Below, in pieces: positions 1-64,000 of a stretch of 64,000 nucleotides of DNA. The DNA lies in contig NZ_BATQ01000141.1 in assembly GCF_000739635.1 (NCBI RefSeq), positions 1 to 64,000 on the forward strand. Direction: 5' to 3'. This DNA is from Verrucomicrobium sp. BvORR034 (GTDB lineage: Bacteria; Verrucomicrobiota; Verrucomicrobiia; Verrucomicrobiales; Verrucomicrobiaceae). The notes under the pieces are model-generated. The model saw only the letters and a list, made by a program, of their open reading frames with translations, did not search any database and was not told where the DNA came from. The position numbers and the translations under genes were made by a program. How positions within the stretch are numbered: position 1 is the stretch's first letter; every line of letters begins with the position of its first letter.

Positions 1-75
1 TCTCAACCAGCGCAGCCTCTCAACCAGCGCAGCCTCTCAACCAGCGCAGCCTCTCAACCAGCGCAGCCTCTCAAC
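1..75. repeat. 17-bp tandem repeat
   Basis: The unit TCTCAACCAGCGCAGCC is repeated exactly four times, followed by a partial fifth copy, and the array probably continues to the left of the window. It lies downstream of the minus-strand HAD gene. Directly after it, at 77-90, is a perfect 6-2-6 palindrome (GCCCGC TT GCGGGC) with no T-run, so it is only a weak terminator candidate. Confidence 0.9.
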
Positions 76-113
76 AGCCCGCTTGCGGGCCGCCCAACCA
101 GCGTGAAGCGCGC

Positions 114-839
114 TTAACCCCCATAAGCTCCCACCACCCCATCCGCCCCCGCCGCTATCAAGGCCTCCTTGGGGAAGCTTGTCGTCAGCCCCACCACGCG
201 ACATCCTGCTGCCTTTCCAGACCTTACTCCGTTGATTGAGTCCTCAATCACCAGACACTCGGCCGGATTTACGCCCAAGCGCTCCGCAGCCAGGAGATAC
301 GGCTCGGGATCCGGCTTGCCACGTTTCACGTCATCGCCCGTCACCACGGTCTCGAAGAGTCCATTCAGGTCGAATGCATCGAACGCCATCTTCTGCATGC
401 TTGGTGCCGCAGACGTCGCTACCGCCAGCCGCAGCCCCGCTTCCCCGGCAGCCACTGCAAACTCCCGGGCTCCAGAAATCAGGCGCACCAGGGAAAAGCG
501 CTCCACAAACAGGTCAAAAGCCCGCTTCATCACTGCCGACGCCTCTCGACCGGACTCAGGAAACAACCGCATCAGCCCTGCCGCCACCTCTCGGTCCGGC
601 ACGCCCTTGAAGGTCAGCAATTCCGTCTCCACGAGCGCCCGGCCGCCCATCTCCTCTGCCAGAGAGGAAATGCAGGTCGCATGCACCGGCTCGGAGTCGA
701 TCAAGACACCATCCATGTCAAACAAGATGGCCTTCATGCCATCCAGCAGGCGGGATCCCACCTGCAGGCCCGTTTTCCCTATCCCACACCTCTCCAGATC
801 ACATTTCACGTCAGCTTCCATTTCGAGGGTTGCGTTCAT
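114..839 (-). CDS. HAD-family phosphatase (beta-phosphoglucomutase-like)
   Basis: This is a haloacid-dehalogenase hydrolase that probably removes phosphate from, or isomerises, a small sugar phosphate in the cytoplasm. All four HAD motifs are visible: the nucleophile FDMDGVLIDSEP near residue 40, motif II VATSAAPS, the motif III lysine in RGKPDPEPY, and the acidic motif IV VIEDSINGVRSGKAAG. The start at 839 has a good ribosome-binding site (GAAGGGAG, 8 nt upstream) and gives 241 residues. An internal ATG at 737 (MKAILFDMDG) gives the more typical 207 residues. It is divergent from the LysR gene with a 69-nt gap. The substrate cannot be read from the sequence. Confidence 0.88.
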   Translation of the reverse strand: MNATLEMEADVKCDLERCGIGKTGLQVGSRLLDGMKAILFDMDGVLIDSEPVHATCISSLAEEMGGRALVETELLTFKGVPDREVAAGLMRLFPESGREASAVMKRAFDLFVERFSLVRLISGAREFAVAAGEAGLRLAVATSAAPSMQKMAFDAFDLNGLFETVVTGDDVKRGKPDPEPYLLAAERLGVNPAECLVIEDSINGVRSGKAAGCRVVGLTTSFPKEALIAAGADGVVGAYGG

Positions 840-895
840 GCTTCACGCTCCCTTCAAACTGGCCATTCTTCCAATGGCATGTTTTCATGATGGTG

Positions 896-910
896 ATAAC
901 CTGTTGTTAT
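896..910. promoter_or_regulatory. LysR-type T-N11-A box
   Basis: ATAAC-N5-GTTAT is a perfect inverted repeat that fits the LysR T-N11-A consensus, with T at 897 and A at 909. Its last bases are the A and T of the LysR gene's own ATG. A regulator bound here could repress itself and act on the divergent HAD gene. The match is direct; binding is inferred. Confidence 0.5.
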
Positions 911-1829
911 GGACATTCGCGAATTGCGATCCTTCGTCACCCTCGCTGAGCAGCTCCACTATGGGCGCGCCGCCCGGTTGCTGAACCTGAGCCAGCCTGC
1001 TCTGACCAAGCAGATCTTGCGGTTGGAGGAAGCTCTGGGGTCGCCCCTCTTCGAGCGGGACCGCCACGGCACCCGGCTCAGCGCCATCGGCCATCGGTTC
1101 CTCCAGGGCGCGCGCCCGATTCTGGCTGGGTTTGACCGGCTCTTGGCGCAAGGCCGCAAAGCAGCCTTGGGTGAAACGGGCAGCCTGCATGTCGCGTTTG
1201 GCTTCCACACCTTCGAACTGGTGCCACACCTCATCGTGCAACTGCGCGAGCAATGGCCTGAGGTGGAAGTGAGTCTGCGCGACCTCTCGTCTGCTGAGCA
1301 AATCGAGGGTCTGAACAACGGCCAGATCGACCTCGGCTTTGTGCGCCTTCCCGCACCTGTCCAGTTGCAGACCCTGCCCGTCATCAAAGACCGTCTGGCC
1401 TTAGTTTCTTCCGCGAACTCTCCCCTGCGTGAAAACGCCACCATTGCTGACTGTCGCAACGAGCCCTTTGTCGCCATCTCCGAAAAACGCGCTCCCGGCT
1501 TCCATCACCACATGCTGCTGCTTTGCGCCAAGCACGGCTTTCACCCCCGCATCGTTCAGGAGGTTGGAGAAATCACCACCGCGCTCGCCCTGGTTCGCGC
1601 CGGACTGGGCCTCGCGGTGGTGCCCCAGTCCACTGCCACCAGCGAGTTTGCCGGCATTCGCTTTCATCCCCTGCGTGACAAAGAAGCCGTGTGGACGGTC
1701 GGCGCCGCCTGGCGCAAGGGCGACACCAACCCGGTATTGAAGCGCTTTCTTCAGCTGTTGCGCCCCGGCGGATGGGTGAACAGCAAAAAGAAAACGGCAA
1801 ACGGTGGAGCAACTGCAACTGGCACCTGA
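909..1829 (+). CDS. LysR-family transcriptional regulator
   Basis: This 306-residue protein has the usual length and layout of a LysR regulator. A winged helix-turn-helix occupies about residues 1-60 (MDIRELRSFVTLAEQLHYGR, then AARLLNLSQPALTKQI and the LFERDRHGTRL wing). A type 2 periplasmic-binding-like effector domain covers about 90-295, with the typical DLGFVRLP and VRAGLGLAVVP stretches. It is divergent from the HAD phosphatase gene, its most likely target. The tail after residue 290 is rich in lysine and low-complexity. The effector is unknown. Confidence 0.93.
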   Translation: MDIRELRSFVTLAEQLHYGRAARLLNLSQPALTKQILRLEEALGSPLFERDRHGTRLSAIGHRFLQGARPILAGFDRLLAQGRKAALGETGSLHVAFGFHTFELVPHLIVQLREQWPEVEVSLRDLSSAEQIEGLNNGQIDLGFVRLPAPVQLQTLPVIKDRLALVSSANSPLRENATIADCRNEPFVAISEKRAPGFHHHMLLLCAKHGFHPRIVQEVGEITTALALVRAGLGLAVVPQSTATSEFAGIRFHPLRDKEAVWTVGAAWRKGDTNPVLKRFLQLLRPGGWVNSKKKTANGGATATGT

Positions 1830-1837
1830 AAAAGCCG

Positions 1838-2341
1838 CTATGACCGCAATCCCAATTCATCATTCCCAACTTCTAGCTTGAGCAGCACGCTCTTCGCCTC
1901 CAGCCCACCGGCGAAGCCGGTGAGCTTGCCGTTGCTGCCAATCACCCGATGACATGGCACCACAATGGAGATCGGATTGCGGCCATTCGCCGCTCCTACG
2001 GCGCGGACGGCCTTCGGCCGGCCAATCTGATTTGCAATCTGCCCATAGCTGCGGGTCTCACCAAAGGGAATGGTCGATAGCGCCCGCCATACCTCTTTCT
2101 GAAACGCAGTGCCTTCGGCTGCGAGCCTGAGATCAAACTGGGTCCTCCGGCCCGCAAAGTAGTCGTTTAACTGCCGCTCCGTCTCCAGCAACACCGGATG
2201 CTGGTCATCGCGCACGGTCTCACCGAGCGGCACACGTTTGGGATCGTCGTCTTCCCAAAGGATCGCTACCAGTCCGTTGTCGCTGGCCACCAGCGTGAGC
2301 TCGCCCACGGGTGATTTGATGGATTTGTAAACATGCTTCAT
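1838..2341 (-). CDS. ogt: Methylated-DNA--protein-cysteine methyltransferase
   Basis: This is a suicide repair protein that moves the alkyl group from O6-alkylguanine to its own cysteine. The active-site motif PCHRVIGSNGKLTGFAGG is intact, and the helix-turn-helix segment with RAVGAANGRNPISIVV precedes it. The start is set at 2341, where MKHVYKSIKSPVGELTLVAS matches the family N-terminus, giving 167 residues. A longer frame from 2428 adds 29 residues of uncharged-looking sequence that overlap the divergent repair gene. It is divergently paired with the Ada/AlkA gene, so the two probably answer the same alkylation stress. Confidence 0.95.
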   Translation of the reverse strand: MKHVYKSIKSPVGELTLVASDNGLVAILWEDDDPKRVPLGETVRDDQHPVLLETERQLNDYFAGRRTQFDLRLAAEGTAFQKEVWRALSTIPFGETRSYGQIANQIGRPKAVRAVGAANGRNPISIVVPCHRVIGSNGKLTGFAGGLEAKSVLLKLEVGNDELGLRS

Positions 2342-2397
2342 GGTCTTGATTGGATGATTTACGGCCCCAGCATGCCACGGGGGCAGGATTATCGCTG

Positions 2398-2445
2398 GCC
2401 GTTTTCGGACATGAAAGTAAAATGACATCCATGTCCGAAAACGGC
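2398..2445. repeat. Perfect 16-bp inverted repeat between ogt and Ada/AlkA genes
   Basis: The arms 2398-2413 (GCCGTTTTCGGACATG) and 2430-2445 (CATGTCCGAAAACGGC) are exact reverse complements, separated by 16 nt. The right arm contains an in-frame ATG of the repair gene at 2431, and the other ATG, at 2422, lies in the loop. As RNA this would be a strong hairpin over the translation start. As DNA it could be an operator for both divergent genes. Confidence 0.85.
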
Positions 2446-3960
2446 GAGTTTCAGCGCGCCAGTCCGGCTACCTTGTCCTCAGCCATGAACAATCCAGAAG
2501 GAAGCTCACTCATTGATGACCAGGCAGCCTATCAGGCCCTCACCTCCCACGATCCGCGGTTTGACGGTGTGTTTTTCGTGGGGGTCACCTCCACGGGCGT
2601 GTACTGCCGCCCCATCTGCCCTGCCAAGGTGCCGATGCTAAAAAACTGCCGGTTTTTTGGGAGTGCCGAGGCGGCCGAGAAGGCACAGTTCCGCCCCTGC
2701 CTACGATGCCGGCCTGAGCTCGCCCCCGGCCATGCACCGGTGGACAATGCCCAGCGCATCGCCCACCTCATCACCCACCGCATGAACGAGGGTCTGCTGG
2801 AAGACGGAGCGGGGATCGAGGAAATCGCAAGCGAATTCGGAGTCAGCTCCCGTCAGCTCCGCCGCATTGTGCAGAAAGAACTGGGCGTCTCCCCCATCGA
2901 ACTCCTCCAAACCCGGAGGCTGCTCCTGGCCAAGCAGCTGCTCACAGAGACCCGCCTTCCTGTGATCGACGTCGCCTTTGCCAGCGGCTTCTCCAGTCTC
3001 CGCCGGTTTAATGACGCTTTCAGCGCCCAGTATCGCATGCCCCCCAGCCGCCTGCGCAAGGAAGCCACCACTGGCGAGGACACAACGGCTCCTGCCGGAG
3101 TGACCTCCACCCTCCAGCTCAGCTACCGCCCTCCGTATGACTGGCAGGCCATCCTGGAGTTTCTACAGGGACGCATGATCAAGGACGTGGAGCATGTCAC
3201 AAGCACCTGTTACGCCCGCACCGTCCGATTGGGCAAGCACGCCGGCTGGGTACGCGTGACCCAGTCACCGCAGAAACATGCCCTGCTCGTGGAGTTCACC
3301 CACAGCCTCGCCCCGGTGCTGCCCGCGCTGTTGGACCGGCTTCGCAACCTTTTCGACCTTGCAGCGCGCCCTGACTTGATTTCCTCGCACCTTTCCCAGG
3401 ATCCCCTCCTGCGCCCGAGTCTGGAGGCCCACCCAGGTCTGCGAGTGCCCGGAGCCTTTGACGGATTTGAGCTCGCCATCCGCGCCATTCTCGGCCAGCA
3501 GGTCACTGTGAAGGCCGCCACCACCATCTCCTGTCGTTTCGCCGCGGCCTTTGGGGAAAAGATCGAGACTCCGTTCCCCGACCTCACGCGGCTCTCCCCT
3601 CAAGCCGATCGAGTGGCACGCGCCACGCTGGATGATGTCGCCCGACTGGGCATCGTCGCTGCCCGCGCCAGCTGCATCATTGGCCTCGCCCGCGCTTATC
3701 ACGACGGGACCCTCAAGCTAGACGCTGGATCCCCACCCGACAGCGCCATCGCCCAACTGGTTACCCTCCCTGGCATCGGCCAATGGACTGCCCACTACAT
3801 CGCGATGCGCGCCCTGCGCTGGCCCGACGCCCTCCCAAAGGAAGACATCGCCGTACGCAACAAACTCGGCGGGGTGACCGCCAAGCGGGCGGAAGAGATG
3901 TCACAACGCTGGCGTCCCTGGCGGAGCTATGCCGTCCTTCACGTTTGGAAATCACTTTGA
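2422..3960 (+). CDS. alkA: Ada-AlkA fusion: regulator and DNA-3-methyladenine glycosylase II
   Basis: This fused repair protein probably senses methyl damage and excises alkylated bases. From the N-terminus it has an Ada zinc domain whose four cysteines are visible (GVYCRPICP, NC, then RPCLRCRPE, about residues 60-100). Next come an AraC-type helix-turn-helix (about 120-205), an AlkA N-domain (about 220-300), and an HhH-GPD glycosylase domain (about 320-510). The HhH hairpin is LPGIGQWTAHYIAMRALRWP, followed by PKEDIAVR with the expected catalytic aspartate. The start is ATG 2422 or 2431; the frame is also open upstream to 2350, inside the divergent promoter. Length is 512 residues. Confidence 0.93.
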   Translation: MTSMSENGEFQRASPATLSSAMNNPEGSSLIDDQAAYQALTSHDPRFDGVFFVGVTSTGVYCRPICPAKVPMLKNCRFFGSAEAAEKAQFRPCLRCRPELAPGHAPVDNAQRIAHLITHRMNEGLLEDGAGIEEIASEFGVSSRQLRRIVQKELGVSPIELLQTRRLLLAKQLLTETRLPVIDVAFASGFSSLRRFNDAFSAQYRMPPSRLRKEATTGEDTTAPAGVTSTLQLSYRPPYDWQAILEFLQGRMIKDVEHVTSTCYARTVRLGKHAGWVRVTQSPQKHALLVEFTHSLAPVLPALLDRLRNLFDLAARPDLISSHLSQDPLLRPSLEAHPGLRVPGAFDGFELAIRAILGQQVTVKAATTISCRFAAAFGEKIETPFPDLTRLSPQADRVARATLDDVARLGIVAARASCIIGLARAYHDGTLKLDAGSPPDSAIAQLVTLPGIGQWTAHYIAMRALRWPDALPKEDIAVRNKLGGVTAKRAEEMSQRWRPWRSYAVLHVWKSL

Positions 3961-4264
3961 AACAATAAGTAGTGCTGGGCCTTAGCTCGTCAGTCGTAAG
4001 ACCCACGACTATCACCTCATCCCGGCCTCTGACAATCGCCACAGGGAACCTCAACGTCTACGTGGGGTTGAGGAGGGTGGAGCACTCACTCCGAAGGAGT
4101 TTCGGCGGTCCGACTTGCCACAGCCCCCAGAGGTCCTCTCCGGACACCGCACAAGGTCGCCTCCACGAACCGTTCCCCGCCCCGCCCTCCGCACACGTTG
4201 CTCAAATTCTACGAATGATTCCCCAGTCACCCACGTATGCCCTCCCACGCTCAAGCCTACGTCC
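3961..4264. other. Intergenic stretch with a small palindrome
   Basis: This stretch of about 300 bases has no convincing gene. At 4088-4100 it contains the 5-3-5 palindrome ACTCCGAAGGAGT, the same GAA-centred design as the palindrome at 52274-52290. It should hold the promoter of the secreted esterase gene, but no clear -35/-10 pair stands out. Confidence 0.5.
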
Positions 4265-5941
4265 ATGTCCCGCCCCGCCCTTCTCGTTTGTTCCCTCGTC
4301 CTGGCCACCAGTAGTGTCGCCAGTTTTCACGCCACAGCCCAGGAAAAAGCTCCACCGACCCCGACCGCGGTCCCATCGGTGCCTGCCACGACGCAGCCCC
4401 CGGCCGCGACGCCCCCTGCAGGGTTCCGGACGCTGTTCAACACCAAGGACCTCACTGGCTGGCATGGGCTCAACCCGCACTCCGTCGCCAGGCTCACGGG
4501 TGAAAAGAAGGACGCCACCCTCAAGCAGATGCGCGAGGAATTCCCAACCCACTGGCGTGTGGAGAACGGCGAACTCGTCAACAATGGTACTGGCCCCTAC
4601 GCCACGACCGACGAGGACTTTGGCGACTATGAGTTGATGCTCGAGTACAAGACGGTGGCCAAGGCCGACAGTGGCATCTACCTGCGCGGCGTTCCGCAGG
4701 TGCAGATTTGGGACTGGAACCAGGTTTTTGATCCCACCAAGCCCGACCGCCGCCCCCATCTGGGTTCAGGAGGTCTCTTCAACAACCCGCCCAAAACACT
4801 CGGCCGGGATCCGATTGAACTCAAAGACAAGCCCTTCGGCCAGTGGAACGCCTTTTCCATCAAGCACATCGGTGACCGCGTTTGGGTGACTTACAATACC
4901 CGGCTCGTGGTCGACGGCGTGCGCATGGAAAACTACTGGGACAAAACACAACCGTTCCCGGCCAAAGGGCCCATCATGCTTCAGACCCATGGCGGAGAGA
5001 TCCGCTGGCGCAACATCTTCATCCGCGAGATCAAGGAGGCCGAGGCCAAGAAATTCGTCGCCGAGAATCCTCCAATCCCCAACCCCACCGAATACGACGT
5101 GGCCTATGGACCGCACCCGAAGCAGGTCATGCATTTCTGGAAGGCTGAGTCTTCCAAGCCCACTCCTCTGCTCTTCTTCATCCATGGCGGCGGTTGGTCG
5201 GGTGGTGGCCGCCTGAGCGGTGTCACCAAGATGCTGCCCGAGATGCTCAAGGCGGGCATCTCCGTCGTTTCCGTGGAATATCGCTTCGTCGGTGAGGCCA
5301 CCAAGGACGGCGTGGTCCCGCCTGTGAAAGGTCCTCTGCATGACGCTGCCCGCGCCCTGCAACTGGTGCGCAGCAAGGCCACCGAGTGGAACATCGATAA
5401 ACAGCGTATTGGCGCAAGCGGAGGCTCCGCCGGAGCCTGCACCTCCCTTTGGCTTGCCTTCCATCCCGACCTCGCCGATCCCAAGAGTGACGATCCCATC
5501 GCACGTGAATCCACCCGCCTCTGGTGCGCGGCCGTCCTCGGAGCCCAGACCACCCTGGACCCTCAGCAGATGAAGGAATGGATGCCCAACAGCAGCTACG
5601 GTGCCCATGCCTTCGGCATCTCGGGTGACATGGCCAAAAAGACCTCCTCCTTCGTCGAATTCCACGCCAAACGGGAGACTATCCTCCCCTGGATCGCCGA
5701 GTACTCGCCCTACGCTCTCGTCACCTCCGATGATCCGCCCATCTACATGTCCTACAGCGCCGCTCCCGCCATGGGACAGAATCAGAAAGACCCCACCCAT
5801 TCCGCGAACTTTGGCGTGAAGCTGCAGGAACACTGCCGTACCAACAACGTCCCTTGTGAACTGGTGTACCCTGGGGCCCCGGAAGTGAAGCATGCCACCG
5901 CCGAGGATTATCTCCTCGAACGTCTGAAGGCGGAGAAATAA
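4265..5941 (+). CDS. Secreted DUF1080 (3-keto-disaccharide hydrolase) / alpha-beta hydrolase fusion
   Basis: This 558-residue exported protein combines two enzyme-like domains. A signal peptide (MSRPALLVCSLVLATSSVAS, cleaved near HATA) fixes the start at 4265. A DUF1080 beta-sandwich follows at about residues 55-260 (GFRTLFNTKDLTGWHGL, NGELVNNGTGPYATT, SGIYLRGVPQVQIWD). About 290-545 is an alpha/beta hydrolase of the BD-FAE/hormone-sensitive-lipase type, with oxyanion motif HGGGWSGGG and nucleophile elbow GGSAGA. DUF1080 proteins are reported to cleave 3-keto-glycosides. The pairing suggests attack on an esterified plant or algal glycan, which is inference. Confidence 0.9.
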   Translation: MSRPALLVCSLVLATSSVASFHATAQEKAPPTPTAVPSVPATTQPPAATPPAGFRTLFNTKDLTGWHGLNPHSVARLTGEKKDATLKQMREEFPTHWRVENGELVNNGTGPYATTDEDFGDYELMLEYKTVAKADSGIYLRGVPQVQIWDWNQVFDPTKPDRRPHLGSGGLFNNPPKTLGRDPIELKDKPFGQWNAFSIKHIGDRVWVTYNTRLVVDGVRMENYWDKTQPFPAKGPIMLQTHGGEIRWRNIFIREIKEAEAKKFVAENPPIPNPTEYDVAYGPHPKQVMHFWKAESSKPTPLLFFIHGGGWSGGGRLSGVTKMLPEMLKAGISVVSVEYRFVGEATKDGVVPPVKGPLHDAARALQLVRSKATEWNIDKQRIGASGGSAGACTSLWLAFHPDLADPKSDDPIARESTRLWCAAVLGAQTTLDPQQMKEWMPNSSYGAHAFGISGDMAKKTSSFVEFHAKRETILPWIAEYSPYALVTSDDPPIYMSYSAAPAMGQNQKDPTHSANFGVKLQEHCRTNNVPCELVYPGAPEVKHATAEDYLLERLKAEK

Positions 5942-6015
5942 CCCGCTTTGCGGGAGACTCCAGACTGCCAGACCTCAGACGCCAAGCTTGAGGCGGGAAG
6001 AAATGACCACCAAGA

Positions 6016-6050
6016 AACGGCGGCTTGTGCCTTGAGCACAAGCCGCCGTT
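6016..6050. terminator. Hairpin between convergent genes
   Basis: Perfect 15-bp arms (6016-6030 and 6036-6050, AACGGCGGCTTGTGC and its complement) enclose a 5-nt loop. It lies between the esterase gene and the minus-strand XRE gene, so it could stop both transcripts. No T-run follows on either strand, so its terminator role is inferred from position and stability. Confidence 0.6.
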
Positions 6051-6065
6051 CCATATAGCGCAGGG

Positions 6066-6266
6066 TCACTTGTACTCCAGAATGTCGCCCGGCTGACAAT
6101 CAAGCGCCTTGCAAATCGCCTCCAAAGTGGACAGTCGAACCGCTTTTGCCTTCCCATTCTTCAGGACGGAAATGTTGGCCATCGTGATGCCGACTTTCTC
6201 GGCGAGCTCGGTGACGCTCATCTTCCGTTTCGCCAGCATGACGTCGATGTTGATGATGATTGCCAT
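6066..6266 (-). CDS. Small XRE/Cro-type helix-turn-helix regulator
   Basis: This 66-residue protein is almost entirely one helix-turn-helix domain (MSVTELAEKVGITMANISVL, then TLEAICKALDCQPGDILEYK). It resembles the YozG-like regulators found next to DUF2975 membrane proteins, and the gene directly upstream on the same strand is such a protein. The two are probably co-transcribed across an 83-nt gap. It lacks any effector domain, so signalling must come from a partner, perhaps the membrane protein. Confidence 0.9.
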   Translation of the reverse strand: MAIIINIDVMLAKRKMSVTELAEKVGITMANISVLKNGKAKAVRLSTLEAICKALDCQPGDILEYK

Positions 6267-6349
6267 GGAGGAAAGGATTGCGGAAGTCGGAATGCCGATA
6301 CTGGACTTTGAAGTTTGAAATTTGGAGTTTGGATTTTGAATCTTGGCTC

Positions 6350-6832
6350 CTAAACCGTCAGGTCGTTCTCGGACTTCAGTTCCACGGCACTTTGCAGAGT
6401 CCTCTCGAACACAGCAGCGACAGTAGCAACAACCGTGGAGATGAACATCAGCAGCAGCCCCATCATCACCCCACCCGCAATGTCCTCCTTGCCACGCTGA
6501 AATAGGAAGATGTAGGCCTCTGCTCCCAAAATGAAACCGACCAGCGACATCGCGCAGTACTTGATCGTCCGCAGAGATTTCACTGCGCGTTGCGAGAACA
6601 CCTCATTCTGCCCCACATAGCCAAGAAGCCTGAAAGCCTGGTAAAGCGCGGTGAAGAAAGCGATCGAAGCAAGATACACATACGCCAGAAACGGATCGTT
6701 GAAGTAGATCTGAAAAACTGTGGAGTGGGCATTCCTGCCTTCAAGTTGAGGCTCCCAAAGCATCAGGCCAAGCGCAACCATGCCGACGAGCACAACCACC
6801 GCTTGCAGAAAGACCGTGGAGCTTTTCTTCAT
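6350..6832 (-). CDS. DUF2975 membrane protein
   Basis: The 160-residue protein has four predicted transmembrane segments (about residues 8-26, 46-66, 92-110 and 124-144) and the DUF2975 layout, with a cytoplasmic stretch NEVFSQRAVKSLRTIKYCAM between TM2 and TM3. The family has no firm biochemical role and is nearly always encoded beside a small XRE regulator, as here. The pair may be a membrane-linked regulatory module. Confidence 0.85.
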   Translation of the reverse strand: MKKSSTVFLQAVVVLVGMVALGLMLWEPQLEGRNAHSTVFQIYFNDPFLAYVYLASIAFFTALYQAFRLLGYVGQNEVFSQRAVKSLRTIKYCAMSLVGFILGAEAYIFLFQRGKEDIAGGVMMGLLLMFISTVVATVAAVFERTLQSAVELKSENDLTV

Positions 6833-6845
6833 GCTCCGACCTTAC

Positions 6846-6882
6846 ATCGATCATTTATCGTTTGTCGATATATTTTTATCGT
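6846..6882. promoter_or_regulatory. TATCG-rich operator candidate upstream of DUF2975/XRE pair
   Basis: Just upstream of the DUF2975 start, an AT-rich block holds TATCG-N5-CGATA (6856-6870), a further TATCG at 6877-6881, and an ATCGA at 6846-6850. In a GC-rich genome this is a conspicuous promoter-like island. It is a plausible site for the small XRE regulator; binding is inferred. Confidence 0.4.
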
Positions 6883-6983
6883 GATTTTCAAAAGGAGATA
6901 CCTCCGGCACCTTTGCCAGTCCTGCTCATCCCAGCGCGCATCCGCCGCCATCAGCCCGCCGCACCCGGCCAAACGACTGGCAC

Positions 6984-7916
6984 CTAGCGGCGCATTTCAG
7001 GGTTGAAGCCCAACTTCTGCGCCAGCATGGCGAAACTCTGCTTCGCCGCCGCCACGGGATCGTAGCCCGGCTTGTTAAAGATCATGGCACTCACTTCGAC
7101 GACCACAGGGCCCCTCCAACCGGACTGCTTCAACAATTTCGCGAACTGAGCGTAGTCGGTGCGGCCTTCGCCTGGCAGGAGGAACTGGACCTTCTTCGCA
7201 TCACCCGCGGAGTCCTTGACGTGGATGAAGCGCGTCTCGGAGATGAGCGGCTTGAGCGTGGCTTCCATCTCCATTCCCTGGAGCTCAAAGTGGCTGTAGT
7301 CGTAACAGAGTTTCACGAACGGACTTGCAGCTTGCGCGTGCAGCCAGAGCAATCGTTCCGGTGAATTCACCGCGCTGTTGACGTGTGCCTTAAGACAGAT
7401 CGTAAGCTTATTTTCGGCCGCGGTTCTCGCCCAATCCCGCACCCGATCCGCCATTCTTTCCTTCAGCGCGCCCCACTCGGCGGGTTTACCACCCAGCACG
7501 GATTCCAGAATAGGCGGCGCACCGGGCGAGAGTTCGTATGCGAACTCGGCCGCGATCTTGATATGCTCCAAATTCTTAGCGTGTGCGGCATCGTCCACCA
7601 CGAGGCTGAGGTTGTTCATTAGACCGGAGACGGTGAGTTGATGTCTGCCAAGTGACTCGCGAAGAGAGGCACGATCCGCCGCAGACAGCCGGCCCGGCTC
7701 GGTTGGGAATCCCGCATTGAGGGGGAGTTCAACGTTGTGATAGCCGATCTCGGCACACGCCTTGAGAGCCTCCGCGACGGGTAGCGACTTCATCCCATAG
7801 AGGCTGAAGCCCAGGCTGAGATTGGATTCTGCCGCATCCACCGGCAGGGGGAAGTTTGGCAGCGCAAGTCCAGCGGTGGCGGCGGTTTGTTGGAGGAATT
7901 GGCGGCGAGTCGGCAT
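6984..7916 (-). CDS. Tat-exported sugar phosphate isomerase/epimerase-family protein
   Basis: The 310-residue protein is an AP-endonuclease-2-type TIM barrel (Xylose isomerase-like, PF01261). Motifs include GYHNVELPLNAG, VELPLN-type early strand residues, LKAHVNSAVNSPERL, YDYSHFELQG and IHVKDSAG, whose Glu/His/Asp residues usually bind a metal. Starting at 7916 it begins MPTRRQFLQQ, a twin-arginine signal, with a hydrophobic stretch to about residue 30. A longer frame from 7955 would overlap the upstream gene. It is the last gene of the GMC dehydrogenase cluster and may rearrange the oxidised sugar. The substrate is unknown. Confidence 0.88.
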   Translation of the reverse strand: MPTRRQFLQQTAATAGLALPNFPLPVDAAESNLSLGFSLYGMKSLPVAEALKACAEIGYHNVELPLNAGFPTEPGRLSAADRASLRESLGRHQLTVSGLMNNLSLVVDDAAHAKNLEHIKIAAEFAYELSPGAPPILESVLGGKPAEWGALKERMADRVRDWARTAAENKLTICLKAHVNSAVNSPERLLWLHAQAASPFVKLCYDYSHFELQGMEMEATLKPLISETRFIHVKDSAGDAKKVQFLLPGEGRTDYAQFAKLLKQSGWRGPVVVEVSAMIFNKPGYDPVAAAKQSFAMLAQKLGFNPEMRR

Positions 7917-7938
7917 GGTGTATTGAGTGGAGGCTGAT

Positions 7939-8580
7939 TCAAGCAAGTCCGACATGCTTTAACGCTTCAATGGGCGGACCTTCGAAGGTGGCGGTTGGCC
8001 TGTTGCCCACGTAGCCGATGGCCTGCATGCCCTCAGGCGTGGTGTAGTAGCCGCCTGCGGTGAGATCGCGGTAGCGCTTGAAGAATGAAGCGGGCTTCTT
8101 GTGCTCGGGCTTCACTTTTGCGCCGGCTATGTCTGTACAGATCGTAGTTTGCTGGTCGTGAGTGAGATCAGCGAAGGGTTTGGAGAAACGACGTCGGGCT
8201 TCTTCGTCAATCCATTCCAAACCTTCGAGGATGACGCGGCGATCACCGGCTTGAGCGGGATACGGCGAACTGATCCATTCATCAATGAAGTCGGGCACTC
8301 CGACGGCGGAAGCGCTCGGCGAAGCATCATCGGCGGGGATGATCACATCGCACAAGGCGCGTGCCGTGTGCCTCTGTGGCCCGGTGAGTGTGAGCGGCCA
8401 CACGTCGCCAGGCTTGTAGATCTTCGCCATCACTGGGTCGGGGCCGTAACCCTTGGCTTGGACTGGGGTGTCGGCGGCAATGGCAAGGTGATCACGCGCG
8501 GCAAGCGTTGCCGCAGCCCCAAGCATCCACTGAATGGCAACGCGGCGATCCACGCGCGGGAGGTCGTCTGGGGAGCCCAT
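7939..8580 (-). CDS. Gluconate 2-dehydrogenase subunit 3-family protein (Tat)
   Basis: The 213-residue protein matches the small subunit that accompanies GMC-type sugar dehydrogenases. A twin-arginine signal is visible at residues 12-35 (DRRVAIQWMLGAAATLAA). The body has the family features TARALCDVIIPADDASPSA and GVPDFIDEW. Such subunits carry the Tat signal for the whole complex, exporting the signal-less flavoprotein with them. It starts one base after the dehydrogenase gene ends, so the two are translationally linked. Confidence 0.9.
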   Translation of the reverse strand: MGSPDDLPRVDRRVAIQWMLGAAATLAARDHLAIAADTPVQAKGYGPDPVMAKIYKPGDVWPLTLTGPQRHTARALCDVIIPADDASPSASAVGVPDFIDEWISSPYPAQAGDRRVILEGLEWIDEEARRRFSKPFADLTHDQQTTICTDIAGAKVKPEHKKPASFFKRYRDLTAGGYYTTPEGMQAIGYVGNRPTATFEGPPIEALKHVGLA

Positions 8581-8581
8581 G

Positions 8582-10393
8582 TCAGATATTTCCTTTCTTG
8601 AGTTCGTCCATGAGGTGATCAGCCATGCGCCAGGCGAGGGCCATGATGGTCAGCGTGGGGTTCTTGTCCGCAGTGCTGGCAAAGGGTGCGCCATCGGCAA
8701 GGAAGACGTTCTTCACATCCCATGTCTGACTCCATTGATTGGTCACAGACATTGAGGGGTCATCGCCCATGATGGCACCTCCAACTTCATGAATGACCGT
8801 GCCACCGGGCTTCAGGGACTTCAGCACATCGGCATCCGTCTTGGGCGAAACCTTGCCCCCCATCGCCTCAAGCAGTTCACCGATGTGCTTTTGCTGATGG
8901 CGCGCTTGATTGAGTTCAAAGTCGCTCCACTTCCAATGGAAGCGCAGCACCGGAATACCCCATTGATCCCGCACCGTCGGATCAAGTTCACAGAACGAAC
9001 CATCATTGGGCAGCATCGTGCCCTGTGCTCCAAACCCGACCCGGGAGCCGTAGTAGCGCCTTGCGTCTTCTTTGAGTTTTTTGCCAAAGAGCACGCCGCC
9101 ATTGCCCTCGAAAGTGTCGATGCCATTCAGTGATGTTAGTGATGGCATCTGTCGCCCAGTAGTGAACTCCAGGTGATAACCACCGGGGAATCCCAGCCCG
9201 CCTTCGCGATTCTGGTCATGCAGCGTCCACGGCACATACGCATGAGGGCCGCCTGCGCCGTCTTCATTGTGAACTGGCATTCCTTCAAAGGCTGGGATAT
9301 GCGCACTGAGGCTCGTAGAAACAGAATCTGTGATGTATTTGCCAATTTTTCCGCTCGAGTTCGCAAGCCCTTGAGGAAAGGCATTCGACTTTGAGTTCAA
9401 AAGCAGGCGCACCGATTCCTGCGAACTCGCTGCCAGCACGACGACCCGCCCCTTGGCATGGCCTTCGCGACCACTGGTCTTGTCGATGAAGGTGATCCCT
9501 GTGGCCCGGCCCTGCTTGTTGATCGTGATCTCACGCGCCATTGCATTGGGCAGAATGTCGAGGTTGCCCGTCGCAAGCGCAGGTCGCAGGTGCACGGTCT
9601 GCGAATCGTAGTTCGCGCGGATCGAACATCCACGATGGCAGTCCGTCGCCCAGAAGCACGGGGCCCGCAATCGCATGTGCTCCGCCAGAATGCGCTGAGC
9701 TGTGGCATTGTGCGGATGCAGCTTCGCCGGAATGGTCTCCGCGTCCTGCACCTGGGTGAGTACCGCACGATGAATGGAGGTGACGCGCGCATTCACCTTC
9801 TTCCCGTGCTTTTGCGCATACAGTTCGCCGACTCGCAACTTCGGTGCTGGCTGCAACACACCTGGCGAAGAATCGGGCGAATTCTCCAAACCTTCGTTTG
9901 TGCCGAATACACCGATCAGCATCTCTACTTTGTCATAGTAGGGTGCAACCTCTTCATAGCTGATCGGCCAGTCAAAACCCGCTCCGAAACGCGTCCGCGG
10001 CTTGAAGTCATACGGCCCGTTGCGCAGGGTGATGCGCCCCCAGTGATTTGTGCGTCCCCCCATCATCCGCTGCCGCCACCAGCGGAACTGATTCGCCGGC
10101 TCCGGGTGAGCATTTGTGTAAGGCTCCCCCGGAATCTCCCAACCGCTGTTGATCGAGCAATCGTGGAAACCGTATTGCTTGTCCGGCGTGGGCACGCCCC
10201 TCAAAGGCGCCTGGCTGGGCAGTTGAAACATAGCAACCTCAGTCGCCGGATCAAACGAACGCCCCGCCTCCAGCACGAGCACCTTCACGCCTTCCATGGT
10301 GAGCGTATAGGCCGTCTGGCCGCCGCCGGCACCAGAGCCCACGATGATCACATCGTAGTTCTCCTGAAGTTTGTCATGGGTGATGACTGGCAT
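8582..10393 (-). CDS. GMC-family FAD-dependent sugar/glycoside dehydrogenase
   Basis: This 603-residue flavoprotein has an N-terminal FAD-binding motif (IIVGSGAGGGQTAYTL at about 16-31 and LVLEAG). The C-terminal GMC signature has the catalytic histidine in VIHEVGGAIMGDDP and the FAD-closing segment FLADGAPFASTADKNPTLT. A cysteine cluster CFWATDCHRGC near residue 245 recalls the iron-sulphur site of glucose and glucoside 3-dehydrogenases. It has no signal of its own and likely travels with the Tat subunit 3 downstream. With the DUF1080 protein nearby, oxidation of a sugar at C3 is a reasonable inference. Confidence 0.92.
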   Translation of the reverse strand: MPVITHDKLQENYDVIIVGSGAGGGQTAYTLTMEGVKVLVLEAGRSFDPATEVAMFQLPSQAPLRGVPTPDKQYGFHDCSINSGWEIPGEPYTNAHPEPANQFRWWRQRMMGGRTNHWGRITLRNGPYDFKPRTRFGAGFDWPISYEEVAPYYDKVEMLIGVFGTNEGLENSPDSSPGVLQPAPKLRVGELYAQKHGKKVNARVTSIHRAVLTQVQDAETIPAKLHPHNATAQRILAEHMRLRAPCFWATDCHRGCSIRANYDSQTVHLRPALATGNLDILPNAMAREITINKQGRATGITFIDKTSGREGHAKGRVVVLAASSQESVRLLLNSKSNAFPQGLANSSGKIGKYITDSVSTSLSAHIPAFEGMPVHNEDGAGGPHAYVPWTLHDQNREGGLGFPGGYHLEFTTGRQMPSLTSLNGIDTFEGNGGVLFGKKLKEDARRYYGSRVGFGAQGTMLPNDGSFCELDPTVRDQWGIPVLRFHWKWSDFELNQARHQQKHIGELLEAMGGKVSPKTDADVLKSLKPGGTVIHEVGGAIMGDDPSMSVTNQWSQTWDVKNVFLADGAPFASTADKNPTLTIMALAWRMADHLMDELKKGNI

Positions 10394-10408
10394 TGGGGAG
10401 GGGTCTTG

Positions 10409-11146
10409 TTAGTTGCCGCGTGCCGCTTCCAACATCTTGATCCAAGGACCGACGTAGTGGCCGTTGTCGTGAAAGGTGCGCCCGCTGACCATGTGGCGGT
10501 CGACGACGCACGGTTCGTTGACATAGATGCCTCCGCAGACTTCGAGGTCGAACTTGCACTTCGCCACCGTCGCCATCCGCAGCCCCTTCACGATGCCAGC
10601 ACGGGCGGGGATCTCCACTCCGTGGCACACGCTCGCCATGGGTTTTTCGTTCTCCCAGAACCAACGGGTGACGCGGAGCAGGTCCTCATCCTCGCGAATG
10701 TATTCCGGCGCTCGACCGCCGCTGAAGAAGATGCCCGCGTACTCTTCGGGCTTGATGTCCTTGAAAGTGATCTCGGCATCGATCGTGTAGCCCTCCCACT
10801 CCTTGGTAATCGTCCAGCCAGGCTTCACCTCATGCATTACCATCTGGTATTTGCGCTTCTCCGGCGCGGCGACGACGGGCTGGAACCCCGCTTCGATGAG
10901 GCGGTAGTAAGGGTACAGGGTGTCCACCGTTTCGGTGGCGTCGCCGACGATGACAAGGACTTTGGGCTTGCTCATGGATGATGAGGATTCTTTGGATTGA
11001 GTTGGAGATGGATCCGATGCCGATGCCGCACGCAGGAGGACAGTTCCCGCGGCAGCGAGACTGGAGTGTGCGATGAAACGGCGTCGATCCACGGCGGCAA
11101 CCCTATCCCCTTGCCAGCAGGCGCCAATACAACTATGGTGCACCAA
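10409..11146 (-). CDS. Exported DJ-1/PfpI-family protein
   Basis: The core (about residues 60-240) is a DJ-1/PfpI domain, with KVLVIVGDATETVDTLYPYY at its start and the nucleophile elbow ASVCHGVEI containing the expected cysteine. The N-terminus carries a Tat-like signal, VDRRRFIAHSSLAAAGTVLL followed by RAASA. A GTG at 11092 would start directly before it and is perhaps the true start; an ATG at 10975 would give only the cytoplasmic core. It sits 15 bases upstream of the GMC gene and probably leads that operon. The family includes amidases, glyoxalases and deglycases, so the reaction is uncertain. Confidence 0.85.
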   Translation of the reverse strand: MVHHSCIGACWQGDRVAAVDRRRFIAHSSLAAAGTVLLRAASASDPSPTQSKESSSSMSKPKVLVIVGDATETVDTLYPYYRLIEAGFQPVVAAPEKRKYQMVMHEVKPGWTITKEWEGYTIDAEITFKDIKPEEYAGIFFSGGRAPEYIREDEDLLRVTRWFWENEKPMASVCHGVEIPARAGIVKGLRMATVAKCKFDLEVCGGIYVNEPCVVDRHMVSGRTFHDNGHYVGPWIKMLEAARGN

Positions 11147-11179
11147 TCCTCAGGTTTTTCGTCACCCGTTTTTCCGGAC

Positions 11180-12343
11180 ATGAGCCTCCGCAAACGCCGC
11201 CGCGCCCCTCGCGTCGCACTCCTCATCGAGACGACTCGCACCTTTTCGCGCGATATGCTCGCGGGAGTCCGTCGTTACGTGGCAGAGCATGGCCCCTGGT
11301 CCACCTTCCTCGAACTCCGCGCTCCTGACTCGGCACCGCCGGCCTGGCTGCGCCATTGGGATGGCGACGGCATCCTTACGCGAAGCTTTACCCGAGAGAC
11401 GGCTGATTTGATCGATGCCACCGGCCTGCCAGCCGTCGAATTGCGATCCAAGGCCCTCGCCGGAAATCGCCCCTTTGTCGGCATCGACAACGCTCATATC
11501 GGACGCACTGTCGCCGAGCATTTCTACGAGCGTGGTTACCGGCGATTTGCGGTCTACAGCCTGACAACCGAGATCTTCTTCATCGAACGGGTGCGGAATT
11601 TTGTCAGCACCGTCGAGGCCTACGGTTGCACCTGCGCAGAGCTTCCTGAGGTCGTTTCCGACAATGTCTCTGACTGGGAGAAGAACCAGGCCCGCCTCAT
11701 CTCCTGGTTGGCGCAATTGCCGAAACCCGTAGGCATCTTCGCAGCCAACGACCAGCTCGGCGTTCACCTTCTTGCCGCTTGTCAGAGGGCAGGCGTCGCC
11801 GTGCCCGAGGAAGTCGCCGTCGTGGGTGCGGAGAACGAGGAAACTCTCTGCACTTTCGCCACGCCACCCTTGAGCAGCGTCCGATTCGACGGCCAGGCTG
11901 TTGGGTACCATGGTGCGGCAGTGCTGGACAATATGATGCGCGGCAAGACGGCACCTGTTCGGGAGATACTCTCGCCCCCTAAAGGGATCGTCGTGCGCGG
12001 CTCGTCTGATGACTTGGTCATCAATGATGCGCTCGTTGCCCATGCCGCGCGCTTGATCCGTGAGAACGCGATGACCGGCATCAATGTGGACGACCTTTGT
12101 CGCAAACTAAACGCCTCACGAAGCACGCTCGACCGCCGCATGAAAGCCGCGCTCAACCGCAGCCCCAAGGAAGAGATCACGCGCATCCGTTTTCGCGAGG
12201 TGGAACGCCTCCTCTGCGAGACGGACCTCACGATCGACATCATTGCCCGGCAGACCGGCTTCGCGCACAGCCACTATCTGCAAGCCGCCTTCAAGCAAGC
12301 TTACGGCCGGACTCCCGGAGCCTTCCGGCGCGCCCATGCATGA
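11180..12343 (+). CDS. XylR-type transcriptional regulator (LacI-like sensor plus AraC HTH)
   Basis: The 387-residue protein begins MSLRKRRRAPRVALLIETTR and has a LacI/periplasmic-binding-type sugar sensor domain (about 10-265, with FVGIDNAHIGRTVAEHFYERGYRRFAVYS and AANDQLGVHLL). A C-terminal AraC double helix-turn-helix follows (about 280-387, LNASRSTLDRRM and IDIIARQTGFAHSHYLQAAF). It is divergent from the DJ-1/GMC operon, which it probably controls in response to a sugar. The frame is open upstream to 10997, but that stretch overlaps the divergent gene. Confidence 0.93.
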   Translation: MSLRKRRRAPRVALLIETTRTFSRDMLAGVRRYVAEHGPWSTFLELRAPDSAPPAWLRHWDGDGILTRSFTRETADLIDATGLPAVELRSKALAGNRPFVGIDNAHIGRTVAEHFYERGYRRFAVYSLTTEIFFIERVRNFVSTVEAYGCTCAELPEVVSDNVSDWEKNQARLISWLAQLPKPVGIFAANDQLGVHLLAACQRAGVAVPEEVAVVGAENEETLCTFATPPLSSVRFDGQAVGYHGAAVLDNMMRGKTAPVREILSPPKGIVVRGSSDDLVINDALVAHAARLIRENAMTGINVDDLCRKLNASRSTLDRRMKAALNRSPKEEITRIRFREVERLLCETDLTIDIIARQTGFAHSHYLQAAFKQAYGRTPGAFRRAHA

Positions 12344-12565
12344 GGGCTGCGGGCGCGTATTGAAATCACCCGTTCCAACCTTTCCGCATGACGCCAATGT
12401 TTGCAGCAGAATGCTCTAGGCCAATGGAAATCAAGTTTTTTCGGGAACGACGCTGGATTGGGACCGAGATGGAAATTAACACCTTCCATTCGTTGCCTCG
12501 CTGTATCCCTCTGTCATACACCGCAGTGGAGCCGCCTGTCGTTGCCCACCACCATCTGGGCAACA

Positions 12566-13021
12566 CTAATCATTGAAATAACCACGATACCCCAGGGAAA
12601 TGAAGCTGATGACGTTGGTGAACACACACACCCATGCTACGGCTCTCTCAACTTTCACAGTGCTGCGAGACGCCAGCAATGCGGACCAGAACAATGCGAC
12701 TGGCAAGAGCAGATACTGAAGAACGCCCATGCCCCCAGTCCACTCCATAACCTTGTTCCACCTGCGCGCATGTTCCTTGTCCTTCTCGAAGATGCTGCGC
12801 TCTTCTGAAGTCAACAGTTTCCCTTCTTTAAGGGACGGATCTTCAGTCTCAATGCTACTTGCGATTCTCCAAATCTCCTCTCTTTCGAACGGGGAATAGC
12901 GTAACCTTCCTCCTTCCCTGTTGGGCAACATGTTGCCGCCAGCCAGGAAATGCCAGACTTCAATTTGAAGGCAGGTATTCAACACCACCGCCGAGAGGAT
13001 CCCACATAGGTAGCGAGCCAC
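12566..13021 (-). CDS. Small membrane protein of unknown function
   Basis: I do not recognise this protein of about 150 residues. A hydrophobic N-terminal helix (ARYLCGILSAVVLNTCL) is followed by a charged soluble part (about 35-90) and two further membrane segments (MGVLQYLLLPVALFWSALLA and VAWVCVFTNVISFISLGY). The start is GTG 13021, or TTG 13027. It stands alone between the XylR gene and tRNA-Ser. The 220 bases between 12344 and 12565 show no other gene. Confidence 0.6.
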   Translation of the reverse strand: MARYLCGILSAVVLNTCLQIEVWHFLAGGNMLPNREGGRLRYSPFEREEIWRIASSIETEDPSLKEGKLLTSEERSIFEKDKEHARRWNKVMEWTGGMGVLQYLLLPVALFWSALLASRSTVKVERAVAWVCVFTNVISFISLGYRGYFND

Positions 13022-13104
13022 ATACAAAACCTAGAGACTCCCCGCTCAAGATCAAGAGCTTTGGTCCGCATGTGCTTCATGCAAAACTTCCGAGGGGAAA
13101 AAGC

Positions 13105-13196
13105 TGGCGGAGAGAGAGGGATTCGAACCCTCGGTAGCTGTTAAAGGCTACGCATCTTTAGCAAAGATGTGCTTTCGACCACTCAGCCATCTCTCC
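13105..13196 (-). tRNA. tRNA-Ser (GCU)
   Basis: Read on the minus strand, the acceptor GGAGAGA pairs with TCTCTCC. The D-arm TGGCTGAGTGG, anticodon loop TTTGCTAAA (GCU), a long type II variable arm, and the T-loop GTTCGAATC are all present. The CCA end is encoded at 13105-13107. It would read AGC/AGU serine codons. Confidence 0.96.
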
Positions 13197-13284
13197 AATA
13201 AATGCTCAGCTCAGGCGGTTAAGCCCGGGAAGAGATTCTTAGCCGAGCCGCCTTCAGAGTCAAGCAAGAGGTGCATTTTTGACA

Positions 13285-13316
13285 CAAAAAAGACGGGCTT
13301 CGGCCCGTCTTCTTCG
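13285..13316 (-). terminator. Rho-independent terminator
   Basis: GACGGGC-TTCG-GCCCGTC (13292-13309) is a perfect 7-bp hairpin with a UUCG-type tetraloop. On the minus strand it is followed by six Ts, so it can end the transcript of the aldolase gene that stops at 13438. A shorter T-rich stretch lies on the other side. Confidence 0.8.
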
Positions 13317-13437
13317 CAGATCTTTTGTTCGCTCTCGCAATCGGGGTCACTCGACGGAGTTTCGGCCCGTAAGGCCGGGGTGGAGGCGATCCACCCGGTC
13401 ATATACACTCACCTCAACGCCGCCAGCTCCAGTCCCT

Positions 13438-14229
13438 TCAAACGGGCTCCTTCAGGAGCGTGAGCGCCTGGTCAACCTTGGCGCCTTCGTGCACGATCGC
13501 CGCCAAACTGCGGGCAATTGCCGCTGGGCTCTTGTGCTGCCAAACGTTGCGGCCAATCGCAATGCCCGCGGCACCGGCCTTCATGGCGTCATGCACCATG
13601 GAGAGCAGGTCCAGATCATTGCCGTCTGCCGCGCCGCCCAGCACGATGACCGGAGCGTAGCAGGACTCTACGATGCGCTTGAAGTCCTCTACCGTACCGT
13701 TGGTGGGGTACGCGGTCTTCACCACATCAGCCCCCATCTCGGCGGCCAGACGCACGGCGAATCCGATGTTTTCCACGGTGTACTTGTCCTTCTGGCCCAG
13801 TCCGTAGGGCAGCGTCTCAAGAATGACGGGGATGTCCACGTCCAGGCTCTCGCTGATGAGATCGGCACAGTTCTGGGTGATCAGCTCTTCATTCTCGCTG
13901 AAGGGAAAGAGCATGTTCATCACGCCGGTAGCCCCCACCATCTCCGCCTCGCCGAGGCCGTAGATGTTGATGCTGCCAGCTCCCTTGCCCGTGGTGCGGA
14001 CGTTGTACACGTCAGTGCGCAGACAAATGCCCTTGCCCGTGAGCATGTCGCCCGTGCGCAAAGCCAAGCCGAGATTCAAGACATAACCATCCACATAGGG
14101 GTTCACATCCTCGATCAGTTGGAACGGATTCTCCAGACCGGGGACGGGGATCGCCACTCCGTGGTCGATCGGCAGAATGACGGTCTTTCCGTCACGGAAG
14201 AAAGTCTCAAGGTTGTCTTGTCGGCTCAT
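13438..14229 (-). CDS. DeoC/LacD-family (class I, FbaB-like) aldolase
   Basis: This is a TIM-barrel Schiff-base aldolase of 263 residues starting at MSRQDNLETF. Family signatures visible are VILPIDHGVAIPVPGLENP, the Schiff-base lysine in DVVKTAYPTNG, and the phosphate-binding VIVLGGAADGND and AIGRNVWQH. The family includes archaeal-type fructose-bisphosphate aldolase, LsrF and ADH synthase, and sequence alone does not choose between them. A longer start at 14277 is possible but adds atypical residues. It is a single transcription unit ending in the hairpin at 13285-13316. Confidence 0.9.
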   Translation of the reverse strand: MSRQDNLETFFRDGKTVILPIDHGVAIPVPGLENPFQLIEDVNPYVDGYVLNLGLALRTGDMLTGKGICLRTDVYNVRTTGKGAGSINIYGLGEAEMVGATGVMNMLFPFSENEELITQNCADLISESLDVDIPVILETLPYGLGQKDKYTVENIGFAVRLAAEMGADVVKTAYPTNGTVEDFKRIVESCYAPVIVLGGAADGNDLDLLSMVHDAMKAGAAGIAIGRNVWQHKSPAAIARSLAAIVHEGAKVDQALTLLKEPV

Positions 14230-14319
14230 AGCGGGTCGGAACCTTGAGGCCAATTGGGGAAAAAGTAAAGTCCGCAATGGTCGAGGCCTTCCGGAGGCAG
14301 CCCGGCCTTCCCACCTGCA

Positions 14320-14946
14320 CTAAAGGTTCTCAAGCGCAGTCGGGAAGCCATCTGCCCCCTTGCCATCGGTCGCATAGCGTCGCTCCCGTCCCGCCACGCC
14401 ATCCTCATAGCCCCGCAGGCACATCTCAAATACCTCTCGGGGCGGATTCTCCACACCCAATGATTTCAGCGCATACGCGAGATCCGCAGCGGTGGCCACG
14501 GGCGCAGTCTCAAACGCCGCACACACGCCAGCATGAGTGCGCCCCAGGCGATGACCAAACTCATACCAGCGTCCGGTGGGATGAGGCGCCTCCACAAGAC
14601 CCGCCGCCTTTCTCAATGCATGCCAAACCGGGCCTGACCGGGTAGCGTCCCAGGCCAGGCCCGCTGCGAGCACCACCAGCACTCCTGCTGCAATCCCCAC
14701 CCGCAAGCCAGCCCGCCCAGCCCGACGGGCCGGGAGCGGAAGCTGCCCGTGCGGAATCCCCGTCTGGGCAGGGCGGACCGATACACCAGGAGCGACCGCC
14801 ATACCTGGTGAAGCAGACCGTGGCGGCGGGGGTGGCGAGGATGGAATCGGCACACCCGCGTTGGAAGATCCCGACGGGGCCGGAATGGAAGACGGCATAG
14901 GCGGCGGCACCAGAGGTGCGGAAGGCGGTGGCAGTGAAGATTCCAT
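14320..14946 (-). CDS. Proline-rich single-pass membrane protein, unknown
   Basis: I do not recognise this 208-residue protein. Residues 1-65 are a flexible Pro/Ser/Ala-rich cytoplasmic segment with runs of prolines. A transmembrane helix follows (about 80-103, LRVGIAAGVLVVLAAGLAWD). The C-terminal part has a compact pattern (GRWYEFGHRLGRTHAGVC and YEDGVAGRERRYATDG) that recalls a small repeated-helix domain. It lies 66 bases downstream of another single-pass protein gene on the same strand, so the two may work together. Confidence 0.75.
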   Translation of the reverse strand: MESSLPPPSAPLVPPPMPSSIPAPSGSSNAGVPIPSSPPPPPRSASPGMAVAPGVSVRPAQTGIPHGQLPLPARRAGRAGLRVGIAAGVLVVLAAGLAWDATRSGPVWHALRKAAGLVEAPHPTGRWYEFGHRLGRTHAGVCAAFETAPVATAADLAYALKSLGVENPPREVFEMCLRGYEDGVAGRERRYATDGKGADGFPTALENL

Positions 14947-15012
14947 GGTGCTTTCAGGCCCGGCTCTAGGATATCACGATAAAGGGTGTTGCATCAACTC
15001 AGCCAACTCGCC

Positions 15013-16461
15013 TCAACGGCCATTTGGCGAAACGGCCGCACGATCGTCCGCCAGCCCCAGCGCCACCAGCACGACCTGATGATAGCCCCCATCTTCTCCC
15101 AAAAGAGGACGGCTCAGAGCGAGGTAGCCCGTGGTTCCCCCGACCATCAACGGCACCCGCTGGGACAGTGCTCCCGTCTGCGACAATGAGGTGAGCGCCA
15201 CCGTCATCGCTCGCGGGAGAGCCCGTTGCAGTTCACGGCTCACGTCTCCCACCGCAGCCGCCAGACTCCGGATCTCCTCCCCTGCCACCAGGCCACCTTT
15301 CGCATCGGTCGGCACCTGAAATGCCATGAGCAATCCCGAGCGAGTTGCCTCAGCCGAACCGGACTCGCCCGTTCGCACCACGCGAATCATCAGAGAACTC
15401 CCCCCTGCAGACTCCATCCAGGCGGCAGGTTGAGTGCTCCCCTGCGCCGCAGGCAAATCCGTGCTCCCCTTGGCAAAGTGCTGTTGCATCAACAGTGCCT
15501 CTGCGGCGCCTGGCAAGTCCATGCCAGGGAACGTCTCCCGCCCTGCCCGATACCAACTCTGAAGAGTTTCCCACTCCGCCTTCAACAGCGCCGCAGTCGG
15601 GCCACTTCCCAGCCGATTCCAGTTCACACGGAGTCGCGACTGCTCCTTCTCCTCCTGTGCCCGTTTTTCCGCCAGGAGCTGAGCTTCCTTTTCCTGCTCT
15701 TCCTCCATCTTCCGCTGGGCGGCCCGGCGTCGATCCTCCTCCTCCATCCGCGCCTGCTCCTCCGCCTTCACGCGATTCGCCGCAGACTGCACCATGGCCT
15801 TGGCCTCTTCCTCCTGACGCTGTATCTCCAACTTGCGGGTGCGCTCCAGCGCCTCTGTCATAGCGCGGGTGTCCTTTACCTTCTGCCGCTGCTCTTCCTT
15901 GACCCGGTCGTATGAGGCCCGCGTCATCCAGCGGCCTTCATACTGCACCATGCCCTGGTCCCGAAGCAGCAAAACCTCAAGGATGGGCTTCAAGAAACGA
16001 GGTGACTCCTGTCGCACCGCTGGGTACCGGGCCTCCAGCGTGCGTGTCCGCTCGACCACTTCCAGCAGAGGCGCATAGTCCTGCAGGTCCACCAAATCCA
16101 CGGCCAGCAGCACGGGATCGTACTCAACCATCCCGAAGACCTCGCTGATCAAAAACACTTTCTCCCCGCTCCCTGTCACCTGGACCTTGTAGTTTACCGC
16201 AAACTCCTCACAGCGGGAAAACGTCACCACCTTGGCGAACTCCGGACTGGTATTCGCCCCTTTCAGCACCAGCAGTCCCAAGGCCCACGCCGCCCCCGGC
16301 ACAGCCATCCCCAGACTCACCGCCATCAGCGTGACCAGCGACGCCCATGACCGCCCCCGGAGGAGGACGTTGGCCGCGGTAGGGAAGCGGGATTCAGACG
16401 GAAACGGGGGCTTCATGACGGGATCCATGGGGCAGAAAGTCGGGCCTTCATGATCCGACAC
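15013..16461 (-). CDS. Membrane-anchored coiled-coil protein, unknown
   Basis: This 482-residue protein (GTG start at 16461; in-frame ATGs at 16428 and 16416) has an N-terminal membrane anchor or signal (about 38-65, VTLMAVSLGMAVPGAAWALG). An extracytoplasmic domain follows. About residues 185-275 form a long charged coiled coil, rich in E, K, R and Q (VKEEQRQKVKD, RMEEEDRRRAAQRKMEEEQE). The C-terminal 190 residues form a second globular domain. The function is not recognised; scaffold roles are common for such a layout. It is upstream of the proline-rich membrane protein gene. Confidence 0.8.
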   Translation of the reverse strand: MSDHEGPTFCPMDPVMKPPFPSESRFPTAANVLLRGRSWASLVTLMAVSLGMAVPGAAWALGLLVLKGANTSPEFAKVVTFSRCEEFAVNYKVQVTGSGEKVFLISEVFGMVEYDPVLLAVDLVDLQDYAPLLEVVERTRTLEARYPAVRQESPRFLKPILEVLLLRDQGMVQYEGRWMTRASYDRVKEEQRQKVKDTRAMTEALERTRKLEIQRQEEEAKAMVQSAANRVKAEEQARMEEEDRRRAAQRKMEEEQEKEAQLLAEKRAQEEKEQSRLRVNWNRLGSGPTAALLKAEWETLQSWYRAGRETFPGMDLPGAAEALLMQQHFAKGSTDLPAAQGSTQPAAWMESAGGSSLMIRVVRTGESGSAEATRSGLLMAFQVPTDAKGGLVAGEEIRSLAAAVGDVSRELQRALPRAMTVALTSLSQTGALSQRVPLMVGGTTGYLALSRPLLGEDGGYHQVVLVALGLADDRAAVSPNGR

Positions 16462-16569
16462 CGGAGAACTCTACGACAAGCCCTAAAAAAATTCGAAAAA
16501 AGCGGCAGGATCTTTGCAAATTCAGTTGCAAAGATCACAGGCTGGGTAAGATAACGGCCCTCACGGAAT

Positions 16570-16644
16570 TCCTGAGTAGCTCAGCGGTAGAGCGGGTGGC
16601 TGTTAACCACTAGGTCGTAGGTTCGAACCCTACCTCAGGAGCCA
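16570..16644 (+). tRNA. tRNA-Asn (GUU)
   Basis: A complete cloverleaf is present. The acceptor TCCTGAG pairs with CTCAGGA, the D-arm is GCTCAGCGGTAGAGC, the anticodon stem-loop GGTGGCTGTTAACCACT has GTT at 16602-16604, and the T-arm is GTAGGTTCGAACCCTAC. The CCA is encoded. The 3' end is part of a perfect 9-bp hairpin (16638-16659) that extends past the gene, which is unusual because it pairs the CCA end with downstream sequence. Confidence 0.97.
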
Positions 16645-16691
16645 ATCAAAATTGGCTCCGACCATTCAACCGATCACGGTCAAAGCGCTTC

Positions 16692-16949
16692 GTGTTTTGG
16701 GTATACGTCCTCGAGAATCCATCTGGGAAGTTCTATGTCGGTCAGACGGAAGATCTGGATGCGCGCCTGCGCAGCCATAACGATGACAACTCCCCCACGG
16801 AAGGCAAATTCACCCGCAAAAACGGCCCTTGGGCCTTGGTATGGAAGGAGATTCACCCGGACCGAGCCTCCGCCATGCGCCGGGAACGCCAGATCAAAGC
16901 CTGGAAGTCCGCTCGCCAGATCCGCACACATCTGCTGGGTCGCACGTAG
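16692..16949 (+). CDS. Single-domain GIY-YIG endonuclease
   Basis: The 85-residue protein (GTG start) is a stand-alone GIY-YIG nuclease of the UPF0213/YhbQ kind. The diagnostic VYV (residues 4-6) and YVG (15-17), the catalytic arginine R25 in DLDARLRSH, and the glutamate in RRERQIKAW (E65) are all present, so it should be active. It starts 32 nt after the tRNA-Asn hairpin, and its stop codon overlaps the first bases of the degenerate second tRNA copy. This position between tRNA repeats suggests a small selfish or homing-type element, not a housekeeping repair gene. Confidence 0.9.
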   Translation: MFWVYVLENPSGKFYVGQTEDLDARLRSHNDDNSPTEGKFTRKNGPWALVWKEIHPDRASAMRRERQIKAWKSARQIRTHLLGRT

Positions 16950-17023
16950 TAGCTCAGCGGTAGAGTCCCGACTTGTCGGGATTAACCACTAGGTCGTAGG
17001 TTCGAACCCTACCTCAGGAGCCA
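16948..17023 (+). pseudogene. Degenerate tRNA-Asn copy
   Basis: The D-arm and everything from the anticodon 3' side to CCA match the intact tRNA-Asn exactly. The 5' acceptor strand TCCTGAG is missing, replaced by sequence that ends the GIY-YIG gene. The 10 bases of the anticodon 5' side are replaced by the perfect palindrome TCCCGACTTGTCGGGA (16966-16981). Neither an acceptor stem nor a 7-nt anticodon loop can form, so it cannot be a working tRNA. Confidence 0.85.
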
Positions 17024-17038
17024 ATCAAAATTGGCTCC

Positions 17039-17412
17039 CTATTCTCCAAGATTAGACTTGGGAAACTTCATTTGAATCGATGGTCGGCGCGCCATGCTCG
17101 CGACCTTTCAGGCCGCAACTCAAGGGGGATGTCTGTGCCCAGGGTCTCCGTCCATTTCGCGGCCTCGGTCCCATAGGCTGGACTCTTTAGGCCCGAATCA
17201 TCACCAGAAAACTGCGATTGTAATTTCCTCCGGCCTTTCCTTGCCGTGCGGCTACTGCGCCTGCGCTCACCGCTCCCTTGCACCGACAGTTGCAACCCGC
17301 GAGGTCCAGATTACAGTTCATGGCAAAAATACCCCCATCCACCAGTCGCCTTCCCCGCTGCTCTACCTGATTTGCCAAGTGCAAACGGTGCGCGGAGGCG
17401 GCTTTTCTTGCA
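17039..17412. other. Intergenic region before the glycan operon
   Basis: No gene is supported in this stretch of about 370 bases. It must contain the promoter of the plus-strand glycosyltransferase operon, but no obvious sigma-70 elements or terminator stand out. Confidence 0.5.
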
Positions 17413-17796
17413 ATGTCATCGCTCACACCAGTCGCATCAGTTCCCACGGCCGCCATCTTGGCACCGCCTGGCGAGGTGGCCCTATGCCCTCCTGCTCCCG
17501 CCGCCCCGGCTCCTTCATCCTCGCCATCTCCCCCGGGTGAACTCGTTGCCCTCCAGGCGCGGTGCGCCTACCTGAGCCAGGAGCTCAACCGCCGCGGTCT
17601 GGCCATTCACCAGCAGGCAGCGCGTCTCGAGGAGAACAAGGTACAAATCACCGCGCTGGAGAAACGCCTCGCCAAACAGGAGAGTGCGATCAAACGGCTT
17701 CAGAAAGTAGTGGCTTCTGCAAAAGAGTGGCAGCAACGCGGCTGGATGAAACGAGCCTTTCACAAGTGGAGGGCACCAGGCAGTGAAGGATCCTAA
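17413..17796 (+). CDS. Small coiled-coil protein, first gene of the glycan operon
   Basis: The 127-residue protein has a Pro/Ala-rich N-terminal 40 residues and then a coiled coil (about 43-100: LVALQARCAYLSQELNRR to LEENKVQITALEKRLAKQ). It ends in a basic tail (WMKRAFHKWRAPGSEGS). Similar coiled-coil tails are attached to many glycosyltransferases, so it may be a detached oligomerisation or docking module. It overlaps the GT2 gene by 14 bases, indicating translational coupling. I do not recognise a family. Confidence 0.65.
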   Translation: MSSLTPVASVPTAAILAPPGEVALCPPAPAAPAPSSSPSPPGELVALQARCAYLSQELNRRGLAIHQQAARLEENKVQITALEKRLAKQESAIKRLQKVVASAKEWQQRGWMKRAFHKWRAPGSEGS

Positions 17797-19240
17797 CGCG
17801 TCCCTCCCAAGGCAGCCCCTCAACGACAGACTCGATACATCAGATCCTGGAACGCTCCCTTGGATGCTTGGCCGGGCTGGCGGGGCGACCACCGTTCTTC
17901 TCGAGTTGACGTCTGCGCACAGCTCACCGTTCAACGGTACTGCCACCATTCAGATTGCTGCAGACCAGATCCTGTCAGTCGCTTCCGACGTCGAATCCCA
18001 ATTCCCGCTTGCGGATATCCTGCTATGGATTGGCGATGCTCACCAGCGTCCGCTGTCCGAGTGCCAAACCATCCTGCAACGGATTTCCCGGCTGACCGAC
18101 TGCATCCTTTTCGCCGCAGAGCCTCCCCCTTTCGTCTCACCTGACCAAGCAGAGACTACGGCCGCGTTGTGGCCAGATCAGTGGTCAGTCCACTTTGCTG
18201 ACGCAGGCTACACCCTGGTCGATTTGTTCCGCGATGAGCTGTGTCAGGCACCCTCCGTGCCGGACTCGCTGGCCCAGAACCTCGTGATGTACGTCCGCGG
18301 TTCCCGCCTGAAGAATCATCCCACGTGGCAACAGCACATTCTGCCCACACCCAAGCGTCGGGTGCACCCCGACAGGCTTTGCAGGCATCTGCATGAAGCG
18401 ACAGACTCGGGACAGGATTTGAAACTCTCCCCCCATCGTCTGGCAGGGGGCAGCATCGCTTCGTATCTGGCGGATCGGTGGCACGGCCACCCCGTCAAGA
18501 GCAGCATCTCCGTGGTCATCACCTTTCACAATGAAGGGGCCTATGCCCACCGCACGCTCAACGGCCTGGAGTTGATGTGCCAGTCTGCGGCCGGCCATGG
18601 TCTGCAGGTGGAACTGCTGTGTGCACTGGACAACGCCGATCCCCTGACTGCCAGGATTGTTTCCCAGCACCCGCTCGTCACCCGGCTGGGCAGATGCCTG
18701 GAAATGCGGCACGGCGATGTCGGATCCTCGCGGAACCACGCCATCGATCAAGCCAGCGGTGACTACGTTGCCATTCTGGATGGGGACGACCTCTACTCCC
18801 CCCGCTGGCTCGCACTGGCCCATCACCGGTGCCGCCAGTTTGAGTGGCCTGTCATTGTCCACCCTGAGCGTATCGTCAGCTTCGGCATTCTCAAAGGCAT
18901 GGCGACGGTGTTTGACACTACCTGCGGTGACCTGAACGAGATCTCTCCACTCACCGCCAACCGCTGGATCGTCACCTCCTTTGCTCCTAGATCCGTGTAC
19001 CAGTGCCTGCCCTACACCGCCACGGACACGGGCCGCACCGGCTTCGGCTTTGAGGACTGGCACTGGAACTGTGAAACCCTCGCCGCCGGCCTCCACCATG
19101 TGACGGCGGCGGAAACGGCCCTCTTCTACCGTCGCCGCCCGGATTCCATGGTCATGCAGCAACTCGGCCAGCGGGCCATCATCCGGCCCACCGCCCTGGC
19201 CCGCAGCCCACACTATGCCGGAGCCTACACCCCCAGATAG
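17783..19240 (+). CDS. Family 2 glycosyltransferase with N-terminal methyltransferase-like half-domain
   Basis: The 485-residue protein (GTG start) ends in a GT-A domain (about 235-470). SSISVVITFHNEGAYAHRTL begins it, and AILDGDDLYSPRW near residue 331 supplies the metal/nucleotide-sugar binding DxD. Residues 30-180 resemble the second half of a SAM methyltransferase domain (ILFAAEPPPF, WPDQWSVHFADAGYTLVDLF, LAQNLVMYV), but I see no glycine-rich SAM motif, so that part is probably inactive. It would add a sugar to a lipid-linked or surface glycan. Confidence 0.85.
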   Translation: MKDPNASLPRQPLNDRLDTSDPGTLPWMLGRAGGATTVLLELTSAHSSPFNGTATIQIAADQILSVASDVESQFPLADILLWIGDAHQRPLSECQTILQRISRLTDCILFAAEPPPFVSPDQAETTAALWPDQWSVHFADAGYTLVDLFRDELCQAPSVPDSLAQNLVMYVRGSRLKNHPTWQQHILPTPKRRVHPDRLCRHLHEATDSGQDLKLSPHRLAGGSIASYLADRWHGHPVKSSISVVITFHNEGAYAHRTLNGLELMCQSAAGHGLQVELLCALDNADPLTARIVSQHPLVTRLGRCLEMRHGDVGSSRNHAIDQASGDYVAILDGDDLYSPRWLALAHHRCRQFEWPVIVHPERIVSFGILKGMATVFDTTCGDLNEISPLTANRWIVTSFAPRSVYQCLPYTATDTGRTGFGFEDWHWNCETLAAGLHHVTAAETALFYRRRPDSMVMQQLGQRAIIRPTALARSPHYAGAYTPR

Positions 19241-19245
19241 ATCCG

Positions 19246-19977
19246 ATGCCAAAGCCCCTCCCCCCGCCGCTCTGGGTCATCGAGGACATGGTCGCACTCT
19301 CGACCGTGGAACCGCAGTTGTTTCCCGATCCCGACGACCGCCAACTCTTGTGGCATGACTACCACCCCGTCTCCAGCGCCGGTGGCGTGTACCATCGCGA
19401 TCTTCTCCCCCGGCTGCATGCCGCCCGCGCCGCACAGATCTTCATCGTCCCGAACCCGGCAGAGACCACGGCACTCCTGCAGCCGCATCTTGCCCAGGCA
19501 GCCGCAGAAGGACTCCGCTGCGCCGTTGTCTGCACAGGCTCCGCAGAGGAGAGCACAGACGCAGACTCAGACCTTGTGTTCGAGGAAACTGCATCCGTCG
19601 CGGTCATCCCCTTCGGAACACTCGCGGCAGACCTGCCTGAGGAGGAGCGTCTCACCGTCCTCGTACAGTGGCTGCAGAACTCCGGCGCCCGCATCCTGCA
19701 CATCATCCAGTGCCCCATGGGATGGCAGATCATCAGCCGCTGGGCTCGACAACTGAAGCAGACTGGCATGCGCCTGCACGTGACCGTAGCACCTGACGAC
19801 TCCACCCCTCTGGGTCAGGCCGCCGGCTCCTTGGTGACATTGTTCCCCCTCTGCGCCCGTCATCTGGACGCTCTCTTTTCCTCCTCCCAAGCCTGCACTG
19901 CCACTCTGCAACATCGCGAAGGCTACCCCTTGGAACGCATCCTCCCCCTCCCAGGCACCACCCCGTCCCACGGCTAA
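19246..19977 (+). CDS. GT4-like N-terminal half-domain protein
   Basis: The 243-residue protein has no obvious match over its full length. Its second half (ARILHIIQCPMGWQIISRWA, then LKQTGMRLHVTVAPDD) reads like the acceptor-binding N-terminal Rossmann domain of a family 4 glycosyltransferase. The C-terminal donor-binding domain with its ExxxxxxxE motif is absent. It is either a truncated enzyme or a specificity partner. It lies 5 bases after the GT2 gene and 4 bases before the next gene, well inside the operon. Confidence 0.65.
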   Translation: MPKPLPPPLWVIEDMVALSTVEPQLFPDPDDRQLLWHDYHPVSSAGGVYHRDLLPRLHAARAAQIFIVPNPAETTALLQPHLAQAAAEGLRCAVVCTGSAEESTDADSDLVFEETASVAVIPFGTLAADLPEEERLTVLVQWLQNSGARILHIIQCPMGWQIISRWARQLKQTGMRLHVTVAPDDSTPLGQAAGSLVTLFPLCARHLDALFSSSQACTATLQHREGYPLERILPLPGTTPSHG

Positions 19978-19981
19978 ATTC

Positions 19982-20701
19982 ATGCCCGACCCGTTTGTCA
20001 TCAAGATCCGTTATGGCGGTCTGGGAGACCACCTCTTCTACAGCCACCTGCCTCGTATCGCCAAGGAGACCGGCGCTGCGGACCGCGTGTACATCTCGAA
20101 CTTGTCCGAATACCGTTCCGCCGACTACAAGGAACTCGTCTGGGCCATGAACCCGTATGTGGACGGCTTTGTGGATGAGGATGCACCGTACCCTGAGTTT
20201 GACCAGGTGGAACCCGGCACGAATCTGCTGGACCGCATCATGCTCGAACGCGGGCTGGATGATGGCCTCCGCCACCACGAGCCGGAGGTCTACTACCGCC
20301 CCACGCTCCTCCCAGACTATGTCTCTGCCTACGTCTACGATCCCAACTACGTCTCCTACGTGGGCAACGCATCCGCCGAAAAGATCACCTACCAGCTCCG
20401 CCGGGATCTGCGCCATGTGATCCAGCTCCAGCCACGGGAAAAGTCCCTGCCTCTCACGAGCCATCCTCCCTTACTGACGACGCAGTCTTTCTGGCACTAC
20501 TGCGATATCATCTGCTCCTGCAAAAGGTTCTACTGCCTCACCTCCGGAGGCGCTACTCTGGCCGCCGCCCTGCACCGTCCCGCCACCGTGTTCCATGGCG
20601 TGGGACAAAACACCATGTTTCACCACTCCCATCTCCACCGATACTGCGACGTCTCACCCGAAACGGCACTCCCCAACCCCTCTGATTTCCCCATCCTATG
20701 A
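19982..20701 (+). CDS. GT9-like (heptosyltransferase-type) protein
   Basis: The 239-residue protein begins VIKIRYGGLGDHLFYSHLPR, the GGLGD start typical of GT-B family 9-like enzymes. Its C-terminal part (FWHYCDIICSCKRFYCLTSG, then GATLAAALHRPATVFHG) resembles the nucleotide-sugar site of that family. It is about 100 residues shorter than standard heptosyltransferases. Its stop overlaps the next start as ATGA. A transfer function in surface glycan assembly is inferred. Confidence 0.7.
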   Translation: MPDPFVIKIRYGGLGDHLFYSHLPRIAKETGAADRVYISNLSEYRSADYKELVWAMNPYVDGFVDEDAPYPEFDQVEPGTNLLDRIMLERGLDDGLRHHEPEVYYRPTLLPDYVSAYVYDPNYVSYVGNASAEKITYQLRRDLRHVIQLQPREKSLPLTSHPPLLTTQSFWHYCDIICSCKRFYCLTSGGATLAAALHRPATVFHGVGQNTMFHHSHLHRYCDVSPETALPNPSDFPIL

Positions 20702-21627
20702 TCATCGTCCGGCTCATGGGTGGTCTGGGCAATCAGATGTTCCAATATGCTGCCGGGCTCAGCCTCGCCACGACCCGCAGCACACAGCTGAAGCTGGACC
20801 ACAGCTTCCTGGAGGACCGCACCCCGCGCGTGAATTTCATGCCGCGAGAGTACTCTCTGAATCTCGTGGGAGTCACCGAGCCTCGAGCTACTCCGGCAGA
20901 AGTGCGTCGCTTCCGTCAGCACCTGGAACCTCAATCTCGTACTTGGACGCAAAAGCTGCGCGACCGGTTCCAACCTGTGCAATTTCACATGGAGCCGACA
21001 CCTCCTGCCTGGCAGCCAGAGTTCGCCAGCCTGCCCCGCCATACGTATCTGGAAGGTTATTTCCAGGATGAGCGATACTTTGGCCATTGCGCCGTACTCC
21101 TGCGCCAACGTTTCTTCCAAGGGCTCCAGTCCCTTCCCCATGATGCAGAGGCCGCCACGCTGGCGCAGAAAATCGCCGCGCAATCCTCCATTGCCCTTCA
21201 CATCCGGCGCGGCGACTACATCAACATCGGGCCCACCCATGCCTTTCATGGGGTCCCCTCCGTGTCTTACTATGCCCGCGGCTTGGCCGCCCTGCGCGAG
21301 GCAGGTGTTTCCGGACCCGTGTACGTGTTCTCAGATGATGTGGCATGGTGTCGGGAGAACCTTTCTGCTCTAGGCGGGCTGCACTTTGTGCCTGAATCCC
21401 TGGGAGGTCCGTCCGGCACCACGCACCTGTATCTCATGTCTCTCTGCCGCCACTTCGTCATCGCCAACAGCACCTTCGCCTGGTGGGCCGCCTGGCTGGC
21501 AGAGGAAACTGAAGCTCTTCCAAAAAAGATAATCCGCCCTGCGGCCTGGTTCCGCGCCGCAGAGTTCCGCCAGGTGCACCCCTGCCCACCATCGTGGATG
21601 GCGCTGGATGACGAAGCCGCCGCTTGA
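20698..21627 (+). CDS. Alpha-1,2-fucosyltransferase (GT11)
   Basis: The 309-residue protein shows the GT11 hallmarks: an N-terminal RLMGGLGNQMFQYAAGLSLA, the GDP-fucose binding HIRRGDY at about residue 168, and NSTFAWWAAWLA near the C-terminus. Members transfer L-fucose in alpha-1,2 linkage onto galactose or similar residues in O-antigen or capsule. It follows the GT9-like gene with an ATGA overlap and overlaps the GT10 gene by 20 bases, so all are translated together. Confidence 0.93.
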   Translation: MIIVRLMGGLGNQMFQYAAGLSLATTRSTQLKLDHSFLEDRTPRVNFMPREYSLNLVGVTEPRATPAEVRRFRQHLEPQSRTWTQKLRDRFQPVQFHMEPTPPAWQPEFASLPRHTYLEGYFQDERYFGHCAVLLRQRFFQGLQSLPHDAEAATLAQKIAAQSSIALHIRRGDYINIGPTHAFHGVPSVSYYARGLAALREAGVSGPVYVFSDDVAWCRENLSALGGLHFVPESLGGPSGTTHLYLMSLCRHFVIANSTFAWWAAWLAEETEALPKKIIRPAAWFRAAEFRQVHPCPPSWMALDDEAAA

Positions 21628-22534
21628 TGTGAACGCCCACCCCAATCCCATCCGGGTCAAGATCATCGCCCCTTGGTGCAGCGATGCCCAGATCCACCAT
21701 GAATGGAGGCGCTATGCGAGGGCAGGCGGTCGCTGGAACCATCTGCAACTTGTGATGGAGGATCCGTACGACGTCCTCGTCGTGCACAATTACCCAGACC
21801 GGCCTTTCGATCCAGCACGCACTTTAGTATATCAACACGAACCCAGTGCCTTCCGTGCCGCCTGGCCCGCCCCCTGGCACGATCCTCCAGCTGATGCCGC
21901 CGCGTTGGTGCACACGATCGACCGCCATCACATGCCGATCCACTGGTACGTGGGTTATGACCGTGATTGGGAATTCCTCACTCATGACCGACCTGAGAAG
22001 TCCCGTACCCTTTCCGCCGTCATCTCCGGCAAAGACCACCTCAAAGGTGGATGGCACCGGGCCCGGTTTGTACGGGAGCATCTGCACCACATCATCCCTC
22101 ATGTTGACCTCTACGGTCGCTGGCCTGAGCCTCCGTCACCATGCTATCTGGGAATGACGGAAGACAAAAGTGAGGCACTGCGCCCCTACCGCTACACCAT
22201 CGCCTGCGAGAATTGCTACGAGCCCAACTACTTCACTGAGAAAATCACCGACGCCATTGTTTCCGAGACGCTCGCCTTCTACAGCGGGTGCCCCAACCTC
22301 GAGGATTTCTTCGATCCTGAATGTTTTGTCCGGATTGACCTGTCCAAGCCCAAACACGCCGTCAAGGTGATCAACGAAGCGATCGCCATGGGGCTCTATG
22401 AACAACGGATCGATTCCATCCGTCGGCAAAAGAGGGCCATCTTGGACCGCCTGTCCTTCTTCCCCATGATCGAGCGGCACATCAGCGACCTGGGATTGGA
22501 CGCCATCGACTGCCAGCCGGCCTCTATTTCGTAG
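21608..22534 (+). CDS. GT10 family (alpha-1,3/1,4-fucosyltransferase-like) protein
   Basis: The 308-residue protein carries the GT10 C-terminal signature: YRYTIACENCYEPNYFTEKI at about 195, followed by TDAIVSETLAFYSGCPNLEDFF. This is the GDP-fucose site. The N-terminal half is the variable acceptor domain. Next to a GT11 enzyme this suggests a difucosylated, Lewis-like surface glycan. Final specificity is not readable from the sequence. Confidence 0.88.
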   Translation: MTKPPLDVNAHPNPIRVKIIAPWCSDAQIHHEWRRYARAGGRWNHLQLVMEDPYDVLVVHNYPDRPFDPARTLVYQHEPSAFRAAWPAPWHDPPADAAALVHTIDRHHMPIHWYVGYDRDWEFLTHDRPEKSRTLSAVISGKDHLKGGWHRARFVREHLHHIIPHVDLYGRWPEPPSPCYLGMTEDKSEALRPYRYTIACENCYEPNYFTEKITDAIVSETLAFYSGCPNLEDFFDPECFVRIDLSKPKHAVKVINEAIAMGLYEQRIDSIRRQKRAILDRLSFFPMIERHISDLGLDAIDCQPASIS

Positions 22535-22648
22535 AACTGTGATCCAGGTACACGCCTGCCTCCCTCCACGCACGCTGAACTCCCGTTTCCCCACCCCATC
22601 GCCAAACAGAGCCTTGACCCCATCCCGCCATTCCCTAGGCTGGGACCT

Positions 22649-23473
22649 ATGCGCTATATTGGGATTTCCCCCTTTCTCATCTGGCTTGCAGCAGCCCCGC
22701 TGATTTACGCCCAAGTCTCCACACCTCCATCGGCCGCGACGTCAGACGGCGCGTCTGCCACGGACGGAAAAGACACGGCAGAACGCATGGCCAAGGCCAT
22801 CACTCATGCCATCGCCGCTGGCGAGGACGTGTTGGCGCTGGAACGCAGGGACAATATTGCCGCCAGCAAGCAAGCCTCCGTCGTGCACCACACCGGGACC
22901 TTGCTCGCCTCTGCCGGGCGGGATCAGGAGGCCCTCCCCTGGCTCCAGGCCGCCGTGCGACTTACTCCCCACCGGTTCGACTGGCAGTGGAGCATGGCCC
23001 AGATGCAGAACAAGCTGGGCAACTCCCAAAAAGCCAAGTCCCTGGCGGCCCTAGTGTATGAAAGGGCCGAAGATGGCGACCTCATTTCCCAGAGCGCTGC
23101 CCTGCTGGGAAAAAAGCCCCAGTGGACCGTACCGCCCATGGCGGACACCAAGCCTGGAGAGCCAGTAATTTGCCTCACCACCGCCGGACCTGTGCAACCT
23201 TGGCTGCTGCACGCTGCCGCCCGCAGCATCGAAACCCGCCTGGGCGTCCCTGTGCGATTGACCGGCATCACGCTGGATCTTGGCAAGCCCGACCGCACCA
23301 ACGCAGAATCCGTGACAGCACAAGCCCGTCAACAGATCATCTGGGACTCAGCCTTCACCCGTCAGGTCATGAAGGAACTCAACATTCCGGGTGAAGAAGC
23401 CGCCACCGACGAAGACGTGGTGACGCTGCTGGCCACTCTCATGCTCGAGGCAGGGCAAAAAAAGCCGCCATGA
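22649..23473 (+). CDS. Secreted TPR protein with archaemetzincin-type N-domain
   Basis: The 274-residue protein starts with a signal peptide (MRYIGISPFLIWLAAAPLIY, then AQ). Residues about 60-150 look like two or three TPR helices (ALPWLQAAVRLTPHRFDWQW, AKSLAALVYERAEDG). Residues about 168-265 (VICLTTAGPVQPWLLHAAAR, SIETRLGVPVRLTG) resemble the N-terminal part of archaemetzincin proteases. The remainder of such a protease appears to be encoded by the next gene, joined by an ATGA overlap. Function unknown; the split is described in the findings. Confidence 0.7.
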   Translation: MRYIGISPFLIWLAAAPLIYAQVSTPPSAATSDGASATDGKDTAERMAKAITHAIAAGEDVLALERRDNIAASKQASVVHHTGTLLASAGRDQEALPWLQAAVRLTPHRFDWQWSMAQMQNKLGNSQKAKSLAALVYERAEDGDLISQSAALLGKKPQWTVPPMADTKPGEPVICLTTAGPVQPWLLHAAARSIETRLGVPVRLTGITLDLGKPDRTNAESVTAQARQQIIWDSAFTRQVMKELNIPGEEAATDEDVVTLLATLMLEAGQKKPP

Positions 23474-23943
23474 ACTGGCTCAACGCCTACTCTGAGGAAC
23501 TGGAACGTCCTCAATGGAGTGCCGAGACCGTCGCTGGCAAAGCAGGGAATGCTTACCGCGAACCCAACGCGACCGGTCCCAGGGTGCTGCTCAACCTGGT
23601 GCTGACCGAGGCCGACATCTTCCAGCGCGACAGCAACTACGTCTTTGCCGTGTATTGGTCGCCTCCGCCCAGTGCAGTGGTTTCCACCGCCCGGTTCAAG
23701 GCAAACTTCTACGGCACCACGCCCAATCGATCACGCCTGCAGGAGAGGATCGAAAAGCAGCTTCTCACCAGCATCGGCCACGCTGCCCGCGTGACCCGCT
23801 GCAGCGATCCTCGTTGCGTCCGCGCCTACCCGGCCTCGCTAGATGAGTTCGATGCGAAGGGCAGCACGTACTGCGCAGATTGTCAGGCCGGCATGGAGCG
23901 TTTCCTCGGGCGAAGCCTGCCTTCAGGCAAAGGAAGGGAATAG
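23470..23943 (+). CDS. Archaemetzincin-like pseudoenzyme (C-terminal part)
   Basis: The 157-residue protein matches the second half of archaemetzincin. It has LNLVLTEADIFQRDSNYVFA (strand before the active site), AVVSTARF, then a region where HEXXHXXGXXHC is expected. Here it reads TSIGHAARVTRC (residues 100-111): the first histidine, the glutamate and the third histidine are lost. The structural zinc cysteines remain (C111, C116, C135, C138, with DPRCVRAYPASLDEFDAKG between). It should fold but not cut. It lies in the glycosyltransferase operon, 14 bases before a GT8-like gene. Confidence 0.75.
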   Translation: MNWLNAYSEELERPQWSAETVAGKAGNAYREPNATGPRVLLNLVLTEADIFQRDSNYVFAVYWSPPPSAVVSTARFKANFYGTTPNRSRLQERIEKQLLTSIGHAARVTRCSDPRCVRAYPASLDEFDAKGSTYCADCQAGMERFLGRSLPSGKGRE

Positions 23944-23957
23944 GCCCCAAGCGAGCC

Positions 23958-25184
23958 ATGAAGACCGCCATCCTCTTTCTCCACTGGGGAAATGCGCAGG
24001 AATGCCTGCACCTCAACCTCGCCGCCATTCAGGCGCGACTGTGGAACCCCCATGCGAAAATCTATGTGCTGGCCGATGCTGCCGCACGTGAATCCCTGAC
24101 CTTGCCCGGAGTCGAAGTGGTTCCTCTTGAGGACTACCACACGGCTGCAGAGAGCTTTCGCGGCCACTATGTCCATTTCAGCGTCAACCGGCCCGCATAC
24201 ACCCGGTTCAACATCGAGCGCTGGTTTATCATGCGCGATTTTGTGCGGCAACACGGCCTGCAGCGCATCCTGCACCTCGACAGCGATGTGCTGCTCTATG
24301 ACGATGTCGAGGCCGCAGGCCAGCAGTTCGAGGAATGCGATCTGACTCTGAGCTGGCCGTCCACCTCACAGGTCCCGAACTCCTCTGGACACAGCTCGTA
24401 CTTCAACCTCCGTGCGCTGGAGGAGTTCAGTGCATTCGTAGAAGCCGCGTATGCCGATCCCGCCACGATCGAGGCCTTCGAAAACCGGGTGGCTGGGCGC
24501 CGGGCCAACGGCGGCGTCTACAATATTGGCGACATGTATCATCTGGCCTGCTTTTCCCTGACCACACAGCTCAAGATCGGCTATGGCCAGCAAGGCCACC
24601 CCCTGTTTGACGGGAACATCAACTACGATTTCGAAACCAAATCGAGATTGGCTGACGGGCACAGACCGATCGAGTATCGCAAGGGGCAACCGCACGCTCG
24701 ATACGCAAGCCAGGAGAAAGTCGTGCGCTATGCCACCCTGCATTTTCAAGGGCGGGCCAAAGCGTGGATGCCGGAGAACCTCCAGGCCCCGGAAGGCACC
24801 CAGCTCCCCTGTGATCTGCTTTTCCCCCTCATGGCCCGGCTGAGCCGCACTACCAACCACAGCTTGGGCGAATCGAAATCCGCCAAGCTCGACTTTCAAA
24901 AAGAACGCGACAAGGCGCTGGCAACCGCAGCGTCGTTGCAAAGTGAGTGTGAAAGTCTCAAGGAACGACGGGCGGAAGATGCCCGGAATCTGAAAGTCAT
25001 CCGTCAGGCCATGGCTCAGGCAGAAAAGAAGGTGGAAACAGCCGCCCGGTCCCAGTGGGTGACCCGCGGCACCCAGCTTGGCCTCACCAAAGCCGGCACC
25101 CATCTGCAGAGTGCAATTGACCATCTACAGGTCCCGCAGCAGAAGCAAAATCCAGACTCGCCACCAAAGTCGACTAGGAAATAA
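23958..25184 (+). CDS. GT8-like glycosyltransferase with coiled-coil tail
   Basis: The 408-residue protein starts MKTAILFLHWGNAQECLHLN and has a GT-A fold core (1-270) with a DxD motif in ILHLDSDVLLYDD (about 108-120). A C-terminal coiled coil follows (about 315-375, KERDKALATAASLQSECESL). The second half contains ANGGVYNIGD and ATLHFQGRAKAWMP, which fit a nucleotide-sugar transferase acting on a surface glycan. It closes the operon. The acceptor is unknown. Confidence 0.8.
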   Translation: MKTAILFLHWGNAQECLHLNLAAIQARLWNPHAKIYVLADAAARESLTLPGVEVVPLEDYHTAAESFRGHYVHFSVNRPAYTRFNIERWFIMRDFVRQHGLQRILHLDSDVLLYDDVEAAGQQFEECDLTLSWPSTSQVPNSSGHSSYFNLRALEEFSAFVEAAYADPATIEAFENRVAGRRANGGVYNIGDMYHLACFSLTTQLKIGYGQQGHPLFDGNINYDFETKSRLADGHRPIEYRKGQPHARYASQEKVVRYATLHFQGRAKAWMPENLQAPEGTQLPCDLLFPLMARLSRTTNHSLGESKSAKLDFQKERDKALATAASLQSECESLKERRAEDARNLKVIRQAMAQAEKKVETAARSQWVTRGTQLGLTKAGTHLQSAIDHLQVPQQKQNPDSPPKSTRK

Positions 25185-25249
25185 TCTACACTTGGCGTCA
25201 GAGCCCCCCAACTGCCTCCGTCCCGCCATTCCGCACTCCGCATTTCCCT

Positions 25250-25299
25250 GAACCCGGAGGGTTTAAGGCATAACTGGCGCAAGAAAGAACCAAGAACCT
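25250..25299. repeat. Dispersed stop-codon-adjacent repeat, copy 1
   Basis: On the minus strand this begins AGGTTCTTGGTTCT directly after the thioesterase stop codon (stop at 25301) and ends with the palindrome-like AACCCTCCGGGTTC. A second copy lies at 43699-43744 in the same position relative to the PEP-CTERM gene. It may be a 3' UTR hairpin or a REP-like element. Confidence 0.7.
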
Positions 25300-25300
25300 T

Positions 25301-25750
25301 TCACCGCCCCACTTCTGCCGCAACAAACCACTCTACCGTCGCGCTCAACACGTGCGAGTCCGTCATGTCATACAACTCTACTTGCACCGTCACCACCGCC
25401 CGCCCCTTGGCCGCCAGATTTCCCTTCAATTGCGTGACCCGCTCCTCACTGAGTGATGCCTTGGCGCCCACCACCCCGTTCGCCGGTTTGCGGAATTTTG
25501 CCTCCAGGCGGCGGACCACTGGCACGACACCGTCACTCGTACCGAAATGCTGCAACAGGCACTCCCCACTCGCCGCCTCAGCAAGGGACAGGAGAGCGCT
25601 CGCGTGCACGGTCCCCAGGTGATTGAGGTATTGATCTCCAGCAGGAAGGCGGAGCAATAGCTCCCCGTCCCTGCACGATTCGAGACCCAGAAAGCTGTTG
25701 AACGGCAGCTCCGTGACGCTGTGTTTCATCTCATCAAATTGCACTGCCAC
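25301..25750 (-). CDS. PaaI/YiiD-like hotdog-fold thioesterase
   Basis: The 149-residue protein has a single hotdog domain. The HLGTVHASALLSLAEAASGE segment, with its central helix and the catalytic-type H and E residues, marks the DUF4442/PaaI group of acyl-CoA thioesterases. It ends one base before the dispersed repeat and starts 1 nt after the kinase gene's stop, so it may be co-transcribed with the kinase. The acyl substrate is not clear. Confidence 0.8.
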   Translation of the reverse strand: MAVQFDEMKHSVTELPFNSFLGLESCRDGELLLRLPAGDQYLNHLGTVHASALLSLAEAASGECLLQHFGTSDGVVPVVRRLEAKFRKPANGVVGAKASLSEERVTQLKGNLAAKGRAVVTVQVELYDMTDSHVLSATVEWFVAAEVGR

Positions 25751-25751
25751 T

Positions 25752-27596
25752 TCAACGGACCGCCTGACTCGCCACCGGTTCCTCCACGATCAGCGGGGTC
25801 GGCAGTGGACGGGCCAGAATCTCAAAGTCATCCACCAGGGCCACCCCTCCGGGTCCACTGGCCCGCAGGGCCACCCAGACCGGCCCTTCCATAATCCCTC
25901 CCAAATGGAAGTCGGCCCCCATGAAATCGCGATCGTGAAACACGCCCACGCGATTCCCATTCTCCCCGTTGCGCCGCACTTCGTACACTGCCCCTTTCAC
26001 CCGGAGCCGGTCAGCGGCCATCCGGATGAAGACGACTTGTAGCCGGTACCATTGACCCACTTCTGTCTCAAACTTGTTCTTTCCAATCCAAGATCTCGGA
26101 GCCTTTGTCTCCGCAGGCTTGCTCATGAATTGAAACTGCAGCGACTCATCCTCTGGCGTGAGTCGCAGGGCCACAAATGGCGCTCCAGACACACCACTCA
26201 GGTGCCCCTCGCTGCTCGCAATAAGCCCGAGCGCCAGCGCATTGGAAGCCGCACCGATGTCCTGGCGCTGGAAACAACACGACACCTCCAGAAACGACAG
26301 CCGTGTGAGATCATACGATTTGCGGCTGTACACCAGCGTCCCCTCCGTGCTCATGTTTTGCGCCAGCACCAAGCCCTGCGTCCTCGCCACGCCATGAATG
26401 GTGTTGGCATAGCCGCTCCGGCCAAAGAGGATGTTCTCAGCGAAGTAATCCGCAAGCTTGCCAGAGTCGAAGTCCACCACATCCGTCCCGGGCCGCTTGG
26501 GCTTCGGCCTGCCCGTCAGGTCATAGATGTAAACAGCCACCCCCGCGATCAAGAGGCCGGCGACAACGACCGCCAACACGAGTTTCCACCTCTTTCGGCG
26601 CGATACAGGTGCCGCCACCGCTACCGCGGGCTTGGCTGCCCCAGCAGACGGTGCCGCCGAGGCGATCACGGCCTCAATGGACGTCCGCAACGCGCCAGCC
26701 GTGGGGAAGCGCAGTTCGGGCTGTTTCTCCAGTGCCCGCAGCACGATCTCATCAATGCGGATATCCACCTGCACATGCCGGGAGGGAGCTTCGATCTTCC
26801 CCTTGGGCCGCTCACCTGTTAGCATCTCGTACAGCACCACCCCCAGGCTGTAGATATCCGCCCTGTGATCGGCTCTTCCTGTGGCCTGCTCCGGAGCAGC
26901 GTAGTCCGGCGTGCCCGCCAGACTCGCGCTACCAGAAGCCTCCTCAAACGCCCCAGTATTGGGTTCAACGATTCTGGCAATGCCAAAGTCCGCGATCTTC
27001 ACCACCCCGGCCTTGTTCACCAGCACGTTCTCTGGCTTGATGTCGCAGTGCACGATGTGGTGATCGTGCGCGCATTGCAGGGCATCACACACGGGCGGCA
27101 CGATGGTCAGCGCTTCCTCGGGAGTCAGTCGCTTCGTTTGCAATAGCTGCCGCAGATTCACCCCATCCACAAACTCCATGAGCAGGTAGTAGTACCCGCC
27201 GCTCTCGCCAAAGTCATAGACATCCACGATGTGCGGATGATTGAGCGCCGCCAGAGCCCGGGCCTCCTTCTCGAAATGGGCGGAAAACTGTGCATCCCCC
27301 GCCCGCTCCGGAGCCAGCAACTTCAGAGCCACGAGTCGATTCAGGGACTTCTGGCGGGCCTTGTACACCACCCCCATGCCGCCCCGGCCCAGGCATTCGA
27401 TGATCTCCAATTGCGGGAAGTGCCGGGCCAGATCTTCTGGCTTGGGAGGAGGCACGGCCGCCAAATCATCTTCCACCTGCGTGGGCAGCATTGCCGCAGC
27501 CATGAGGCAGCGCGGACATAGGCCACCCACCGCGTCAGCAGGCAGACTTTCGCCACAGCGTGGACAGGTCGATTCCGGGGCAGAAGATAGGCTCAT
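25752..27596 (-). CDS. Membrane Ser/Thr protein kinase (PknB type)
   Basis: The 614-residue protein opens with a zinc ribbon (CPRCGESLPADAVGGLCPRC, residues 11-30). The kinase domain (about 65-310) has the P-loop GRGGMGVVYKA, Lys92 in VALKLL, catalytic Asp185 in HCDIKPEN, and DFG at 203-205. The usual HRD arginine is cysteine. A transmembrane helix (338-358) leads to an extracytoplasmic beta-rich domain of about 250 residues that may be a sensor. It is downstream of an ECF sigma factor, an association common in Planctomycetes and Verrucomicrobia. Confidence 0.93.
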   Translation of the reverse strand: MSLSSAPESTCPRCGESLPADAVGGLCPRCLMAAAMLPTQVEDDLAAVPPPKPEDLARHFPQLEIIECLGRGGMGVVYKARQKSLNRLVALKLLAPERAGDAQFSAHFEKEARALAALNHPHIVDVYDFGESGGYYYLLMEFVDGVNLRQLLQTKRLTPEEALTIVPPVCDALQCAHDHHIVHCDIKPENVLVNKAGVVKIADFGIARIVEPNTGAFEEASGSASLAGTPDYAAPEQATGRADHRADIYSLGVVLYEMLTGERPKGKIEAPSRHVQVDIRIDEIVLRALEKQPELRFPTAGALRTSIEAVIASAAPSAGAAKPAVAVAAPVSRRKRWKLVLAVVVAGLLIAGVAVYIYDLTGRPKPKRPGTDVVDFDSGKLADYFAENILFGRSGYANTIHGVARTQGLVLAQNMSTEGTLVYSRKSYDLTRLSFLEVSCCFQRQDIGAASNALALGLIASSEGHLSGVSGAPFVALRLTPEDESLQFQFMSKPAETKAPRSWIGKNKFETEVGQWYRLQVVFIRMAADRLRVKGAVYEVRRNGENGNRVGVFHDRDFMGADFHLGGIMEGPVWVALRASGPGGVALVDDFEILARPLPTPLIVEEPVASQAVR

Positions 27597-27652
27597 GCTT
27601 CACCGTGGCGTTTTGCCGGGGAATGGTTACACGCATTGCACACATTTTCTTT

Positions 27653-28408
27653 TTATCCACCCAGCGCCAGGAACAAGGATCGCATTTCATCCTCCACCGC
27701 TCCTGGATCGGAGAGGGTCCCCGCAATCTCTTCCTTCACACACTTGCGGAACCGCTGCCTGAGCCGGTGCACCGCTACTTTCACCGCGGCCGCGCTCATG
27801 CCGAGCGCCGCAGCGGCTGCAATTTGGTCCCCATGCTCCGCCTCCCCCAGTAGCGAGGGGCGCAGTGCTTCCAACAACGCCGCCTTCCCACCCGCGGCGC
27901 ATTCTGCCGTGATCGCATTCATCGCTCGCGCCAGCACCGTGATGGCCCACTGCCGGTCATAGACCGCATCGGGCGACAACCGGCCACTGGCGGGCACTTC
28001 CAAAGGCAGAGCATCCGGCAACTCAGCATCCAGCGAGAGCGTTGCCACTCTGCCTCCGCGCTTCTGCCGGATCGCCGCCTCGCGATGATGAGAGAGAAAG
28101 TGCTTCACCGCCCCCAGCAGATAAAATCGAAAACGCCCTCGTTCTGGATCTGCCGTGCCTATCGCCCCGCCCTCCAACACATCCGCAAAAAAAGCGTGGC
28201 TCATCTCTCGTGCCGCATCCGCATCCCGCAATACACTGCCCAGATACGCCACCACCGGCTCATAGTAGGCATCACACAGATCCGCCAGCGCCCTACGTCC
28301 ATCCTCAGAGTCCGCCTTGGCCAAGTTCACCCGCGTCCACCGCGTCGTGTAAAAATCAGCGGGCACGTGAGGTTTGGAAGCTGATTGGGGATTCTCGTTC
28401 TGAGTCAT
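27653..28408 (-). CDS. ECF-type RNA polymerase sigma factor
   Basis: The 251-residue protein has region 2 (FYTTRWTRVNLAKA, then AREMSHAFFADVLEGG) and region 4 with a helix-turn-helix (AAAAALGMSAAAVKVAVHRL, residues about 205-225). It is longer than most ECF factors, with an extended linker between the regions, as in sigma factors paired with PknB-type kinases. The kinase gene follows 56 bases downstream on the same strand. No anti-sigma gene is visible, so phosphorylation by the neighbouring kinase is the natural guess. Confidence 0.88.
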   Translation of the reverse strand: MTQNENPQSASKPHVPADFYTTRWTRVNLAKADSEDGRRALADLCDAYYEPVVAYLGSVLRDADAAREMSHAFFADVLEGGAIGTADPERGRFRFYLLGAVKHFLSHHREAAIRQKRGGRVATLSLDAELPDALPLEVPASGRLSPDAVYDRQWAITVLARAMNAITAECAAGGKAALLEALRPSLLGEAEHGDQIAAAAALGMSAAAVKVAVHRLRQRFRKCVKEEIAGTLSDPGAVEDEMRSLFLALGG

Positions 28409-28553
28409 GCGATGCGCCGAAATTCATCCTGCCATGATCCCATGGCGTTTTGGAGCAGAAAGGTGACATCATTCCGCGCAGGCAGCTGCACCCCGGCGTT
28501 CCTTTGATTTTTGGGAAGCCCCTGTGATAGGATAGCAGCCGTTCGTGAATTCG

Positions 28554-29033
28554 ATGTCCTCCCCACCTTCCTCCGATCTGATCATCCGCGCTGCGAAGGT
28601 TTCAGAGCGTGAGATGTTGGAGGCGTTGCAGTGGCGGGCATCTTTGGCCAATGAGGAGCATCAGGCCGATCTTCTGGCCCATCCTGATGCCATTGATCTG
28701 CCGGTTGAGCACATCACGGAAGGCTGCACCCTGGTGGCGGAGCGGGCCGGGGACATTCTGGGCTTCAGCGTGATCCTGCCTCGGGATGATGGCGAGGCGG
28801 AACTCGACGGACTATTTGTGGAGCCTCACGCGTGGCGATCCTTGATCGGCACCCGCCTGGTGGCGGAATCCAGCCGCGTGGCGGCGCTCAGCGGGGCGAC
28901 CTTCCTGTGGGTCGTCTGCGGGCAAACCGCCGCCGCCTTCTATGCGAAATGCGGCTTCGAGCAGGCCGGACAATCTAAGACCCGTTTTGGGCATGCAGTG
29001 TCGATGCGAAAGCGGGTTACTCCTCGGGCATGA
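28554..29033 (+). CDS. GNAT-family N-acetyltransferase
   Basis: The protein of about 159 residues has a GNAT fold. ELDGLFVEPHAWRSLIGTRL carries the acetyl-CoA binding A motif in a modified Q/RxxGxG form (RSLIGT), and FYAKCGFEQAGQS is the B motif. A GTG 9 bases upstream (28545) could also start it. It is divergent from the ECF gene. The substrate is unknown. Confidence 0.82.
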   Translation: MSSPPSSDLIIRAAKVSEREMLEALQWRASLANEEHQADLLAHPDAIDLPVEHITEGCTLVAERAGDILGFSVILPRDDGEAELDGLFVEPHAWRSLIGTRLVAESSRVAALSGATFLWVVCGQTAAAFYAKCGFEQAGQSKTRFGHAVSMRKRVTPRA

Positions 29034-29162
29034 CAAATGCCTTTCCGACTATGCGCCAGTCTGCTGATATCACCTGTGCAACCCCAACGTTCCGCTGATT
29101 CCCGCCATGAGTGTTCCTAGCAGCCGACGCCGGCTCTCCCATAGTCTCTTCATCTGGCCTCA

Positions 29163-29609
29163 GTGGTCTGGCTCGCCTGTCCCGTGCTTCCAGCCCAGAC
29201 TGAAGGCCAGCTTAAAGCGTTGTATGCCCAATCGGAACGGGTGGTCAGCGGGATGATCTCCGAGGCATTGCCGTTCACGTCTGGCATCAGCGCCATGTGG
29301 TCGGTGCGCATGACGGTGGAGGAGGTGTTTAAAGGAGACCCCGCACTGAAGGGACAGGAGGTCCGCATGCAAGCAGACCTCCTTCCGGCCTCAGGCGTGA
29401 AGTTTTGGAAGGCACCTCCGGATGGGGGCGCGAACCACTTCAAGACCGGCGAAGCCCGGGTGCTCTTCCTCCAACCTACTGGCAGGAGCAGTCCTGTATG
29501 GGAGGTGATCCCCACAGGTGTTCCGTCGGAGGGATCACCAGTTTCCGATCACACCGCGCAAATCTCTGTTTTGCAGCGACTGCAAGTCGAAGCCTGGCCG
29601 TTCAAGTGA
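29163..29609 (+). CDS. Small secreted protein, 5' end possibly frameshifted
   Basis: This frame encodes about 148 residues (GTG start) that look like a secreted beta-rich protein (MWSVRMTVEEVFKGDPALKG, ARVLFLQPTGRS). I do not recognise a family. The GTG start leaves only a fragment of a signal peptide (VVWLACPVLPAQ). In a neighbouring frame an ATG at 29107 opens MSVPSSRRRLSHSLF, an ideal basic n-region. The true leader may need a one-base frameshift near 29150. Confidence 0.55.
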   Translation: MVWLACPVLPAQTEGQLKALYAQSERVVSGMISEALPFTSGISAMWSVRMTVEEVFKGDPALKGQEVRMQADLLPASGVKFWKAPPDGGANHFKTGEARVLFLQPTGRSSPVWEVIPTGVPSEGSPVSDHTAQISVLQRLQVEAWPFK

Positions 29610-29662
29610 TTGAACTCACCCCGGATTCCCAAAAAAATCGGGAACTCAGAGCAACCGCTCGC

Positions 29663-29690
29663 ACAAAAAAACCCGCCTTGCGGGCGGGTT
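29663..29690 (-). terminator. Rho-independent terminator after tRNA-Gly
   Basis: An 8-bp hairpin (AACCCGCC at 29670-29677 with GGCGGGTT at 29683-29690) is followed on the minus strand by a run of seven Ts. It lies 10 bases past the tRNA-Gly 3' end and should end that transcript. Confidence 0.85.
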
Positions 29691-29699
29691 CCATAAAAA

Positions 29700-29774
29700 T
29701 GGAGCGGGTGACGCGATTCGAACGCGCGACATCTTCCTTGGCAAGGAAGTGCTCTACCACTGAGCTACACCCGC
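29700..29774 (-). tRNA. tRNA-Gly (GCC)
   Basis: On the minus strand the acceptor GCGGGTG pairs with CACCCGC. The D-arm is GCTCAGTGGTAGAGC, the anticodon loop CTTGCCAAG gives GCC, and the T-arm is GTTCGAATC. The CCA is encoded at 29700-29702. Confidence 0.97.
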
Positions 29775-29955
29775 AGGATGCGGGGCAGAGAGTATGCCTA
29801 TAACCGGAAAAAGAGCAAGTAAAAAGGTGCTCTTTTCCCCAAAAATCCATGCAAATGCGTTTTCACCACCACCTCACGCTGAACGGCAGGCGAATTGCGA
29901 TGTCTCTAAAGAAAAGGACGCCGTGCAAAAAATGGCACGACGAAGGCTGACATCT

Positions 29956-30105
29956 ATGAAATCGAACCAAACCCCATCCAAGACCGTTGCCCCTTTGCAA
30001 AAAGAAGTGAACCGGCTCCACGCGAATGGAAAAGCGCCGGACATGATCGCAATCCGCCTGGGAATTAAAATCTCCAAGGTGCTCGCGCTCATCACGAAGC
30101 CATAG
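29956..30105 (+). CDS. Very small basic protein, uncertain
   Basis: This 49-residue frame (MKSNQTPSKTVAPLQKEVNR and on) has a helix-turn-helix-like end (MIAIRLGIKISKVLALI). The frame is open from 29794, with another ATG at 29932. No family is recognised and coding is not certain. It stands alone between tRNA-Gly and the large secreted protein gene. Confidence 0.35.
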   Translation: MKSNQTPSKTVAPLQKEVNRLHANGKAPDMIAIRLGIKISKVLALITKP

Positions 30106-30225
30106 AGTTCATTGTTCAGTTACCCCCTCTAATCCGCAGGAAACAGACCAAAAAAACCAGTCCTGCGACAGACGCATTAATTCATTGTCCAAACTGGCTG
30201 TGACGGGACTATCCCCGTCACAGCC

Positions 30226-32667
30226 ATGCGTCTGACCCTACCTTCCTTCGCTTTCCTCGCTGCGGCCACGTTGCCTTTCACGGCACGCCTGACCCAAGCA
30301 GCCCCGCCCCAGATCTCCGGCATTTACCCGGGACTGGCCATGTTTAACAACGAGGGAGAATGTGGCACCGGTGCCGTCGTTCCCTGGGCAGATCGTCTCT
30401 GGGCCATCACCTATGCTCCGCATCAGCCGAAGGGCTCATCGGACAAGCTCTACGAGATCACCCCCGAGCTTCAGCAGATCGTGCGGCCGGAAAGCGTGGG
30501 CGGCACCCCTGCCAACCGCATGATCCACCGCGAGTCGAACCAGCTCTTTGTGGGGCCTTATGCCATCGATGCCCAGCGCCAGGTGCGCGTCATCCCGCCC
30601 AGCGTCATGTTTGGCCGTCACACCGGCAATGCCCGGCACCTGACTGACCCCGCAGGCAAGATCTACTACGCCACCATGGAGGAAGGCATCTACGAAGTGG
30701 ATGTGAAGACCCTGGCGGTGAAGGAACTCTGGGCTGACGAAGCCACCAAGGGCAAGCCGAAGGCCGACCTCCCCGGCTATCACGGCAAGGGCCTGTACTC
30801 CAGCCAGGGCCGCCTGGTCTATGCCAACAACGGCGACCGTGACAAGAAGGTGACCACTGACCCCACGGTGCCTTCCGGCGCCCTGGCCGAATGGGACGGC
30901 AAAGCAGACAAGTGGACGCTCATCCGCCGCAACCAGTTCACCGAAGTGACCGGCCCAGGCGGCATCTACGGCAATGAGAATCCAGACAAGGATCCCATCT
31001 GGAGCATCGGCTGGGATTTCCGCTCGCTGATCCTCCAGCTCCTGGAAGACGGCAAGTGGCACACCTACCGCCTGCCCAAGTCCAGCCACAGCTATGACGG
31101 CGCCCACGGCTGGAACACCGAGTGGCCCCGCATCCGCGAGATCGGCGAAGGCGACAACCTCCTCATGACCATGCATGGTGCGATGTGGAAGTTTCCTAAA
31201 ACCTTCTCCACAAAGAACTCCGCCGGCGTCGTCCCCCGCTCGAACTACCTGAAGGTGATCGGCGACTTCGCCCTGTGGAAGGACAAGGTCGTCTTCGGCT
31301 GCGACGACACGGCCAAGAATGAGTTCTTGAACAAGCGCAAGGCCAAGGGCGAGATCGCCGCACCGCAGTCCCAGTCCAACCTCTGGTTCGTTGAGCCCGC
31401 GCAAATTGATCACCTGGGCCCGGTCATCGGCCGCGGCGCGGTGTGGATGAATGACGCCGTGAAGGCGGGCGAGCCCTCGGACGCCTTCCTCCTGGCAGGT
31501 TACGACCAAAAGGGGCTGCACCTCCGCACCAAGGCCCCGGCAGGAGCCCACCTCACTCTGGAGGTGGACGAGGCTGGCAACGGCACCTGGACCAAAGCCC
31601 GTGAGATCGAGCTCTCCGGCTCCGGCTACCAGTTCGTGGACCTCACCGACGTGAAGGGCACCTGGATCCGCCTGACCTCCAGCGCCGCCCTGGAAAAAGC
31701 CACCGCCTACTTCCAATACCGGAACAACGACAAGCGCAGCAACGAGGCCGACGCTATCTTTGCGGGTGTGGCCCGTGTGGGCGATGACAACGTTACGGGC
31801 GGACTCATCCGTGCCCGCGCCGAGAACAAGCGCACGCTTGCCTTCGCTGCCCAGGCCTCTGGAGGCAAGGATATTGGTTACTACGAGCTGGACGCCGAGC
31901 TGAAACTGAAAGCCGTAGCCGATGCCCAGCTGCTGGAACATACAAAGACCCACACCGCCATCCCGGCGGGTGTGCTGACCGTCGACGCCGCCTCCGTCAT
32001 CTTCACTGATGACGCCGGCAAGCGCTGGCGCCTTCCCAAGGGCGATGCTGGCTTCGACAAGGCCGGTCCGCTGCAAGGCTCCCGTGTCGCCCGTGAGGTG
32101 GCCACCGAGCGCGACCTCTTTGCCGCGTACGGTTCTTTCTTCGAACTCCCCGCCAACAATGCCGGCGGCTTCAGCAAGGTGCGCCCTGCAGCCACGAGCA
32201 ACATCCGCATTCAAGACTACTGCTCCTATCGCGGTCTGTTCCTCATGACCGGTGTCAGCACCGATGCCGCCGCCACCAAGGACAATCCGCACATCATTCG
32301 CAGCGATGATGGCAAGACCGCCCTCTGGGTCGGTGCCATCGATGACATCTGGAAGCTCGGCAAACCCCGTGGCGAAGGTGGTCCATGGAAGGACACAGCG
32401 GTCAAGGCTGGCGAGCCCTCTGAGCCATATCTGATGACGGCGTACGACAAGAAGAAGGTCACCCTCAACCACACCGGCAAGGACGCTGTCAATCTAACAG
32501 TGGAAGTGGACGTCACCGGTTCCGGTGACTGGGCCGCGTACCGCAGCTTCGAGGTGACCGCCGGCAAACCAGTCATGCACGAGTTTCCTGCCGCCTTCAC
32601 CGCCTACTGGGTGCGCGTTGTGTCGGACAAGGACACCACGGCAAGTGCAACGTTCTTGTACGAGTAG
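30226..32667 (+). CDS. Large secreted protein with a duplicated C-terminal module, unknown
   Basis: The 813-residue protein has a signal peptide (MRLTLPSFAFLAAATLPFTA, cleaved near TQA at 25). Residues 30-390 look like a beta-propeller (LWAITYAP, RMIHRESNQLFVGPY, IYYATMEEGIYEVD). Two related modules of about 100 residues follow: around 400-500 (DAVKAGEPSDAFLLAGYD) and around 716-813 (TAVKAGEPSEPYLMTAYD). Each ends in a beta-sandwich-like stretch (LTLEVDEAGNGTW, LTVEVDVTGSGDW). I know no function; secreted glycan-binding or hydrolytic roles are common in this phylum. A strong terminator follows at 32710. Confidence 0.88.
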   Translation: MRLTLPSFAFLAAATLPFTARLTQAAPPQISGIYPGLAMFNNEGECGTGAVVPWADRLWAITYAPHQPKGSSDKLYEITPELQQIVRPESVGGTPANRMIHRESNQLFVGPYAIDAQRQVRVIPPSVMFGRHTGNARHLTDPAGKIYYATMEEGIYEVDVKTLAVKELWADEATKGKPKADLPGYHGKGLYSSQGRLVYANNGDRDKKVTTDPTVPSGALAEWDGKADKWTLIRRNQFTEVTGPGGIYGNENPDKDPIWSIGWDFRSLILQLLEDGKWHTYRLPKSSHSYDGAHGWNTEWPRIREIGEGDNLLMTMHGAMWKFPKTFSTKNSAGVVPRSNYLKVIGDFALWKDKVVFGCDDTAKNEFLNKRKAKGEIAAPQSQSNLWFVEPAQIDHLGPVIGRGAVWMNDAVKAGEPSDAFLLAGYDQKGLHLRTKAPAGAHLTLEVDEAGNGTWTKAREIELSGSGYQFVDLTDVKGTWIRLTSSAALEKATAYFQYRNNDKRSNEADAIFAGVARVGDDNVTGGLIRARAENKRTLAFAAQASGGKDIGYYELDAELKLKAVADAQLLEHTKTHTAIPAGVLTVDAASVIFTDDAGKRWRLPKGDAGFDKAGPLQGSRVAREVATERDLFAAYGSFFELPANNAGGFSKVRPAATSNIRIQDYCSYRGLFLMTGVSTDAAATKDNPHIIRSDDGKTALWVGAIDDIWKLGKPRGEGGPWKDTAVKAGEPSEPYLMTAYDKKKVTLNHTGKDAVNLTVEVDVTGSGDWAAYRSFEVTAGKPVMHEFPAAFTAYWVRVVSDKDTTASATFLYE

Positions 32668-32709
32668 GACCGACAGAGTCGCGGACGAAAGACAGAAGAC
32701 CTGATCCTG

Positions 32710-32745
32710 AGCGCCCCGGTTTCACGACCGGGGCGCTTTTTGTTT
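32710..32745 (+). terminator. Rho-independent terminator
   Basis: A perfect 11-bp hairpin (AGCGCCCCGGT, 6-nt loop, complement) at 32710-32737 is followed by TTTTTGTTT. It ends the 813-residue secreted protein transcript. Confidence 0.92.
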
Positions 32746-32769
32746 GAAGGCGTGACTGCAACAAATAGC

Positions 32770-32809
32770 GCAGATTGGCAATCTGCTGTGCCGCCGATTG
32801 GCAATCGGC
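32770..32809. repeat. Two adjacent 7-3-7 palindromes
   Basis: GCAGATTGGCAATCTGC (32770-32786) and GCCGATTGGCAATCGGC (32793-32809) are both perfect 7-bp palindromes around a GGC centre, 6 nt apart. They share the core ATTGGCAAT and differ by matched changes in both arms. They lie in the 350-bp region upstream of dnaK, nearer the preceding terminator. Confidence 0.85.
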
Positions 32810-33097
32810 ATCAGTCGCCAGCACAGCAACACGCGACCTCCTGCAACACCCCTCTCAACCTGACACCCCACCACTCACTGAAACGTCACACCTGCGCCAA
32901 TCTGGCCAAAACGTCACGCCCCATTGCGCCACTTTGTCCCCAATTCCACCCATCACCGCTTCACCCCGTCACTCCACCACTCCCACAACCAATTCACCTT
33001 CAACGTCTTAACTCAAAAACAATCCTGATGGCACGTCTCGTGCCCTACTACACCCACCCGGACCGATTCCGGGCACGAAAGGAACTTTACCAACATC

Positions 33098-35041
33098 ATG
33101 AGCAAAATTTTAGGCATTGACCTCGGTACCACCAACTCCTGCATGGCCGTCCTTGAAGGCGGTGAGGCCCAGGTCTTGGAGAACTCCGAAGGTGCACGCA
33201 CGACCCCCAGCGTGGTGGCTTTCACCAAGGGCGGCGAGCGTGTGGTGGGCCAGGCTGCCAAACGCCAGGCCGTGACCAACCCGCGCAACACGGTCTTCTC
33301 CGTGAAGCGTCTCATGGGCCGCAAGTTCGCGGAGCTCACCGCCGCCGACAAACAGGTGCCCTACAAGATCGTTGAAGCCTCCAACGGCGACGCCCACGTG
33401 GAAGTGGAAGTGGGTGGCGAAAAGAAAGTTTACAGCCCCCAGGAAATCTCCGCGATGATCCTGGCCAAGCTGAAGTCTGACGCCGAAGCCCGCCTGGGTG
33501 AGACCATCACCGAGGCCGTTATCACGGTGCCGGCTTATTTTAACGACTCCCAGCGCAACGCCACCAAGGCTGCTGGTGAGATCGCCGGACTCAACGTCCG
33601 CCGTATCATTAACGAGCCGACCGCCGCCTCCCTGGCCTACGGTCTCGACAAGAAGAAGGACGAAAAGATCGCCGTGTATGACCTCGGCGGTGGCACCTTC
33701 GACATCTCCGTGCTGGAGATCGGCGACGGTGTCTTTGAAGTGCTCGCCACCGATGGCGACACCCACCTGGGTGGTGACGACTGGGACAACAAGCTCATCC
33801 AGTGGATCATTAACGACTTCAAGGCAGACTCCGGCATCGACCTCAGCGGTCAGCCCGACGCCCTCCAGCGCATCAAGGAAGAGGCAGAGAAGGCCAAGAT
33901 CGCCCTCAGCTCCTCTCAGAGTTATGACCTGAACCTGCCCTTCATCACGGCAGACGCCACGGGTCCCAAGCACATCATGAAGTCCCTGAGCCGCGCCAAG
34001 ATGGAGCAGCTTACCGACGACCTCTTTGAGCGCACGGTCAAGCCCGTCCGCGAGTGCCTCAATGCCGCCAAGCTGGACGCCAGCAAGATCGACGAGCTCG
34101 TGCTCGTGGGTGGCATGACCCGCATGCCCAAGGTCATCGAAACCGCGCGCAAGCTCGCCGGCAAAGAGCCTCACAAGGGCGTGAACCCGGATGAAGTCGT
34201 CGCCGTCGGCGCCGCCATCCAGGGCGGTGTGCTCCAGGGCAGCGTGAAGGACGTGCTCCTGCTCGACGTGGCCCCGCTCACGCTGGCCATCGAGACGGAA
34301 GGTGGCATCGCCACCCCCATGATCCCGCGCAACACCACCATTCCCAAGCGCCACACCCAGACCTTCTCCACCGCCTCTGACAACCAGCCCGGCGTGGAAG
34401 TGGTGGTCATCCAGGGTGAGCGCCCGATGTCCCGCGACAACAAGACGCTGGGCACCTTCAAGCTCGACGGCATCCCCCCGATGCCCCGTGGCACCGCGCA
34501 GATCGAAGTGACCTTCGACATCGACGCCAACGGCATCCTTCACGTCTCCGCCAAGGAAAAGACCACCGGCAAGGAAAGCAAGATCTCCATCGCGGGCTCC
34601 AGCGGCCTCAGCAAAGACGAGATCGAGCGCGCCAAGCAGGAGGCTGAATCCCACGCTGAGGAAGACCGCCTCCGCAAGGAAGGTGTCGAGACCAAGAACC
34701 AGGCTGAAACGATGGTGTACCAGGTGGAAAAATCCCTCGCCGACCTCGGTGACAAGGTGCCCGCCACCCAGAAGCAGCCCATCGTGGACAAAGTGGACGC
34801 CCTCAAGAAGGCGATCGCCGACAACGACACCGCTGCCATGAAGTCCCAGACGGATGAGCTGCAGAAGCTCTTCGCCGAGGCCTACCAACACATGGCCCAG
34901 GCCGGTGATGCCCCTGAGGGTGCCGCCCCCGGATCGGAAGCCGCAGGTGACGCCCCCGAAGGCGCTGCTGAGTCCACCAAGGACAAGGGCAAGGTCGTGG
35001 ACGCCGACTTCGAAGTCGTCGACAGCGACAAAAAGAGCTAA
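33098..35041 (+). CDS. dnaK: Chaperone protein DnaK (Hsp70)
   Basis: The 647-residue protein is a full-length DnaK. It has the ATPase domain (1-385: [47 protein letters not shown]), a linker near [17 protein letters not shown], the substrate-binding domain, and a helical lid. The C-terminus is [14 protein letters not shown], similar to other PVC-group DnaK proteins. A ribosome-binding site (AAAGGAAC) precedes it. No CIRCE operator is visible upstream. It is followed by groES and groEL, a close heat-shock cluster without grpE or dnaJ. Confidence 0.98.
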
Positions 35042-35164
35042 GACTCCCCCTTTGAAGCACGTGGTATCCACCCCCTAAAAATGGGTCCGATCCCGTGCTT
35101 CAACCGTATTCTGCGTCTCCCCCTTCGACGTGGATTCAGTGACCAACAGAGATTTCCCCACAGC

Positions 35165-35204
35165 CGGTAGCGACACCGCATTTTTGAAAAACGGCGCGCT
35201 ACCG
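35165..35204. promoter_or_regulatory. Nested inverted repeat in the groES leader
   Basis: CGGTAGCG (35165-35172) and CGCTACCG (35197-35204) form perfect 8-bp arms around a 24-nt loop, which itself contains TTTTTGAAAAA. It lies 58 bases before groES in the 221-nt dnaK-groES gap. It is not a CIRCE element. It could be an operator or a processing or thermosensing hairpin. Confidence 0.5.
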
Positions 35205-35262
35205 ACTGGGTGAACCAAACCAAAACACAACAGAAACCCGAAAAGCAAACAGCATACCAACC

Positions 35263-35553
35263 ATGGCTACCAAAATCACACCTCTGGGCCGCCGCGTCCT
35301 TGTTAAGCGCGTTACGAGCGAGGAAAAGACCGCGGGCGGCATCTTTCTGCCCGACACCGCCAAGGAAAAGCCCCAAGAGGCTGAAGTTCTCGCACTCGGC
35401 ACCGGCAAGGATGACGAAGGCAAGGACGTGACTTTCACGGTTGCCGTTGGCAACAAGGTCCTCATCTCCAAGTACGGCGGCACGGAAGTGAAGCTCGACG
35501 GCGACGACGTGCTCATCATCAACGAAACCGACATCCTCGGCATCATCGCCTAA
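35263..35553 (+). CDS. groES: Co-chaperonin GroES
   Basis: The 96-residue protein is a standard 10-kDa co-chaperonin ([20 protein letters not shown], then [20 protein letters not shown] for the mobile loop, and [20 protein letters not shown]). It caps the GroEL ring. It lies 49 bases upstream of groEL and shares its transcript. Confidence 0.98.
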
Positions 35554-35578
35554 TTACAGGCGCTTCCTCCCCACTTAA

Positions 35579-37222
<1,644 letters not shown>

Positions 37223-37273
37223 TTCAGTGGTTCGGTAAACCGGTAAAACGGTGAACCAGTAACCCAAGCATCA

Positions 37274-37310
37274 GCGGGTCGCAGGAAACTGCGGCCCGCT
37301 TTTTTGTTTT
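37274..37310 (+). terminator. Rho-independent terminator of groESL
   Basis: GCGGGTCGCAG-GAAA-CTGCGGCCCGC (37274-37299) forms a hairpin with one mismatch and a GAAA loop, followed by TTTTTTGTTTT. It lies 52 bases after the groEL stop. Confidence 0.92.
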
Positions 37311-37377
37311 CAGAAGGAGCTGTAGCCCCCAAAGCATCGGGCGGAGATCGATTGCTCCAACGCGCACAAGTGTCGCA

Positions 37378-37416
37378 AAGCGTCTTGGAGTGCTGGTGGC
37401 TTGACACCGCTTTCGC
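37378..37416. repeat. 39-nt dispersed repeat, copy A
   Basis: The block AAGCGTCTTGGAGTGCTGG and on to CCGCTTTCGC matches 46581-46619 at 31 of 39 positions, with most differences being C/T changes. Both copies are noncoding. The ends AAGCG and CGCTT are complementary. Confidence 0.7.
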
Positions 37417-37495
37417 GGCTCAACTAATGTCCTAGAACCTCGGAGCTTCAACAGGGCGGGTGACGCCCTCTCCCATTCAGCATCCGCGGCGTGAG

Positions 37496-37769
37496 GTTGG
37501 AGTTCCGTCCCGCATGCGGGACCAATGCCACCGGTTCAAAAGGACCAAAGGCTCGGCCTCATCAAGCCTGCACACCACAAATATCCCTGAATGAACCGGG
37601 CCTACAGCCCTGAGCATTTTACATACACGATCACCTTGGGCGTTTGGCCAAAGGGCGGGCATGACACCGGGCTTTCAGCCCTCAGTTCGTTCCCAAAGGG
37701 AGAGGCTATGGGAGGGGCCGCTCTCTTTCCCTGATCGCATTGATCCCGCATGCGGGACGGTACTCCAAC
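37496..37769. mobile_element. 274-bp element with 33-nt terminal inverted repeats
   Basis: The ends 37496-37528 and 37737-37769 are reverse complements at 31 of 33 positions. Each contains the perfect palindrome TCCCGCATGCGGGA. The 208-bp interior has no gene but holds two related stretches (CCGGGCCTACAGCCCTGAG and CCGGGCTTTCAGCCCTCAG). It looks like a non-autonomous repeat element or remnant. The whole 37311-37973 stretch is without genes. Confidence 0.7.
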
Positions 37770-37973
37770 CCTGCTGCAAATTTCACATGCCACAGGGGTG
37801 GACACCAAGGAACCAGTTCAACCGAAGGCTACAAGCCCAACGCTGACGGCTTCCAGCGAGTCTACCTTGGGGTGAACGAAATAGGGGCCTACTCCGAAGT
37901 GCCTCCATCAAGGCGTGAGCTCACGTCTTGCGTCTTCTGTCTTGAAGTCTTCCGTCTCCCCCACGGGCGGGCC

Positions 37974-38684
37974 TCACTTCAATACAAACACCACCGTCGC
38001 CGCCACCAGTGTTGCCACCGCCAGCCAGATGAACAACGCCATCACGGGGTTGCCATTGGCAGCCGCGGCCTCACGATGTTCACGGGTCATGATGCTGCGC
38101 AGATGATCATCCAGTTCCGGATGCTGGGAGAGCTCCAACTGCGCCATCGTCACCTCACTCAAAAAGGGGCTTGGCACATCCTTCGGTTGACGCCAGGTGA
38201 CTTCGCAGACGCTGCCGCCGCACATCATCAGCGCCAGTCCCGCCCCTGGCAGCCACAGGGTTCCTTCATAGAGCAATGCGGCATCGCCCGTGGGATTCGC
38301 AGCCTGCGATGGAGACACCACGTCCGATTCCTGGAAGGGATCTGTCACCGCGTCTTCCTTGCGCCATCCTGCACCGGAGACAATCGGTTGCATGGCCAGC
38401 AAGGCCTCGTGCAGTGGGACATCCACGATGGCTTTGCCGGCCCACCGATACTTGTCTGAGTCCTCAAAGGAGATCTGGTACAAGCGTTGATGCTTGTCGA
38501 ACACGAGCTCCAGGTCCCAACCATTCGTGACCAGAAAACACTCCTCATCATCTTCCCACTCAGAGGTATCCACGCCCTCCGCATTCAGCACCGCCTCCAC
38601 CTCCTTGCGGCTCATCCCCGGACGCAGCCCGCGCCAGGATTTCAAGTCAGACAAATCATAAGCGAGTTCGGCGGGGGCGTTCAT
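37974..38684 (-). CDS. Hypothetical protein with C-terminal membrane anchor
   Basis: I do not recognise this 236-residue protein. It starts MNAPAELAYDLSDLKSWRGL with a soluble region (about 15-205) containing GLRPGMSRKEVEAVLNAEGV, a SmpA/BamE-like or immunity-type repeat start. It ends in a transmembrane helix (ALFIWLAVATLVAATVVFVL). An open frame reaches 38735. Tail-anchored layout suggests a cytoplasmic domain held at the membrane. Confidence 0.7.
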   Translation of the reverse strand: MNAPAELAYDLSDLKSWRGLRPGMSRKEVEAVLNAEGVDTSEWEDDEECFLVTNGWDLELVFDKHQRLYQISFEDSDKYRWAGKAIVDVPLHEALLAMQPIVSGAGWRKEDAVTDPFQESDVVSPSQAANPTGDAALLYEGTLWLPGAGLALMMCGGSVCEVTWRQPKDVPSPFLSEVTMAQLELSQHPELDDHLRSIMTREHREAAAANGNPVMALFIWLAVATLVAATVVFVLK

Positions 38685-38853
38685 AGCAATAAATCTCCAG
38701 GATGAGCAACATGGCCATCGTCGCCAGACGATCACTCACGATGCAGTTCTGCCTTATGCATGTGCAGCTCCCGCTGCTTGTGACACCGTCGCGTCACATC
38801 TTGGTTTTGTCCCCACGCTCCAGTCACAAGGCACTTTCACTTCCTGCCGGAAG

Positions 38854-39309
38854 CTATTCCGTCCTCACCTGCCCCAGCGGCTTCGGCGGCAACGTCTCAC
38901 CAGACCTCAACGCCGGTCTGGCCGGCCTCTTGATCACTGGCTTGGGTCGACTGCCAGCTTTGGGCGCCGTGGATTTCGGCAAGTCCAGCGCCTTCTTCAA
39001 CGGCTCGATACTGTCTGGCTCTTGAGGACCACTCAGCGCCTCCTTCACCGACTGTAAGATCTGCGCAGCGCGTTCTGGCTGCTGCTCTGCCAGCACACCA
39101 AAGAGCTGCTCGACCAGCATGCCCAGCACGGCATTGTCACGCTGCAGCTGGAGGATCTTCTGCTCAAGCGACCACGCTACCTGGGTGATCTGGGAACGGT
39201 TCACGGTGGAGGCTATCGATGCCCGATCTGCCGTTGTCACAGCGTCATCGATCCTGCCATCTTGGAAAAGATCCGCCAAATCACCGAAGAGCAGACTTGT
39301 AAACTTCAT
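38854..39309 (-). CDS. Hypothetical protein with basic proline-rich tail
   Basis: The 151-residue protein is unrecognised. Residues 30-95 are predicted helical with coiled-coil character (WSLEQKILQLQRDNAVLGML, VEQLFGVLAEQQPERAAQIL). The last 50 residues are Lys/Pro/Arg-rich (KPVIKRPARPALRSGETLPP). The ATG at 39309 is preferred over a TTG at 39315. A 47-bp gap separates it from the 118-bp repeat element. Confidence 0.65.
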   Translation of the reverse strand: MKFTSLLFGDLADLFQDGRIDDAVTTADRASIASTVNRSQITQVAWSLEQKILQLQRDNAVLGMLVEQLFGVLAEQQPERAAQILQSVKEALSGPQEPDSIEPLKKALDLPKSTAPKAGSRPKPVIKRPARPALRSGETLPPKPLGQVRTE

Positions 39310-39356
39310 GCCCAAAACCTAACGCCTCGCTCCCAACTGTAAAGAGCCACGCTCAG

Positions 39357-39474
39357 AACCTGTTTGGATAAAAACGCTGGGGGTGTTGCGAGGCAGAATT
39401 CAGCCTCGGCGAAGCATCTCCTCTTAATTCCTTAATTTATCCTGCCACACCCAGATTTTTTATCCCAACAGGTT
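39357..39474. mobile_element. 118-bp MITE-like element
   Basis: The ends 39357-39381 and 39450-39474 are reverse complements at 22 of 25 positions (AACCTGTTTGGATAAAAA and TTTTTTATCCCAACAGGTT). Similarity continues inward for about 15 bases, so the whole can fold into one long hairpin. The interior is noncoding. Its right edge lies 1 base from the acetyltransferase stop codon, where it could also act as a transcript end. Confidence 0.75.
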
Positions 39475-39475
39475 T

Positions 39476-39931
39476 TCAGTCCGGCGTTCGCAACGTCTTC
39501 AGCAGCCGGTATCCTGTCTTGCGATAGCCCAGTGATTCATAAAACGCGTGCGCCTCCGTGCGCTGCTGGCCGCTGTGCACGCGGATGTCCTCCACCCCGC
39601 GCGCATGGTAGTACACCTCTGCCGCCTGCATGAGCGCCCGTCCAATTCCCCGCCGCTGATGCCGCGAACTCACCGAAAGCGCCAGGATCCACCCCACCTC
39701 CCGATTGTACTCATACACCGGCAGACAGATCAGCCCGATGAATCCCACCACCTGGCCGTCCACCACCGCCACCAGGGTGTGATACAGGGGAGCAGTCAGA
39801 CGCTGAAACCGCCCCCGCAGCTCCTCCTCCGTCGCCGGATACCCCAGGTCCTCCATGAGTGCGACCATTCCCGGAAAATCCGAGTCCTCAATGGGACGCA
39901 CCAGCGGCAGCTCAGCATTCATGATTCGCAT
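39476..39931 (-). CDS. GNAT-family N-acetyltransferase
   Basis: The 151-residue protein has a clear acetyl-CoA site, LSVSSRHQRRGIGRALMQAA (R-x-x-G-I-G), and the C-terminal HAFYESLGYRKTGYRLLKTL. Residues 1-20 lead into the fold with LVRPIEDSDFPGMVALM. The start is ATG 39931, with an alternative at 39922. The substrate is unknown. Confidence 0.92.
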   Translation of the reverse strand: MRIMNAELPLVRPIEDSDFPGMVALMEDLGYPATEEELRGRFQRLTAPLYHTLVAVVDGQVVGFIGLICLPVYEYNREVGWILALSVSSRHQRRGIGRALMQAAEVYYHARGVEDIRVHSGQQRTEAHAFYESLGYRKTGYRLLKTLRTPD

Positions 39932-40050
39932 CAAACGACTTCAGTCATCCGGGTCAAGTCAAAGCTCCTCTTGTCCACCTCATTCCTAGAACTTCCTCCG
40001 ACATTCTGATCCGCTGGTTTACCGACCCACTGAATTACTGAGTTACCGAA

Positions 40051-43000
40051 CTACCGTCCTACCGAAAACTTCCCGACCTCTATCACTTCTTTCTTCCCCT
40101 CCAGCCGCCGGGTCACCGCTTCACGACGGGACTTCGCTCCATCTTGATCGTACGCGGTCTGGAACTCGACCTGCACAGTCGTTGCCCCGGCGAGCTTCTG
40201 CTGGGTGTTGCCGTAGTAGTTCACCTTCACCGTATAGGTGCCCGGCAGCGCGCGACGCACAGTGAACACTTCCGGCCCGTACCCACGGGTGCAGTCGGCA
40301 CTCATGTATCCTCCCGCCTTGGTGCGATTGTGGTTGTAGATGCAGACCTCGCCGGTGGGGTCGATCACCCACAGGTCCATATCCGTGTTGTCAGCGTCCC
40401 AGGTCAACACCACGCGCAGATCCACAGGCACCCCCTCCAGCAACGCAGCGGGGATGCCCATGGCCTCAGGCTCCGGGCGCAACGCGGGCGGGCAGGTCTC
40501 CGGAACGCTCTGCAACAGTTCATTCAGCTCATGCAGAGCGATCACTTCCACATCGCGGAAGCGGTCATCCCAATTTCGCCGCACCACCTCCCACAGCAGC
40601 GTGGCGGCGCGGGCGTAATCTGGAGACTTCATGCTGGCAAGGCACAAGGCCAGGTCGCGTCGGCTCTGCGGCTCCTCCCCGCGCATCTTCAGTACCGCCT
40701 CGAACAAAGGCACCGCCAGATCATGCCGTTCCAGCTGCCGCAGGCGGTAGGCCAGAATGCGCAACAACGGCGCACTCTCCAGATCCATCTCGGCCAGGTT
40801 CGAGAGCACCCGGAGCGCAAGCCGCTCATCCTTTTTCTCCTCGCGGAAGAAGTCCGCACAATCCAGGAAGAAGGCAGAACTGCTCGCATTGTCCTGCCGC
40901 TCCTTGAGGTACACCACATAGGCATCCTCCGCCTTGCGCAGCTTCTTCAGATAGGGCGTGTCAGGATTCCAGGCTTTCACTTCGATCTGACTCGTCATGG
41001 CAGGTAGGGAGGCATCGCCACTCTCACCTACGACCGATTTGGCGCTGGCGCGACTCCGTGAAACCTCAGCAGGAGCTGGAGAAGCTGGGGACATCGGCAT
41101 CACGGCCATGGGCTGGGCCGCAGTCGCCGGGCGGGGCGGCGGCGGAGCCGCTCCGCCAGCAACCCCATAGTTGTCCCTCGCTCCCCCCTCAGCCTCCTGC
41201 TTGAGTTGGTCGCCAGATCCAGGCAACAATTCAAGCCGCCGCTGCCGCAGCACGTCCACTGCCAGCATCACCTTGGTTGCCTCCTCGATCCATTGGTTCC
41301 GGCTCGCCGTCTCACGCCCCTCCTTCTTCCATCTGGAGTCCAGATCTCGCGCCTTCTCCTTCAGAGCAGCCGCGGCCGCTGCGTCTTCCTGGCTCAACGC
41401 GCCCCGCTTTCCAGACTGGCCCAGGGTCTTCCCGCCCGCCTGGGTTTCAACAGAGAGTGCCGCATACAAAGCAGCCTCCCGCTCCGCCGCCGGTTTCAGC
41501 ACCGTCTCCAGCCAGGGATGGCGTTGGTCGTGCCAGGCCTTGAACTCCTTCCAGGCCTTCGTCACGGTGGTCAGATGATCCGCCGCGCTCTTTTTGCGAT
41601 CATCCTTGGGCTGTTTCTTCAACAGCGTCAAATACGCATCCCGCAGTTCCTCCTCAGGAGGTTCTATCCCATGACGCACATAGTCCTCCAGACGGTCCAG
41701 CACAATCAGGGACGTGCCAGCCGTTACCAGCCCCTGCGCCTTGCCCAGGGCAATGATGGCATCCTCATTGCCACGCTCATCCAGCGCCAGTTCTGCGACA
41801 CGACGCTGCGCCCAGGCATGTCGCACAAACGCCCCGCGTTTTGCCTCGATCGCCTCTTGGGGGTCCACCGTAACCCTGCGGGTCAGGGTGGTCTTGCCGT
41901 TCTGGCCAAAGCTCAACTCGATCTCGCTGCGCCCCTCGAATCGACCCGCCATGGCGAACGTCGCTCCAGCGATCGCAGGCCTGGAAGGCGACAGTTCCGT
42001 CGCCTTTCCTGAAACCACCCTCGCTCCCAGGAACTGGAAGGGGCTGGACTGCATCGTTGCCACAGCCTCCGCCACCGGGGTGGTCAGGAGGTTCAGTACT
42101 CGTCCCCCCGCATGGGCCACCAGCTGGCGGAGCGAGGTCTCATCCACCATTGCCGCCGCGTGCACGGCATGCACCGCCACTGCACCATTGCCAAACTCTC
42201 GCTGGCTTCCGGCTGCAGTATCGAAGTTGAAGAAGCCGTCTGAGATCAATACCGCGACATCCGCCCCCGGCACTCTGGTGAGATCCAGTGCCCCGCGCGA
42301 TGTGCCGCCGTCAAGAGGAAGTGACTCCACCGCCGCCTTGAGTTCCGCTGCCTGTCCATCCCGGATGACAAACCGTCTCGGCGCGTCGGCTTCATTCCGG
42401 AACGCCACCAGATCCACCTCCACACTGCCCAGCGCCTTCAGCCAGGATTCGAGGAAACGCCACTCTGCCACCCGATCCCTTTTGACGGCACTGCCAGAAG
42501 CATCGTAGAAAAGGGCAATGCGCCCCGGCTTTTCCACCGGCGCCGCATTTGGCACATCCAGGGCCAGCCGGGTGTGAAAGTAGCCCGTGCCCGGCTCACG
42601 GGCATCCGCCACCGTCAAGGTACGCACTCCGCCCCGTTTCTCACCACTGGGAATGAGGAAGCTCAGCGGCTTCTCCAGGCGGGAGTTCTCCAGCGTCAAT
42701 TCTGCCACATAGCTGTCCCGCCATTTTTCAAAGGTGAGCACTGCGGCCTCCTGATCAGCCGCCACTGGGGGCATCTCCTGCTTCACCACCTCTGCCCGGG
42801 CATGAATACGGCCCACCTTGTCACCAAAGGCCATGGGCAAGTGATAGCGAAAGCTCTCCGTCCCCTCCTCACCCACCTGTGATTGCAACTCCTGCTCAAA
42901 GGTCACCGATACCCGCTTCGTCCCCTGAGCCGGGATGGGATACACCCGGGTGCGAAAGACATTGCCCTTGGTGAGCTCCGCCAGACCGGGGTCAATGCCG

Positions 43001-43431
43001 CGTCGCACCACCTCCTCAAAGATCTCACGCCCCTTTTCCTTCTCCACCACCACTGCCTGGCGCATCTTCCCTTCCACCTCCAGCGCATAGCCCGCCACGG
43101 TCTGTCCCACACCCAGCGGAAAGATCAGTTCGCCCTCCAGCACCCGGTTGTTGGGATTGTAGAAGGCCATCTCCATCGTCGTCGTGGCCAGATGCCCCTG
43201 CACGCGGATGTCCACCTTCACCTCCTGCACCGTCATCGCCTTGAGCTTTCCTTGTTGGGGATCCACCCAGATCACCGGCGGCCGGCGGTCCCGAATGCGA
43301 TCTTCCCCTTCTTGCAGCAACCGGGTGATGGGGCGATTGGGGCGAGGCGGCAGGCCATCCCGCTTGCTCTGGCTCCAGGCAGCGGTCCCAAGAGACATTG
43401 CCGTCAGCAGTGCGAGAAACACCGGCTTCAT
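40051..43431 (-). CDS. Exported VIT and von Willebrand factor A domain protein
   Basis: The 1126-residue protein starts with a signal peptide (MKPVFLALLTAMSLGTAAWS, then QS). A VIT domain covers about 55-185 (VDIRVQGHLATTTMEMAFYN, LEGELIFPLG). A vWA-like domain (about 300-450) has the MIDAS start FYDASGSAV. The middle (about 560-900) is helical with charged coiled-coil parts, followed by TPR-like repeats (about 900-1000). A DUF2135-type domain comes near the C-terminus (DADNTDMDLWVIDPTGEVCI). Such proteins resemble inter-alpha-trypsin inhibitor heavy chains and are probably periplasmic or surface scaffolds. Confidence 0.9.
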   Translation of the reverse strand: MKPVFLALLTAMSLGTAAWSQSKRDGLPPRPNRPITRLLQEGEDRIRDRRPPVIWVDPQQGKLKAMTVQEVKVDIRVQGHLATTTMEMAFYNPNNRVLEGELIFPLGVGQTVAGYALEVEGKMRQAVVVEKEKGREIFEEVVRRGIDPGLAELTKGNVFRTRVYPIPAQGTKRVSVTFEQELQSQVGEEGTESFRYHLPMAFGDKVGRIHARAEVVKQEMPPVAADQEAAVLTFEKWRDSYVAELTLENSRLEKPLSFLIPSGEKRGGVRTLTVADAREPGTGYFHTRLALDVPNAAPVEKPGRIALFYDASGSAVKRDRVAEWRFLESWLKALGSVEVDLVAFRNEADAPRRFVIRDGQAAELKAAVESLPLDGGTSRGALDLTRVPGADVAVLISDGFFNFDTAAGSQREFGNGAVAVHAVHAAAMVDETSLRQLVAHAGGRVLNLLTTPVAEAVATMQSSPFQFLGARVVSGKATELSPSRPAIAGATFAMAGRFEGRSEIELSFGQNGKTTLTRRVTVDPQEAIEAKRGAFVRHAWAQRRVAELALDERGNEDAIIALGKAQGLVTAGTSLIVLDRLEDYVRHGIEPPEEELRDAYLTLLKKQPKDDRKKSAADHLTTVTKAWKEFKAWHDQRHPWLETVLKPAAEREAALYAALSVETQAGGKTLGQSGKRGALSQEDAAAAAALKEKARDLDSRWKKEGRETASRNQWIEEATKVMLAVDVLRQRRLELLPGSGDQLKQEAEGGARDNYGVAGGAAPPPPRPATAAQPMAVMPMSPASPAPAEVSRSRASAKSVVGESGDASLPAMTSQIEVKAWNPDTPYLKKLRKAEDAYVVYLKERQDNASSSAFFLDCADFFREEKKDERLALRVLSNLAEMDLESAPLLRILAYRLRQLERHDLAVPLFEAVLKMRGEEPQSRRDLALCLASMKSPDYARAATLLWEVVRRNWDDRFRDVEVIALHELNELLQSVPETCPPALRPEPEAMGIPAALLEGVPVDLRVVLTWDADNTDMDLWVIDPTGEVCIYNHNRTKAGGYMSADCTRGYGPEVFTVRRALPGTYTVKVNYYGNTQQKLAGATTVQVEFQTAYDQDGAKSRREAVTRRLEGKKEVIEVGKFSVGR

Positions 43432-43698
43432 CCAAATAGCAGAAGGGCGAACGAAAGGATGCATGGCGAAAGAGATCAGGTTGAGCAACGAAGAGATGGA
43501 GGAACCCACAGGACGAATCCCGCCAGGCATCACGCATCACCGCCGCAGATCTTGGGTAAATCCTCACCCGAATCCCGACGCCGACACGCGACCACACTCT
43601 GCATGTCAAAAGCCAAAAGATTGTGACAGGGGGGGCCCGCTGCGCGCATGCTTGCCAGGTCTGGTCAAGGATTTGCACCGCAGTGGCCTTTCCATCCC

Positions 43699-43744
43699 GA
43701 ACCCGGAGGGTTCATGCGCCAACGCACGAGAGAACCAAGAACCT
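43699..43744. repeat. Dispersed stop-codon-adjacent repeat, copy 2
   Basis: On the minus strand it reads AGGTTCTTGGTTCT immediately at the stop of the PEP-CTERM gene (43743) and ends in the perfect palindrome GAACCCTCCGGGTTC. It matches copy 1 at 25250-25299 in a 22-nt block with 2 differences and in the closing palindrome. Confidence 0.7.
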
Positions 43745-46124
43745 ACTTCCTCCTCCTCCGTCCCGCCACCGCCATCAATCCGAGCATCAACAACAACGCC
43801 CTTCCCGGCTCCGGCGTCACGTTTAACTGCAGGATTCGGCCCGAGATATCAAACTGGAACGTCCCGATCTTACCCGCCCCCAGACCAGTGACGGCAAAGT
43901 CGGTCAGGTCCACACCCGTCGCGGTCACCGCCAGATTTGTCCAGTCGATGAGGTCGTAGATGCCATTGTCGTAGCCTACGCCCGGAGTGATGGCAAAAGT
44001 CGTGCTGCCCGTGGTGTTGGAGGTGAAGGTACCCCCAGTGAGAACAAGCTTGTCGGACGCAGCAGTCGTTCCGAGATTGTAATTCAACACCGCACCACCG
44101 CCCCCATTCAGCGTTAGTCCTCCGGCCAGCGTCAACGACCCAGTGCCCGCGCCCGCGCTGTCACCTGGTGAGATGATGGCACCGCTTGCGACCGTGACTA
44201 AGCCCCCCACTGAACCCGTCCCCGCGAGCGTACCTTTGGTCGTGCTGTTGGTGAAATTCACGGCAACATTGGTCGCTCCCAAGGAGCCGACTCCCGCTAC
44301 CCCCACCTGAATCGTGCCGTTGCTAATGATGGTGTTGCCAGTGTAGGTGTTTGCACCCGTTAACACGAGTGCTCCTGTTCCGGTACTGCTGCGGGTAAGC
44401 TGCCCATTGTTACTGATCACCCCGTTCACGGTCGTTGTACCGTTGCCTTGGAAAACCAGCCCACTCGTCGCCGTGCCCAACGTGCTGATGTTGCCATTGA
44501 TCGTGAGGCTGCTCGCTCCCTCCACACCGATGCGGGTGATCAATGTCGTGTCCGCAGCGATGTTGCCATTCCACACATTGGTTCCACTGCTGCTGTACAA
44601 TGCGCCGAGATTGCTCGCGCCACTCCCCGCGATTGAGGAAGTGGTACCGGTCTCAGTGATCGTCCTGCCACCCGTCAACTCCAGCGTCCCACCCGAGAGC
44701 ACCACCGCTCCGCCAGCTGATGTCCCCATCCCCTGATCATGCAACACCCTCACGGTGCCAGTTACGACTGTCGTCGCGCCCCCGTATGAACTGGCCACCG
44801 TCAATGTCAGGACGCCGCTCCCCAGTTTCGCCAGTCCGACATTGGCATTGGTCAGCCCAGTACTCAAGTCATAGACCCCACCAGATGCGTTGGTCGTGTC
44901 CAGCCCCAACGAGCCACCCGCGGCAAACCCCATGTTTTGAAGGAAGAGGACATCCGCCAGGGTAAACTCGTCCGTTCCGCCCACGTTCAGCCCGAAGATG
45001 CCCGCAGCTGCCACGGTGATGTTGGAGGCCGTCCACTTTGAAGTATCCGCATTGTACAGAGACACGCGTTTCCCGAACTGTAGTGTACCACCGCTCACCG
45101 TAGTAACGCCAGTGTACGTGTTCACTCCGCTCAAGATCCACCGACCATTCCCCGTGACACTCCTCGTCACTCGTCCTGCCCCGCTGATATTTCCTGAAAT
45201 CACGCCACTGCCATCCCCCTGCAGCACGAACTGATTCCCAACAATGGAGCTGATCGCGATGTTGCCGGTAATGTTCAGAGTACCTGAGGTGGAAGCCACT
45301 CGCGTGACCAAGGATGTTCCCACCGTGATGTTGCCCGCCCAAGTATTGGTGCCCAATTCATTCCGCAGCGCACCAGCCGTCGCCGCCCCATCGCCATCGA
45401 TCGCCAGTGACTCGCCCGTCACCGTGACGTTGCCCGCCATCAACAAGGCCCCGCCGGCAGTCACGACGGTGTTCCCATCCGTTGTCCCCAGCCCCTGATT
45501 GTGACGCACACTGATGGATCCGTTGGTGATGGTGGTAACTCCCGTGTAGGTATTGGCTCCAGCCAATGCAAGAATGCCGGAGGAGCCGCTGTTCTTGGTG
45601 ATCCCGACACTGCCACTGACGATGCCGTTGATGATGCCTGAAGAGTTTCCCGTCACTGTCAGGGCACTGTCCAAAATCACGTTGGAGTCAATGATGATCT
45701 GAGGGATCGTGTTGAGGTTCGATCCGGTAGTGCCCGTAGCATTTAATGCCAGGGTGGGCCCAGTCCCGCCGTTGCTCACGAAGTTCAAGGTCCCGCCTGT
45801 GATGGTTACCTTGGCAAAATTCTGTCCGGTCCCAGTCCCCGCATAGCTCATGGTCAGCGAGTTGAGCAGAAACGGATTCGCCACATCGTTGTTGGCAGTC
45901 AACACGTTGGTGTTCACCAATCCTGCCCCGGCCCCGAATACCAGCGAGGTATCGCTCGCGCTCACGGGCACGGCGGTCCAATTCGTGCCAGCCGCCCACT
46001 GCGTCGTCGTGCCCGTAGCAGTGTTGTTGTAGGTGTAGGTCAGCGCGTAAGCCGCGCCGTCTCCTCCCAGCCCCATCCATGCTAGGGCCATCGCCGCCCC
46101 CACTGCCCGCAGCCTTCGCTTCAT
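43743..46124 (-). CDS. PEP-CTERM beta-strand-repeat (autotransporter-like) surface protein
   Basis: The 793-residue protein has an excellent ribosome-binding site (GGAGGG) before ATG 46124 and a signal peptide (MKRRLRAVGAAMALAWMGLG, cleaved near AYA). The body is a Gly/Thr/Asn-rich beta-helix of autotransporter-associated repeats (ANTYTGVTTITNGSISV, ANTYTGNTIISNGTIQV). Two segments of about 180 residues are clearly duplicated. It ends with TPEPGRALLLMLGLMAVAGR plus RRRK, a PEP-CTERM sorting signal, so it is probably anchored and released by an exosortase not found in this window. No translocator beta-barrel is present. Confidence 0.92.
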   Translation of the reverse strand: MKRRLRAVGAAMALAWMGLGGDGAAYALTYTYNNTATGTTTQWAAGTNWTAVPVSASDTSLVFGAGAGLVNTNVLTANNDVANPFLLNSLTMSYAGTGTGQNFAKVTITGGTLNFVSNGGTGPTLALNATGTTGSNLNTIPQIIIDSNVILDSALTVTGNSSGIINGIVSGSVGITKNSGSSGILALAGANTYTGVTTITNGSISVRHNQGLGTTDGNTVVTAGGALLMAGNVTVTGESLAIDGDGAATAGALRNELGTNTWAGNITVGTSLVTRVASTSGTLNITGNIAISSIVGNQFVLQGDGSGVISGNISGAGRVTRSVTGNGRWILSGVNTYTGVTTVSGGTLQFGKRVSLYNADTSKWTASNITVAAAGIFGLNVGGTDEFTLADVLFLQNMGFAAGGSLGLDTTNASGGVYDLSTGLTNANVGLAKLGSGVLTLTVASSYGGATTVVTGTVRVLHDQGMGTSAGGAVVLSGGTLELTGGRTITETGTTSSIAGSGASNLGALYSSSGTNVWNGNIAADTTLITRIGVEGASSLTINGNISTLGTATSGLVFQGNGTTTVNGVISNNGQLTRSSTGTGALVLTGANTYTGNTIISNGTIQVGVAGVGSLGATNVAVNFTNSTTKGTLAGTGSVGGLVTVASGAIISPGDSAGAGTGSLTLAGGLTLNGGGGAVLNYNLGTTAASDKLVLTGGTFTSNTTGSTTFAITPGVGYDNGIYDLIDWTNLAVTATGVDLTDFAVTGLGAGKIGTFQFDISGRILQLNVTPEPGRALLLMLGLMAVAGRRRRK

Positions 46125-46759
46125 AGATACCCTCCAGCCCGGCTGAATTGCAAAACGACACCCCGCTGCCCCTGGAAGGAGGGCAGGTTGGGGCGCCACC
46201 TTTGACAAAGAGGCGTCTGGATTCATGGCGGGAGGAGTCGTGAAAAAGAGTCTGGAATCGCGAAACAGTTCCGGCACCCTGCCCCCTCCGCCGTACCGCT
46301 CTGGCGCCGCCCCATCAGGATACCCGTCCTTGTATGGTCATTGTCGCCACAATCCCGAAACTGCACGGCCGTTTCGGAATTCCTGAAAAAGATTCGTCGC
46401 CAACCGCTTGGGTGGATTTCAGGTTTTCCCGGGGAGGACATTGTAAGGCTGCCCCCCAAACTGGCTGGCAGGGGGAACGAGATGGCCCGAGAAACTCCAA
46501 CTAGCCACTCCACGATTTCGGGCCGCGAGTCCCTCCGGCACTCTCGCTTACTGAGTACACCCCGCTCCCACCCCTACCCGAAGCGTCCTGGAGCGCCGGC
46601 GGCTCGAGATCGCTTTTGCCGACCGCTCCCACGTCGAGCCAACCAATCCCCGTCCCAGTGTCTTCCGCTCACCCACGGAATCATGCAACAAACACTACGC
46701 AGGCCCAGTGACTCCCGCTACCATCCCTAGTGAGCTAGATCCTCTATCCCCCACGCTCC
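46125..46759. other. Long intergenic region with repeats
   Basis: No gene is supported in these 635 bases. They hold a possible hairpin (CCGAAAC 46355-46361 with GTTTCGG 46371-46377) upstream of the PEP-CTERM gene, and copy B of the 39-nt dispersed repeat (46581-46619). Promoters for the divergent flanking genes must lie here. Confidence 0.6.
46581..46619. repeat. 39-nt dispersed repeat, copy B
   Basis: The block begins AAGCGTCCTGGAGCGCCGG and ends ATCGCTTTTGC. It matches 37378-37416 at 31 of 39 positions in the same orientation. Confidence 0.7.
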
Positions 46760-47134
46760 ATGGCCGCCGACCCCCAAGTGACGCCAAGGCACTCTATTTC
46801 GACCGTTGCCACTGCGCTGTGTTTCATGTTGGCGGTCCTCGCCGTAGCGTTCTCCTTTGAAGCATGGCGTCAGATGCGCTTTGATGAAACGGCACTGGTG
46901 CATGAATTCGAAGGATACATCAACTACGGCTCACCCATCGACCCCAAAGCCATCGAAGTCTTTGGCACACCCTCTACCACCGTGCTCACAGAATCTCGTA
47001 TTGAGGAACCTGTGCTTCATCTGCATGAATGGTTCGGCCGTTGGGCATATGCCGCGACGCGTGTTCTCAAGCACCCGTTCAAGCCGCTCCATGAGAGACC
47101 CCATCTCGTCGAGTGGCCACTGTCGTCGCTCTAA
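46760..47134 (+). CDS. Small membrane-anchored protein, paralogue 1 of 3
   Basis: The 124-residue protein has an N-terminal transmembrane segment (about 18-36, ALCFMLAVLAVAFSFEAWRQ) followed by a short extracytoplasmic part. A shared signature is visible: SFEAWRQMRFDE, then YGSPIDPKAIEVFGTPSTTV, LTESRIE, and a C-terminal ATRVLKHPFKPL. The next two genes repeat this pattern. I do not recognise the family. Confidence 0.7.
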   Translation: MAADPQVTPRHSISTVATALCFMLAVLAVAFSFEAWRQMRFDETALVHEFEGYINYGSPIDPKAIEVFGTPSTTVLTESRIEEPVLHLHEWFGRWAYAATRVLKHPFKPLHERPHLVEWPLSSL

Positions 47135-47327
47135 CAATAGCTTTCGCAAAGACTCCAAACAGGACAGTGATTTCGGAACTCCCCAAAAAGCATCACCTCC
47201 AGCGCCCTGGGCAGACTTCATCTGATGCCTCTGAATCGCGGCACTGCAACGTCCAACACGACATACAAAAAGCGCTATACCTTCCACTTCGTGATCCCTA
47301 CGATGGACGATCACAGCCCGATCTTCC

Positions 47328-47660
47328 ATGCTGGCCGCTACCGCCCTTCCATCCACTCCCGCAATTCGGGTTTTTGCCACGCCCCTGTGCCTTCTGCTGG
47401 CCACTCTCGCGGGAGCCTTTCTTTTCGAAGTTGAGCGGCAGAGAGCCTACGACGAACGGGCTTGGGGCGGCTACGGCACGCCGATAAGGGCCAGTGCAGT
47501 CGATGCCCTCGGCACCCCAACCACCATCGTCCTCACGGAGTCCAGAATTGAAATGCCCCCGGTTCGCTGGCAGGAAAAATGGAGCAATCATTGGACCTGG
47601 TGGAGATTTGCCGCAGAACGCGTCTTACACACCCCGTTTGCCTCGCCGGACAAACGATAG
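47328..47660 (+). CDS. Small membrane-anchored protein, paralogue 2 of 3
   Basis: The 110-residue protein has a transmembrane segment (about 16-33, VFATPLCLLLATLAGAFLF) and the shared signature FEVERQRAYDE, YGTPIRASAVDALGTPTTIV, LTESRIE and AERVLHTPFASP. It is most similar to paralogue 1 in the centre. Function unknown. Confidence 0.7.
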   Translation: MLAATALPSTPAIRVFATPLCLLLATLAGAFLFEVERQRAYDERAWGGYGTPIRASAVDALGTPTTIVLTESRIEMPPVRWQEKWSNHWTWWRFAAERVLHTPFASPDKR

Positions 47661-47699
47661 CACCCACTCGAAAGACCTATCCAGACCTTCCCAATCCCA

Positions 47700-48005
47700 A
47701 TGAGCCCCTCCACACCGCGATCTTTGGCGATGGTCATTGCCATGGTGCTCGTCATCCTGTCAGGCACCTTTGGAGTGGAAGTGGAACGGCAGCGACGCTA
47801 CGACGAGGAAAAGATCCAACGCGAGCTGCTGGCACTGTTTGATCCAGCAACTGCTATCTCCTACGGCACGCCAGTCCCGGGTCTCGTGGTCAAACCTTCT
47901 CGCGCCGGGACACGATTTTCGCTTGTGCAAGACGATCTGCACACGTGGTCACGTACTGCTATCCGCGTCCTCCGACACCCTTTGAGTTCACTCGACTACC
48001 GTTGA
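47700..48005 (+). CDS. Small membrane-anchored protein, paralogue 3 of 3
   Basis: The 101-residue protein has a transmembrane segment (about 8-25, LAMVIAMVLVILSGTFGV) and the shared VEVERQRRYDE, then ISYGTPVPGLVV and AIRVLRHPLSSLDY. The central LTESRIE block of the first two copies is lost and the helix after YDE is longer. It starts 39 bases after paralogue 2. Confidence 0.7.
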   Translation: MSPSTPRSLAMVIAMVLVILSGTFGVEVERQRRYDEEKIQRELLALFDPATAISYGTPVPGLVVKPSRAGTRFSLVQDDLHTWSRTAIRVLRHPLSSLDYR

Positions 48006-48092
48006 TTCAGTTCGATCCCCGCCTCTCACAAGTTCATGAACTAACATTGAGCGATCTCGGATCGCCCCAAAATCAAACCCACTATAACCGCC

Positions 48093-48488
48093 ATGCGCTG
48101 GCAAGATCACCCTCCCTTCGACCCCACCCCCATCGGGCCACTCAACTACAACGACGACGCGCCAAGCCCGCATGAGCCGGCCGGTGCCCGTCCTCCTTTC
48201 AAGCCGGAGCGGTTCACAGACGACATGGTTCAGCTCCGCCGTCACGTGGATCGTCTGACGCTGGCGTGCCAGGCCATGTGGGAACTCATTCGCGATCGCA
48301 ACCTCGCCACGGAGGCCGAGCTGGAAGAAAAGATGCTGGAGGTGGACTTGCGCGATGGCAAGGCAGACGGCCGTATTGCCACCCAAGTGCTCACCTGTCC
48401 CCAATGCGGCAGTAATACCAATTCCCGTCGAACGCAATGTGTCATCTGCGGTGCACCATTAAAAAAAGAACATCTCTTTGAAGGTTGA
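48093..48488 (+). CDS. Small zinc-ribbon protein
   Basis: The 131-residue protein has a helical middle (MVQLRRHVDRLTLACQAMWE, LIRDRNLATEAELEEKMLEV) and a C-terminal zinc ribbon (CPQCGSNTNSRRTQCVICG). The N-terminal 35 residues are proline-rich and disordered. The helical part with a ribbon is a common layout of small cytoplasmic adaptor proteins. The family is not recognised. Confidence 0.75.
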   Translation: MRWQDHPPFDPTPIGPLNYNDDAPSPHEPAGARPPFKPERFTDDMVQLRRHVDRLTLACQAMWELIRDRNLATEAELEEKMLEVDLRDGKADGRIATQVLTCPQCGSNTNSRRTQCVICGAPLKKEHLFEG

Positions 48489-48610
48489 GCACCTGGAAAA
48501 CCGCTGTGGCCCCAGTAAAACCCCTCTATCTTATCCTTTGTCGTCAGTTCCACGATGCCGTGACCGCATTTTCTCCTTTGAGTCGCGCCATCTCTCGCTA
48601 ACATCCTCAC

Positions 48611-49039
48611 ATGGCTCAACCCATCTCTCTCCCCTCGCTTGATCAGCTCAAGCAAGCTCTGGTCATTGCAGAGAAAATTCAGCGTCTGCAGACCGATCTC
48701 GCCACCGTCATCCGTTCGTCCACGCCCCCCACACCGGGACGTCGCGGCCGCCCGAGCAGCAATGGCCCCCTTGATATCACGGCGTTCCTGGCCGCCGCCA
48801 CCCGCGCCGTTGCCACCGTCACCACCAAAGGCACAGGCAAGCGGGGACGCAAGCCTGCTGAAGAAGCGCCAAAGCGCGGTCGAGGCCCCGGACGCCCACC
48901 GGCAAGCAAGAACAAGGTCAAAGCCAAATCGGCAGGCGGCAAGCGCAAGATGTCCGAGGAAGGCCGCCGCCGCATCATTGAAGCGCAGAAAAAGCGCTGG
49001 GCTGCGGTCGCCGCTGCCAAAAAGTCCTCCGGTTCGTAG
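48611..49039 (+). CDS. AT-hook-type basic DNA-binding protein
   Basis: The 142-residue protein has an N-terminal helical region (LPSLDQLKQALVIAEKIQRL) and then several AT-hook-like motifs: GRRGRPSS, GKRGRKPA and KRGRGPGRPPASKN. A C-terminal KRKMSEEGRRRIIEAQKKRW resembles NUMOD3-like or eukaryote-type basic motifs. It is strongly basic and probably binds the minor groove of AT-rich DNA, as a nucleoid or regulatory protein. Confidence 0.75.
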   Translation: MAQPISLPSLDQLKQALVIAEKIQRLQTDLATVIRSSTPPTPGRRGRPSSNGPLDITAFLAAATRAVATVTTKGTGKRGRKPAEEAPKRGRGPGRPPASKNKVKAKSAGGKRKMSEEGRRRIIEAQKKRWAAVAAAKKSSGS

Positions 49040-49300
49040 ACACACCGTTCGTCTTCTCATCTCACTCACTCCAAGGTCGATGCCCCTTCCCAGGGCCTCG
49101 GCCTTTTTCTTTTCCACCACCTCCTACGGCGGATGCGATTTCAATACTTCATCCACTTCTCTGCCAGACCGATTTCACAAATAAAGTATATGGGGCGATG
49201 CAAAACTCCATCACCATAAGACCCTTCCGACAGGCGCCAAGGCTCCGGTCACCACGACCGAGGACGAACTCCCCCCTGAATCACGCCCCTCTTGACTAAC

Positions 49301-50161
49301 ATGGAGCTCACCCCCGCAACCACCGCCCCCAGCCCCACCTCGGTGCCGGTTCATGAGCTCAAGTTGATCCGTCGCAAAGAATGCCCTGCGACAATGGCTA
49401 AAGAGACAGGGTCAAAAGAGAACGGCACCACCTCTACCAATCTCCCGACCTTCGTCATCAACCTTGCCCGGGCCACCGAGCGGTTGGCCGATTTTGAGTT
49501 GGGCAGGCAGAACCACCAGTGGGAAGTCAGCATCTTCAACGCCATTGACCGCCGCCACTTGAGGGTTGCAGAAAGCAGCCCCACGCACAAGCTGGTGCAG
49601 CACCGTGACGACAGCAGCATCCGATTGTACAACGTCCCCGACCGGGCAGGGAAACTCTCTCTTAGCCTCGGACACATCGCCTGCGCGCTGTCCCACATGG
49701 CCCTTTGGCAGAAGGTTGTGACAGAGGGGCTTCCTCATGCCTGCATTTTTGAAGACGACGCCCAAATCCTGAGCCCGTGGTGGCACCAGCCCTGGCCCGC
49801 CACCGCCGACTTCATCTTCCTCAGCAATCGCGTACCGGGTCTCGTACCCCAACACATTCAGAGCACCGACAAGCTGGAGGCCCACCTGGCCGCGCATCCC
49901 TACATCCCTCTCGCCCCCGGTTGCGGGACCGAGGCCTACATCGTCACCCAACAGGGAGCCCGCAAAGCCCTCGCCATCATGTCAGAGATGTACCTCCCGG
50001 TCGATCTTCAGCTTCTAAGCTGTGCCCATGGCTCCCGGCTCATTCAGCACTCCCTCCTGGCAGACAAACTCCCTGCCATGCCCGAGCTCGAAATGTGGAC
50101 CACGTCCCACTTCTTCACCCAGCACCCGAACGACTGGCCCAGCTACGTGAATGAGCGCTAG
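49301..50161 (+). CDS. Family 25 glycosyltransferase (LPS biosynthesis type)
   Basis: The 286-residue protein shows the GT25 pattern: TFVINLARATERLADFELGR, IFNAIDRRHL, LSLGHIACALSHMALWQKVV, IFEDDAQI and GCGTEAYIVTQQGARKALAI. These enzymes add galactose to lipooligosaccharide. The first 45 residues are a Pro/Thr-rich extension. The start is ATG 49301. It is apart from the glycan operon at 17413-25184, so it may complete another surface structure. Confidence 0.88.
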   Translation: MELTPATTAPSPTSVPVHELKLIRRKECPATMAKETGSKENGTTSTNLPTFVINLARATERLADFELGRQNHQWEVSIFNAIDRRHLRVAESSPTHKLVQHRDDSSIRLYNVPDRAGKLSLSLGHIACALSHMALWQKVVTEGLPHACIFEDDAQILSPWWHQPWPATADFIFLSNRVPGLVPQHIQSTDKLEAHLAAHPYIPLAPGCGTEAYIVTQQGARKALAIMSEMYLPVDLQLLSCAHGSRLIQHSLLADKLPAMPELEMWTTSHFFTQHPNDWPSYVNER

Positions 50162-50182
50162 CTCCGGCTCTGAGCTTTTCCT

Positions 50183-50968
50183 TTATCCCTCTCCCGCATA
50201 CATCATCTTTTTCGTCATCCCACCATCGATTACGAAGTTCTGCCCAGTGATGAATCCGGCCCGCGCTGAGCCAAGATAGGCCACCATTTCCGCGATATCT
50301 TCCGGATGCCCCACCCGGCCGGCTGGATGTTGGGCATGATCTTGCGGACGTAATTGTGGTGCCTTGCGCTCACTGCGCTTCTGCCACTCATCCACCACGA
50401 TCCATCCGGGGCTGATGCAGTTCACCCGCACGTCCGGTCCCAGACTGATGGCCAGCGCATGAGTGATGGCCACGATGCCGCCCTTGCTGGCCGCATAGGC
50501 CTCAGTATCCACCTCCGACTGTAGCGCCCGGGTCGAGGCAATATTGACGATAGCGCCCCGCTGCTTGCGCAGGTGCGGCACCGCATGCTTGCTGCAGAGA
50601 AAAGTCCCCGTAAGGTTGGTTCCCAACACCCGGTTCCAATCCTCCAGAGTCAGTTCCTCCACCGGGATGGGCTCCTTGGTCCCATGGCCGGCATTGTTCA
50701 CCAGCAAGTCGATCTGGCCGTAAGTGGCAAACGTCTCCGCCACCATGTCCCGCACCGACCCTTCATCCGAGACGTCCGTCTGAATTCCAAAGACGCGATC
50801 CGGTGCGTTTTCCCCCAGTTCATCCGCCGCCTCCGCCGCCGCGTCATCGTCCTTGTCTGCGATCACCACCCGCATGCCGCGAGCCAGCAGCTTCATCACA
50901 ATGCCCCGACCAATTCCTTGGCCACCGCCAGTAACGATGGCCACCTTGTTCTCCAGTTCTTTTGCCAT
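50183..50968 (-). CDS. SDR-family oxidoreductase
   Basis: The 261-residue protein is a classical short-chain dehydrogenase. The cofactor motif TGGGQGIG is at 13-20, DLLVNNAGHGTKEP is followed by the catalytic serine in NIASTRALQ, and the YxxxK in AYAASKGG is intact. The C-terminus is GFITGQNFVIDGGMTKKMMY. The start is set at 50968 (MAKELENKVAIVTGG); the frame is open to 51148. The substrate is unknown. Confidence 0.92.
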   Translation of the reverse strand: MAKELENKVAIVTGGGQGIGRGIVMKLLARGMRVVIADKDDDAAAEAADELGENAPDRVFGIQTDVSDEGSVRDMVAETFATYGQIDLLVNNAGHGTKEPIPVEELTLEDWNRVLGTNLTGTFLCSKHAVPHLRKQRGAIVNIASTRALQSEVDTEAYAASKGGIVAITHALAISLGPDVRVNCISPGWIVVDEWQKRSERKAPQLRPQDHAQHPAGRVGHPEDIAEMVAYLGSARAGFITGQNFVIDGGMTKKMMYAGEG

Positions 50969-51247
50969 GACAAAATCCAGTGCAGAAATTCCAGCTAACA
51001 ACGCCTGGAAATCTCGCAGAACCATCCCGGATTGCAACGTCAGACCTTGTCTCCTGCAGGGGACACGAGGGTTCCGCCCGGGTGCAGAAGGGCGCACCAA
51101 TTCCCATTGCGAAGCGCTTTGTCCCCTCCTGTATCTCAGCTCTCTCAATGTAGCGCTCGGTGGGAGCCCACAGTCCTAAGACTTGGGGAGGCTTCATGAA
51201 AACGACCAGTCCGCCAAAAGGTGGGACGTCATATGACGCAAATCCGT

Positions 51248-51535
51248 TCATTTGGCGGGCAAGGAGTCACTCGCGGCGAAGCAAAGCGTCACTCCACCCA
51301 GCGCTTCCACATCGCCTTCAATGACACGCAGCAGGACGCCTTGTCGCCCGTTTGAATCAAGACTGGGGTCAACTATCCCAATGCCTACAACCTCGGTCAC
51401 AAAGGGCTTGTGGTAATGCCGCGACTCACCTCGCTGTCCAATCACCAAGCGCGGACCCTCGATGAGAGTTCCACGCACCATTGCGGTGCGGTCCAACAAA
51501 GCCGCGACCTCGTCTGCGATGTAGTGGGTATTCAT
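51248..51535 (-). CDS. Small hypothetical protein
   Basis: The 95-residue protein (MNTHYIADEVAALLDRTAMV and on) looks like a compact beta-rich domain (LVIGQRGESRHYHKPFVTEV, GVLLRVIEGDVEALGGV). No family is recognised. It lies between the SDR gene and another unknown gene on the minus strand. Confidence 0.6.
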   Translation of the reverse strand: MNTHYIADEVAALLDRTAMVRGTLIEGPRLVIGQRGESRHYHKPFVTEVVGIGIVDPSLDSNGRQGVLLRVIEGDVEALGGVTLCFAASDSLPAK

Positions 51536-51619
51536 TGTGCACGTCCTTGAAGCATTTTGCTAGTCACCGCCTAGGACCCTGCCCGCCGTGAAGTCAGCAT
51601 GTCCCAGTTGTGATCCCTA

Positions 51620-52027
51620 TCAGGGCTCAAACGCCCCGGTGATGGGCCAAACACATTCCGCCAAATAGGGCGGCAGGTTCGGGGCGCTCACCACATTGTA
51701 CAGAGTATCCATCACCGTCGTCATGGTGGAATCGATAAAATCGAGGGTGCGTTGTTCCAACCCCATCCGTGGGATGGCCTTCTCCAGCGCGGCGGCGATT
51801 TCAGGAAGAGGGGCGTTGGTATGGGAGAATATCTGTCCGAACGCTGAGTGCTGCTGCCCCAGAAAGCCCAGAAACCCCACGGTCATGTCAATGGCATTGC
51901 GATGCTGGCCATAGAAGTCCGCGGAGCACTCCCTGACATTCTGAATCTTGCTCATCGCCGCCATGGTTTCAAAGGGTGTTGGCGGCACCTTGCTTTTTTT
52001 ACGTTGGAAGAAACTAAAAATGCCCAT
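51620..52027 (-). CDS. Small hypothetical helical protein
   Basis: The 135-residue protein starts MGIFSFFQRKKSKVPPTPFE, with a hydrophobic/basic tip that could bind a membrane. Predicted helices follow (MSKIQNVRECSADFYGQHRN, LPEIAAALEKAIPRMGLEQR). I do not recognise the family. The frame is open upstream to 52153 but without typical coding sense. Confidence 0.6.
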   Translation of the reverse strand: MGIFSFFQRKKSKVPPTPFETMAAMSKIQNVRECSADFYGQHRNAIDMTVGFLGFLGQQHSAFGQIFSHTNAPLPEIAAALEKAIPRMGLEQRTLDFIDSTMTTVMDTLYNVVSAPNLPPYLAECVWPITGAFEP

Positions 52028-52397
52028 GACAACTGGTGGTGTAAAAAAAATCGGCGTTTGCGATCTCGGAACCCCAAACGCTTGCTGATCGATGTCTGCT
52101 CGCTGCAACCCATTGCCGATGCTCCACAAGCAATCAAGCACGCTCACATACACGGTGCAGGTTCTTGGCCGCCAGCCTCAGTCCGAAGTTCATTCCAGAA
52201 GGGGATGGGTAGCACAGTCCAATGTTCACGAGCTTGCAGCGAGTCTACGTTGGGTAGAAGCAGTGAAATGCCTCAACGCTGAAAGCGTTGTGTAGATGCC
52301 TTCTCTCCTGAGGTCCCCTGGTACGCACAGCTGGAGTGCCTGCGAGGATTACCCTCATGGCATGGCACCAAGGCCCAACAGACGCAGCCCCTTTCGC
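52028..52397. other. Intergenic region with a 7-3-7 palindrome
   Basis: No gene is supported in these 370 bases. At 52274-52290 is the perfect palindrome CAACGCT-GAA-AGCGTTG, the same 7-3-7 architecture as the two palindromes at 32770-32809 but with a different sequence. Confidence 0.6.
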
Positions 52398-52868
52398 CTA
52401 TCGCGTTTTCACCTCCGGCTCCACCACAGTACCGTCCGCCAGCAATACCACGTGTGAATAAACCAATTTCCCGCTATCCGGAATGAAGGTAAATTGAATG
52501 TACCACTTGTCGGCCAGATCCACCCCTTTCTTCGTCGTGGATACACGGCGCACACTGATCCCGTTTAGCTTGGCATTCGGAGCAACTTCGGGGTGGTGTT
52601 TCGCCAGGGTTTGAACAGCTTTCTCCAGCAGGGAAACCTGATCAAAGGGAGTTTTCCCGCGCCCATCCCAACTTGGAGTGGCAGCCAGCACCGCCGTATC
52701 CACCTTCCACATCACCGTTTCCTTTTCCTTGGAGGCGGAACTGAGGAAGATCTCTTCCGCCGCTGCATACCGGGGGATTGCGGTGCAAATCCAGAGACCC
52801 AGCAGCAGCGTCAGGTTGCGCCCCAACCGCAGTTGGGGCCTCGAGTTGGAGCGCGCAATAATTTTCAT
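52398..52868 (-). CDS. Secreted hypothetical protein
   Basis: The 156-residue protein has a signal peptide (NLTLLLGLWICTAIPRYAAA, cleaved near AEE, about 20-38) after a basic n-region. The mature part (VSLLEKAVQTLAKHHPEVAP, WYIQFTFIPDSGKLVYSHVV) looks like a small alpha/beta domain. No family is recognised. The start is ATG 52868. Confidence 0.7.
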   Translation of the reverse strand: MKIIARSNSRPQLRLGRNLTLLLGLWICTAIPRYAAAEEIFLSSASKEKETVMWKVDTAVLAATPSWDGRGKTPFDQVSLLEKAVQTLAKHHPEVAPNAKLNGISVRRVSTTKKGVDLADKWYIQFTFIPDSGKLVYSHVVLLADGTVVEPEVKTR

Positions 52869-52904
52869 GTTGGTTCGACGTGAGGACCGAACCAATCCTA
52901 CATT

Positions 52905-53243
52905 CTACCAGTCGCGTGGTGCAATCACTTCTTCAATATCCAGGTCGAAGCCGTACGCTTTGACAATAAAATCGAAGTCCGCCGCCAGGATCTCCCGCGC
53001 ATTGGTCTCCAGTTCACTGTCGTTGTCTTCAAACTCTGAGGCCAGCTCATTGATCTCCTCCGTCGCCGCATGCGTCAGCTCGAGCAGGTCGGAGTCCTTG
53101 GCCGGATTGGTGCGTTCGATTTCTTCACAAAGTGCGATGAGAATATTGCGGCACTTGTCTACAAGAAAGGTCGGGAAGTAGTCGTCCTCGTACATTTCTT
53201 TGACAAAGGAGTACGAGCTAAGGTTGTCATTGGTAATGGCCAT
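52905..53243 (-). CDS. DUF5713-family protein
   Basis: The 112-residue protein (MAITNDNLSSYSFVKEMYED) carries the family pattern MYEDDYFPTFLVDKCRNILI, then LTHAATEEINELASEFEDND and DFDFIVKAYGFD. It is acidic and soluble; no activity is known for the family. The start at 53243 fits the conserved N-terminus; an upstream frame to 53309 adds unrelated residues. Confidence 0.8.
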   Translation of the reverse strand: MAITNDNLSSYSFVKEMYEDDYFPTFLVDKCRNILIALCEEIERTNPAKDSDLLELTHAATEEINELASEFEDNDSELETNAREILAADFDFIVKAYGFDLDIEEVIAPRDW

Positions 53244-53594
53244 GGGAGAGGGCGCTGGAGGGGTGTTGTTTTGTTGGGTTGAATACCGTCGCGCGCACCA
53301 TTGAAACATCCCCCACCGGTCGTCAAATCCTCAAAATGATAGAAGAAGTACAAAAGGATGACCTTCTGTGCTCCGAACTGTGGTCAAGGTCAAAAGAAGC
53401 TGCCCGGTATCGGGTTCGCGGAGGCAATGTTGCCACTTCACCTTTCCATTCCCGGCTGTCGCTGGCAATCAGGCCCCGACGCTGGCCTCCTCACCCACAA
53501 GGACGTACCCGAGCTTGCGACCCCAGCTCCTCGCCAGCGGAATGTGTAGTCACACCTTGACTTCTTCCCACCGCGCCGTCTGTTTCTCCCCAGT
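53244..53594. other. Intergenic region, no clear gene
   Basis: Several short frames are open in these 350 bases, including one at 53358-53549 beginning MTFCAPNCGQGQKK, but none has convincing coding character or homology. It separates the minus-strand DUF5713 gene from the plus-strand M50-like gene. Confidence 0.5.
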
Positions 53595-54725
53595 ATGGAT
53601 CCCGTCATACTGGTAGAAGTGCTCACCATGGCCCTATGTGCCTTAGTGTGGATGAACCTCGTGGTGGTTCTCCACGAGCTGGCACGTTGTTTGGTCGCAT
53701 GGACACTCCTCATCCGCCCACGGTGCGTCCTCTTGGGCAGTGGCAGGACCTGGATCCGCTTTCACATTGGCTCTGTGGAGGTTCGCTGGAATCCCATGCC
53801 TCTTCTGAGCACCACCGCACTTTCGTTCCCCATGCGGAGCTCTTTGGGCATTCGCTACTGCCTCTGCGCGCTGGCTGGACCGCTCATGGATGCCGTCATG
53901 CTCAATGCCCTGCTTCCCGTGGCCGCGAAATTGAATCTTCCATTCTCAGACGTGGGATACCTGGGTGCCGTGATCATCAGCTACACTGCGGCATTGTTCA
54001 TGTTCGTGATGAACTTCCTTCCCTTCGGCTCTTGGGACGAGCCTGAGCCAGGTCATCACACCCCCAATAGCGACGGCTACCTGTTGTGGCTCTGGCTCAA
54101 CGGCTCACTCAGCCGGATGACCGACGGCGGGAAGCAGATCTATGCCAACTGGGTGCAATACTACGACCCCAGGTACAAGGCTGTGCAGGCGCCGGCTGTC
54201 ATGCATGAACTTCCGGAGTACCTGAAGCTCCATGATGAAGCCCTGGATGACCTACAGGCTGGAGAATACACAAGTCTCATGAAAAAAGTGGCGACGCTGG
54301 AAGTCCTGCCCCCAAGCAAAGGTGAGCTGGTCTTGATGCTTGATCGGCTCGCCACGCTCCCTCTGGCGAATGATATGCCCGAGTATCTCCCGCATGCCCT
54401 GACGATTGCTGAAAAGGCTCACCTGCTAATGCCCGACTCTCTGACATTGCGAGCCACGCTCGGAGCCCTGCAAATCGAAAGTGGAAAAACGGAACAAGGG
54501 ATGGCGCTTCTCCAGGAACCCTCCAAGGCGAAGCACGATCGCGCAGCTCGGTCTATCGCAGCCTGCTACCTCGCCTACTCACACCAACTACGGGGCGACT
54601 CCAAGGTCGCCCGCGAATGGCTCGCCACTGCCTTTCAGACCAGGGATCACGGCACCGTGTATGTCTACAACCAGATTGCCGCCCGCATTCAAAAGCTGCG
54701 CGGCAGACCGGACGGCCGGGCATGA
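53595..54725 (+). CDS. M50-like membrane protein with broken HExxH and TPR-like tail
   Basis: The 376-residue protein has the layout of a site-2-type M50 metalloprotease: membrane segments (about 5-25, 85-108 and 122-142), AGPLMDA at 94-100 (as in M50 AGPLAN), and NFLPFGSWDE followed by NSDG (140-161, the third ligand region). The metal motif is HELAR at 27-31, with arginine in place of the second histidine (codon CGT against CAT). It is probably not a protease. Residues 215-376 form TPR-like helices (LMLDRLATLPLANDMPEYLP, RSIAACYLAYSHQLRGDSKV). Confidence 0.75.
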   Translation: MDPVILVEVLTMALCALVWMNLVVVLHELARCLVAWTLLIRPRCVLLGSGRTWIRFHIGSVEVRWNPMPLLSTTALSFPMRSSLGIRYCLCALAGPLMDAVMLNALLPVAAKLNLPFSDVGYLGAVIISYTAALFMFVMNFLPFGSWDEPEPGHHTPNSDGYLLWLWLNGSLSRMTDGGKQIYANWVQYYDPRYKAVQAPAVMHELPEYLKLHDEALDDLQAGEYTSLMKKVATLEVLPPSKGELVLMLDRLATLPLANDMPEYLPHALTIAEKAHLLMPDSLTLRATLGALQIESGKTEQGMALLQEPSKAKHDRAARSIAACYLAYSHQLRGDSKVAREWLATAFQTRDHGTVYVYNQIAARIQKLRGRPDGRA

Positions 54726-54761
54726 CCGTAACGGGCCGCGCCCAATGGCTCGGGCAGTCCG

Positions 54762-55280
54762 TTACGGGTCTCCTACCGTGTGGGCATCACGCGACTTTTT
54801 CCACCTGAAGTAAATGATCGTGTTCCCAGCAACAAAGAAGAGCCCCGCCCACATCAATGCCTTCACCCGACGATTCAGGTGATCCTCCATCACGTCGGCA
54901 AATGCCAGCAACGGCGGCCCCGCATCGCCCACGCGGGTTATTTCCAAAATCACATTCCCACGATGAAGGGGAGCATAGATGACGCGTAAAGCGGCTCCAT
55001 GGGGAATCAGGCTCTCAATACCCACCGCCGGAGATTCCTCGGGGTCTGTGTGTGATAACCGATCTCCCCCATCAGGAGGAGTAAGATGCAGGACAAAGGA
55101 ATCACTTCCGCGTTTGGACACCTCCCTCACCACCTCAACCTTCTTTGGAATAAATTCCGCCACCGGAAAGCGCTCCTTTGATTGGAAGGGATTGGGCCCG
55201 ATCAAAATCACCATCCCCACCATGCAGAGTGGCAGGCCCCACGCAAAACTGGCCAGTTTGATGTCGCTATGGGTGATCAT
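54762..55280 (-). CDS. Hypothetical protein with two membrane segments
   Basis: The 172-residue protein starts MITHSDIKLASFAWGLPLCM and has transmembrane segments near 8-28 and near 142-160 (RVKALMWAGLFFVAGNTIIY). A soluble beta-rich domain of about 100 residues lies between. This resembles DUF3592-type proteins. Function unknown. Confidence 0.65.
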   Translation of the reverse strand: MITHSDIKLASFAWGLPLCMVGMVILIGPNPFQSKERFPVAEFIPKKVEVVREVSKRGSDSFVLHLTPPDGGDRLSHTDPEESPAVGIESLIPHGAALRVIYAPLHRGNVILEITRVGDAGPPLLAFADVMEDHLNRRVKALMWAGLFFVAGNTIIYFRWKKSRDAHTVGDP

Positions 55281-55359
55281 TCGCCTAATCAAGCCGTGCG
55301 CCCCCACAGGGTCAACGCTGCAGGCAGGGAAACTACCGGGCATTGACACCGTCCTTCTC

Positions 55360-56061
55360 TCATCGTTTCACCCCCACCAGCGAGGTGGCACACCCGAAGA
55401 AGTGCTCTTTAACTTCCACATTGAGCCCCGCATCGACCAACACCGGTGCCACATGGGCACAGGAGCCAAAGGCGGCCGTGTATTCTCCCAGCATGCGGTA
55501 GCACTCAATGTCTCCCAAGCACAGCTTTCCCACCCAGGGGATCACGGAGCCAAGGTACCATCGGTAGAGCGGTCCGAGCGCCCAGCTATCGGCCCTGGAG
55601 ATCTCAATCAAGGCAAAGCGCCCACCTGGTTTCAAGATCCGCTCGATCTCCATGGCAAAGCGGCCCAAAGCCTCCTTGCTCAAGGTCTTCAAACCAAAAG
55701 CGGAGATCACGCAGTCCACTGAGGCATCCGGCAGGGAAGTCGCCGTGGCATTCTCACACAGAGTGCTAAAAGACCCCGCGAGGCGCGCTCGACGCCGCTT
55801 CTGCCGGGCTACCATTTCGGGAGAAAAATCAATCGCCACCAAGGAAGACCACCCCGGTGGCAGGTGGGGCCAGCATTCACCCGCACCCGCCATCATGTCG
55901 CACACCGCGTCCCCAGGTTTCACCTGCCCCAGACGCACACACAAGCGCCGCCACATGGAAGAGAAGCCGAAAGAGGAGACCCAGTTCACCACGTCATACG
56001 TGGGTCCCATGCGATCAAAGAGCGCCCGCACATACTCATCCCTGTAAACGTCCTCAGTCAC
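55360..56061 (-). CDS. UbiE/COQ5-like class I SAM methyltransferase
   Basis: The 233-residue protein has the opening YVRALFDRMGPTYDVVNWVS typical of UbiE-like methyltransferases, a SAM motif I AVCDMMAGAGECWPHL, DFSPEMVARQ, and the post-I block DCVISAFGLKTLSKEALGRF with RILKPGGRFALIEISRADSW. The quinone or lipid substrate is not certain. It overlaps the small upstream gene by 4 bases, so they are co-translated. Confidence 0.88.
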   Translation of the reverse strand: MTEDVYRDEYVRALFDRMGPTYDVVNWVSSFGFSSMWRRLCVRLGQVKPGDAVCDMMAGAGECWPHLPPGWSSLVAIDFSPEMVARQKRRRARLAGSFSTLCENATATSLPDASVDCVISAFGLKTLSKEALGRFAMEIERILKPGGRFALIEISRADSWALGPLYRWYLGSVIPWVGKLCLGDIECYRMLGEYTAAFGSCAHVAPVLVDAGLNVEVKEHFFGCATSLVGVKR

Positions 56062-56387
56062 TTGGTGACGGCGTCCTCATATCTGTTGGTGGATTTCCAA
56101 TAGGCAAATTCCAGCTCCCTTAGCGGCCAATAGGTCGCTTCCAGCGCCTGGGGCCAAACGCTTCGCGCCTTCTCGAACGCTCCCAACAGGACGTGCTTAT
56201 CCGCCGCAAGTTTCGCACTGACGTCACGCCACTCCATGACGGAAGCCTTGATCCCGTTGCCCGCGGGATCCAAGGGATTGTAAATATTCAGCAACTGACC
56301 GGAGCTCCTGAGAACACCGTACGAGGTCACGTAAACCGTTAGCGCTATCGCACCCCACACCATTGGCTTTAGCTGAGAGTTTTTCAT
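56058..56387 (-). CDS. Small membrane-anchored hypothetical protein
   Basis: The 109-residue protein starts MKNSQLKPMVWGAIALTVYV with one N-terminal membrane helix, then a soluble helical part (DVSAKLAADKHVLLGAFEKA, LRELEFAYWKSTNRYEDA). It overlaps the methyltransferase gene start by 4 bases, and its own start lies 23 bases after the preceding secreted protein gene. Family not recognised. Confidence 0.65.
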   Translation of the reverse strand: MKNSQLKPMVWGAIALTVYVTSYGVLRSSGQLLNIYNPLDPAGNGIKASVMEWRDVSAKLAADKHVLLGAFEKARSVWPQALEATYWPLRELEFAYWKSTNRYEDAVTK

Positions 56388-56410
56388 GATATGACTACTG
56401 GCTCCCTTCC

Positions 56411-57271
56411 TCAGCGAACCACCGGAATCACAACCTTCTCTGGCACTCGGGACTCCCCGCTTGGTACCGGCAACTTGACCGCCTCTGCGCTCCACACGCC
56501 ATCTTCATTGCAGCTGAATTCCCGGAAGGTTCCCTCCTTCACCAGTGTGTAGACCGCCCCATTCCCGCTGCTGAAAATGTCCTTCAAATCTGGACATGTC
56601 GTCATGGTGCCAAAACCCTTGTAATCGACAATACCTACCAGCACGATCATGATTTCCTTCCCTCCAATATGCAGGGAGGATTCCATGGTATTGGCCACCT
56701 CATAATTCTCCGCCAGATGTGCCGTCGCCGTGGGCTTCTCCCGCACTGCCAAAGGAGCCACGCCCTTGGCCCCACGCCAGTCCCGCATGACGGCCTCGCT
56801 GGCATCAATGTAGCCGCAATAGCGGCCCCCTCCCTGCTCACTCCAGTCCTCATTGAACTTCAACCCCAGCGCATCCTGATCCACCTTGAAATCCTTGTTG
56901 TAGATGAGCGCCACCACCCCGTTGGTCTGCGTCAACTGACCCGCGCCGTCATCCTCGATCAATTGATAGGTGGGTGCAGGATTGGAGGCAAAGCGCCAGT
57001 ACGCCTCCGTCAACGCCTGGCGCAATTCTCGGGTGATCCCATCCACCACCAACGACGTGTAGCCGATGTTTCCGCAGGCAAAAAAGTCACCATCGAACCG
57101 GTCATAGGAAAACTCGAACGCAGCTTCTTCCGATTTCATCCACTTCTCCATCAGCTCCCGGGTCAGGGTGACGGAGAAAAACGCATCTCCCGGCAGGAAG
57201 TAGTTGTTGTGAGCCGATACCGGCAACACGACAAGACCGACCATAGCAAGAATCACCAGGATGGGGCGCAT
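56411..57271 (-). CDS. Secreted hypothetical protein
   Basis: The 286-residue protein starts MRPILVILAMVGLVVLPVSA, a clear signal peptide. The mature part (HNNYFLPGDAFFSVTLTREL, AAFEFSYDRFDGDFFACGNI, LKFNEDWSEQGGGRYCGYID) has no family I can name. It probably leads a small operon with the next two genes. The start at 57271 is preferred to one at 57304. Confidence 0.7.
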   Translation of the reverse strand: MRPILVILAMVGLVVLPVSAHNNYFLPGDAFFSVTLTRELMEKWMKSEEAAFEFSYDRFDGDFFACGNIGYTSLVVDGITRELRQALTEAYWRFASNPAPTYQLIEDDGAGQLTQTNGVVALIYNKDFKVDQDALGLKFNEDWSEQGGGRYCGYIDASEAVMRDWRGAKGVAPLAVREKPTATAHLAENYEVANTMESSLHIGGKEIMIVLVGIVDYKGFGTMTTCPDLKDIFSSGNGAVYTLVKEGTFREFSCNEDGVWSAEAVKLPVPSGESRVPEKVVIPVVR

Positions 57272-57426
57272 AGGGATCGCAGTGGAAAAGTTGAGCAGGA
57301 ACAAGCTCGACCATCCCTCGTGCTCCTGTCAAACACCTCTTCGAACAACTCACCGGTGGCCCCATTCTCAAAACCTTTGCACTTCGGAATCCGGCAACCC
57401 ACCTTTTACCGTTCGCCATTCACCAC

Positions 57427-57939
57427 TTACCGATGGCGGGACCGCTCTCTCCCCCGAATGATCTCCGCTTCCTGATGGATGTTCAGCAGCGAAATCGCCG
57501 TGGCGCGGAACAAACACGCGCTGCCCCAGATCAACCCGCCAAAGCCTACAAAACCCAACCCCAGGCCCACCAGCACCAAGCCCTTCAACCAAAATCCCTG
57601 CTGCAAGGATGCCAGCACCACCCCCAGCAGCGTGATGAAAGTAGCACCGGCAAATGCCGCCAGCGCCAGATAGATGGAAAACAAGGCCCGCATGAGCAGA
57701 GCCGCCTGAGCCTCCGCGCGATCCACCTGTTGCAACAGCAACACTCCCGCCTCATCCGACTCTACGCCCTTCTCCGACTTCGCCAGAAACTGCGCCATCC
57801 GCTCCCGCGTCCGCAACAGCCGGTTGATCGTGCTCTGCGCCAGCATGCTCGTCGCATTCGTCAGCAACGCTGGTGCCACAATGAACGTCAGCACCGCAAA
57901 GGGACTTTGGGTCAAAGGAACGGCAGCAGAGGCGTCCAT
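57427..57939 (-). CDS. DUF2721 membrane protein
   Basis: The 170-residue protein has the DUF2721 features: an N-terminal helix (FAVLTFIVAPALLTNATSML), a basic cytoplasmic loop (RLLRTRERMAQFLAKSEKGV), and two C-terminal helices (LALAAFAGATFITLLGVVLA, LVLVGLGLGFVGFGGLIWGS). Function unknown. The start is ATG 57939; the open frame to 57993 adds a hydrophobic but atypical stretch. Confidence 0.88.
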   Translation of the reverse strand: MDASAAVPLTQSPFAVLTFIVAPALLTNATSMLAQSTINRLLRTRERMAQFLAKSEKGVESDEAGVLLLQQVDRAEAQAALLMRALFSIYLALAAFAGATFITLLGVVLASLQQGFWLKGLVLVGLGLGFVGFGGLIWGSACLFRATAISLLNIHQEAEIIRGRERSRHR

Positions 57940-58050
57940 GAGATAGAGGATGAATTGTTTAACCACGGAGAAAAACCAAACTTCAAATACCAAACCTCAA
58001 TGCCCCTCTTCCCCATCTTGTTAATCTTTCCAAAATCTTGTTAATCCTGT

Positions 58051-58743
58051 CTACCCCTCTTCCCCCCGGATCCCAACCTCGTACACATGCTTCAGCAAGT
58101 CATCAGGATCCGCATACACCCGGTACGCGCCTGACTTCTCCAGTTCCTCCTGTCCATAGCCACCGGCCAGCAGGCCCACTCCCAACGCTCCCGCACGACG
58201 CGCCGCGAGCATGTCCCAGATGCTGTCTCCTACTACGATGCACTTCGTGATGTCCGCGCCCAGTTTGGCTGCCGCGGCGAGAAACAGATCTGGATTCGGT
58301 TTCGCATAGGAAACCTGATCACGCGTCACGATCGGCACGTGTTTGGGCACCTCCAGCATCTCCAGCACCGGACCGGCACTCTCGATCTTGCCGCTGGTGG
58401 CGATGGCCCAAGGCACGTCCCACTGGGTAAGCGCCTCCAGGAGCTTCTTTGCCCCCGGCAGTGGCTTCACCTGCGAGCGCTGGCGTGCATAGCTCTCTGC
58501 ATGGCGACGCTGCACGCGCTGCGCCACCTCGGGCAACAATTCCAGCCCTGTCTCCTGTATGAGCGCATTGACAAACAAGCCCCCGCTCATCCCGATGCGC
58601 CGGTGAATGCGCCAGACGGAAAGCTCAATCCCCTCCGACTCCAACGCCTCCCGCCAGGCCAGCACGTGCTGATACACACTGTCCACCAGCGTGCCGTCGA
58701 GATCGAAGAGAAAGGAAGGAGGGGAAACAGAGAGAGGGGACAT
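58051..58743 (-). CDS. HAD-family phosphatase (PGP-like)
   Basis: The 230-residue protein has the HAD core: nucleophile FLFDLDGTLVDS (D14, D16), AIATSGKIES for motif II, a lysine in SYAKPNPDLFL, and CIVVGDSIWDMLAARRAGA for motif IV. It is probably a phosphoglycolate-type or sugar phosphatase. The start is ATG 58743. It is the first of two HAD phosphatases in the last 6 kb of the window. Confidence 0.92.
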   Translation of the reverse strand: MSPLSVSPPSFLFDLDGTLVDSVYQHVLAWREALESEGIELSVWRIHRRIGMSGGLFVNALIQETGLELLPEVAQRVQRRHAESYARQRSQVKPLPGAKKLLEALTQWDVPWAIATSGKIESAGPVLEMLEVPKHVPIVTRDQVSYAKPNPDLFLAAAAKLGADITKCIVVGDSIWDMLAARRAGALGVGLLAGGYGQEELEKSGAYRVYADPDDLLKHVYEVGIRGEEG

Positions 58744-58856
58744 GGGGGGGAGAGAGTGAAAAGTTGAGAGTAAAAAGTGATAAGTAATGAGCTTCCCGAA
58801 ACAGCGGCGAGCCATCTCGGGCGTTCCTAATTCATCATTCCGAATTCCTCATTTCA

Positions 58857-59846
<990 letters not shown>

Positions 59847-60032
59847 AAGGAGGTCGCTTGCCACTCTGTAGAGTTGATCGTCCAGGCAGGGGCCGGTGTT
59901 TCCCGCCCCCTGCAATCTGGCCGGGAAATAGGATACGTTTGCTCCACGGGTTCTGGTTGGCCCATCCTTGGGAAGGATGCATGCCCCGCCAACAATCCGG
60001 GCCTCTCGTACCCCGTCTTCTGGGCAGGGCGA

Positions 60033-60200
60033 TCAGGGCATCAGCGGCGCATACGCCCACAGCCTCAGTCCTTTGGGCAGAGCACGCCTTACCGGTGCGG
60101 CCCCCTTGGCCTCACCCTCCACCAGCTGCGCCCGTTCCAGGCGCACCTGCTGGCGTTCTTGTTCTGTCATGAGGTTTACTTTTGTCGTCTCTGTCTTCAT
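60033..60200 (-). CDS. Possible 55-residue basic protein
   Basis: A short frame reads MKTETTKVNLMTEQERQQVR and on, ending GLRLWAYAPLMP. It is amphipathic and basic and has the same strand as the AKR and MFS genes, 32 bases after the MFS stop. An internal ATG at residue 11 also fits. No family is recognised, so it may be noncoding. Confidence 0.35.
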   Translation of the reverse strand: MKTETTKVNLMTEQERQQVRLERAQLVEGEAKGAAPVRRALPKGLRLWAYAPLMP

Positions 60201-60232
60201 AATTCGTTCAAAGCTTGTTTCGACACCTCGGC

Positions 60233-61510
60233 CTATACGCTCAACTGCTGCGACGCCTGGACCTGAGGTGTCATTTCATCGATCCTCCGCGTGCGCAACG
60301 CTGCCGCCAACGCCACGGCACACGCGCTGGTGAGCACCACCAGCCCCAGCGCACCGCGCAGGCCGATGCCTTCCGCCACAAATCCAATCAGGGGCGGACC
60401 CAACAAAAATCCTCCGTAACCCAGCGTTGTCACCGTCGCCAGCGCCAGCCCCGGGGACATCTCCTTCACCCTCCCGGCAGCGCTAAAGACTTGAGGAATC
60501 ACGGTGGCAAACCCAGCCCCTACGGCTGCAAAGCCCAGCACCGCGGCGTACGGATGAGCCGTGATGAGCGCCAGCAGCAAGCCGGCTGCGGCCAGGACGC
60601 CGCTGCCGCGCACGAGGCGCTCCGGCCCCAGACGCAAGGTCAAAGAGTCTCCGGTGAAGCGCCCCAACATCATCGCCAGGGAGAAAGCCGCGTACCCGGC
60701 CGAGGCCAGCCCATCGCCGGCGCCAGTGACCTGCTTGAGGAACAGACCGCTCCAGTCAGCCATCGCCCCCTCCCCCATCATGATGCAAAAGGCCAGCAAC
60801 CCCAGCGCAACAAGCCTCTGCAGATCCGCAGCGGGGATGGAAGCCAGACCGCTCTTCACGGACACGCTGGCCGGAAGCCTCTCGCCGTTCGAGGAAACTT
60901 CATCCATACCCCGGCGCCCCACCGCATCATCTGGCAGCAGGGGGCGAAGCGCAATCAACACGACCATCCCACCCAACAGGGCGGCCACCGTCAGGAAATG
61001 CGTCTCCACCGGCACCGCCAGCCAGGCCATCCCGGCACCCAACGCCGCACCCGCCAGACCACCAGCGCTGAACAGTGCGTGGAAGGATGACATGATGGGC
61101 CGGCGGTAGCGCCGCTCCACCAGCACGGCCTGGCCGTTCATGGCCACGTCCAGGCCACCATGACCAGCACCAAAAAGAAAGAGGCCCAGCTTCAGCCAGA
61201 GAACCCCGGGCGCAAAGGCCAGGCAGGGCAGCATGCCGGCATACACCACCGTCCAGAAGGCTGCCACCCGCCGGCTGCCCAATCGGGCAGAGGCCCAGCC
61301 AGACAGTGGCATGGCCACCAGCGCCCCCAGGGCCATGCCCAACAGGGCCACTCCCAGAGCTCCATGCGTCAGTTCATGACGCTCCTGCACCATGGGAATA
61401 CGGGACACCCAGGTGCCAAACAGCATGCCATTCAGCAGGAAGAGCCATGATACCGCCCGCCGGGCCGCCACGGCAGCGGGAGCTGGGGTTCTTTGTAATA
61501 ACTCACTCAT
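60233..61510 (-). CDS. MFS transporter
   Basis: The 425-residue protein has about 12 predicted transmembrane segments and the MFS layout. The first helix is VSWLFLLNGMLFGTWVSRIP; the loop 2-3 motif is MPLSGWASARLGSRRVAA. The C-terminal half has ADWSGLFLKQVTGAGDGLA and GRFTGDSLTLRLG. It resembles sugar/drug efflux or uptake transporters (YbjJ type). It shares the strand with the HAD phosphatase upstream, and the GntR-LacI regulator is divergent. Confidence 0.92.
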   Translation of the reverse strand: MSELLQRTPAPAAVAARRAVSWLFLLNGMLFGTWVSRIPMVQERHELTHGALGVALLGMALGALVAMPLSGWASARLGSRRVAAFWTVVYAGMLPCLAFAPGVLWLKLGLFLFGAGHGGLDVAMNGQAVLVERRYRRPIMSSFHALFSAGGLAGAALGAGMAWLAVPVETHFLTVAALLGGMVVLIALRPLLPDDAVGRRGMDEVSSNGERLPASVSVKSGLASIPAADLQRLVALGLLAFCIMMGEGAMADWSGLFLKQVTGAGDGLASAGYAAFSLAMMLGRFTGDSLTLRLGPERLVRGSGVLAAAGLLLALITAHPYAAVLGFAAVGAGFATVIPQVFSAAGRVKEMSPGLALATVTTLGYGGFLLGPPLIGFVAEGIGLRGALGLVVLTSACAVALAAALRTRRIDEMTPQVQASQQLSV

Positions 61511-61549
61511 TGGGGGGCAGTCAGGAGAGAAAAGGAAAAGGGAACGGGG

Positions 61550-62398
61550 TCAGCCCAACAGCGCGAGATTCGCGGCGTCATGCCGCCCACCCATTGGATG
61601 AAAGCTCACCCAGTCCGTGTGGATCTTGTCCCAGTCTTGCAAGGCCATGCCGTGGCTGGCAAAGAGTGCCCGGATCTGCGTGGAGTTCCACAGCAGCACC
61701 TCCTCCAGGATCGGCACCAGCACACTCAGGGCATTGTCACTGATCACCGTGCGCTGCGCGATACGCCCCACCGCCTTCGTTTCCGAGACGGCAATCGTAT
61801 GCCCGTCCCGGCTGTTCACGTGGTGCATCACATAGAGGTCAGAACTGCCGTCACCCATGTAAATGGTACGGTCAGGACTCACGCGCAGGGCGGCCTCGAT
61901 GCCTTCCAGCACCGTCACTTTGCCGTAACCTGCAGGGGTGCGGGTCACGTTGGCGATCTCTCCGGTGGCGGGGTCAAAGTCGAACTCCGTGCCGAACACC
62001 CTCTCCGGAGGCACAATGCCCTCCAAAGCCGAGCGCACCACCTCAGCCGGTCCGGCGGAGATCACGTAGAAGGGGAACTCATAACCCGGCAACCCGAGGG
62101 CCAGCACCCTGCTCAACAGATCCACCTGGTGCTTCAGCCGCACTTTCTTGCCCGCAGCCACCAGATGCTCACGCCGCACTCCTCGGAAGGCAGGATCATG
62201 CCGCAGCAGATACGCCAGCTCCGCCCCCTGCTGCACGAGGTGGGTCCTCGACAGTCCTGCCACCTTCTCTTCAAAGCCTGGTACGCCCAGCAGTTCTGCC
62301 AGCACGTAGCCCGAGTCATTGAAACTCAATGTCTTGTCAAAGTCGCTCGCGACCAGAAAGCGTCGCTCGCTGGAGGTCTCAAATTCATTGGTCCTCAT
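61550..62398 (-). CDS. HAD-IB-like phosphatase
   Basis: The 282-residue protein starts at ATG 62398, which has a good ribosome-binding site (AAGGAGA). The nucleophile motif is FLVASDFDKTLSFND (D19, D21, T23). The cap region is helical, YVISAGPAEVV carries the motif II serine, and MGDGSSDLYVMH is motif IV. This is the phosphoserine-phosphatase-like (HAD-IB) group. The gene leads to the MFS transporter, and a GntR-type regulator is divergent. Confidence 0.9.
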   Translation of the reverse strand: MRTNEFETSSERRFLVASDFDKTLSFNDSGYVLAELLGVPGFEEKVAGLSRTHLVQQGAELAYLLRHDPAFRGVRREHLVAAGKKVRLKHQVDLLSRVLALGLPGYEFPFYVISAGPAEVVRSALEGIVPPERVFGTEFDFDPATGEIANVTRTPAGYGKVTVLEGIEAALRVSPDRTIYMGDGSSDLYVMHHVNSRDGHTIAVSETKAVGRIAQRTVISDNALSVLVPILEEVLLWNSTQIRALFASHGMALQDWDKIHTDWVSFHPMGGRHDAANLALLG

Positions 62399-62433
62399 GG
62401 TCGTCTCCTTTCGTGTCGTCATAGATTGATATT

Positions 62434-62600
62434 TGGTTATAACAGCTCTTGCCAAGCTGTCTTAGCTCCTGCTAAAGAAAGCACGCTCCAGACCCTCCGC
62501 AACACCACCACGCCTTGCGAAGTCTTTCAAAGAGGCCGAACCTTCTCCCTAGAAGCGGTGTCCCCTTCTCATCTTGACGTTTCCAAGTTGATATAACAAC
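62434..62600. promoter_or_regulatory. Candidate GntR operators in the divergent promoter region
   Basis: GTTGATATAACAAC at 62587-62600 is a near-perfect palindrome (12 of 14). A related TTGGTTATAACAGC lies at 62434-62447. One is close to the HAD gene start and one close to the regulator gene start. They are plausible sites for the GntR-LacI regulator; the assignment is inferred. Confidence 0.45.
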
Positions 62601-62662
62601 TTTAACTCACCCGATCATCCCGTCACCGAACTCCTGTCCGCCACCCACCGCCCCCGCTCCTT

Positions 62663-63775
62663 TTGAAAGTCTCCAAACACCGCCAGATCCACGACGCCCT
62701 GCGCCAGGAGATTCTGCACGGCAAATACCAGCCGGGTCAGAAGATCCCTAGCGAGGCCGCGCTCGTCACACGATTTGGAGCCTCGCGCATCACCGTGGGC
62801 CGGGCGGTGCGCGATTTGAATCGCTCCGGGCTGGTGGAACGTCGCGCTGGCTCTGGCACCTATGTCCGCCGTCTGCCTACCGAAACGGGCGTGCCGGAGC
62901 AAGGCCTCACCTTTGGCCTGCTCATTCCGGACCGAGGACGCACAGAGATCTTTGAGCCGATGTGCCAGGGCATGGCAGAGTCACCGCAGGCCCTGGGCCA
63001 TGCTCTGCTCTGGTCCAGCTCCCTCTCGCGGGATCCCTCGCTCTCCCGCGCCGCTCAAGCATGGGAGATCTGCCAGCGCTACCTCGGCCGCCGGGTGAGC
63101 GGCGTCTTCTTCGCCCCGCTGGAAGCCGCCTACGATGAGGACCAAATGAACCACCGCATCGTCACCGCCCTGGATCAGGCTGGCATCCCCGTGGTGCTGC
63201 TGGACCGTGACTTTCTGCCCTACCCCAAACGCAGCCGACACGATTTGGTGGGCATCGACAACCGCCGCACCGGGTTCGCCGCCACCCAGCACTTGGTGGA
63301 ACTTGGCTGCCGCCGCATCGCCTTCGTCACCTACCCGGAACCCGCAGCCACCATTGACGAACGCATCGCTGGCTACAGAGAAGCCCTCTACACGAACAGC
63401 CTGCCCGTGGTCCCGGCATACGTGCAACGCCTTGACCCTGCCTCACAGGAACAGGTTCAGGGCCTGCTGCACAGCGCCACGCCCGATGGCATCGTTTGCG
63501 CCAATGACCGCACTGCCGGCCAGCTCATGCACAGCCTCATGCAACTCGGCCACCGCGTTCCCCAGGACATTCGCATTGTGGGCATAGATGACATCGCCTA
63601 CGCCAGTCTCCTGCCCGTCCCCCTCACCACCCTGCATCAACCTGCCCGGGAGATCGGCCAGGCCGCCATGAGCACCATGCTCGAGCGTCTGGCCCGCCCC
63701 GAAATGCCTGTGCGGGACATCTTGCTGGAATGTCCGTTGATCGTGCGGAAATCGTGTGGCGGACTTAGTGCTTAG
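62663..63775 (+). CDS. GntR-family regulator with LacI-type sensor domain
   Basis: The 370-residue protein (TTG start) has a GntR winged helix (about 1-70: HRQIHDALRQEILHGKYQPG, IPSEAALVTRFGASRITVGR) and a LacI-like ligand domain (about 80-365, GIDNRRTGFAATQHLVELGC, ANDRTAGQLMHSLMQLGHRV). This AraR-like layout usually senses a sugar. It is divergent from the HAD phosphatase/MFS genes, its likely targets. Confidence 0.93.
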   Translation: MKVSKHRQIHDALRQEILHGKYQPGQKIPSEAALVTRFGASRITVGRAVRDLNRSGLVERRAGSGTYVRRLPTETGVPEQGLTFGLLIPDRGRTEIFEPMCQGMAESPQALGHALLWSSSLSRDPSLSRAAQAWEICQRYLGRRVSGVFFAPLEAAYDEDQMNHRIVTALDQAGIPVVLLDRDFLPYPKRSRHDLVGIDNRRTGFAATQHLVELGCRRIAFVTYPEPAATIDERIAGYREALYTNSLPVVPAYVQRLDPASQEQVQGLLHSATPDGIVCANDRTAGQLMHSLMQLGHRVPQDIRIVGIDDIAYASLLPVPLTTLHQPAREIGQAAMSTMLERLARPEMPVRDILLECPLIVRKSCGGLSA

Positions 63776-63867
63776 TACGGCGCAGGGCGAAAGTCTTCGA
63801 AAGTTGCCCCCCTCGCTCGCTCTCCTGCAAACGATTCCCTTCTGTCCACCGCACTCCTTCCTGCGCC

Positions 63868-64000
63868 ATGATTGAGACACCTTTCAAATCCGACTGGGCC
63901 ACCCTCAAGCGCCGCCTGCAGGATCTGCATCCCGACCTCAAGGAAGACGACGCCCTGCCGCCTTCCGGCACGCATTCGGAGGAAGTCGTGTGGCACATTC
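63868..64000 (+). CDS. Partial gene at window edge
   Basis: An ATG at 63868 opens MIETPFKSDWATLKRRLQDL and stays open for 44 residues to the end of the window. The visible part is helical and charged, with no recognisable motif. The 92-base gap from the GntR gene makes a shared transcript possible. Confidence 0.55.
   Translation, partial: MIETPFKSDWATLKRRLQDLHPDLKEDDALPPSGTHSEEVVWHI

Follow-up and report, generated by a model that had tools for sequence, protein, structure and literature searches.

A 379-bp GIY-YIG nuclease unit at tRNA-Asn of Verrucomicrobium sp. BvORR034 and its apparent relatives in tRNA genes of several bacterial phyla

Anatomy of the tRNA-Asn locus

The window analyzed herein is a stretch of 64,000 nucleotides from Verrucomicrobium sp. 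BvORR034. An intact tRNA-Asn gene with the anticodon GTT lies at 16570-16644 on the forward strand, as do all features of the locus, and was identified by ARAGORN and by Rfam (70.7 bits). It is the sole full-length tRNA-Asn match in the 8.58-Mb genome; apart from a broken copy next to it, the other matches reach at most 84% over at most 58 nt. The 3' end of the tRNA pairs with the downstream DNA to form a hairpin at 16638-16659 (GGAGCCAATCAAAATTGGCTCC). Since no T-run follows this hairpin, transcription may read through from tRNA-Asn into the nuclease gene behind it. This gene is an open reading frame of 85 amino acids with a GTG start and a TAG stop (16692-16949), and it encodes a single GIY-YIG domain (PF01541 at 1.1e-17).

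The broken tRNA-Asn copy was delimited by Rfam and repeat comparison at 16948-17022, with its hairpin extending to 17038. It consists of tRNA positions 6-23, a palindrome, and tRNA positions 34-75. It is without the 5' acceptor strand, and its Rfam score of 26.9 bits is slightly under the cut-off of 29. Two exact repeats are shared with the intact gene. The first repeat, of 18 nt (tRNA positions 6-23), is located at 16575-16592 and 16948-16965. The second repeat, of 57 nt (tRNA positions 34-75 and the hairpin), is located at 16603-16659 and 16982-17038, and its two copies are spaced by 379 bp. The stop codon of the nuclease gene (16947-16949) overlaps the tRNA-derived segment. In the broken copy, 10 nt of the anticodon arm (CGGGTGGCTG in the intact gene) are exchanged for 16 nt (TCCCGACTTGTCGGGA, 16966-16981), a palindrome with arms similar to those at other loci. 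An earlier note, made from the letters of this DNA, had described the intact tRNA, the open reading frame, the broken second copy, the identical 57 nt, the hairpin joining the CCA end to downstream DNA, and the overlap of the stop codon. All of these were recovered, with the hairpin inside both 57-nt copies. Two descriptions were adjusted. The second copy does contain the 57-nt 3' part that was named, but it also holds the 18-nt 5' repeat. The palindrome does sit in the anticodon arm, but it is not a perfect 16-nt one, having 7-bp arms and a 2-nt spacer.

Read as an insertion, the unit covers 379 bp at 16660-17038; 16603-16981 is an equivalent reading, and the identical 57 nt make the two indistinguishable. 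The tRNA 3' part is carried by the unit and the gene is restored, at this locus and also at others. The occupied locus keeps an intact tRNA, and the palindrome disrupts the displaced copy only. No integrase or transposase was found in the 379-bp unit or among the 10 neighbour proteins scanned, several of which had no family match. The pattern TCCCGACN{0,6}GTCGGGA was found at 22 sites in the whole genome, all with the 2-nt spacer, and the reversed pattern at 1 site. This excess of the palindrome, together with the repetition of the anatomy in other genomes, indicates that the locus is not a product of chance.

The tRNA-Asn locus was compared among 30 loci from 30 related genomes, the window's genome included, as the earlier note had proposed. 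A GIY-YIG gene was found in the window only (1/30), so its presence is sporadic. In the congener G002, tRNA-Asn, the hairpin and approximately 40 nt at the start of the nuclease gene are kept and followed by a deletion; this decayed remnant is too short to score as GIY-YIG in the survey. The only other second tRNA-Asn 3' part among the 30 loci belongs to two intact tandem tRNAs. In the congener G003, tRNA-Asn and the same hairpin are followed by CTTTTTT, and the unit is not present. This locus was rejected as a clean empty site, as its right flank matches window 23947-25160 and approximately 6.9 kb are absent too. The absent DNA corresponds to window 17040-23946, a glycosyltransferase-rich stretch to the right of tRNA-Asn. 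Judging from this absence in G003, the right side of tRNA-Asn is variable within the genus. Four more Asn loci were inspected. At L094, from another family, the palindrome occupies exactly the tRNA position seen in the window, after 23 and resuming at 34. At L099 and L122 it lies further 3', and L102 is without a broken copy.

The residues Y5, G17, R25 and E65 are invariant in 36 aligned relatives of the nuclease, and Y15 is nearly so, in agreement with the active-looking single-domain nuclease that had been noted earlier. No DNA-binding domain was found besides the 85-aa catalytic fold. The fold was predicted with a mean pLDDT of 88. The closest solved relatives, in both sequence and predicted fold, were UPF0213 proteins, followed by SLX1. 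In the fold search, UPF0213 BH0048 alone passed an E of 0.001, and the SLX1 and At-HIGLE chains gave E values of 0.0036 to 0.035 with a probability of 1.00. We know of no tie of UPF0213 proteins or SLX1 to tRNA genes. SLX1 cleaves branched DNA in a structure-specific manner and requires a partner to do so (PMC8287910); it also has a RING domain (PMC1564403). Since SLX1, a near fold relative, acts on branched DNA, the analogy suggests that the hairpin-forming palindrome may be a substrate of the nuclease.

Recurrence at other tRNA genes

The unit, composed of the GIY-YIG gene, a tRNA piece, the palindrome and a tRNA 3' part, recurs at the genes of ten tRNA isotypes (Met, Asn, Pro, Ala, Arg, Thr, Val, Lys, Asp and Gly). 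This recurrence supports the proposal of the earlier note that the unit is a minimal, tRNA-regenerating and presumably mobile element. At the tRNA-Met loci of the genus and family, the order is tRNA, terminator, GIY-YIG gene, GGCTCATAA, TCCCGCNN(N)GCGGGA, a tRNA 3' part starting with TCACAGG, and terminator. The right flank beyond the unit at the Met locus aligned in 0 of 5 genome pairs compared.

A profile search of the nuclease in 387 genomes of the phylum gave matches in 175. Among the best 30 loci, 25 had tRNA 3' sequence (intact genes included) nearby in the same orientation, and 0 had it in the opposite one. An intact same-strand tRNA was present within 400 bp upstream of the GIY-YIG gene in 21 of these 30, with 0 on the opposite strand; the best matches resemble the tRNA-associated query set, and these fractions are not descriptive of all small GIY-YIG genes. 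Many remoter GIY-YIG homologues are located away from tRNA genes. For the best matches of the lineage, the nuclease was found neither at one fixed position lacking tRNA fragments nor generally apart from tRNAs, yet 5/30 best-match loci were without tRNA sequence nearby. Twenty further loci, chosen by hand as six tandem matches and 14 more from the ranked list, had tRNA 3' sequence on the same strand in 14/20 and on the opposite strand in 1/20, and include arrays at tRNA-Arg, Thr, Ala, Ser and Pro. The counts for another locus set, which overlaps the earlier ones, were 17/28 and 0/28.

The DNA downstream of tRNA-adjacent GIY-YIG genes was examined in 100 distinct stretches, of which 53 were fetched by protein similarity or place and 47 by the palindrome pattern and thus biased. 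At least 10 nt of the 3' part of the adjacent tRNA were held by 75 stretches. The part extends to within 3 nt of the tRNA end in 60 stretches, and in 63 it is directly preceded by a hairpin whose arms measure at least 6. It starts at tRNA position 42-48 in 55/75. Among the stretches fetched by protein or place, the 3' part was present in 33/53 (27 to the end) and absent in 20/53, and the pattern-fetched stretches had it in 42/47. A 10-nt match on the opposite strand was found in 1/53 and 7/47, respectively. A strict hairpin was found in 27 of the protein- or place-fetched stretches, and 18 of these 27 have TCCCG in an arm; the arms TCCCG/CGGGA therefore also occur outside pattern-selected loci. 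In a second pass, a chimera was identified in 64 of 97 regions. The nuclease stop lies inside the tRNA-derived segment in 44 of the 64 chimeras, within 6 nt before it in 5, and earlier in 15.

Halves from the 5' side of the tRNA were also found upstream of the intact gene, in 23/82 loci (13/45 fetched by protein or place, 10/37 by pattern), and in 18 of the 23 they are followed by a hairpin. An exact 20-nt tRNA 3' part was present downstream in 47/82 loci, and both the 5' halves and the 3' part in 10/82. Upstream units form arrays of six at L237 and three at L130. In L114, left and right units share one palindrome down to its variable interior, and in L130 they nearly do; in L104 and L113 the palindromes of the two sides differ. 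Units without a nuclease make up arrays as well, at L106, L110, L234 and L242. The arrays at L234 and L242, from Chryseobacterium jejuense and a Flavobacteriales record, consist of at least four units of approximately 110-130 bp with palindrome, tRNA 3' part and terminator; they are candidate non-autonomous derivatives. As a separate observation, a self-complementary repeat of approximately 123 bp lies shortly upstream of the tRNA-Ala unit at L114 (approximately 842-965), and at least 15 more dispersed copies were found in the same genome (G223).

Tandem units were found in two one-contig genomes. The tRNA-Met of G003 carries an array with a 356-bp period and identity over 501 nt, and G148 has three near-identical units. 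These arrays bear on the strongest rival explanation, in which unequal crossing-over or SegB-like segmental amplification multiplied tRNA pieces along with a GIY-YIG gene already resident there, giving an array that is vertically inherited and immobile. The left unit of G014 duplicates the tRNA upstream region too, a duplication absent from its congener G004, which also agrees with amplification. In the available text on phage T6, SegB amplifies tRNA and segB as tandem repeats (PMC13096335). Local amplification probably contributes to the arrays. As the only process it seems rather unlikely, since it would leave unexplained a junction palindrome whose arms are conserved across many isotypes and several phyla, the sporadic presence at tRNA-Asn, and the differing terminators at the two ends of the units in G004 and G014.

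A tree was built from 90 dereplicated nucleases (50 fetched by protein or place, 40 by pattern) over 85 columns by a quick method that left many forks unresolved. The isotype of the adjacent tRNA changed 28 times on this tree, compared with a mean of 61.8 and a minimum of 56 in 500 shuffles. When isotypes were shuffled within the host phylum, the mean was 54.6 and the minimum 49. The window nuclease falls into a group of five (SH-aLRT 95), all beside tRNA-Asn and spread over five host families. The Met (19 rows), Thr (5) and Arg-TCT (4) groups each have an SH-aLRT of 99, and the Ala, Pro, Arg and Val isotypes are spread over several nuclease groups. Such tracking fits lineages bound to one tRNA, either by the specificity of the nuclease or by the carried tRNA part steering recombination. 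Old vertical inheritance with many losses may be an alternative for the isotype pattern. The dN/dS values in two Met-type pairs were 0.08 and 0.07 at a dS of approximately 1.3, which indicates purifying selection in Met-type relatives; the other nuclease pairs, the window's included, were saturated.

This selection, together with the stop codons and hairpins embedded in tRNA-derived sequence, could also be read as a sign of an RNA device serving the host. The GIY-YIG protein or the palindrome-bearing pseudo-tRNA would then act on tRNA transcripts, in processing or as an anticodon-nuclease decoy, with no mobility of DNA. The sporadic presence, the decayed remnants and truncated neighbours, and the isotype-specific clades that cross host families argue against such a device. 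The right units, being without the 5' acceptor strand, should not fold as tRNAs either. We regard this reading as very unlikely.

A classical type of tRNA-associated insertion is present in the same genome for comparison. A Phage_integrase gene directly follows tRNA-Met, and at a distance of approximately 75 kb there is a fragment of tRNA-Met that starts at position 33, accompanied by an older GIY-YIG unit. From this order, an integrase-type island of approximately 75 kb is taken to have displaced the older unit at the tRNA-Met of contig C160. The tRNA-Met was for this reason rejected as an empty locus with a native terminator: it holds the integrase gene, and the GIY-YIG relic 75 kb off starts with a tRNA fragment. 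The open reading frame of the first displaced unit is still intact, and a further Met-type GIY-YIG fragment was seen at C160:215074. To our knowledge, classical attR sites are without a palindrome in place of internal tRNA bases.

The unit in the window resembles integrase islands and prophages in that the element supplies the tRNA 3' part and so preserves the gene, with the former 3' part left at the far end. It differs in having no integrase, in its size of 0.35 kb compared with tens of kb, in the palindrome replacing anticodon-arm bases, and in the existence of 5'-side units. The Asn unit appears to achieve a tRNA restoration similar to that of a classical island with 379 bp and without an integrase. 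It might instead be the scar of an integrase-borne island or prophage, with an attR leaving the tRNA 3' fragment. Islands do leave tRNA fragments, as stated in the available part of PMC9897764, and the island at tRNA-Met is one example. For the Asn unit, a scar is extremely improbable given the absence of an integrase among the 10 scanned neighbour proteins, the length of 379 bp, the recurrence of the same nuclease in units of approximately 350 bp, and the palindrome in place of internal tRNA bases.

Spread across phyla and dispersed palindromes

A DNA-only pattern, defined as the palindrome followed by the tRNA T-arm, was searched in a species-level genome collection with no protein information. 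At least 117 stretches were found, and 76 of the 117 listed are Bacteroidota by record title. A same-strand GIY-YIG gene lies no more than 300 bp away in 58 of the 117 matches listed, and an opposite-strand one in 0. In these 58 listed stretches, GIY-YIG was located upstream of the motif in 53 and downstream in 20. They come from Bacteroidota, Verrucomicrobia, Victivallales, Acidobacteria, Ignavibacteria and NC10 records and two unplaced ones. Bacteroidota isolates with both pattern and nuclease are Pedobacter cryophilus, Algoriphagus marincola and Indibacter alkaliphilus. No nearby GIY-YIG was found by the model, which was built from Verrucomicrobia, at the listed Planctomycetota, Chloroflexi, Cloacimonadota, candidate-phyla and some other records. 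The pattern can also match the long variable arms of tRNA-Ser/Leu, and this may explain part of the 59 listed stretches without GIY-YIG. In the 387 phylum genomes, the pattern was found in 23 and its reversed control in 0; several of these matches seem to be tRNA-Ser/Leu variable arms. The search of relatives suggested by the earlier note thus shows the nuclease and tRNA piece recurring beside tRNA genes in several phyla, and the insert in the window belongs to a widespread, apparently undescribed family in many tRNA genes.

Viral sequences gave 38 pattern stretches, of which 2 have a GIY-YIG gene within 300 bp. A viral origin was rejected after a protein scan of viral contigs gave no relative. 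All nuclease matches in 9 plasmid and 13 phage records were under 60% identity.

The palindromes were further compared among themselves. In 58 tabulated palindromes, the interior is variable and the first six pairs are complementary. The palindrome class changed 11 times along the nuclease clades over all 65 rows, against a shuffled mean of 26. When the Met rows were removed, the values were 8 and 9.6, with 5.2% of shuffles as low, which is not convincing. The TCCCGC-type palindrome was counted 117 times in the window's genome, against 7 for the reversed control. Relative to the reversed control, this type is commoner in genomes with Met-type GIY-YIG than in the other genomes of the family (7 and 28 genomes, one-sided p 0.008, uncorrected for kinship). 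The test excluded G020, which had zero on both sides, and placed G002 (relic) and G017 (Met-type chimera) among the others. With G001 also excluded, p was 0.01.

Dispersed copies of the palindrome occur genome-wide outside tRNAs in the window's genome, so the palindrome may not be exclusive to the tRNA element. These copies are REP-like repeats with the core TCCCGACN2GTCGGGA, located at the 22 sites described above, and their flanks are of at least two kinds, cactcca...caagcggggccaggtg and gaggcaa...tgcc. No tRNA gene was found in the 14 other REP-like loci that were fetched. The unit resembles REP/REPIN sequences with RAYT in its short palindrome, and in the TCCCG-CGGGA arms dispersed in the same genome. 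It differs in encoding only a GIY-YIG protein and not a Y1 (HUH) transposase. The window's genome has 15 Y1 matches. Four of these loci were examined, and a TCCCG-CGGGA palindrome with 6-bp arms was found near one and near none of the other three. A RAYT-driven palindrome was rejected on this basis.

Proposed mechanism and related systems

We favor, as the probable explanation, a family of minimal nuclease-only elements that live in tRNA genes and carry the tRNA part that keeps the gene whole. In the unit, a tRNA 3' part with a hairpin or terminator would come first, followed by the GIY-YIG gene, a D-arm/anticodon piece of the tRNA, and the palindrome. The 5' part of the host and the 3' part of the unit would together give a complete tRNA, and the displaced 3' part would end up downstream behind the palindrome. 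The GIY-YIG enzyme would cut the hairpin-forming palindrome, the tRNA gene, or both. Repair through tRNA homology would insert or duplicate the unit, and the tRNA would be rebuilt at each step. In one possible route, a released unit of approximately 0.35 kb would integrate into the same tRNA gene by its carried tRNA part, which would yield the observed order of host 5' part, carried 3' part, nuclease, D-arm piece, palindrome and displaced 3' part. The mirror-image units, in which a tRNA 5' half is followed by the palindrome, the start of the 3' half and a spacer, would arise by a 5'-side version of the process. Such units would be selfish and mobile, and may be transferred between cells. As a counterpoint, the intact tRNA inside the unit should itself be a target if the enzyme cuts plain tRNA genes. 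The 6.9 kb absent along with the unit in G003, the unaligned right flanks at the Met locus and the bare catalytic fold likewise count against this explanation, as do the best-match loci and remoter homologues located apart from tRNAs.

A bolder version, put forward here tentatively, would define a home-and-rescue class of selfish units. Each unit of approximately 350 bp would be a bare GIY-YIG domain with the missing part of an essential tRNA gene, and each lineage would live on one tRNA, breaking the gene and at once rebuilding it. The palindrome-marked pseudo-tRNA halves on both sides would be nested traces of past invasions, in several phyla. If true, a widespread class of bacterial mobile elements would manage with a single small nuclease domain, without transposase, integrase or intron. 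By bringing the replacement part along, they would persist in single-copy genes that are essential, on the same principle as engineered cleave-and-rescue gene drives. Such elements could account for unexplained tRNA fragments, for tandem repeats of tRNA 3' ends and for small GIY-YIG genes that carry no functional annotation, and the function of UPF0213-like nucleases would be directly testable on palindrome, cruciform and tRNA-gene substrates.

The components of the unit are each known from other systems. Two features of homing endonucleases are found here: a GIY-YIG domain with conserved active-site residues, and presence or absence among relatives at the target gene. Group I introns in tRNA genes are likewise inserted near the anticodon, with a GIY-YIG enzyme and the function of the host gene kept, and they differ in that the tRNA here is uninterrupted. 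A group I intron was rejected, as Rfam found nothing but tRNAs at window 16000-18000 and at 14 loci. The tandem repeat of E. coli tyrT/rtT similarly contains tRNA 3' ends downstream of a tRNA gene; we know of no nuclease gene in it. SegB of T-even phages, a free-standing GIY-YIG homing endonuclease, is more than a bare 85-aa domain. As in the present unit, its GIY-YIG gene adjoins tRNA genes and tandem repeats of tRNA and nuclease occur, whereas SegB is phage-borne and the present unit chromosomal. According to the available text of two SegB papers, the gene lies between tRNA genes and its target is a tRNA intergenic region, and that text describes no palindrome-bearing pseudo-tRNA halves or carried tRNA part (PMC2988022, PMC13096335).

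The accessible part of a 2006 survey of the GIY-YIG superfamily draws no link between such genes of bacteria and tRNA genes (PMC1564403). No description of such a unit was found in the open PubMed Central literature by title and start of abstract. We rate the combination as a new kind of unit, with mobility and homing as presumed behaviors, since it lacks one defining feature each of integrase islands, group I introns and RAYT elements.

A different GIY-YIG group was also observed directly downstream of two tRNA-Ser genes and one tmRNA gene. Its members are flanked by another hairpin repeat, like GCCCTCCGWAGCTC...GAAGGACGGGC, and not by TCCCG palindromes. This group is possibly a parallel system.
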